Origin: Eubacterium sp.
GTDB taxonomy: Bacteria; Bacillota; Clostridia; Lachnospirales; Lachnospiraceae
Assembly: GCA_024696635.1 (NCBI GenBank)
Contig: JAILGP010000014.1
Coordinates: 1 to 35,683, forward strand
Reading direction: 5' to 3'
DNA length: 35,683 nucleotides
Shown here: piece by piece, positions 1-35,683 of the stretch
Layout of the letters: each line of letters opens with the position of its first letter
How positions within the stretch are numbered: position 1 is the first letter of the stretch
Notes under the pieces: model-generated
Database searches by the model: none
What the model was told of the DNA's origin: nothing
Seen by the model: only the letters and a program-made list of their open reading frames with translations
Position numbers and translations under genes: made by a program

Positions 1-33
1 TTATTAAATAGTCTTATTAAATAGTCTTATTAA
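1..33. repeat. 13-bp tandem repeat (2.5 copies), truncated by the window edge
   Basis: TTATTAAATAGTC TTATTAAATAGTC TTATTAA. Confidence 0.85.
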
Positions 34-62
34 AAAATCTAATTTAATATATTTTTGCAAAT

Positions 63-98
63 AAAAAAGTGGCATCTACATATATTAGCAGATGCCAC
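63..98 (-). terminator. Rho-independent terminator downstream of rplQ
   Basis: Minus strand reads GTGGCATCTGC-TAATATAT-GTAGATGCCAC followed by TTTTTT; 9-bp perfect outer stem plus U-tract, immediately after the rplQ stop. Confidence 0.93.
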
Positions 99-113
99 AT
101 TTAATGTATAAAA

Positions 114-650
114 TTAAACTAACTCAAGAAATACTTCAAGAGCTCCGTCGCCCTTTCTCTGAGCAATCTTTACAATTCTTGTATAACCACCCTTACGGTT
201 AGCATACTTAACTGCATACTCATCGAAAAGCTTCTGTGTAAGATCAACCTTAGCCATAGCCTTTTTCTTACCTTCAGCACTTTCAGGAATTTCTGAAACA
301 GGATAAAGGACCTTAAGCATCTCTCTACGAGCATGAAGTCTTGAAGGCATATCCTTCTTTACAGTCTTCTCAACTGTATCATAAACAGTAACCTTCTTAC
401 CGTCTACAACTTCCTTTACTCTCTTTCCATCCTTGTCCTTACGAGCTTCCTTGGCCTGAACCTTAACCTCTTCGTAATTATCTTTTTCTCTAATTGCAAG
501 AGTAATAAGATGTTCAGCGATCTTACGAACTTCCTTAGCTCTAGCCTCAGTAGTCTTGATCTTACCATGATATATAAGCTGTGTAACCTGATTTCTAAGA
601 AGTGCCTTTCTCTGATCAGCCTTCTTTCCAAGCTTTCTATACATTGCCAT
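114..650 (-). CDS. rplQ: 50S ribosomal protein L17, expanded form (178 aa)
   Basis: MAMYRKLGKKADQRKALLRNQVTQLIYHGKIKTTEARAKEVRKIAEHLITLA and C-terminal YANRKGGYTRIVKIAQRKGDGALEVFLELV; follows rpoA. Confidence 0.97.
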   Translation of the reverse strand: MAMYRKLGKKADQRKALLRNQVTQLIYHGKIKTTEARAKEVRKIAEHLITLAIREKDNYEEVKVQAKEARKDKDGKRVKEVVDGKKVTVYDTVEKTVKKDMPSRLHARREMLKVLYPVSEIPESAEGKKKAMAKVDLTQKLFDEYAVKYANRKGGYTRIVKIAQRKGDGALEVFLELV

Positions 651-744
651 TTTGTTTTCCTCCTTACCTGCAGTTTCCTGCGGTCTTCACTGTGCATACT
701 TAATCCGTACAATTTATACGACTTCTGCGTGAGTGGTAAATTAA

Positions 745-1698
745 TTATTCGTCACTGAGTGAAAGTCCAAGCTCTTTAAGCTTAGCAAGAACCTCATCCA
801 AGGACTTACGTCCCAGATTACGTACCTTCATCATTTCATCAGTAGTCTTGTTGCAGAGCTCCTTAACAGTATTAATACCAGCTCTCTTAAGACAGTTAAA
901 TGAACGAACACTGAGTTCAAGCTCATCTATGCTCATATCCTTAGCTGTTGTTTCTGGAACTTCTTCCTGCTTCTCAATGATAATTGTCTTATCCTTAACA
1001 TCCTCAGAAAGATTGATGAAAAGTCCAAGATGCTCACTAAGAATCTTAGCTGCATAGCTGACAGCATCATCTGGAGTAATAGTTCCATTAGTGAATACAT
1101 CGATTGTAAGTTTATCATAATCAGTAATTTGACCTACACGAGTATTCTCTACAATAATATTAACTCTTTCAACTGGTGTATAAATAGAGTCAACTGCTAT
1201 AACATCAATGGAAGTCTCACGTTCTTTGTTCTTATCAGCGCTGACATAACCACGACCGTTTGTTATAGTAAGTTCCATCTCGAGTCTTGCATCCGGACCA
1301 TTAAGGTTAGCAATAACAAGATCAGGATTAAGGATTTCAAGATTTGAATCAAACTGAATATCAGCTGCCGTAACAACCTTATCTCCTATAACATCAATGT
1401 ATCCTGTTCTGACATCATCATTATGAGAATTATTCTTGATACAAAGCTCTTTAATGTTCATAATGATTTCAGTTACATCTTCCTTTACTCCAGGAATAGA
1501 ACTAAATTCATGAAGAACACCCTTGATCTTTACATAGCTTACTGCTGTTCCGGGAAGTGATGACAACATAACTCTGCGAAGTGAATTACCTAGAGTTGTT
1601 CCATAACCTCTCTCAAGCGGTTCGATAACAAATCTTCCATACTTATTATCATCAGACTTCTCTTCAATTAATATTCTTGGTTTTTCAAACTCGAACAT
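745..1698 (-). CDS. rpoA: DNA-directed RNA polymerase subunit alpha; start chosen at MFEFEKPRI rather than the upstream in-frame ATG at 1746
   Basis: [23 protein letters not shown] and C-terminal domain [22 protein letters not shown]. Confidence 0.97.
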
Positions 1699-1711
1699 TC
1701 GTAACCTCCGA

Positions 1712-2305
1712 TTACTTAGAATACAGCTCGACGATAAGTGTCTCATTTACAGGTACGTCTATAATCTCCCTACGAGGAATCTCAAGGACCTTACCTGAAA
1801 GGTTCTCAGCATCTCCATTAAGCCATTCAGGAACTGATACACCTTTATTTGCTTCTTTAATATCAGCAAATCTTGTAAGAGACTTACTCTTCTCCTTTAT
1901 TTCAATTACGTCACCGGCAGAAACCCTGTATGAAGGGATATTAACAATCTTGCCGTTTACAAGTACATGCTTGTGAGAAACAACCTGTCTAGCCTCACGT
2001 CTTGTTCTTGCATAACCAAGACGGAAGATAACGTTGTCAAGTCTAAGCTCAAGGAGCTGCATAAGATTAGTACCTACAAGACCTGGCATACGCTCTGCCT
2101 TCTTATACATATTACGGAAAGGCTTCTCCTGTACGCCATAGATGAACTTTGCCTTCTGCTTCTCACGAAGCTGAAGTCCGTACTCACTAACCTTTCTATT
2201 ACTTCTCATATTTTTTCTGTGAGATGTCTTACTTACTCCGAGGAAAGCTGGCTCGAGTTCAAGTGATCTACATCTCTTGAGAACTGGTGTTCTATTAATT
2301 GCCAT
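1712..2305 (-). CDS. rpsD: 30S ribosomal protein S4
   Basis: S4 signature [41 protein letters not shown]. Confidence 0.98.
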
Positions 2306-2323
2306 TTCAACTAACCTCCTTAA

Positions 2324-2722
2324 TTAGACTCTTCTTCTCTTAGGTGGACGACATCCGTTATGAGGAACAGGTGTTACATCCTTAATTGTAAGAATTTCAA
2401 GACCACATGCACCAAGTGCACGGATAGCTGCCTCACGGCCACTACCTGGTCCCTTAACTGTTACATCAATCTTTTTCAGACCATAAGGTGCTGCAGCCTT
2501 TGCTGCTGTTTCAGCAGCCATCTGAGCAGCATAAGGTGTTGACTTCTTTGATCCTCTGAATCCAAGTCCACCTGCACTTGCCCATGAGAGTGCATTTCCT
2601 TCTGCATCTGTAAGAGTTACTATAGTATTGTTGAAAGAAGCCTGAATATGTGCTTGTCCACGCTCAACGCTTCTTCTATTACGCTTTTTAGTTACTTTCT
2701 TTGTAACCTTATTACTAGCCAT
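2324..2722 (-). CDS. rpsK: 30S ribosomal protein S11
   Basis: [61 protein letters not shown]-terminus. Confidence 0.98.
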
Positions 2723-2758
2723 AGAGCTTACTCCTCCAAATTAATCTTATTTACGATA

Positions 2759-3127
2759 TTACTTCTTCTTGTTAGCAACAGTCTTCTTAGGTCCCTTACG
2801 AGTACGTGCATTATTCTTTGTATTCTGTCCACGTACAGGAAGACCCTTTCTATGACGTATGCCACGATAGCAACCTATCTCCTGAAGACGCTTGATATTC
2901 ATCTGCGTCTCACGTCTGAGATCACCTTCAACTATGATGTTATCATTGATATAATCACTGATACGTCTAACTTCGTCATCAGTAAGATCCTTAACTCTTG
3001 TATCGAAACTTACTTCAGTTTCTGTAAGAATCTTCTGAGATGTTGTGAGGCCAATACCAAAGATATAGGTAAGACCGATCTCAACGCGCTTGTCTCTAGG
3101 TAAATCTACACCTGAAATACGAGCCAT
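2759..3127 (-). CDS. rpsM: 30S ribosomal protein S13
   Basis: [51 protein letters not shown]. Confidence 0.98.
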
Positions 3128-3474
3128 GAATTTTACCTCCAGTTTTTTTATAACTTTAGTTTATTGTTTGTGTGACTATCGTCACCCAGCCGCTTTGACC
3201 GTCATTTGAAACAGTCCTTTCGCTAACATTAGACGCGTTAGCGACCCGCGTTTTGTCCATGCCTTATAATCTCACAGGTTAATGATAATGATTATAAAAG
3301 CATAAATTACCTACCTTACATTTAATAATAAAATATGTAGATACTCATATAAAATCATCAAACCAGGTAGCAAACGCACAAAACAAGGATACTCTTCGGC
3401 AGATGGGCTAAACATCTCGAAAAAGTGTCCTCTCAAGAAATCGTAAATATGATTATCCTTGACGCTGTTTGTGC
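3128..3474 (-). ncRNA. Candidate structured cis-regulatory leader between rpmJ and rpsM
   Basis: Complementary segments in the minus-strand transcript: GCACAAA(3474-3468)/TTTGTGC(3382-3376), CAAGGATA(3461-3454)/TATCCTTG(3391-3384), internal AGATG/CATCT hairpin, TTATAATC/GATTATAA(3290-3297/3264-3271), TCGCTAAC/GTTAGCGA(3237-3244/3220-3227), GACTGT/ACGGTC(3211-3216/3197-3202), GTGAC-GATA-GTCAC(3172-3185). Confidence 0.6.
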
Positions 3475-3566
3475 TTTGGATTTTCGCAGATTATAAGAAT
3501 TCTGCCTTTTCTTTTAATGACTTTGCACTTATCGCAAATTGGTTTTACTGATGCGCGTACCTTCAT
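3453..3566 (-). CDS. rpmJ: 50S ribosomal protein L36 (37 aa, zinc-binding form); absent from the supplied ORF track
   Basis: Translated by hand: [46 protein letters not shown] ribosome-binding site upstream. Confidence 0.97.
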
Positions 3567-3605
3567 TAAAATACTCTCCTTTCCAAAAGTGTCCTGCAAA
3601 TGTCT

Positions 3606-3634
3606 ATTCTAACATGATTTTGATATGCTTGCAA
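3606..3634 (-). promoter_or_regulatory. Sigma-70/SigA-type promoter upstream of rpmJ
   Basis: Minus strand TTGCAA - 17 nt (GCATATCAAAATCATGT) - TAGAAT, preceded by A/T tracts (ATAAAAAATTTTTAAAT). Confidence 0.75.
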
Positions 3635-3666
3635 GAGGTATTTAAAAATTTTTTATAAAATAATTA

Positions 3667-3885
3667 TTATTTAGCTCTCCATGTAATTCTTCCTCTTGAA
3701 AAATCATATGGTGAAAGAACTACCGTTACTTTGTCCCCAGGAAGAATCTTTATATAATTCATACGAAGCTTACCACTTATAACCGCAAGAATCTCATGAT
3801 CATTTTCAAGCTTCACCCTAAACATTGCATTAGGAAGTTTTTCAAGTACTACACCTTCGCACTCAATTTCGTCAGCTTTGGACAT
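3667..3885 (-). CDS. infA: Translation initiation factor IF-1
   Basis: [70 protein letters not shown]. Confidence 0.98.
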
Positions 3886-3905
3886 ATGTTCACTCCTTTT
3901 TATAA

Positions 3906-4547
3906 TTAACCAAGTATTGCTGTTATATCAGCGAATACATCATTAAGGTCTTTGGTTCCGTCAATATTCTTAACGATACCCTTTCCATCATAATAATCAA
4001 TAAGAGGTTGAGTTTGCTCATGATATACTGAAAGTCTGTTAAGTACTGTTTCAGGCTTATCATCCTCTCTTTGAATAAGCTCACTACCACAATTATCACA
4101 AATATTCTCTGTTTTAGGAGCATTGTATTTAATGTGATAAGTAGCACCACATTTTACACAAGCACGTCTACCAGACATACGATTAACAATATTCTCATCA
4201 GGTACATCAACATTGATAGCATAGTCAACTGATTCTCCTGTTTCAGCAAGTGCTGCATCAAGAGCTTCAGCCTGTGGAATTGTTCTTGGGAAACCATCAA
4301 GTACATAGCCATTAGCACAATCATCCTGATGAATTCTATCAATAACAAGATCTACAACCAATGAATCCGGAACAAGCTCACCTTTATCCATGTAAGCCTT
4401 AGCTTTAACGCCAAGTTCTGTACCATTCTTAATATTGGCTCTAAAAATATCTCCGGTTGAAATATGTGGGACATTATATTTGCCACAAATCATATCAGCC
4501 TGTGTACCTTTTCCGGCACCAGGAGCACCAAGCATTATAATTTTCAT
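3906..4547 (-). CDS. adk: Adenylate kinase with zinc-type LID (CxxC...CxxC)
   Basis: [18 protein letters not shown]-loop; [25 protein letters not shown]. Confidence 0.98.
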
Positions 4548-4578
4548 AAGCTACTCCTCTCTAATTAACAAAACCTCG

Positions 4579-4616
4579 AAAAGATGACAACGAGATTACG
4601 CCCATTGTCATCTTTT
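4579..4616 (-). promoter_or_regulatory. Perfect 12-bp hairpin in the secY-adk intergenic transcript (attenuator or processing candidate)
   Basis: Minus AAAAGATGACAA-TGGGCGTAATCTCG-TTGTCATCTTTT. Confidence 0.6.
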
Positions 4617-4624
4617 ATTTATCA

Positions 4625-5944
4625 TTACTTGTTTAAGAATCCTGAATAATTTCTTACAAGCATCTTTGACTCAATCTGTTTGATGGTTTCAATGATAACT
4701 CCACAGATAATGATGAGTGATGTACCACCGAAAGAAACATCAGCACTAAATCTACCATTAAAGAAGATAGGAATTAATGCAACAATTATAAGTCCAATTG
4801 CTCCGATAATAACTATATAGTTAAGTATCTTATTCAGATAATCCTGTGTTTGCTTACCAGGTCTTATACCAGGAACAAAGCCACCCTGTTTCTTCAGGTT
4901 ATTTGCTATCTCCATTGGATTAAATGAAATGGATGTATAGAAATAAGCAAAGAATACTACAAGAGCTATATAAAGCACAAGTCCGATATATGCCCATGGA
5001 TATCCAGGTCTAAACCAATAATTAGTATTAAGACCCTCAAAAATTTTGGCTACTACAGAATTAGTAACCTGAATATTAAACAGATTAGTAACAATTCCAG
5101 GTATTGACATAAGTGTTGATGCGAAGATAATTGGCATAACATTTCCTGTATTAACTTTAAGAGGAATATGTGATGAATTACCACCAACTTGTCTTCTACC
5201 CTGCACCTTTTGTGCATACGATACAGGTATCTTTCTAACTGCATCATTAAGTATAATAGTTAAAACTGTTGTTAAAACAACTACTGCAATAATGATTACA
5301 GAAGCTAATATCATATTTACTGTTGACTTATCCTTTACGAACATATCATAAAGATTTACAAAGTCACTAGGCATACGAGATACGATATTAACAAGAAGTA
5401 TGATTGATACTCCGTTTCCAATACCCTTCTCAGTAATTCTTTCACCCAGCCACATAACAAATGTACTACCCGCTGTTAATGTTATTACTATAACTGCTAC
5501 CGAAAGGAAATTATAATCATACAGATATCCTGCACGACCAAAACCGATTGATAAACCAATACTTTCGATTATAGCAAGTGCAACCGACACAATACGCGTT
5601 ATAGCTGTAATTTTCTTTCGACCTTCATTTCCATCCTTCTGCATCTCCTCAAGAGCAGGAATTGCTATAGTGAGGAGCTGTATAATGATGGATGATGTAA
5701 TATACGGTGTAACAGACAGAGCAAATATTGACATCTGCTGAAATGAACCACCAGTGAATGAATCAAGAAGTGAATTAGCACCTGTACCGAGATTATTAGC
5801 AAAGAAATTGCTAAGCTCAGCTGTATTTACACCTGGTGTAGGTATAAGAGAACCGAGTCTTACAACAATTAAGATAAGAAGATCAAAAAGAATTCCATTC
5901 CTTATCTCTTTTATCTTAAAAGCATCTCTAATGGTACTGAACAT
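4625..5944 (-). CDS. secY: Preprotein translocase subunit SecY
   Basis: Multi-TM protein, SecY motifs (RLGSLIPTPGVN; GNGVSIILLVNIVSRMP; KKQGGFVPGIRPGKQT) in spc operon position. Confidence 0.98.
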   Translation of the reverse strand: MFSTIRDAFKIKEIRNGILFDLLILIVVRLGSLIPTPGVNTAELSNFFANNLGTGANSLLDSFTGGSFQQMSIFALSVTPYITSSIIIQLLTIAIPALEEMQKDGNEGRKKITAITRIVSVALAIIESIGLSIGFGRAGYLYDYNFLSVAVIVITLTAGSTFVMWLGERITEKGIGNGVSIILLVNIVSRMPSDFVNLYDMFVKDKSTVNMILASVIIIAVVVLTTVLTIILNDAVRKIPVSYAQKVQGRRQVGGNSSHIPLKVNTGNVMPIIFASTLMSIPGIVTNLFNIQVTNSVVAKIFEGLNTNYWFRPGYPWAYIGLVLYIALVVFFAYFYTSISFNPMEIANNLKKQGGFVPGIRPGKQTQDYLNKILNYIVIIGAIGLIIVALIPIFFNGRFSADVSFGGTSLIIICGVIIETIKQIESKMLVRNYSGFLNK

Positions 5945-5945
5945 A

Positions 5946-6386
5946 CTAAATCACCTCGAATTTTCCGCCAGCAGCTTCAATCTTCTCTATTGCTGTCTTA
6001 CTTGCAGCATCTACAGAAACTGTAAGCTTACGGCTTAACTCTCCATTTCCAAGAATCTTAACACCGTCTCTAGAATTCTTAACAATTCCAAGCTCCTTAA
6101 GAGCTTCAACTGTTACTGTAGCACCATCTTCAAACTTTTCAAGATCTGAAACATTGATTGCTACAATGTCCTTAGTATTTCTACACTTAAAGCCTCTCTT
6201 AGGTATACGTCTGAAGAGTGGCATCTGACCTCCTTCAAAACCTGGTCTTGGTGCTCCAGAACGAGCCTTCTGTCCTTTGTGACCCTTACCGGCTGTCTTT
6301 CCATTTCCTGAACCATGACCACGTCCGCGTCTGAAGTCGTCACGAGTTTTTGCACCTTCCTGTGGTGCCAGATTAGATAAATCCAT
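5946..6386 (-). CDS. rplO: 50S ribosomal protein L15; start set at MDLSNLAPQEG
   Basis: RRGRGHGSGNGKTAGKGHKGQKARSG; ribosome-binding site AAGGAGG before MDLSNL. Confidence 0.97.
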   Translation of the reverse strand: MDLSNLAPQEGAKTRDDFRRGRGHGSGNGKTAGKGHKGQKARSGAPRPGFEGGQMPLFRRIPKRGFKCRNTKDIVAINVSDLEKFEDGATVTVEALKELGIVKNSRDGVKILGNGELSRKLTVSVDAASKTAIEKIEAAGGKFEVI

Positions 6387-6399
6387 CTCTTCGACCTCC

Positions 6400-6579
6400 T
6401 TATTCTTCAACCTTAAGTAAATATTCAACCTGCTTAATCATTCCCTTAGTTGCAGCACTGTTAGGAAGCTCAACTGTCTTACCAACCTTCTTAAGTCCAA
6501 GTGCTTCAACTGTTCTTCTATGCTTTGGTACACATCCGATAGGGGACTTAACCAGTGTAATCTTTAATGTATCTGCCAT
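6400..6579 (-). CDS. rpmD: 50S ribosomal protein L30 (59 aa); absent from the supplied ORF track
   Basis: Translated by hand: [59 protein letters not shown]. Confidence 0.97.
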
Positions 6580-6592
6580 TTTTTTCTACCTC

Positions 6593-7102
6593 CTAGTTAA
6601 GAATCTCGTCTACTGTCTTACCACGAAGTCTTGCGATTTCTTCTGGATCCTGAATGGCCTTAAGTCCTTCTATTGTTGCAAGAACGACATTCTGCTTATT
6701 ATTTGATCCAAGAGACTTTGTACGAATATTTCTATAACCGGCAAGATCAAGCACGCTACGTGCAGGACCACCTGCGATAATACCAGTACCTTCAGGAGCT
6801 GTCTTAAGAAGAACTCTTGCACTTCCGAACTCTCCTGTGTATCCATAAGGGATACTTCCGTTCTCATTAACTGGAACTGTAACAAGCTTCTTTATAGCAT
6901 CTTCCTTAGCCTTTCTAATAGCCTCAGGAATTTCTGTTGCCTTACCTATGCCAGCGCCTACATGACCATTACGGTCACCTACTACGATAAGTGCTGCAAA
7001 TCTCATGTTACGTCCACCCTTAACAACCTTGGTTACACGCTTGATTGCAATAACGTTATCGAACAGTTCTACCTGGCTTAAATCTATCTTTGTACGCTTC
7101 AA
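6593..7102 (-). CDS. rpsE: 30S ribosomal protein S5; likely TTG start (MKRTKIDLSQ)
   Basis: VTKVVKGGRNMRFAALIVVGDRNGHVGAGIGKATEIPEAIRKA; AGAGGGAGG upstream of TTGAAGCGT. Confidence 0.95.
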   Translation of the reverse strand: MKRTKIDLSQVELFDNVIAIKRVTKVVKGGRNMRFAALIVVGDRNGHVGAGIGKATEIPEAIRKAKEDAIKKLVTVPVNENGSIPYGYTGEFGSARVLLKTAPEGTGIIAGGPARSVLDLAGYRNIRTKSLGSNNKQNVVLATIEGLKAIQDPEEIARLRGKTVDEILN

Positions 7103-7118
7103 CTTATCTTCCTCCCTC

Positions 7119-7487
7119 TTAGAATACAAGACCAGCTTCTCTTGCAGCATCTGCAAGAGCCTTAACTTTACCTGTATAGATAAAGCCGCCTCTGTCAAAT
7201 ACAACTTCCTTAATATCAGCTGCAAGTGCTCTCTCAGCAACAACCTTACCTACATAAGCAGCAGCATCAATATTGTTAGTTTTCTCAAGTTCGGAAGCAA
7301 CAGTCTTCTCAACCGTAGAAGCAGATACTAAAGTCTTACCGACTGTATCGTCGATAATCTGAGCATAGACATGATTATTGCTTCTATAAACAGCAAGTCT
7401 AGGTCTCTCAGTAGTACCGCTGAAACGATTCCTAATCTTTAAATGCTTCTTCTCACGAATAGCACTTCTTGATTCCTTGTTAATCAT
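7119..7487 (-). CDS. rplR: 50S ribosomal protein L18
   Basis: [56 protein letters not shown]. Confidence 0.97.
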
Positions 7488-7504
7488 AGCTTACTCTCCT
7501 TATC

Positions 7505-8044
7505 TTACTTCTTACCGGTCTTTCCAACCTTACGTCTAATTGTCTCATAATCATACTTGATACCCTTGCCCTTATATGGCTCTGGAGCTCTCTTCTCACG
7601 AATCTCGGCTGCATACTGTCCAACCTTCTCCTTATCGATACCAGTTACGATTATCTTGTTTTCTTCTACCTTTGTTTCAAGTCCTTCAGGATCAGTCATC
7701 TCAACTGGATGAGAATATCCAAGATTAAGAACTAATTTGTTACCCTGCTTTGAAGCTCTGTAACCTACACCATTAACCTCAAGAGTCTTTTTGTAACCAT
7801 CAGTTACACCTATGATCATGTTGTTAAGAAGTGTTCTTGTAAGCCCGTGAAGAGCCTTGTTTCTCTTTAAGTCATTTGGTCTTGATACAGTAATAACATT
7901 ACCATCCATCTTGATCTCCATCTCTGGAGCAAGAGCTCTGCAAAGTTCACCCTTTGGACCCTTGACTGTCACCTTATTATTTTCTGCTATATCTACTGTT
8001 ACTCCAGCAGGTACAGCGATAGGCATTTTACCGATACGTGACAT
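7505..8044 (-). CDS. rplF: 50S ribosomal protein L6
   Basis: [45 protein letters not shown]. Confidence 0.98.
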
Positions 8045-8128
8045 TTCGCCTTTCCTCCTTATTAATATTTAAAAGAATTATAATTTTATCTTTATATAAA
8101 TGATTCTAAACAATATATAAATGGTATA

Positions 8129-8530
8129 TTACCAAATAAATGCAAGAACTTCGCCACCAATATTTTCCTTACGAGCCTGCTTATCTGTAAGCACACCCTT
8201 GTTTGTAGAAATGATAGCTGTTCCCATTCCTCCAAGAACCTTTGGAAGATTATCTTTATCAGCATATACTCTAAGTCCTGGCTTTGAAATTCTCTTAAGG
8301 CCTTTGATAACCTTTTCGTTCTTATCTTTGCCGTACTTAAGTGTAATTCTGATAACATCAAAATTACCTTCTTTAACAGTCTCTATATTACGAACATATC
8401 CTTCGTCAAGAAGAATCTGAGCGATCGCCTGCTTCATCTTAGATGCAGGTATATCTACTGTATCATGCTTTGCAGTATTTGCATTACGGATTCTTGTAAG
8501 CATATCTGCAATTGGATCGCTTATTGCCAT
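8129..8530 (-). CDS. rpsH: 30S ribosomal protein S8
   Basis: [55 protein letters not shown]. Confidence 0.98.
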
Positions 8531-8567
8531 TTCGTTATCCTCCTAAAAATAATGTAAACTCAGCATT

Positions 8568-8753
8568 CTACCAGGAACTCTTTTTAACACCTGGAATATC
8601 ACCATTGTAAGCAAGCTCTCTAAAACAAACTCTGCAGATACCATATTTTCTAAGGTATGCATGTGGTCTACCGCAAATCTTACAACGTGTATATTCTCTG
8701 GTTGAGAACTTCTGCTTTCTCTGCTGCTTTACCTTCATAGCTGTCTTAGCCAT
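8568..8753 (-). CDS. rpsN: 30S ribosomal protein S14, zinc-binding (type Z)
   Basis: 61 aa; [25 protein letters not shown]. Confidence 0.97.
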
Positions 8754-8765
8754 AGTTCATCCTCC

Positions 8766-9305
8766 TTACTTCTTAAAAGGCATACCGAAGAGTCTGAGAA
8801 GCTCTCTTGCCTCTTCATCTGTATTAGCTGTAGTTACGAATATAATATCCATACCACGAACCTTGTCAACCTTGTCATACTCAATCTCAGGGAAGATAAT
8901 CTGCTCTTTAATACCAAGAGCATAGTTACCTCTACCATCAAATGACTCAGCGCTTACACCACGGAAGTCACGTACACGAGGAAGTGCAAGATTTACAAGT
9001 CTATCACAGAACTCATACATCTTCTCTCCTCTAAGTGTTACCTTACATCCGATTGGCATACCTTCACGAAGCTTGAAGTTAGCTACTGACTTCTTAGCCT
9101 TTGTGATAACCGGCTTCTGACCAGAAATAATTGCCAGATCCTTTACTGCTGATTCAAGAACTTTGCTATTTTCCTTAGCTTCACCAACACCCATGTTGAT
9201 GACGATCTTCTCTAATCTTGGAATTTGCATAACATTCTTGTAACCGAATTTCTCAGTCATAGCAGTCTTTATATCGTTTTCATATGAATCTCTTAATCTA
9301 CTCAA
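8766..9305 (-). CDS. rplE: 50S ribosomal protein L5
   Basis: [48 protein letters not shown]. Confidence 0.98.
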
Positions 9306-9326
9306 GTTTTTTTCCTCCTTCCAAGA

Positions 9327-9650
9327 TTAGTCTATAGTCTCAAGCTTGCCATTAACCTTGGCTACTCTCTTCTTATCCTTCTGTGAACCCTGGAAGCCTA
9401 CACGTACAGGCTGTCCCTTGTAAAGGTACATTACGTTAGAAATATCGATTGGAGCTTCCATCTCTACGATACCACCCTGCTGATTCTTATAGTTAGGCTT
9501 TGTATGCTTATGTACCATATTGACACCTTCAACAAGAACCTTATGGTTCTTAGTATCAACCTCCATTACCTTGCCTTCCTTATCTTTATCCTTACCAGCG
9601 ATAACTTTTACAAGGTCACCCTTTTTTATCTTTGATGTTGCCATCGCCAA
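9327..9650 (-). CDS. rplX: 50S ribosomal protein L24
   Basis: KIKKGDLVKVIAGKDKDKEGKVMEVDTKNHKVLVEGVNMVHKHTKP. Confidence 0.97.
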   Translation of the reverse strand: MAMATSKIKKGDLVKVIAGKDKDKEGKVMEVDTKNHKVLVEGVNMVHKHTKPNYKNQQGGIVEMEAPIDISNVMYLYKGQPVRVGFQGSQKDKKRVAKVNGKLETID

Positions 9651-9656
9651 ACCTCC

Positions 9657-10025
9657 TTAAAGTACCTCAGGTGCAAGTGAAATGATCTTCATGAATTTCT
9701 TATCTCTCAATTCTCTTGCAACTGGTCCAAATATACGTGTTCCTCTTGGATTGTTATCATCCTTGATAATAACTGCAGCGTTCTCATCAAATCTGATAAA
9801 GCTTCCATCCTTACGATGTACGCCATGCTTTGTACGAACTACAACAGCCTTAACAACATCGCCCTTCTTTACTGCGCCACCTGGTGTAGCATCCTTAACA
9901 GTTGCTACTATAATATCACCAATATTGGCATATCTTCTAGTTGATCCGCCAAGTACTCTGATGCAAAGAAGTTCTTTAGCACCTGTATTGTCGGCAACCT
10001 TAAGTCTTGATTCCTGCTGTATCAT
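9657..10025 (-). CDS. rplN: 50S ribosomal protein L14
   Basis: [55 protein letters not shown]. Confidence 0.98.
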
Positions 10026-10037
10026 AGATTTGCCTCC

Positions 10038-10298
10038 TTACTTAGCTTTCTCAATTATCTCAACAAGTCTCCATCTCTTATCCTTTGAAAGAGGTCTTGT
10101 TTCCATTACTCTAACTCTGTCGCCCTTCTTGCACTCATTATTCTCATCATGAGCCTTGAGCTTATATGTACGTTTTACGATCTTGCCATAAAGAGGATGC
10201 TTAACATTGTCGACGATTGATACAACAATAGTCTTATCCATCTTGTCACTTGTAACAAGACCAACACGTGTCTTACGTAAATTTCTTTCTGTAGCCAC
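10038..10298 (-). CDS. rpsQ: 30S ribosomal protein S17
   Basis: [64 protein letters not shown]. Confidence 0.97.
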
Positions 10299-10321
10299 TA
10301 TTCTATCTCCTCTCTATAGCC

Positions 10322-10525
10322 TTATGCATTAGCCTTCTCAGCTATAACAGTCTGGATACGGGCAATATTCTTTCTTACCTCTTTAATCCTTCCTGTGTTC
10401 TCAAGCTGATTTGTAGCATTCTGGAACTTCAGGTTGAACAGCTCTTTCTTAGCATCAACAAGGTCATTGCTAAGTTCTGCAACTGACTTTGAGTTCAGCT
10501 CTTCTAAATATTCCTTAGTCTTCAC
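10322..10525 (-). CDS. rpmC: 50S ribosomal protein L29
   Basis: [60 protein letters not shown]. Confidence 0.97.
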
Positions 10526-10947
10526 TATTCATTTCCTCCTTCCAGATCTGCCTTTGAAACAATCTTGCACTTAACAGGAAGCTTGTGGCTTGCAAGACGA
10601 AGTGCCTCTCTTGCCATTTCCTCTGATACGCCAGCTACCTCGAAAAGTACTCTTCCCGGCTTAACAACTGCTACCCAGTATTCTACAGCACCTTTTCCAG
10701 ATCCCATACGAACTCCGATAGGCTTAGATGTTACAGGCTTATCAGGGAACATATTAATCCATACTTTACCTTCACGTCTGAAGTGACGGTTAATTGCGAT
10801 TCTGGCTGCCTCTATCTGATTAGACTTAATCCATGCAGGCTGCATAGCAATAATTCCATATTCTCCACGATGAAGCTTATTGCCTCTTGTTGCCTTACCC
10901 TTCATAGAGCCACGCTGCTGCTTACGATATTTTACTCTCTTTGGCAT
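10525..10947 (-). CDS. rplP: 50S ribosomal protein L16; start set at MPKRVKYRK
   Basis: [57 protein letters not shown]. Confidence 0.97.
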
Positions 10948-10955
10948 TAACATGA

Positions 10956-11666
10956 TTATTTTGCTCCTTCCTTCTTATTCTTAGTTGGAAGTACCTCACC
11001 ATGGTAAATCCAAGTCTTAACACCAACCTTACCATAGGTTGTATCAGCCTCAGCAAAACCATAGTCGATATCAGCACGAAGAGTCTGAAGAGGAATTGTT
11101 CCCTCACTATAAGTCTCTACTCTAGCCATATCTGCACCACCAAGACGTCCTGATACACTTGTCTTAATACCATATACTCCAGTATCTTTCATTGCACGAC
11201 CCATGCAAGACTTCATAGCTCTACGGAATGGTACACGATCTTCAAGCTGCTTTGCGATATTCTCAGCAACAAGCTGTGCATCAGTGTCAGGTCTCTTAAT
11301 TTCCTTAATATCTATTGAAAGAACAAGATCTTTCTTTCCCTTTACTGTTATACCATTCTTAGCACGGTTCTTAACAATAAACTTATTAACATCTGTTCTA
11401 AGCTTGTCGATTTCAGCACCACCTTTACCGATTACAAGACCAGGCTTAGCTGTGAAAATGATTATCTTAACCTTTTCCTTATTTCTCTCGATATCAATCT
11501 TAGAGATAGCATTATCATAAAGTCTGTTTTTCAGAAACTTTCTAATGTTATAGTCTTCAACAAGATTGTTTGCAAACTCATCATTCTTAGTATCAGCATA
11601 CCACTTTGAGTTCCAATCCTTGATGATTCCTACTCTTAATCCATGTGGGTTAACTTTCTGTCCCAT
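10956..11666 (-). CDS. rpsC: 30S ribosomal protein S3
   Basis: [71 protein letters not shown]. Confidence 0.98.
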
Positions 11667-11668
11667 GA

Positions 11669-12067
11669 TTAATCCTCCTGTCTTTCATCAAGCACAACAG
11701 TAATGTGGCTTGTCTTCTTCTCAATCCTGTAAGCTCTACCCTGTGCTCTAGGATGAATTCTCTTCATTGTAGGTCCTTTATTTGCAAAGCACTCTGCAAC
11801 ATAGAGGTTATCAGCCTTGAGACCATTATTATTTTCAGCGTTTGCTACTGCTGACTTAAGCAGCTTGTAGATAATTGCTGAACCCTTACGATTGTTATAC
11901 TGAAGGATAGCAAGTGCTTCGTTTACACTCTTTCCTCTGATAGCATCAAGAACGAAACACGCCTTAGTAACAGAAACTCTAGCGTAAGAAATCTTAGCTG
12001 AAGGTCTTTTGTCTTTATTTTCTTCGTTTCTCACTCTTTTAATTTGTGATCTATGTCCCTTTGCCAT
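11669..12067 (-). CDS. rplV: 50S ribosomal protein L22
   Basis: [12 protein letters not shown]-like region, [25 protein letters not shown]. Confidence 0.97.
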
Positions 12068-12080
12068 TTCTTACTCCTCC

Positions 12081-12356
12081 TTATTTGCCCTTCTTCTCGT
12101 CTTTTCCATGTCCTCTATATGTTCTAGTTGCAACAAACTCACCGAGCTTATGTCCAACCATATCCTCTGTAACATATACAGGAATGTGTGCTCTACCATT
12201 ATGTACAGCAATTGTATGTCCTACAAATGAAGGGAAGATAGTAGAACGTCTTGACCAAGTCTTAACGACTTCCTTTGAATCATTTGCATTAAGTGCCTCA
12301 ATCTTCTTAAGAAGACTTGCGTCTGCAAATGCGCCTTTCTTTAATGAACGTGCCAT
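12081..12356 (-). CDS. rpsS: 30S ribosomal protein S19
   Basis: [65 protein letters not shown]. Confidence 0.98.
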
Positions 12357-12367
12357 GATTATCCTCC

Positions 12368-13210
12368 TTACTTAACATTCTTTCCAGCTCTGTTTCTGAT
12401 GATCATCTTGTTAGACTTATTCTTCTTCTTCCTTGTCTTAAGTCCAAGTGCTGGCTTACCCCAAGGAGTTGAAGGACCTGGTCTACCAATAGGTGCTCTA
12501 CCTTCACCACCACCGTGTGGATGGTCGTTAGGGTTCATAACAGATCCACGAACTGTAGGACGGATACCCATGTGACGCTTACGTCCAGCCTTACCAATCT
12601 TAACAAGGCCGTGCTCACCATTTCCTACTGTACCAATAGTTGCTCTTGAACTAATTGGCACATATCTCATCTCGCCTGAAGGAAGACGAAGTGTTGCATA
12701 CTTTCCTTCCTTAGCCATGAGCTGTGCTGAGTTACCTGCTGAACGAACAAGCTGTCCGCCCTTACCAGGAACAAGTTCAATATTATGTACTTCTGTACCT
12801 ACAGGAATTTCTGAAAGAGGCAGGCAGTTACCTACTCTGATTTCAGCTTCTGGACCATTCATAAGTGAATCGCCAACCTTAAGTCCTGCAGGAGCAAGAA
12901 TATATGTCTTAGTACCATCAGCATAAACAAGAAGAGCGATATTAGCTGTTCTGTTTGGATCATACTCTATTGTAGAAACCTTTGCAGGTATTCCATCCTT
13001 GTTACGCTTGAAATCGATGATTCTATACTTCTGTCTATTTCCACCGCCATGATGTCTAACAGTAATCTTACCCTGATTATTACGTCCTGCTGTCTTTTTC
13101 TTTGACTCAAGAAGTGACTTCTCAGGCTTATCAGTTGTGATTACGTCAAAATCAAGACCGGTCATATTCCTTCTGGAAGGTGTATATGGATTATATACTT
13201 TGATTCCCAT
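12368..13210 (-). CDS. rplB: 50S ribosomal protein L2
   Basis: [70 protein letters not shown]. Confidence 0.98.
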
Positions 13211-13250
13211 CTTGTTTCTCCTTTCAATTTGAGCTTAATTAACGCTCTTT

Positions 13251-13550
13251 TTACAGACCTTCAAAAAGCTGAATATCAGCGCTGTCTGCTGTAAGCTGTA
13301 CATATGCCTTCTTTGTCTTAGCTGTCTTTCCAAATGTCATACCACGTCTCTTTGTCTTACCAGCCTGGTTAATTGTATTAACTCTAGCTACCTTAACGCC
13401 ATCAAACATTTTTTCAACAGCTTCTTTAATCTGAGACTTGTTAGCATCCGGATGAACCAGAAATGTATACTTTTTCTCATAAACTGAATTCATGCTCTTC
13501 TCGGTAAGTACCGGACGGAGAATTACGTCATAATACTTTAAGCTTGCCAT
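13251..13550 (-). CDS. rplW: 50S ribosomal protein L23
   Basis: YYDVILRPVLTEKSMNSVYEKKYTFLVHPDANKSQIKEAVEKMF. Confidence 0.98.
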   Translation of the reverse strand: MASLKYYDVILRPVLTEKSMNSVYEKKYTFLVHPDANKSQIKEAVEKMFDGVKVARVNTINQAGKTKRRGMTFGKTAKTKKAYVQLTADSADIQLFEGL

Positions 13551-14170
13551 TATGCATACACCTCCTCTAAAGCCTTGATAGCATCCTTAGTAAACACAAG
13601 TGTGTCATGCTTAAGAATGTCATATACGTTAACGCTTGTTCTGTCCGCAGTCTCAACATCAGGAATATTTCTTGCTGAAAGGACTACATTATTATCTCTT
13701 ACTTCTGTTACAACAAGTGCTTTGTTTGCATTGATATTTGTAAGAACCTGTGCAAATGCACTTGTCTTAGGAGCATCCATTGTAAGCTCATCAAGTACAA
13801 CGATTTTATTATCATTAAGCTTTGATGTAAGAACAGAGAAAAGAGCAAGTCTAGCCTCTTTCTTATTAAGCTTCTGTGAATAATCCCTTGGCTTTGGTGC
13901 AAATACAACACCACCACCTGTCCACTGTGGAGCTCTGATGGAACCCTGTCTAGCATGACCTGTTCCCTTCTGTCTCCATGGCTTTCTTCCACCACCACGT
14001 ACTTCAGAACGTGTACGAGCACTCTGTGTACCCTGACGTCTGTTAGCGAGGGTGGCAACAACAGCCTTGTGAACTATTCCCTCATTTATATCTACGCCGA
14101 AGATTTTGTCGTTGAGTTCTAATGTTTCAACTTCTTTTCCGGCAGTATTAACTACAGATATAGTTGCCAT
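13550..14170 (-). CDS. rplD: 50S ribosomal protein L4
   Basis: GTQSARTRSEVRGGGRKPWRQKGTGHARQGSIRAPQWTGGGVVFAPKPRDYSQKLNKK. Confidence 0.98.
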   Translation of the reverse strand: MATISVVNTAGKEVETLELNDKIFGVDINEGIVHKAVVATLANRRQGTQSARTRSEVRGGGRKPWRQKGTGHARQGSIRAPQWTGGGVVFAPKPRDYSQKLNKKEARLALFSVLTSKLNDNKIVVLDELTMDAPKTSAFAQVLTNINANKALVVTEVRDNNVVLSARNIPDVETADRTSVNVYDILKHDTLVFTKDAIKALEEVYA

Positions 14171-14207
14171 TTTTTATTCCTCCTTGCTATTCTAATTGCT
14201 ATTCCTA

Positions 14208-14894
14208 TTACTTATTGGACTTAAATGATTCAGTGAGTACAACTAATGACTTCTTTGGTCCAGGAACAGCACCTCTTACAAGAATTAAGTTATTCTCAGC
14301 ATCAACCTTAACAACCTCAAGATTCTGAATAGTAACCTGAACATTTCCCATGTGACCTGGCATCTTCTTGCCCTTCTTAACTTCACCTGGTGTAGTTGCA
14401 GAACCATTAGAACCAGCATGACGATGATACTTTGAACCATGACCTGAAGGACCAGACTTGAGGCCGTATCTCTTAAGACCGCCTGCATATCCCTTACCCT
14501 TTGATCTTGCAGTAACATCTACCTTGTCACCTTCAGCAAAGATATCTGCTTTAATAACTGTTTCTCCGGCAACATAGTCTGCCGTGTTCTCGAACTTAAA
14601 TTCTTTAACGAATTTCTTTGGAGCAAGACCAGCTTTCTTAGCATGTCCTACTTCAGCTTTTGTAGCACCGTGTGGATGACGTACTACTTTCTTTCCCTTA
14701 CCATCTTTAGATATAACCTTCTCTGCAACTTCGCCATATCCAACCTGTACTGCTTCATAACCATCATTCTCAACTGTCTTCACCTGAAGAACCTCACAAG
14801 GTCCAGCAGCGAGAACTGTTACAGGTATAAGCTGTCCTGCTTCGTTCCATACTTGGGTCATACCAACTTTTTCTGCAAGTATTGCTTTCTTCAA
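14208..14894 (-). CDS. rplC: 50S ribosomal protein L3
   Basis: [68 protein letters not shown]. Confidence 0.98.
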
Positions 14895-15032
14895 CTTTCT
14901 TTCCTCCTAATAAAAATTTACAGCGGAACACATTTCAACTTCTTTATTTAATATTTTAAATAGCATCTATGTGTTCGTACTAAATATCCAGCCAGGCTTC
15001 TGCAGGTAACCTCTCTGTCTATTAGGTACTTA

Positions 15033-15341
15033 TTACTTCTGTTTTACTTCAATATGTACGCCGGCTGAGATATCCATCTTCTTGAATATTTCAAATATAG
15101 GTGTGCTTGATGAGATGTCGATGATTCTCTTATGAGTTCTCTGCTCGAACTGTTCTCTACTATCCTTATACTTATGTACTGCACGAAGAATAGTTACCTT
15201 CTCAACCTTAGTAGGCATTGGAATTGGTCCACTTACCTTTGCCCCTGCGTCCTTTGCAGCCTTAACGATATCCTTAGCTGCTTTGTCAATAAGCTCATGG
15301 TCATATGCCTTGAGTGTTATTCTTGATGTTTGATTTGCCAT
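15033..15341 (-). CDS. rpsJ: 30S ribosomal protein S10
   Basis: [70 protein letters not shown]. Confidence 0.98.
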
Positions 15342-15590
15342 AAAAAAAGCCGCCTCCTTTTTGCATTTTGTTTTTTAGGTATGCAAGCGAGCGGTGACTG
15401 TACAACTATCCCGGGTGTGTCGCGCCTTTTCCGTAAAAAAGCCGGACTTTCATCCGTCATCTCTGACCTTATGTCAGATGGTATTAGTACAGTGACTTGT
15501 CGCCAGATTCTATGATCTTGACATTCACTCCACGAAATTAACCTGCCCTGCAAGCAGCAACCTTCGCTTCACAGTTATCAATGTCACAGC
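15342..15590 (-). promoter_or_regulatory. Long structured 5' leader of the S10 operon
   Basis: About 250 nt between promoter and rpsJ start; ACTGTAC(15493-15487)/GTACAGT(15403-15397) closes a domain containing TCTGAC-ATAAG-GTCAGA(15478-15462) and CGGA/TCCG; upstream TGACATT/AATGTCA pairing. Confidence 0.55.
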
Positions 15591-15597
15591 AAGGGTT

Positions 15598-15626
15598 ATA
15601 CTAACACAAGCCAATTATTATTGCAA
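15598..15626 (-). promoter_or_regulatory. SigA-type promoter of the ribosomal supercluster
   Basis: Minus TTGCAA - 17 nt (TAATAATTGGCTTGTGT) - TAGTAT, with upstream A-tracts (GAAAAAATTAAAAAAAC) resembling an UP element. Confidence 0.8.
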
Positions 15627-15652
15627 GTAGTTTTTTTAATTTTTTCACAAAT

Positions 15653-15702
15653 AAATATCACATTTATAAAATATTCAAAATATTACTATAAATGTGATAT
15701 TT
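15653..15702. terminator. Long inverted repeat between the SAM methyltransferase gene and the S10 promoter, likely terminator
   Basis: 16-bp perfect arms AAATATCACATTTATA / TATAAATGTGATATTT; T-rich flank mainly on the plus side. Confidence 0.6.
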
Positions 15703-15761
15703 TTCTTTCTTATTTATATTATTTTCTTATTATATTTTAATTCATATTATAATAGTAGGAA

Positions 15762-16670
15762 TTATTTAGTCCATCTGGCCGTGGATCCACACGGAAGTAT
15801 AAGTCCAGTATCTCTAACCGGCAATCCCACATCTGAGGATTCCACCCTTCCACCATGCTCTGCTATAACCGTGGATGAAATCATATAATTAAGCACTGCT
15901 GGAGATAGTCCCGTTGTATACATATTAATAAGGAAGAGAATCGCATCATCAGCAAGTATCTGACTGGTAAGTTTAATAAGGTTAAATATACCATCATCCA
16001 TCTTCCACATTTCTCCCTTGGGACCTCGTCCATAGGATGGTGGATCCATTATAATAACCTGATATTTATTACCCCTTCTTATTTCTCTTTCTACAAATTT
16101 AACACAATCATCTATAAGCCATCTGATGGGAGCATTTTCCAGACCCGATGACCTGGCATTTTCCTTAGCCCAGCCTGTCATACCCTTAGAAGCGTCTACA
16201 TGCGTAACCTTTGCACCAGCCATTGCGGCAGCCACAGTAGCGCCACCAGTATAAGCAAACATATTAAGAGCCTTTATTTCTGCATCTTGACCACGCTTTT
16301 CTTTTTCATTCTTTATACTTGTAAATATATAATCCCAATTAACTGCCTGTTCAGGGAAAATGCCTGTATGTTTAAAAGAAAAGGGTTTAAGATTAAATGT
16401 AAGCAAATTACTTCCAGTTATACCCTCCCCAGGAAGTTCATACTTAATCTGCCATTCTTCAGGCAGATCAAAGAATTCCCATTCTCCTCCACCTTTATTA
16501 CTTCTATGATAATGGCCATTAAGCTTCTTCCATTCCTTAGAAATATGTTTTGTCGACCATATAACCTGTGGATCTGGTCTTAGCAGAATATATCTGCCCC
16601 ATCTTTCCAGTTTCTCTCCATCCGTACAATCTAAAACCTGATAATCTTTCCATCTATCTGCAAGATACAT
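15762..16670 (-). CDS. Class I SAM-dependent (rRNA-type) methyltransferase
   Basis: ALNMFAYTGGATVAAAMAGAKVTHVDASKGMTGWAKENARSSGL and IIMDPPSYGRGPKGEMWKM motifs. Confidence 0.85.
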   Translation of the reverse strand: MYLADRWKDYQVLDCTDGEKLERWGRYILLRPDPQVIWSTKHISKEWKKLNGHYHRSNKGGGEWEFFDLPEEWQIKYELPGEGITGSNLLTFNLKPFSFKHTGIFPEQAVNWDYIFTSIKNEKEKRGQDAEIKALNMFAYTGGATVAAAMAGAKVTHVDASKGMTGWAKENARSSGLENAPIRWLIDDCVKFVEREIRRGNKYQVIIMDPPSYGRGPKGEMWKMDDGIFNLIKLTSQILADDAILFLINMYTTGLSPAVLNYMISSTVIAEHGGRVESSDVGLPVRDTGLILPCGSTARWTK

Positions 16671-16699
16671 ATTATTTCCTCATCTAAACTAAAATATAA

Positions 16700-17659
16700 T
16701 TATTTTTCTTCAATAAACTTATCTATTCCATTTGCAATTCCCTGAATCATCTTAACCTGGAAATCTGGATCAGCCATCAATAAATCCTCATTAGGATTAG
16801 TCATAAACCCCATCTCCAAAAGAGTGGTAGGTACTATTGCCCAATTATTACCAGTCATAGTATCAGTTTCCCAGATTCCTCTTGAAGAAAGACCTGTTGC
16901 CGCAACATATTCATTTAATATATCATCCGATAATCTTCTACTCTCATTATACATTTCTGATATATAAGGATTAGAAGGTGTAATACATATTCCCATAGCC
17001 CCAGCAGCAGAGGAGTTCTCCGAACCATCAGCATGGATACGTAAAAATACATCTGCATTTGCATCATTAGCAATTATCGCTCTTTCAGAACAGGATATTT
17101 GTTTATCGTTATCTTCTCTTGTAAGTATCACAGTATAGCCTCTGGACATTAATTCATCCCTTAGTTTCAAGGCTATGGCAAGATTCAGCTCACACTCAGT
17201 AAGTCCAGAAGAATCACCATGAGTTCCCGAGGAATCTGCCGCCTTCATTTCCGAGGAACCCGGCCCCAAAGGTTCTGTATTTCCTGAAACCACAAAGGAA
17301 TGTCCAGGGTCCAAAACTATAACCTTGCCCTCATGAACTGATTCCGCCGTTTCTTCAGTCCTTATCTCTTCAGTGCTCTGACTTTCTTCAGAGCTTTCCT
17401 CATCCGAATCGCCTTTACTGGCGATTTCATTCGCGGCATCCCCAAGACTTGCCTCCTCCTTTTCCGGATGGTCAGCCTCTGTATTTTTTTCTTCAGTGGT
17501 TATTGGTTTTTCCGTAGGTTCCGATATATTCTCCCCAGCTTCACTATTTTCCGCCGTCATCTCAATAGGATTATAGGCTTCTTCATCATTATCTTTCCCA
17601 CACGAAGTAATTCCTAAAAGAAAAAGCAGCATTATAAAAAATATTTTTATTTTCTTCAT
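16700..17659 (-). CDS. N-acetylmuramoyl-L-alanine amidase (Amidase_3 type), lipoprotein; start uncertain (17659, 17671 or 17704)
   Basis: Lipobox LLGITSCGKD; acidic linker; VIVLDPGHS, ELNLAIALKLRDELMSRGYTVILTREDN, NDANADVFLRIHADGS, LLEMGFMTNPNED. Confidence 0.88.
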   Translation of the reverse strand: MKKIKIFFIMLLFLLGITSCGKDNDEEAYNPIEMTAENSEAGENISEPTEKPITTEEKNTEADHPEKEEASLGDAANEIASKGDSDEESSEESQSTEEIRTEETAESVHEGKVIVLDPGHSFVVSGNTEPLGPGSSEMKAADSSGTHGDSSGLTECELNLAIALKLRDELMSRGYTVILTREDNDKQISCSERAIIANDANADVFLRIHADGSENSSAAGAMGICITPSNPYISEMYNESRRLSDDILNEYVAATGLSSRGIWETDTMTGNNWAIVPTTLLEMGFMTNPNEDLLMADPDFQVKMIQGIANGIDKFIEEK

Positions 17660-17737
17660 ATTTAAATTCATATAGTGGTCACTCCACATATGCTTATTAT
17701 TCATATATCAGTATAAGTAATATATACTGGTTAATTA

Positions 17738-19441
17738 TTATCTATAGTCATCAAGCAAGGCAAGATTGGAAACTTCAACATCATTAAAGTAAGGAGATAC
17801 ATCCTCCTGACTTGTATAAAGAGGTTCATACCAATCAAACTGCTGGAAATAAGCTAATATATTTTCATCCTTAAACTTATAACCATGTCTTGCATATATC
17901 TCATTAATAGCAGTCTGAACCTCCTGCTTATTAAGAGCCTTAACCTCTGCCTCTGTAAGAAGTCTTGTAGAGGAATCTGGAATTATCATTCCATCACCAG
18001 AGCTGACAGCCTCATCATGAGTGGAGGTCGAGGAACCATTTGTAGCAACCGGAACAATATTATAATTAATATTTGATTCAATCACGTGACTTCCTTCTCG
18101 ACTTGCAATCATCTCATCATACAAGGTAGAAACGTTAGAATATCCGTGGAATGCAAATTTCTTATCCTGTCCTCCAATCTCAACATAGGTATTTAAAATC
18201 TCTGTTTCTCCAGCCTTAGAATATTCATCTACATTATATATAGGATTACCATTTTCATCCTTACCAACACCATAGAATGTTACACCTGTATAATATCCTA
18301 CCGTTCCAGTATAAAGAGCATCCACCATATCAATATTAGCATTAAGATCCACAGCATAAACAAGTGTCACAATAGAATCCTGTTTAATAGGTGATGCATC
18401 CTTAGGAGTTTGAAAATATAATCCCATATACTGTTTATTAGTTACAGTAAAGCCACTCACATAATAATTTTGAATATCCGAGTCGATCATCGCTTCAGTG
18501 CTGGACTTCATAACATCAACAACTTCAACCGGAAGTGTATCTATGTTATAGGCTTCTTCCTTAACCTCTTCTTCAGCTTTAGCTTCAGAGGATTCCTCAG
18601 CATTTTCCTCTTTATCCTGATCACCCTCTGATTCATCTGTCTCTTCAACGCCTTCTGCTTCTTCCTCCGGCAAGGATTCATCAAGCCCCTCAACTTCAAA
18701 TTTTAAAGTTGAATATTCAACATCAGCCTTTATATATTTCTCTATTTCATCCTCATCAATTTCCCACTCATATTTAAGTTTATCACCATTTTTAATATCA
18801 GTAGTCTTATCCAGACCCCCGCCGATCAATTCATAAGCCATATACTCAGCTGCATTCTTATAGTCATCTGCATTCTTTGGTTTTTTATTATATTTAAGGG
18901 TCTTTTTATAATCCTTCATAAATGCTTCTACATCAAAATACGCAGTAGCCTTGGTTTTTCCATCCTCAAGAGAATATTCAACCTCGATATATTCATCAAG
19001 ATTAATACTTTGTTTCTTCCCCCCCAGCATAACTATAAGCAATACTCCAATACAAATAACTATCACTGAGGAACAAGCAACAATGACAATTGCAAGTTTT
19101 GAACTAATGCCCTTCTTTCCGCCGGTTTGATTAGCCGATTTCACTGTTGTTTGATTTCCCATTTGATTCACAGGTCTACTTGCAGACTGTTTCCCATTCT
19201 GATTCATAGGTCTATATGCAGGCTGACTTCCCATCTGATTCATAGGTCTATTCGCAGACTGATTCCCATTCTGATTCATAGGTCTATATGCAGGCTGACT
19301 TCCCATCTGATTCACAGGTCTACTTACAGGCTGGTTCCCACCAGGGACATTCATCTGTTTAGGCCCTTCAACCTCTGCCCCGCAAAAGGTACAGAACAAA
19401 GAACCATCAGGTATATTTTTTCCACACTCAGTACAAAACAT
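17738..19441 (-). CDS. Zinc-ribbon, single-TM protein with repeat-rich linker and C-terminal YARHG domain
   Basis: N-term CTECGKNIPDGSLFCTFCG; TM LAIVIVACSSVIVICIGVLLIVML; C-term AINEIYARHGYKFKDENILAYFQQFDWY. Confidence 0.82.
   Translation of the reverse strand: MFCTECGKNIPDGSLFCTFCGAEVEGPKQMNVPGGNQPVSRPVNQMGSQPAYRPMNQNGNQSANRPMNQMGSQPAYRPMNQNGKQSASRPVNQMGNQTTVKSANQTGGKKGISSKLAIVIVACSSVIVICIGVLLIVMLGGKKQSINLDEYIEVEYSLEDGKTKATAYFDVEAFMKDYKKTLKYNKKPKNADDYKNAAEYMAYELIGGGLDKTTDIKNGDKLKYEWEIDEDEIEKYIKADVEYSTLKFEVEGLDESLPEEEAEGVEETDESEGDQDKEENAEESSEAKAEEEVKEEAYNIDTLPVEVVDVMKSSTEAMIDSDIQNYYVSGFTVTNKQYMGLYFQTPKDASPIKQDSIVTLVYAVDLNANIDMVDALYTGTVGYYTGVTFYGVGKDENGNPIYNVDEYSKAGETEILNTYVEIGGQDKKFAFHGYSNVSTLYDEMIASREGSHVIESNINYNIVPVATNGSSTSTHDEAVSSGDGMIIPDSSTRLLTEAEVKALNKQEVQTAINEIYARHGYKFKDENILAYFQQFDWYEPLYTSQEDVSPYFNDVEVSNLALLDDYR
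19142..19321 (-). repeat. In-frame 36-bp (12-aa) tandem repeat, about 5 units in alternating 72-bp A/B order
   Basis: RPVNQMGSQPAY/RPMNQNGNQSAN/RPMNQMGSQPAY/RPMNQNGKQSAS/RPVNQMGNQTTV. Confidence 0.9.
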
Positions 19442-19512
19442 ATTAACCTCCTTTTTATGAATAAAAGGGAAAACAAAATAAAATCTTTATATTCTTGATC
19501 CTGATCTGATTA

Positions 19513-20877
19513 TTACCAATTTCTTTCTTCCATCGGAAGGTATTCGCGATGATCTCCCACATATTTGTATGCCGGACGAATAATCTTACCCTTATTAACA
19601 AGCTCTTCAATACGGTGGGCAGACCATCCTGCTATTCTGGCAATAGCAAACATAGGAGTATAAAGCTCCACAGGAATTTTTAAAACGGAATAAACGAAGC
19701 CACTATAAAAATCCACATTTGCACAGACAGGTTTCTTCATATCTCTGAATTGCATAATAAGTTCCTTAGCAATTCTCTCAACTCTATCATATAATTCAAA
19801 CTCCTTTTTATAGCCCTCTGCTTCAGAAAGAAGTCTTGCATATTCCTTTAATATCTCAGCTCTAGGATCAGACAATGAATATATAGCATGTCCCATACCA
19901 TAGATAAGGCCAGCATGATCAAAGGCCTCTTTATTAAGAAGCTTTGTTAAATAAGCCTTTATCTGAGAATCGTTTTCCGTATCCTTTACATTTTGTATTA
20001 AATCAGCCATCATCTGCTGAACCTTCAGGTTGGCTCCACCATGACGAGGACCCTTTAATGAACCAAGGGAACCTGCCACTGTCGAATACGTATCCGTTCC
20101 TGTAGTACTAATTACATGGGTAGTAAATGTAGAGTTATTCCCTCCTCCATGTTCAGCATGAAGAACAAGACATATATCAAGAACTTCAGCTTCCAAATCT
20201 GTGAAAACAGGATCCGATCTAAGAAGTCTGAGTATATTTTCCGCAGTAGAATATTCAGCCTTTGGTCTATGGATAACAAGACTGGCATCCAGGAACTTAT
20301 GTCTGTAGGACTGATATCCATAAGCAGCAATTACCGGAAATCTGGCAATAAGACCTAAGGACTGAGCCAGAACATGCTGAACACTTATATCATCAGGATC
20401 ATCATCATAGGAATATAAAGTAAGAACGCATCTCTCCAGAACATTCATAATATTTCTGCTAGGAGCCTTCATAATAACATCCCTGTTAAAGTTCTCCGGA
20501 AGAGGTCTCATACTTCCCAAAATCTGCATGAATTCATTAAGCTCAATTTCTGTAGGAAGTTCACCAAATAAAAGGAGAAAAATCGTTTCTTCAAATCCAT
20601 GCTTACTTCCTCTAAAACCCTCTACAAGCTGTCTTACATCATAGCCCTGAAAATACAGTTCTCCAGGAATAGGAATTCTATTTCCATCACCATCAATTCT
20701 AAAGCCTGAGACATCAGAAATTTCAGTAAGACCTGTAAGAACGCCTCGGCCATCAGAATCTCGTAGTCCTCTTTTTACATCATACTTCTCATATAAAGTC
20801 TGATCAATACGACCAGCGCCATCACACATATCCACATATTTTTCTACAGTTTTCTTAAATTCCGCAAAATTTTCCAT
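19513..20877 (-). CDS. gltA: Citrate synthase
   Basis: VLHAEHGGGNNSTFTTHVISTTGTDTYSTVAGSLGSLKGPRHGGAN; GLIYGMGHAIYSLSDPRAEILK. Confidence 0.93.
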   Translation of the reverse strand: MENFAEFKKTVEKYVDMCDGAGRIDQTLYEKYDVKRGLRDSDGRGVLTGLTEISDVSGFRIDGDGNRIPIPGELYFQGYDVRQLVEGFRGSKHGFEETIFLLLFGELPTEIELNEFMQILGSMRPLPENFNRDVIMKAPSRNIMNVLERCVLTLYSYDDDPDDISVQHVLAQSLGLIARFPVIAAYGYQSYRHKFLDASLVIHRPKAEYSTAENILRLLRSDPVFTDLEAEVLDICLVLHAEHGGGNNSTFTTHVISTTGTDTYSTVAGSLGSLKGPRHGGANLKVQQMMADLIQNVKDTENDSQIKAYLTKLLNKEAFDHAGLIYGMGHAIYSLSDPRAEILKEYARLLSEAEGYKKEFELYDRVERIAKELIMQFRDMKKPVCANVDFYSGFVYSVLKIPVELYTPMFAIARIAGWSAHRIEELVNKGKIIRPAYKYVGDHREYLPMEERNW

Positions 20878-20961
20878 TCACCACTCCATAGCTTTATAGT
20901 ACTTTTTATAAATGTAATAAGATTACAAGCCTTAATCAACAAGAAAATATTACATATCCAG

Positions 20962-21576
20962 TTAGCTTTCAGAAAAAACATCCTTCTCAGTTTCGATGGA
21001 ATATCTTTCGAATGCATTTATAACCCTTGTATTTTTATAGGTATCTTCTCTTTTAAATTTTCTGCCATAGGTCATATGGACATGTCCGTGAATAAAGAGC
21101 TTAGGCTGATACTTATCTAATATCTTATTAAAAATACCAAAGCCCCTATGAGGAAGATCATCTCCATCATTTAGTCCCTTGGCAGGACTATGAGTAAGAA
21201 GTATATCCACGCCCTTATATCTCCATAATTTAGGCAAAAGTCTTATATACCTGCCTATCATCTGCAGTTCAGTATACTGGTATCCACTATAATTATAGCG
21301 CATACTGCCTCCCAGACCCATTATGCGAACTCCGTGATATACAAATATATCATCATCTACACAGGTGCAGCCTCCCGGCGGAGTATCTCTATAACATCCA
21401 TCATGATTTCCATGAACATAAAGTATAGGAACCTTAGAATAGGTGGCAATAAACTCCAAATACTGGGGCGCCAGATCTCCGGCAGATAGTATTAGATCAT
21501 ACCCATCTAATTTAGTTTTTTCAAAAAAATCCCACAGATATCTCGACTCGATATCTGCCAGTGCCAGAATTCTCAT
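20962..21576 (-). CDS. Calcineurin-like metallophosphoesterase
   Basis: ILSAGDLAPQYL, YVHGNHDG, LLTHSPAKG, LFIHGHVHMTYGR. Confidence 0.85.
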   Translation of the reverse strand: MRILALADIESRYLWDFFEKTKLDGYDLILSAGDLAPQYLEFIATYSKVPILYVHGNHDGCYRDTPPGGCTCVDDDIFVYHGVRIMGLGGSMRYNYSGYQYTELQMIGRYIRLLPKLWRYKGVDILLTHSPAKGLNDGDDLPHRGFGIFNKILDKYQPKLFIHGHVHMTYGRKFKREDTYKNTRVINAFERYSIETEKDVFSES

Positions 21577-21577
21577 T

Positions 21578-23647
21578 CTAGTCTACCCCTTCTGTACTGT
21601 CTGTATTCTTTGCAGTTTCTACCTGTATTCCTTTTAATTCTACAATCTGTTTAGCCTGGTCCTTAAGTTCATCAAGCCCCGGAATAGAACCTATGACATT
21701 ATCAACCAGCCAATTCATTTTTATAATGTCCTCAATGTCCAGATTTACTCCATCCTGACTTCTAAGACTTCCATCCTGGGAAATAATCCTTCCTCCAAAT
21801 GGAGAAAACTCATCATTTATTATCATATCTCTCATTTTAAGAACAAGACGTTTTAAATCATAAGGAATTTTTTCTGAAAGAATTACATCAACAACACCTG
21901 AGGAAAGCCCCCACCAATAATTGATAGGCTTGCTTTCACTTTCAGCATCTGTACTTCCCCAGTTACCCTTCATAATAATATTGATTATCTTTTCATAAAG
22001 CTGGCCCCAGTTATAAACAGTCATTATAATATTTTCCGGATCCCCGTCTGTAAGACGATACATACCGAATTTTCTTGAGGCCTTCCTTGGTGTGATCATA
22101 TCCTGATCAGATACGTAATCAATACCCTCTTCATAAAATGAATGATATATTTCATCCCTATGTTCAGTAGTCTTAAGAGTTGTCCACTTAAGATAAACCT
22201 TAACTCTAGGATTCATCATCCTTGCACCTATAGCAAACGCATTTATATTTGCTGTTATTCCATAAATAGGATAATCAGCCAGATAACCTATCTTGTCAGT
22301 CTGAGTAAGAGCTCCTGCAAGCATACCTGACATAAACTTAGCCTCATACAGTCTTGCATAATAGGTTCTGATATATCTATGGGATGTATTAAGAGAACAA
22401 TTAAGTATCTTTACCGAAGGATATTTAATAGCACACTTAAGACTAGGACTAATCATACTTGTGGTAGTTGTAAATATTACCTCTACCCCATCCTCTTCAA
22501 TAAGAGACTCAATAGCTTTAATCGTTTCCTCCTCAGACTTAGCAGTAGTTACCTGAAGAGCGCTCACCTTTTTACCAAAAACCTCAATAAGATGATTTCT
22601 TCCTAGTTCATGCTGATATAACCAGTTTGAATTAGAAGGATCCTTATCATATATAAAGGCGACCTTAAGAGGTTTACTCGCAGTATAGTTTTGAGAGAAA
22701 ATTTTTGTAATAACATTATCTTTTTCTGGCGGTGGATCAAGAGAAACCTCAACCTCATACTGTTCATTGATTACAAGAAATTCCTGCCACATACTTGATA
22801 TAGCCGTTTCTATTTCCTCAAGATTCATGTCACAAAGGGCATCGAATCCCGTAACCTCAACAAAGGTTAAAAAGGCATCCCCAGTGGTGACTTCACTAAG
22901 ATGATCCCCGCCTCTTTTCTTAAAGGCTTTTTCGAATCTTCTATAAGCCGCCTTTAATTCCAGAATAGTATCTTCACTCCATATCAAGGAAGCTTCAGCA
23001 CGGATAGCGGTTCCACCACCATCGGCCGAATCACCTACCGTACTTACCTGAGATATAACCGGGGATTCACCTATTTCTCCCCCATGAATATCTGCTTCCT
23101 TAACAGCATTAAGAAGTCTCTTATAGCAGCCCTCATGAGTAAATAAAATAAAATTTACCGAGGTCTTTTTATTAAAATCCATATATTCATAGTAAATCTT
23201 TATTTCCTTATCATCAGTAAGTTTGGGAACCTTTCTGGTGACAAAAGCAGGTATAGAATCAGCCTCAAAATACTTAAGAACGCTGACTCTCTTATTGCCT
23301 TCTACTACATAATAGAAATTCAGATACTCATAAACCTTAATAGGGTCTCTGATACCTTCATCTAAATGTGCATCAGAAAGCATAGACCATTTACTAGAAA
23401 ACTCAGTATTAGCCTCCATAATAGGCATAAAATTAGATGCAAACGCCTGTGTTCGTCCAGCTGTACTGGTTCCAATAACCCTGTCTAGTGGTATATTCAC
23501 CAATCCTAAATTAACATCCCTTGATATATAGTCTTTATTTATAATATCATCCAAGACCGGAAGAAAAGGATATTTACCCTCTGACACATTAGTTCTGTAG
23601 GCCTTTAACCCCAATTTTTTGGCCTTTTCATATAAATCTTTAGACAT
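21578..23647 (-). CDS. Fusion of N-terminal ParB-like domain with BMP/PnrA-like ligand-binding domain; no signal peptide evident
   Basis: ParB-like: VNIPLDRVIG...HLDEGIRDPIKVYEYLNFYYVVEGNKRVSVLKYFEADSIPAFV; BMP-like: LKVAFIYDKDPSNSNWLYQHELGRNHL...YARLYEAKFMSGMLAGALTQTDKIGYLADYPIYGITANINAFAIGARMMNPRVKVYLKW. Confidence 0.75.
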   Translation of the reverse strand: MSKDLYEKAKKLGLKAYRTNVSEGKYPFLPVLDDIINKDYISRDVNLGLVNIPLDRVIGTSTAGRTQAFASNFMPIMEANTEFSSKWSMLSDAHLDEGIRDPIKVYEYLNFYYVVEGNKRVSVLKYFEADSIPAFVTRKVPKLTDDKEIKIYYEYMDFNKKTSVNFILFTHEGCYKRLLNAVKEADIHGGEIGESPVISQVSTVGDSADGGGTAIRAEASLIWSEDTILELKAAYRRFEKAFKKRGGDHLSEVTTGDAFLTFVEVTGFDALCDMNLEEIETAISSMWQEFLVINEQYEVEVSLDPPPEKDNVITKIFSQNYTASKPLKVAFIYDKDPSNSNWLYQHELGRNHLIEVFGKKVSALQVTTAKSEEETIKAIESLIEEDGVEVIFTTTTSMISPSLKCAIKYPSVKILNCSLNTSHRYIRTYYARLYEAKFMSGMLAGALTQTDKIGYLADYPIYGITANINAFAIGARMMNPRVKVYLKWTTLKTTEHRDEIYHSFYEEGIDYVSDQDMITPRKASRKFGMYRLTDGDPENIIMTVYNWGQLYEKIINIIMKGNWGSTDAESESKPINYWWGLSSGVVDVILSEKIPYDLKRLVLKMRDMIINDEFSPFGGRIISQDGSLRSQDGVNLDIEDIIKMNWLVDNVIGSIPGLDELKDQAKQIVELKGIQVETAKNTDSTEGVD

Positions 23648-23736
23648 ATTACCCTCACTTATTAATCATAAGATAATAACAAGATTACTTATTATCAGTC
23701 TATTTTAATATGTTTATAAATAATTACAAATGCACC

Positions 23737-24909
23737 TTATAGTCTGCTTATACCTGATCTGATAGCCTCTTCCTTAACAGCCTGAGCTACAACCTTGGCT
23801 ACATTTTCATTAAATGCATCAGGTATGATATATTCTTCATTTAACTCTTCGTCAGTAACTATTGAAGCAATAGCTCTTGCAGCAGCTTCCTTCATTGGTT
23901 CAGTTATAGCTCTTGCCCTCGCATCCAGTGCACCACGGAAGATACCAGGAAATACAAGAACATTATTAATCTGATTAGGGAAATCCGAACGACCTGTAGC
24001 TATGATTCTTGCTCCGCCCTTCTTTGCATCTTCAGGCATGATTTCAGGTGTAGGATTAGCCATTGCAAATACTATTGCATCATCGGCCATAGACTCAACC
24101 ATCTGACTTGTTACTATTCCAGGAGCTGACACACCAATAAATACATCCTTACCCTTAATTACATCTGCAAGGCTTCCAGTTTCCTTATACTTATTTGTGA
24201 CAGCAGCGATTTCCTGCTTTGCTGAATTAAGACTTGTATCACCTTCAACAATAGCGCCCTTTCTGTCTACCATAACAACATTTCCGATTCCAAAGCTCTG
24301 AAGAAGCTTACAAATTGATATACCGGCTGATCCAGCACCACTTATTACAGCGCTTACATCTTCCCATTTCTTCCCTACAATCTTAAGAGCATTTGTAAGT
24401 CCAGCAGCAACAACTATAGCTGTACCATGCTGATCATCATGGAATACTGGAATATCAAGCTCTTCCTTAAGTCTTGCTTCTATCTCAAAGCATCTAGGTG
24501 CTGAAATATCTTCAAGATTAATTCCACCAAAGGATGGAGCAAGTCTCTTAACAGTCTCTACTATTTCATCAGTATCCTTTGTATCAATGCAGATAGGAAA
24601 TGCATCTACATTTCCAAATCTCTTAAAAAGAACTGATTTTCCTTCCATTACAGGTATAGCTGCAAGAGGACCTATATCACCAAGTCCAAGAACTGCTGTT
24701 CCATCAGATACAACTGCCACAGTATTACATTTAAGTGTATACTTGTAAACATCATCAGGATTCTCATGAATCTTTCTACAAGGTTCTGCAACTCCAGGGG
24801 TATAGGCAGTGGAAAGATCCTCCTTTGTTTCAACTGGCACCTTAAGTGCTACTTCAAGTTTTCCTTCATGTTCTTCATGCATTTTAAGACTAGCTGCATT
24901 ATAATCCAT
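23737..24909 (-). CDS. NAD(P)-dependent malic enzyme
   Basis: AYTPGVAEPCRKI, VSDGTAVLGLGDIGPLAAIPVMEGK, FHDDQHGTAIVVAAGL, FAMANPTPEIMPEDAK, NQINNVLVFPGIFRGALDARA. Confidence 0.95.
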   Translation of the reverse strand: MDYNAASLKMHEEHEGKLEVALKVPVETKEDLSTAYTPGVAEPCRKIHENPDDVYKYTLKCNTVAVVSDGTAVLGLGDIGPLAAIPVMEGKSVLFKRFGNVDAFPICIDTKDTDEIVETVKRLAPSFGGINLEDISAPRCFEIEARLKEELDIPVFHDDQHGTAIVVAAGLTNALKIVGKKWEDVSAVISGAGSAGISICKLLQSFGIGNVVMVDRKGAIVEGDTSLNSAKQEIAAVTNKYKETGSLADVIKGKDVFIGVSAPGIVTSQMVESMADDAIVFAMANPTPEIMPEDAKKGGARIIATGRSDFPNQINNVLVFPGIFRGALDARARAITEPMKEAAARAIASIVTDEELNEEYIIPDAFNENVAKVVAQAVKEEAIRSGISRL

Positions 24910-24950
24910 AATTTTCTCTCCTTAATACATTTATAAATTAAAGCTTATTC

Positions 24951-25820
24951 CTAAGAAAGGAAATCGCTTATAGACATCTGTTGTCCAACCTGCTTATTCT
25001 CATATCTACGCTTCCAGTCGCGTATACGCTTTGAATCAGCAACAATTCCATATTTTTCACAAAGCTTAATCATATTGCCAAGTAATTCCTTATGATTTTC
25101 AGGAAGTAATTCTGGTGATTCCCTGCACCGTTCCACATATCTTGCATACTCCTGAGGAAAACGTTTTCTATATTCCTGATAGAAAAAGTTCCTGTCAGCT
25201 TTAGGTATAGCAAGCCTTAGATCTGACAAGTCAAGCCTTTCCACACCATACTCTGCCATAGTTTCAATCATACTCTGCAGCTCATAAACAGAGTCATTTA
25301 CATATGGAACAAGAGGATAAAATGCAGCTAAGACATCTATCTTCTCCTTCTTCAGAAGCTTGATAAGCTCCAGTCTCTGCTGAAGCTTCATAGTCTGACC
25401 TCCTTCAATAAGCTTTATCCTTGCATCTGACATGGCAGGAAAGGTTATCTCAACAACACATTTTGTTTTAGATGAAATCCCCTTAAGAATATCCAGATCC
25501 CTTGTTATTTCAAAACGCTTTGTAGATATTATCACACCATGGTCATAATTTTCAATAACCTTAAGACACTCTCTTGTTAACTTAAACTCTTCTTCATATT
25601 CCGAATAAGGATCACCCAGATTACCCATAAGTATCATACCTGGTTTTCTTCTGGATTTCAGAGTCTTAGCCAAATTTTGAGGAGCATCCATCTTAACGCC
25701 TATATCCATAGGATCCTGAACCCTGCTAACCGTAAGAAGAATAGAATCCTCCGTTCTTCCCACGTATATATTCAGTCCATTCTGAGGAGTCAGAATATTT
25801 TGAGAATTAATTATATACAT
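24951..25820 (-). CDS. SPL-type radical-SAM-like protein lacking the CxxxCxxC cluster motif
   Basis: Scaffold motifs NILTPQNGLNIY, GNLGDPYSEYEEEFKLTRECLKVI, STKRFEITRDLDIL, TKCVVEITF, YPLVPYVND; the cysteine segment reads VGRTEDSILLTVSRVQDP. Confidence 0.7.
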   Translation of the reverse strand: MYIINSQNILTPQNGLNIYVGRTEDSILLTVSRVQDPMDIGVKMDAPQNLAKTLKSRRKPGMILMGNLGDPYSEYEEEFKLTRECLKVIENYDHGVIISTKRFEITRDLDILKGISSKTKCVVEITFPAMSDARIKLIEGGQTMKLQQRLELIKLLKKEKIDVLAAFYPLVPYVNDSVYELQSMIETMAEYGVERLDLSDLRLAIPKADRNFFYQEYRKRFPQEYARYVERCRESPELLPENHKELLGNMIKLCEKYGIVADSKRIRDWKRRYENKQVGQQMSISDFLS

Positions 25821-25917
25821 AAATATAATAACCTACCTGTCTTTAATCGATTTTTCTTTTCTGTATATCAATTTATAAATCATATAAATCAATTAGCCGA
25901 AAAATAAATCACTAAAA

Positions 25918-25943
25918 TCTAAATAAATATTCTAAATAAATAT
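25918..25943. repeat. Perfect 13-bp tandem duplication
   Basis: TCTAAATAAATAT x2. Confidence 0.9.
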
Positions 25944-25965
25944 AAAACACTCATCATCCAAGTAA

Positions 25966-28900
25966 TTAAACGAAGTCAAAGGTTGCCTGTTCGTAATCAA
26001 GGGACTTATATTCCATTTCCTCACCCTTAGTCTTACTACTATAAGAAACAACAACCGTAGTAGTCTTGTTACCCTTCATCTGCTGCCCCAGCACATAATT
26101 GATATCAAATCTACCTGTAATCTCAGGTGTTGCTCCTCGGGCAGGAACTATAAGCTGGCAGGAATTTTCTGCAAGAAGATTAAATATAGGCTCCCAAATA
26201 TAAATATCCTTAGCCGCTCCAAAGGGGTTATCAATAAAGAGAGTCTTGGACCTTTTCTCACTTCCAGCTGTAGCATACATACCCGAAATATAATTAATGA
26301 TTGAAATAAGGAACTGTATATAAATACCCTGAGACTGTCCCGTACTACCTACAGCCTCCTCATACCTAAGGTACCTGCTTTGTTCCTTAATACGTTCTCT
26401 CTTATAAAGCTGAAGTCTTATCTTGGACATATCACTTACAATAACAGAGAAAAGCTTCTTCATAGCAAGATTGATACTAAGAGTCTTCTGTCTCTCTGCA
26501 TCACTTTCCTTCTTATCAAGCTCTTCAACTATATGGTCTATATACTGAGACATTCTTTCTTCTATAAACTCATCCTTAACATAGGGAATAGAAAGCTTTA
26601 TCATCTGTATTCTTTCTCCATCCATATTTATTTCAGAAAGCTTGGTCAACTTATCAAGCTCCGATTTAACATCCAGGCATCTTTCCACACACTGATTTAC
26701 AAAGCTTTCCTTAAGTTTCTCCATACTATCCAAGCTCTTCTCAATCCTGTCTCTTTCCAGAATTATAATATCTGTAACATCCTTAAGTCTTGATCTAAGC
26801 CCTTCTGCCTCCTGTCTGTTATTAGGAATGTTAACATCATCCCTTATAGAAGCCGCAAGCTCCAAGGCCTTCATCTCATTTAGAGTCTCATAAACCTTAA
26901 GCTTAACCTTCATTATATCGGACTTAGCTCTATCTATAGCCTTAGTGACCTTATCATATTCCACCAGATTCATTTCAAATATTTCTCTCAAATCATCTGA
27001 TTCAATAATGGTAAGAGAACCTAAATCGATGGAGGCAGTTTCTACAATTCTATTAGCAAGCTTTAATAGATCATCATTGCCCTTTACCTTATTATTAAAT
27101 GCCTTCTCATCAGCTTCTGCTCTTGAAAGTGCCTCCTTCTTATCATTACAAAGAAGCATAGCCTTTTCTATGGAGCGTCTGATATCCTGAGTATATTCCT
27201 CCTCAAGATTATCTAATTTATCAAGGGCTTCCTGACCATGTTCACCAACCAGTCTTGTTCTTGCATATTCAATACTTCCTTCTAGCTTTGCAAGTTCATT
27301 TAACTGTTTTATTTTTTCTCCTCTGATCCTGTCAGACTTATCCTTGATCTCAGCTATTTCTTTATTTAGCCCCGCTATAACTTCAGGATTTACAGCTATA
27401 AGCTCCTTCTCCTTCTTTTTTATATCCTCTATATCAACTCCCAGTTCAGCAATACTTCTTCTACATCTTTCAATAGAAGAAGTAAGAGTATCCATAAGAA
27501 GTTTTTCCTTCTCACTAGATATCCTGCCCTTAGCACCACCTACGACAGAATCAAAAGCTCTCTCAAGCTCTTGAAAATTCATATCCGACTTTATAAATTT
27601 GGATTCGATATAATAAGGAGAAAATTTATTTTCCCATTTAAATGTAATTTCATCTCTTTTCTGCTTAAGGCCTTCCAGATTTCCTCTCTGCATCACAAGC
27701 TCAGACATAGTCTTATCTTCACTATGTTTTATATCTTCAAGCCTTTCCAGTATAGCCTCCTTATCCTTCTTATATTTTTCCTTTTCCTTAAGAAGACTAT
27801 CTTCCCTATCCTGTACAGATACAAGCTTATTAAGACTTATCAGCTCAGCCTGATATTTTCTTATATTAGAACCAAGTTCTTCAGCCTCATCATCCAGCTT
27901 ATATAACTTGTTCTTAAGCATAAGCTCCTGGTCAGCCATTTCCTTCATAGATTTTTCAAGAAGGTCCCGCTCCTTACTAAGCGCCTCCTTCTGTTCTTCA
28001 GCCTTCATATAATCCTTATCTATAAGGCTTCTGACAAAATCCATATCCTCATTTATGGTATCCAGCATCTGCTCTGCAGTTCTAAGCTCTTCCTTCTTAT
28101 TATCCAGCTCTCCGCCTAAAATTCTAAGCTTTCTATCAAGATTCTTTGGATCTATAAAGAAGTCAGGCTGTCTTCTAACAAAATATGCTCCATCACCAAG
28201 ATATATATCTATTGTATCCAGCATATCCCTGTCATATAGTAGTATTTCTTCTTCTATATTAAGTTCTTTAAGCCCGGGATCATCCTTTAAGCTATCAAGA
28301 TTTCTTACTACAACTCCATAGGGAAGTCCAGGAAGCTTCTTAAGCAGCTTTTCTTTCCTTTCCTCTGGAAGAGCCGACAGATAATCCATTCCATACATAG
28401 CATCACTGCTATGACGAGTAAACAGATAATCAATAACATGCTTTACCCCATAGGTTTCAGAAATCAGCTTCCCATCACGGATTTCCTTCTCCCTTTCCTC
28501 AAGCTCACTAACAGACTGCTTAAGTTCATATATATTAATTACATTTCCACTTATCCTGTCTCTCAGGTTATCCAGAAGCACTTCTGGTCTTACATCCTTA
28601 GCCCCTGCATAAATGGTACTGATTGAAGTATACTTAGGTTTAATCTTGGCATACTGATCAATCAATTGGTCTAATTCTTCAAGACTTTTTATAATACCCT
28701 TACGCTGATTAGTCCTATCCATATATTCTGAACGTATATCATCAAGCTGAGCCTGACATTCCCTCTTATCCTGTTCATTGCCAAGAAGTCTTTTTTCTGC
28801 TTTTTCCAGCCTGTCAGATCTGTCTTTATAGGAAGATGCAGGATCAATCATAAGTGAATATTCAATATCATCCCTTAATTCATCTAAAGTCTTATCTATA

Positions 28901-30393
28901 TCCTTAAGTTCAATATCAGCATAATCAGATCTACTATCCAAAACCGCAAGCTCAGTCTCCGCTTCAGACTTCTTCTTTGCCCTGAGACTGATTTCTTCTT
29001 CCAGCTGTCTTATCCACTCTTCAGTAGAACTGATTTTCCCAGTAAGATCATTAAGCTGTCCATCAATAAGTCTATGAATGTTATATGTAATAGCATAGAT
29101 ATCATTCATTCCATTTGAAATACCATTTGTAATATTATCCCTGTCCTTCTTAAGAGCCTCCAGCTCTTCCTCCTGCCTCTTCATTTCAAGATATTCAGCA
29201 GCAGCCTTAAGATTCTTCATGATGGTACTACTATGCTCCAGCTTTTCCTTTATTCTTTCCTCTTCCATTTCGAGCTTTTCTATATTATCTTTTCTTTCCT
29301 GATAAGCACTAAGCTCTTTATATATTTTAAGAATTTCATAAAGACTTATGGCATGAGCAAGATCTCTTCTTGCTTCTTCTACCTTTGCTATAAGCTCAGC
29401 CTTCTTAGTCTCTCTTTCTGTCTTCTCAATTTCCAGAGTCTTTGCGACACGACCACATTCCTTGGCGACCTCATCCTGTTTTTTATAAAGATCCATAAAT
29501 GAATCAACTCTCGAAGAAAGAAGCTCCACCAGCTGACACTCATGATCATACATCTGTATATCCTTTTTCTTTTCAGCAAGAGTCCTCAACTCTTCCTGTA
29601 TGGTCATAAGCAAAGTAACTGTACTCTCAGTTTTTTCACTTTCTCTTTCAGTCTTTGTATGGTATGCCTTCTCTATTATCTCTTCTATAAGAAGATCTTC
29701 AATAACCTTCCTGGTAGTCTTATAATTAGTCTCAAAATATGTTCTTACATGACCTTCAGTCTTATTGATTCCCCTTATTATTTCCCACTGACTTTCATAA
29801 AGTCCATAGTCAGCTATAAACCTCTGATACTCACCCTTACGGTCAAATATATGAACAACAAGATTCTTATCATTTCTAGAAAGATCGTGAAGATAATTTT
29901 TAAGAGCCTTATAGGATATTCTTTCATTATCCTTCTCTAAGGGAAGATTAATAATATCATTTTTATTATATTCCCTGTAAAATATGACGTAATTAAAATA
30001 CTCTATCCTGGCAGTCTCAAATTCTGATTCCTTGCCCTGATTCTCCCCTGACACCTCCACTTCCCCTGTGGTTGCTTTTTTAGCAGCAAAGCCCGTAGTC
30101 ATAAAACGAAGGCCTTCCTTAGCCTCTGAAGGATCCAATTTCCATTCTATAAGTGAATGAATAACTGTATTACTAGAATCCCTAAAGAGCTTCTCTATAG
30201 GCTGTTTATCATCCAGTGTAGAATTAGGTATAAGATTCTGCATAAGAAGAAGCATAAGTACACTCTTTCCTCCACCATTTGCAAGGTCATAAAGTGTATT
30301 TCTTCCATACATCTTCATTGAGAAATCATCATATTCCTGAGTCCCAAAATTATATTTAACATTATTTACCCTGATACGATTAATACTTGGCAT
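25966..30393 (-). CDS. SMC-like coiled-coil ATPase, JetC/MukB-like (1475 aa)
   Basis: N-terminal Walker A DLANGGGKSVLML; very long coiled coils flanking a central globular region; C-terminal GSTGQSQG and TLFIDNPFGAAKD. Confidence 0.8.
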   Translation of the reverse strand: MPSINRIRVNNVKYNFGTQEYDDFSMKMYGRNTLYDLANGGGKSVLMLLLMQNLIPNSTLDDKQPIEKLFRDSSNTVIHSLIEWKLDPSEAKEGLRFMTTGFAAKKATTGEVEVSGENQGKESEFETARIEYFNYVIFYREYNKNDIINLPLEKDNERISYKALKNYLHDLSRNDKNLVVHIFDRKGEYQRFIADYGLYESQWEIIRGINKTEGHVRTYFETNYKTTRKVIEDLLIEEIIEKAYHTKTERESEKTESTVTLLMTIQEELRTLAEKKKDIQMYDHECQLVELLSSRVDSFMDLYKKQDEVAKECGRVAKTLEIEKTERETKKAELIAKVEEARRDLAHAISLYEILKIYKELSAYQERKDNIEKLEMEEERIKEKLEHSSTIMKNLKAAAEYLEMKRQEEELEALKKDRDNITNGISNGMNDIYAITYNIHRLIDGQLNDLTGKISSTEEWIRQLEEEISLRAKKKSEAETELAVLDSRSDYADIELKDIDKTLDELRDDIEYSLMIDPASSYKDRSDRLEKAEKRLLGNEQDKRECQAQLDDIRSEYMDRTNQRKGIIKSLEELDQLIDQYAKIKPKYTSISTIYAGAKDVRPEVLLDNLRDRISGNVINIYELKQSVSELEEREKEIRDGKLISETYGVKHVIDYLFTRHSSDAMYGMDYLSALPEERKEKLLKKLPGLPYGVVVRNLDSLKDDPGLKELNIEEEILLYDRDMLDTIDIYLGDGAYFVRRQPDFFIDPKNLDRKLRILGGELDNKKEELRTAEQMLDTINEDMDFVRSLIDKDYMKAEEQKEALSKERDLLEKSMKEMADQELMLKNKLYKLDDEAEELGSNIRKYQAELISLNKLVSVQDREDSLLKEKEKYKKDKEAILERLEDIKHSEDKTMSELVMQRGNLEGLKQKRDEITFKWENKFSPYYIESKFIKSDMNFQELERAFDSVVGGAKGRISSEKEKLLMDTLTSSIERCRRSIAELGVDIEDIKKKEKELIAVNPEVIAGLNKEIAEIKDKSDRIRGEKIKQLNELAKLEGSIEYARTRLVGEHGQEALDKLDNLEEEYTQDIRRSIEKAMLLCNDKKEALSRAEADEKAFNNKVKGNDDLLKLANRIVETASIDLGSLTIIESDDLREIFEMNLVEYDKVTKAIDRAKSDIMKVKLKVYETLNEMKALELAASIRDDVNIPNNRQEAEGLRSRLKDVTDIIILERDRIEKSLDSMEKLKESFVNQCVERCLDVKSELDKLTKLSEINMDGERIQMIKLSIPYVKDEFIEERMSQYIDHIVEELDKKESDAERQKTLSINLAMKKLFSVIVSDMSKIRLQLYKRERIKEQSRYLRYEEAVGSTGQSQGIYIQFLISIINYISGMYATAGSEKRSKTLFIDNPFGAAKDIYIWEPIFNLLAENSCQLIVPARGATPEITGRFDINYVLGQQMKGNKTTTVVVSYSSKTKGEEMEYKSLDYEQATFDFV

Positions 30394-30403
30394 AGGATGC
30401 TCC

Positions 30404-31120
30404 TTAATCTTCTTGATTTAAATCTGTTTGATTTAAAGCCGCATAGATCATGCTGCCATTATCTTCAAAATAACCTTCCGCTATAGCGTGAAACCTGTCT
30501 GTAGGATATAGTCTGTCATCAATCACTGTCACTATACCCTCATTAACAAGCATATTGGATGTAAGCTTAATAAATCCAAGTCTGGATCCACGTGATGCCT
30601 TGGTCCTGTCCTTATCCTCAGAAATCATAGGAGGAAGTGAATCCCAGAGAAGTGCCACCTCCATCATTGAGCCATCATCCTCATCATTTGTAATAACATG
30701 GGTATCACCACTTATACGAGACATTTCCTTACCCACCTTATCTATCAGCTCATCCTCTCTTATATAATCCTTTACCTGATAAGTATCTGATGTTTTATAA
30801 AAATCCAAAAGAAGCTCATAAATAATTATGTAAACCAAATACAATTCCTTATTAAGCCTGAGTCCCAGCATTTTCTTAAGATCATCATTTGTATATCCAA
30901 ATACCCTATTTCCTGCTCCGGCAGTAACAAAAATCGATTCATTATATTCATAAATCCTGAGATTAAGCCTTTTCAAAAGAGCCATTGTTATATCATATAC
31001 ACCTGAATCAGCATAAAATGCCTCGTATAGTTCAGCTGTTTCTTTATCCTTTGCAGATATACTTCTTCCTGTAGCAAGCGCACTATAAATATCCAGCGCC
31101 TTCTCCAATGTCTTTTCCAT
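30404..31120 (-). CDS. JetB/MukE-like subunit (238 aa)
   Basis: Position between kleisin-like and SMC-like genes, 10 nt from jetC-like gene; winged-helix-like C-terminus (LGFIKLTSNMLVNEGIVTVIDDRLYPTDRFHAIAEGYF). Confidence 0.65.
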   Translation of the reverse strand: MEKTLEKALDIYSALATGRSISAKDKETAELYEAFYADSGVYDITMALLKRLNLRIYEYNESIFVTAGAGNRVFGYTNDDLKKMLGLRLNKELYLVYIIIYELLLDFYKTSDTYQVKDYIREDELIDKVGKEMSRISGDTHVITNDEDDGSMMEVALLWDSLPPMISEDKDRTKASRGSRLGFIKLTSNMLVNEGIVTVIDDRLYPTDRFHAIAEGYFEDNGSMIYAALNQTDLNQED

Positions 31121-31213
31121 TATTTTCTCCCATGTCTATATGAGTTGATAATTTTTATATGTCCTTATTAATCAAACAATAATCTTATGTTTTGATTTTA
31201 ATTAGGATTCTTA

Positions 31214-32809
31214 TTATTTTGATATAAATCTCATACCAGTTATTTCTGCCAATTTATCATTAGCCTCCACCCCCAGCTTTAAGCTTTGGCCTGTAAATTC
31301 TATAACAAAACTCATATCCTTATACTGGTCCAATTTCTCTTCAGGTATATTTTCCAAAACCACTTCTTCCAAAAATGTTTCAGCATCTTCTCTTATAGCC
31401 TTTACTGAATATTCAGTTTTTCCAGCCAAATGTGTAAGGAAGGAATAATAGTCCCTGTTCTTATATATATCTTTTCCAAACTTAACTTCCAATATGGCAT
31501 TATATTCTTCAAGGGTAAGGCTATTCCATCTTCTAAGTCTTCCTAAAAGCTCCATAAATAGCTTAGCAAAATTACGACCCATATTTTCGCTTAAAAGCTC
31601 GTCATCATATTTAAAATTAAGATCAGGCTTTTCAACCTCTTTTATTTCGCCCTTCATAGAGTCCCCTGTCTTTTGAAGGATTACATTATCTATTGTATTA
31701 ATAGCTAAGGACTTTTCTCTTCTAGGTAGTAAAAAAGGAGCAACCAAAAGCTCCATAAGCTCTGGTCTATCTTCTCTTATAATCCTGCCAAGTAAAGTCT
31801 CATAATCAAAGGATGCCCTAAGACTTCTTGTCCTGCTTCTTCTAACCATTTCATCCGAAAATTTGGATAGTTCAGCCGCCTTCATAATAAGCTCACTATG
31901 ACTCTCAATAGTCTGCTTAAGCATATTCTGAAGATTAGTAATATCTCTTGCAGTCTGCGAAGTATCTCCATAGCTTATTCTAGCCACAGCCTTATCAATG
32001 AGCTCCCTGTTTTTTGCAAAGGATTTCCTCTCCTCCGCAAACCATACAGCCGTACGATCCATATATTCGTCTACCGCAGCTGTACCCGCATGAACATCTG
32101 TAAGAAGAAGCTGTACAACTTCTTCGCGTTTTTTATCAAGAGCCTTAACCTCTATATTTATTCTTTCTATAACATCCAGACTTCCATGGAAATTTTCAGA
32201 TTTTATAAGCTTCTCAAGAAGTAGCTGGTCCATATTTATACGGCTTTCGTCTCGTATTTCCTTTGTAGTCAGATAAAATTCTATACCATCTTCAGTAATG
32301 GTATATTCAACCTCAGATTCCCGGACTATACTATCTATCAGCCTTACTCTAACAAGGCTCATTTTCTTCTTAGCCGGATCATAGAAATTCATTTCAAAAG
32401 CCCGGCCATTATTCCTTATCTTATCAAAGATATATTTGACAAGCTCCTTCATTTCCTCACTTGCATAATATATATCATTTGTAGCAGTGACCGAATTAAT
32501 AGCATTTTCAGTTTCCGGAATTCCAGCCCTTTTCAGCTTCATATCAAAATCTCTCTGAAGAAGGTCCATACAAAATCTTTCATAACCCTTATATTTAACC
32601 GGACTATCACTAAAACTATTTTCATTTATAAAATACCTGAGAACTGCAAGAGTAATATAACCCATATCAAGAAAACGGAATCTTCCATCCTTATATTGGT
32701 TAAATGTACCTTCAGCCAAAGTAAAAAAAGGATAAAACTTCCTTAGGTTCAAAATTCTCTCACTATGATTTTTAATTATGTCATCAATCAGGGTGTACTG
32801 TTCAGCCAT
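31214..32809 (-). CDS. JetA/MukF-like kleisin subunit (531 aa)
   Basis: First gene of the three-gene operon; helical protein with ENFHGSLDVIERINIEVKALDKKREEVVQLLLTDVHAGTAAVDEYMDRTAVWFAEERKSFAKN, resembling DUF5716/JetA-family proteins. Confidence 0.65.
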   Translation of the reverse strand: MAEQYTLIDDIIKNHSERILNLRKFYPFFTLAEGTFNQYKDGRFRFLDMGYITLAVLRYFINENSFSDSPVKYKGYERFCMDLLQRDFDMKLKRAGIPETENAINSVTATNDIYYASEEMKELVKYIFDKIRNNGRAFEMNFYDPAKKKMSLVRVRLIDSIVRESEVEYTITEDGIEFYLTTKEIRDESRINMDQLLLEKLIKSENFHGSLDVIERINIEVKALDKKREEVVQLLLTDVHAGTAAVDEYMDRTAVWFAEERKSFAKNRELIDKAVARISYGDTSQTARDITNLQNMLKQTIESHSELIMKAAELSKFSDEMVRRSRTRSLRASFDYETLLGRIIREDRPELMELLVAPFLLPRREKSLAINTIDNVILQKTGDSMKGEIKEVEKPDLNFKYDDELLSENMGRNFAKLFMELLGRLRRWNSLTLEEYNAILEVKFGKDIYKNRDYYSFLTHLAGKTEYSVKAIREDAETFLEEVVLENIPEEKLDQYKDMSFVIEFTGQSLKLGVEANDKLAEITGMRFISK

Positions 32810-33171
32810 TATAAAAATAGTCCTTTTATAAATATTTAAAATTCATCAAAAAAAATCTGCACACAGACCGTCTTATTATACCACATATTATGAAGGTATA
32901 CTATTCACAGATTATTAAAAAATTGGCAAAATTACAAAGCTTTAATATAAAACATGGCAAATCCTAATACTAAATACAAAACATGAATTATAAATGAAAT
33001 ATAAAACATGAAATCTGATTAAAAAAATAAAAATAAATATAGAAAAAGAAAATTAACAATAAAGTGTTTAATTTTAAGAAAAATTAGTGTAAATTATGAT
33101 TTATGATTTGAATCCAAATCAATAAACATAGTTAAAGTCAATAATTCATTTAGGAATCCGAAAATAAATAT

Positions 33172-34656
33172 ATGAAAAATAATACAGAAAATAATAATAA
33201 TCAGAATAATAATAAAAACAAAATAATCGCATTAACAATACTTCTTATAGGAATTTTAATGATATGCATACTCTACTTTCTCGGAAACCATGATTTTAAT
33301 ACCAGGAATACATATAATCAATCAAAAACTCCTAAGCAGGAAGAGCATGTAAATTCTGATGCTTCTAAAAAAATAGCAAGCCAAACCGACACTGAAAAAA
33401 CTGATACTGCAAATAATACAGTCTCAAAAACAGATTCTTCATCTGATCAGAAATATAAAGATAATAACCAATCAAAAGACTCCCATCCCTCTGATACAAA
33501 ACAAGTGGGCTGGGTTGTTTACGGTGGCGATAGATACTATTACGATAAAAACGGAAAACCTGTCTCTGGCAGTGTTAAGCTGAATGATAAATATTTCATT
33601 TTTAATAATTCCGGAAAATTGATAAAGGAGGATAAGCTTATCAGCCAAATAAAGGCCATTCCACAAAGTGGTCAACCGATCATAACCTCCGATTACAGCG
33701 GCGCACAGCATAAAGCAAATGAAGAAGCAAATTATAACTATGCCGATAGAAGTAAGGTAGCAGCAAATACAAATTCCATTTCTCAGAATAATTCAAATAC
33801 AGAAACAACAAAAGAAAGCAACAATATCAGCACTGACAAAGAATCGGATTCAAATAATGAAGCTGATGCAGAATCCGATAAGGAATATATACATGATACA
33901 TTAGTTGGAATAGGTGGATACACTCCAACAGATAAAGATAATCTTATGATAAACAACCGAATAAATGAACTGTCAGGATATAATGTTGGTTTTTCAATGA
34001 TCAATCTTTATACAGGAAAGGGTATAGCCTACAACGTTGACAATAGCGAATATTCCGCAAGCTGTATCAAAGGTATATATGTCGCTAGCCTTGTTTCAGA
34101 GAATCCGGATACACTTAAATCCAGATTTAATACAATGCAGGAAGTTGTATCAAATTCTGATAACGACGGCTACAATTCTCTGCGCGGCTCCTACGGAAGA
34201 GCTCCACTCGTTAAATGGTGTGAGGAGTTGGAACTGGATTCTCAAGTATCCTACCACTACTATCCATTTATATCAGCAAGAGAACTTGCAATCCTATGGA
34301 TACATACTTACTTCTTCCTAAATACAGATGAAAACGGTATGCAGATAAAAGATATTTATACAAGTCCCATATATGATTCAATTTATACAGTCCTGGGTAA
34401 TTATGGAACAGAAAATGATACTGTTAACTATAGTATGTCTCTATCAAACACTATAGGAAAAGGCTATAGAACAGAGTCCAAGGCTGGCTGGATAAGCAGT
34501 CCACACTACTGTTCAACAACAGATGGCGGGATTATATATCCTCCTGAGGGAGACCCATATATAATCACCATATGCACTGACCTGCCAGCTGACCTTATGT
34601 CACTTGAACCATTATGCAGCACACTAGATACTATATATCAAAATACCTGCGACTAA
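33172..34656 (+). CDS. Membrane-anchored serine hydrolase (class A beta-lactamase-like) with choline/cell-wall-binding-type repeat
   Basis: TM IIALTILLIGILMICILYFLG; VGWVVYGGDRYYYDKNGKPVSGSVKLNDKYFIFNNSGKLI; SCIK (SxxK), SDN, SKAGW (KTG-like). Confidence 0.7.
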   Translation: MKNNTENNNNQNNNKNKIIALTILLIGILMICILYFLGNHDFNTRNTYNQSKTPKQEEHVNSDASKKIASQTDTEKTDTANNTVSKTDSSSDQKYKDNNQSKDSHPSDTKQVGWVVYGGDRYYYDKNGKPVSGSVKLNDKYFIFNNSGKLIKEDKLISQIKAIPQSGQPIITSDYSGAQHKANEEANYNYADRSKVAANTNSISQNNSNTETTKESNNISTDKESDSNNEADAESDKEYIHDTLVGIGGYTPTDKDNLMINNRINELSGYNVGFSMINLYTGKGIAYNVDNSEYSASCIKGIYVASLVSENPDTLKSRFNTMQEVVSNSDNDGYNSLRGSYGRAPLVKWCEELELDSQVSYHYYPFISARELAILWIHTYFFLNTDENGMQIKDIYTSPIYDSIYTVLGNYGTENDTVNYSMSLSNTIGKGYRTESKAGWISSPHYCSTTDGGIIYPPEGDPYIITICTDLPADLMSLEPLCSTLDTIYQNTCD

Positions 34657-34691
34657 GCCCAAAATTTAACGTAATTCAAAAAATATTTTTA

Positions 34692-34739
34692 AACTAGGGT
34701 TATAAGTAATCAATCATTTATTTACTTATTACTCTAGTT
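34692..34739. terminator. Bidirectional inverted repeat between convergent genes
   Basis: 18-nt arms AACTAGGGTTATAAGTAA / TTACTTATTACTCTAGTT (16/18 complementary), flanked by TTTTTAAA / TTTAAAAA. Confidence 0.6.
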
Positions 34740-35455
34740 ATTATTTTATTTAAAAATCTTAAAATTAAGGCTATAAGCCACGTCATAAAAAGTATCATAG
34801 AAAATATAGCAATCCCCACAGGAAGTCCCCAATTTACAAAGCCATACCAGTCATTCGTATCAGGCCAGACTCCCACCCCATTAATAAGAATATTTATAAG
34901 ATATACTATTCCATAAAGAAAGGTTGGTATTATGGTTAAAAATGTGGTTTTAAATCTTATTCCATCCTGCCCACTATCCAGGAAAACAAATTCCACCATT
35001 GCCACCAATGGAAGAATAAGATGAAAATAAAGATTTGAACCCTGATATAAATTGGCATGTCCATATAGAGGACCAAGAAATGCTGCTATTATCAAAAATG
35101 TAAGACCAACCGCAGTGGCACTCAAATACTTCAGAAATAAATATGGAGCCTTTTCACCTGACTCTGTCATATTATTCTTAATATCTGAATCTTTAAGAAT
35201 ACTATCCCCTGAACCATTCTTTAAATTAATATTATTATTACTTTCCTTTCTGATTTTAGTAAAAACCTTAGTCAAAAACAAGAAAGCCACTATACCACAA
35301 AACTCATTAGATAAAACTGTAAAGAATTTTAGATTCTGAAGGCCTGATGCCGTTAAACCCGTAGCACTTTCAGCATTATTCATCATTATAATTGTTCCAA
35401 TAATTGTAAATGCTATTTCTAAAAAATTAAAAATTATAATGATTTTTTTCTTCAT
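34718..35455 (-). CDS. Polytopic membrane protein, Pr6Pr-like
   Basis: About 6 TM segments; LKFFTVLSNEF and YFHLILPLVAMVEFVFLD motifs. Confidence 0.55.
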   Translation of the reverse strand: MKKKIIIIFNFLEIAFTIIGTIIMMNNAESATGLTASGLQNLKFFTVLSNEFCGIVAFLFLTKVFTKIRKESNNNINLKNGSGDSILKDSDIKNNMTESGEKAPYLFLKYLSATAVGLTFLIIAAFLGPLYGHANLYQGSNLYFHLILPLVAMVEFVFLDSGQDGIRFKTTFLTIIPTFLYGIVYLINILINGVGVWPDTNDWYGFVNWGLPVGIAIFSMILFMTWLIALILRFLNKIITRVISK

Positions 35456-35630
35456 ATATTATCTCCAGGGAATTATGTAAACTATATTAATATAATGGTA
35501 AGCCTATTAATTTGTACAAACCAACAACCAATTCGTTAAATATATTAATATAAATTATAACATTTACTAAGTCTTAGCAAAAGAAATATATTCCTATCAT
35601 ATATCCATCTAAAAAAAGCCAAATTCAGGC

Positions 35631-35666
35631 AAAAAAAGACCTGCTGAACAAAATTCAACAGGTCTT
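35631..35666 (-). terminator. Rho-independent terminator for a gene entering from the right edge
   Basis: Minus AAGACCTGTTGAA-TTTTG-TTCAGCAGGTCTT followed by TTTTT. Confidence 0.85.
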
Positions 35667-35683
35667 AAATTAAAGCTCTAATT

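Follow-up and report, generated by a model that had tools for sequence, protein, structure and literature searches.

The window, a stretch of 35,683 bp that constitutes a complete contig of a 240-contig genome assembly (97.2% complete), carries three minus-strand genes whose products match the type III Wadjet models of PADLOC end to end. The first of these, jetA (31214..32809), encodes a 531-aa kleisin subunit of the JetA3 family (PDLC00560, 568 bits). It is followed by jetB (30404..31120), which encodes a 238-aa KITE (MukE-like) subunit of the DUF6063/JetB3 family (PF19539, 137 bits; PDLC00571, 267 bits), and by jetC (25966..30393), which encodes a 1475-aa SMC ATPase subunit (JetC3, PDLC00581, 1474 bits over residues 1-1475). 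The gaps are 93 bp between jetA and jetB and 10 bp between jetB and jetC, and all three reading frames are intact and full length. A preliminary description of the locus had proposed a JetA-JetB-JetC layout for three minus-strand ORFs of 531, 238 and 1475 aa; their exact coordinates were reproduced, and the layout was confirmed by the JetA3, JetB3 and JetC3 profiles. Membership of an unrelated SMC-like family, which the same description had named as evidence against its proposal, is contradicted by the position of the proteins inside the type III Wadjet tree.

Structural comparisons agree with these assignments to different degrees. The predicted JetB model (pLDDT 79.7) has JetB or MukE proteins as all ten of its best PDB fold matches, the first being JetB of the P. 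aeruginosa PA14 Wadjet system (8dk1_F). The AlphaFold model of JetA (pLDDT 77, pTM only 0.37) has MukF (9gm7_C) and JetA (8q72_E) as its leading PDB folds, and since the TM-scores are low, the predicted resemblance of JetA to MukF/JetA is supportive rather than strong. Searched against the PDB by sequence, JetC gave no significant match beyond its coiled coils, and the window subunits had no match to the MukB/MksB family in Pfam or NCBIfam.

JetC contains a Walker A motif (NGGGKS, 30262..30279), an ABC signature (STGQSQG, 26326..26346) and a Walker B region (DNPF, 26221..26232), all on the minus strand. Alignments show that the ATPase motifs are invariant in the JetD-less clade to which this JetC belongs (see below), including NGGGKS and STGQSQG, and that DNPF is common to canonical type III proteins. 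The signature reads NSGGE in most canonical type III JetC. STGQSQG was considered as a specific marker of JetD loss and rejected, because a jetD-bearing locus outside the family (L259) has the near-identical GSEGQSN. DNPF occurs in every type III JetC examined, with or without jetD. In ABC ATPases the Walker B aspartate is normally followed by a catalytic glutamate, and the catalytic residue of type III JetC may differ from the usual one.

Wadjet is thought to work by having JetABC reel in a small circle fully, upon which JetD is activated (PMC10586767). No gene for JetD accompanies jetABC in the window, where a type III JetD profile applied to all six frames returned nothing even at E<=10, in keeping with the earlier impression that no ORF there looks like JetD. 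Profile searches with JetA-D and DUF6063 models, which had been proposed as a check, matched JetA3, JetB3, JetC3 and PF19539 and left JetD unmatched; as a positive control, a canonical type III JetD protein scored as JetD3 (PDLC00592, 370 bits). The intergenic region upstream of jetA (32810..33171, minus strand) contains no JetD remnant and no LexA-like box. The search was extended to the whole genome, and neither PF09983 (JetD_C) nor a type III JetD alignment found a match in the 97.2% that is assembled.

The survey of homologue neighbourhoods gave the same result. Among 200 genomes of the same family, JetC had strong matches in 31 (990-1941 bits) and weak matches in 16 (123-190 bits). The strong matches make up the clade of the window, and a JetD_C search combined with gene maps found a linked jetD in 0 of the 31. 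The weak matches are canonical type III proteins, and jetD lies upstream of jetA in 16 of 16, in the order D-A-B-C; in G176 jetD is ~9.5 kb off, and in G136 it is truncated by the contig end. Two genomes, G151 and G174, each have one JetD-less and one canonical type III operon. A scan of named genomes identified 249 relatives, and among the best 80 of the 249, nearly all labelled Lachnospiraceae, Eubacterium or Clostridiales, the number with jetD in the flanks was 0, a count that is slightly generous because some contigs end near jetA. A jetD in conserved linkage, which the preliminary description had named as evidence against its proposal, was thus not encountered in the clade.

It could be argued that jetD is present but unlinked, or that it belongs to the 3% of the genome missing from the assembly. 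The fragmentation of the assembly, and of the draft genomes in general, leaves some room for this, and a JetD_C gene is found somewhere in 11 of 61 species of the genus. Most of these congener genes, however, are located on a different contig or at a distance of 1.4 Mb, with products of ~410-440 aa that exceed type III JetD in length, and none is near this JetC. Strong type III JetD matches in genomes of the clade are confined to G151 and G174, each of which has a separate canonical operon. Since G583, a one-contig genome of the genus, has JetC and no JetD_C match, this explanation is already largely refuted and must be judged very improbable.

The direction of the change can be read from a tree of the JetC head domain rooted with a Pontibacillus plasmid operon (D-A-B-C). 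The JetD-less rows are set apart by a single branch (support 100), nested among jetD-bearing operons, and one change of JetD state suffices. The nearest relatives of the JetD-less clade (L259, L262, L261 and L266) all bear jetD, the exact placing of L261, L266 and L275 being unsure because of their long branches, and 17 of the 20 more distant relatives examined from a class-wide survey have a linked jetD. Because the JetD-less clade is a single supported branch nested in this way, the tree indicates that the nuclease was lost once, early in a Lachnospiraceae clade, in an ancestor shared by a large group of bacteria from gut and rumen. L062 (G092) occupies the base of the clade; it is on a short contig, and its genome has no JetD match elsewhere. 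In another type III lineage, outside the family, L277 (G521:C2, 7030-13836) has jetABC and no recognisable jetD, which may reflect a separate loss or a JetD that has diverged. The same genome contains a solitary jetC (L265; G521:C1, 7276-11694), next to which no jetA, jetB or jetD could be recognised.

The genes that were left behind are under strong constraint. Values of dN/dS for jetA, jetB and jetC range from 0.003 to 0.09 in up to eight pairs, dS being saturated in some of them. Within the genus this JetC is found in 55 of 61 species, normally in one copy, and in 27 of 31 high-quality genomes, and its reading frames have no internal stops and are short only at contig edges; the genus used for the canonical type III comparison comprises two genomes only. 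These observations bear on the suggestion that the locus is a degraded Wadjet, with a recent loss of jetD and a jetABC in decay. The sole point in its favour is the missing jetD itself. Against decay stand a single ancient loss common to the whole clade, intact ATPase motifs, the low dN/dS, frames that are open throughout a genus in which the gene is nearly universal, and the lack of any JetD remnant, which together make degradation extremely improbable and effectively exclude this option of the preliminary description.

The genes around jetABC are largely of the housekeeping kind. Downstream lie genes for a radical-SAM-family protein (24951..25820, minus strand), a conserved neighbour, and a malic enzyme (23737..24909, minus strand), neither of which is claimed to be part of the complex; in the best 80 of the 249 named relatives they recur at 45 and 46 of the 80 loci, respectively. 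Citrate synthase is a further metabolic gene nearby, and the S10/spc/alpha ribosomal-protein and rpoA operons begin ~11 kb downstream on the same strand as jetABC. The gene divergent from jetA (33172-34656, plus strand) encodes a member of the Beta-lactamase2 family that has a choline-binding/glucan-binding-like repeat. Its N-terminus is transmembrane-like, and the protein probably resides at the cell surface. The preliminary description had these neighbours broadly right, but what it called a cell-wall hydrolase is this Beta-lactamase2-family protein, and its radical-SAM-like protein lacks the CxxxCxxC iron-sulfur motif. The motif is also missing, with the ORF kept, at L095-L103, L105-L109, L112, L116, L118-L121, L124-L126, L129, L157 and L166, and it is retained in orthologues of sister lineages (e.g., L111, L113-L115, L117 and L132), so that the neighbour in the window's sub-lineage looks like a conserved pseudo-radical-SAM protein.

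At other loci jetA is located directly behind dnaX-ybaB-recR on the same strand (10 of 31 sampled family loci and 5 of 80 named loci), a placement found in 10 other genera. This arrangement could mean that JetABC is a complex for DNA repair or replication restart, with a role like that of Smc5/6 or RecN, in which it would join RecR/DnaX where gaps occur or forks stall and would not be a bulk chromosome organiser. The window lineage and most named loci are situated elsewhere, though, beside the radical-SAM and malic enzyme genes; the loci behind dnaX-ybaB-recR all fall in one part of the tree and probably go back to a single inherited event; and no LexA-like box was found upstream of jetA in 42 loci. 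A repair function is accordingly considered unlikely. A more specific version, in which part of the clade placed jetABC behind recR after the loss of the Toprim nuclease JetD, so that JetABC now assists RecR/DnaX/EbfC at replication forks and has in RecR, also a Toprim protein, a new Toprim partner, is quite improbable; if true, a defence SMC would have been rebuilt into a replication-repair complex. In two sister sub-lineages tadA is found a few kb upstream of jetABC (L174, L169, L071, L158-L160 and L172), with dnaX-ybaB-recR in between in one and a gene for a cNMP-binding-domain protein (c23) in the other, which suggests that the ancestral jetABC site was in the tadA-dnaX-recR region. Housekeeping neighbours of this kind are a sign of stable residence and not of function.

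Mobile elements do not appear to carry the complex. Relatives were absent from 2.9 million viral contigs and from 50,697 phage records, and the one weak match among 72,556 plasmids is a canonical jetD-bearing operon. Distances between JetC proteins track those between RpoB proteins in 28 genomes (Mantel rho 0.62, p = 0.0005). In the main canonical group the corresponding value is 0.44 (p = 0.054, n = 13), and the stronger tracking of the JetD-less JetC is suggestive only; the canonical group also has some vertical signal (rho 0.44-0.55). The mean JetC distance is 0.62 compared with 0.21 for RpoB, a divergence about as fast as that of canonical Wadjet, and on the scale of the family the clade is patchy, with JetC in 31 of 200 genomes of a sample that holds mostly one genome per genus. 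The complex is dispensable at this scale, as its patchy presence shows.

Patchiness and rapid divergence are features that might be expected if JetABC still served in defence, whether cleavage was dispensed with or left to an effector encoded elsewhere. The complex could sense small circles by extruding them completely and then silence, compact or mis-segregate them, or recruit a distant nuclease. JetABC alone has been described as the sensor (PMC10586767), and the close JetD-bearing kin are all operons of the plasmid-defence type. The preliminary description had likewise listed defence with another effector, but in 111 neighbourhoods no linked replacement effector recurs, only housekeeping or unrelated genes. 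The defence reading must also contend with the 50 of 61 genomes of the genus that have no JetD_C gene at all, with near-core presence in the genus and with absence from mobile elements, and we regard it as rather unlikely.

A gene for ScpA is present in the same genome (G000:C234) and in almost all genomes of the family. It is separate from jetABC, and the partners of the window JetC are JetA and JetB. JetABC is thus additional to SMC-ScpAB; replacement of SMC-ScpAB by JetABC was considered and rejected, as ScpA is retained. Considered together, the data point to jetABC as a type III Wadjet-derived SMC complex that lost JetD once and was domesticated as a second condensin beside SMC-ScpAB, an interpretation which is moderately probable. 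A chromosomal role is the best reading because of the single loss, the purifying selection, the near-core presence, the housekeeping positions and the lack of mobility, and, with the coexistence of ScpA, the option with the best support among the three raised in the preliminary description is that of a condensin without a nuclease, serving the host chromosome. In such a complex, JetC dimers together with the JetA kleisin and a JetB KITE dimer would use ATP to extrude DNA loops, presumably on the host chromosome, and extrusion would help to organise, segregate or maintain that chromosome. Completed extrusion on a small circle would then not be followed by cleavage, as JetD is lacking.

The clade as a set of proteins is already known in that the PADLOC JetA3/B3/C3 HMMs fit it. 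PADLOC demands all four genes for type III Wadjet, and its only label for sets lacking JetD is 'Wadjet other' (PMC9252829). No paper describing a type III clade that lacks JetD was found in the open-access literature, most subscription journals being outside the scope of that search. The clade bears on the question of how SMC complexes pass between immunity and chromosome maintenance, and it looks like an independent case of the conversion of a defence complex to a condensin, from a Wadjet type other than that of MksBEF. The conversion is directly testable because the loss is single and can be placed, the sister operons bear jetD, there are hosts in culture, and both versions occur in G151 and G174. 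The clade also serves as a warning for surveys of defence systems, as Lachnospiraceae loci that match JetABC probably do not serve in plasmid defence.

The complex shares with type III Wadjet three full-length subunit models, the A-B-C order and a place inside the type III JetC tree. It differs in that its clade lacks JetD, has no link to mobile elements, is near-core in the genus and carries STGQSQG in place of the usual NSGGE. It is not a Wadjet in the strict sense because JetD, a defining component, was searched for and not found. Corynebacterium MksBEFG, a type I Wadjet, follows the same subunit logic, but there the nuclease MksG/JetD is present and plasmids are restricted (PMC10123090). 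The JetB model matches MukE, and the JetA model has MukF among its best PDB folds, as likenesses to MukBEF; MukBEF, however, took over from SMC-ScpAB in its hosts (PMC10586767), whereas ScpA is retained here. The closest precedent is MksBEF of P. aeruginosa, likewise a nuclease-free SMC-kleisin-KITE complex beside SMC-ScpAB, whose case suggests that a defence complex can become a condensin by losing its nuclease (PMC10586767). The window complex differs from it in deriving from a type III Wadjet in Lachnospiraceae, in having no match to the MksB family and in that its chromosomal role is a predicted one. With its nuclease-free set of SMC, kleisin and KITE subunits, and with sequences outside the MukB/MksB families, it is predicted to work like MksBEF and MukBEF while not being a member of either by sequence.
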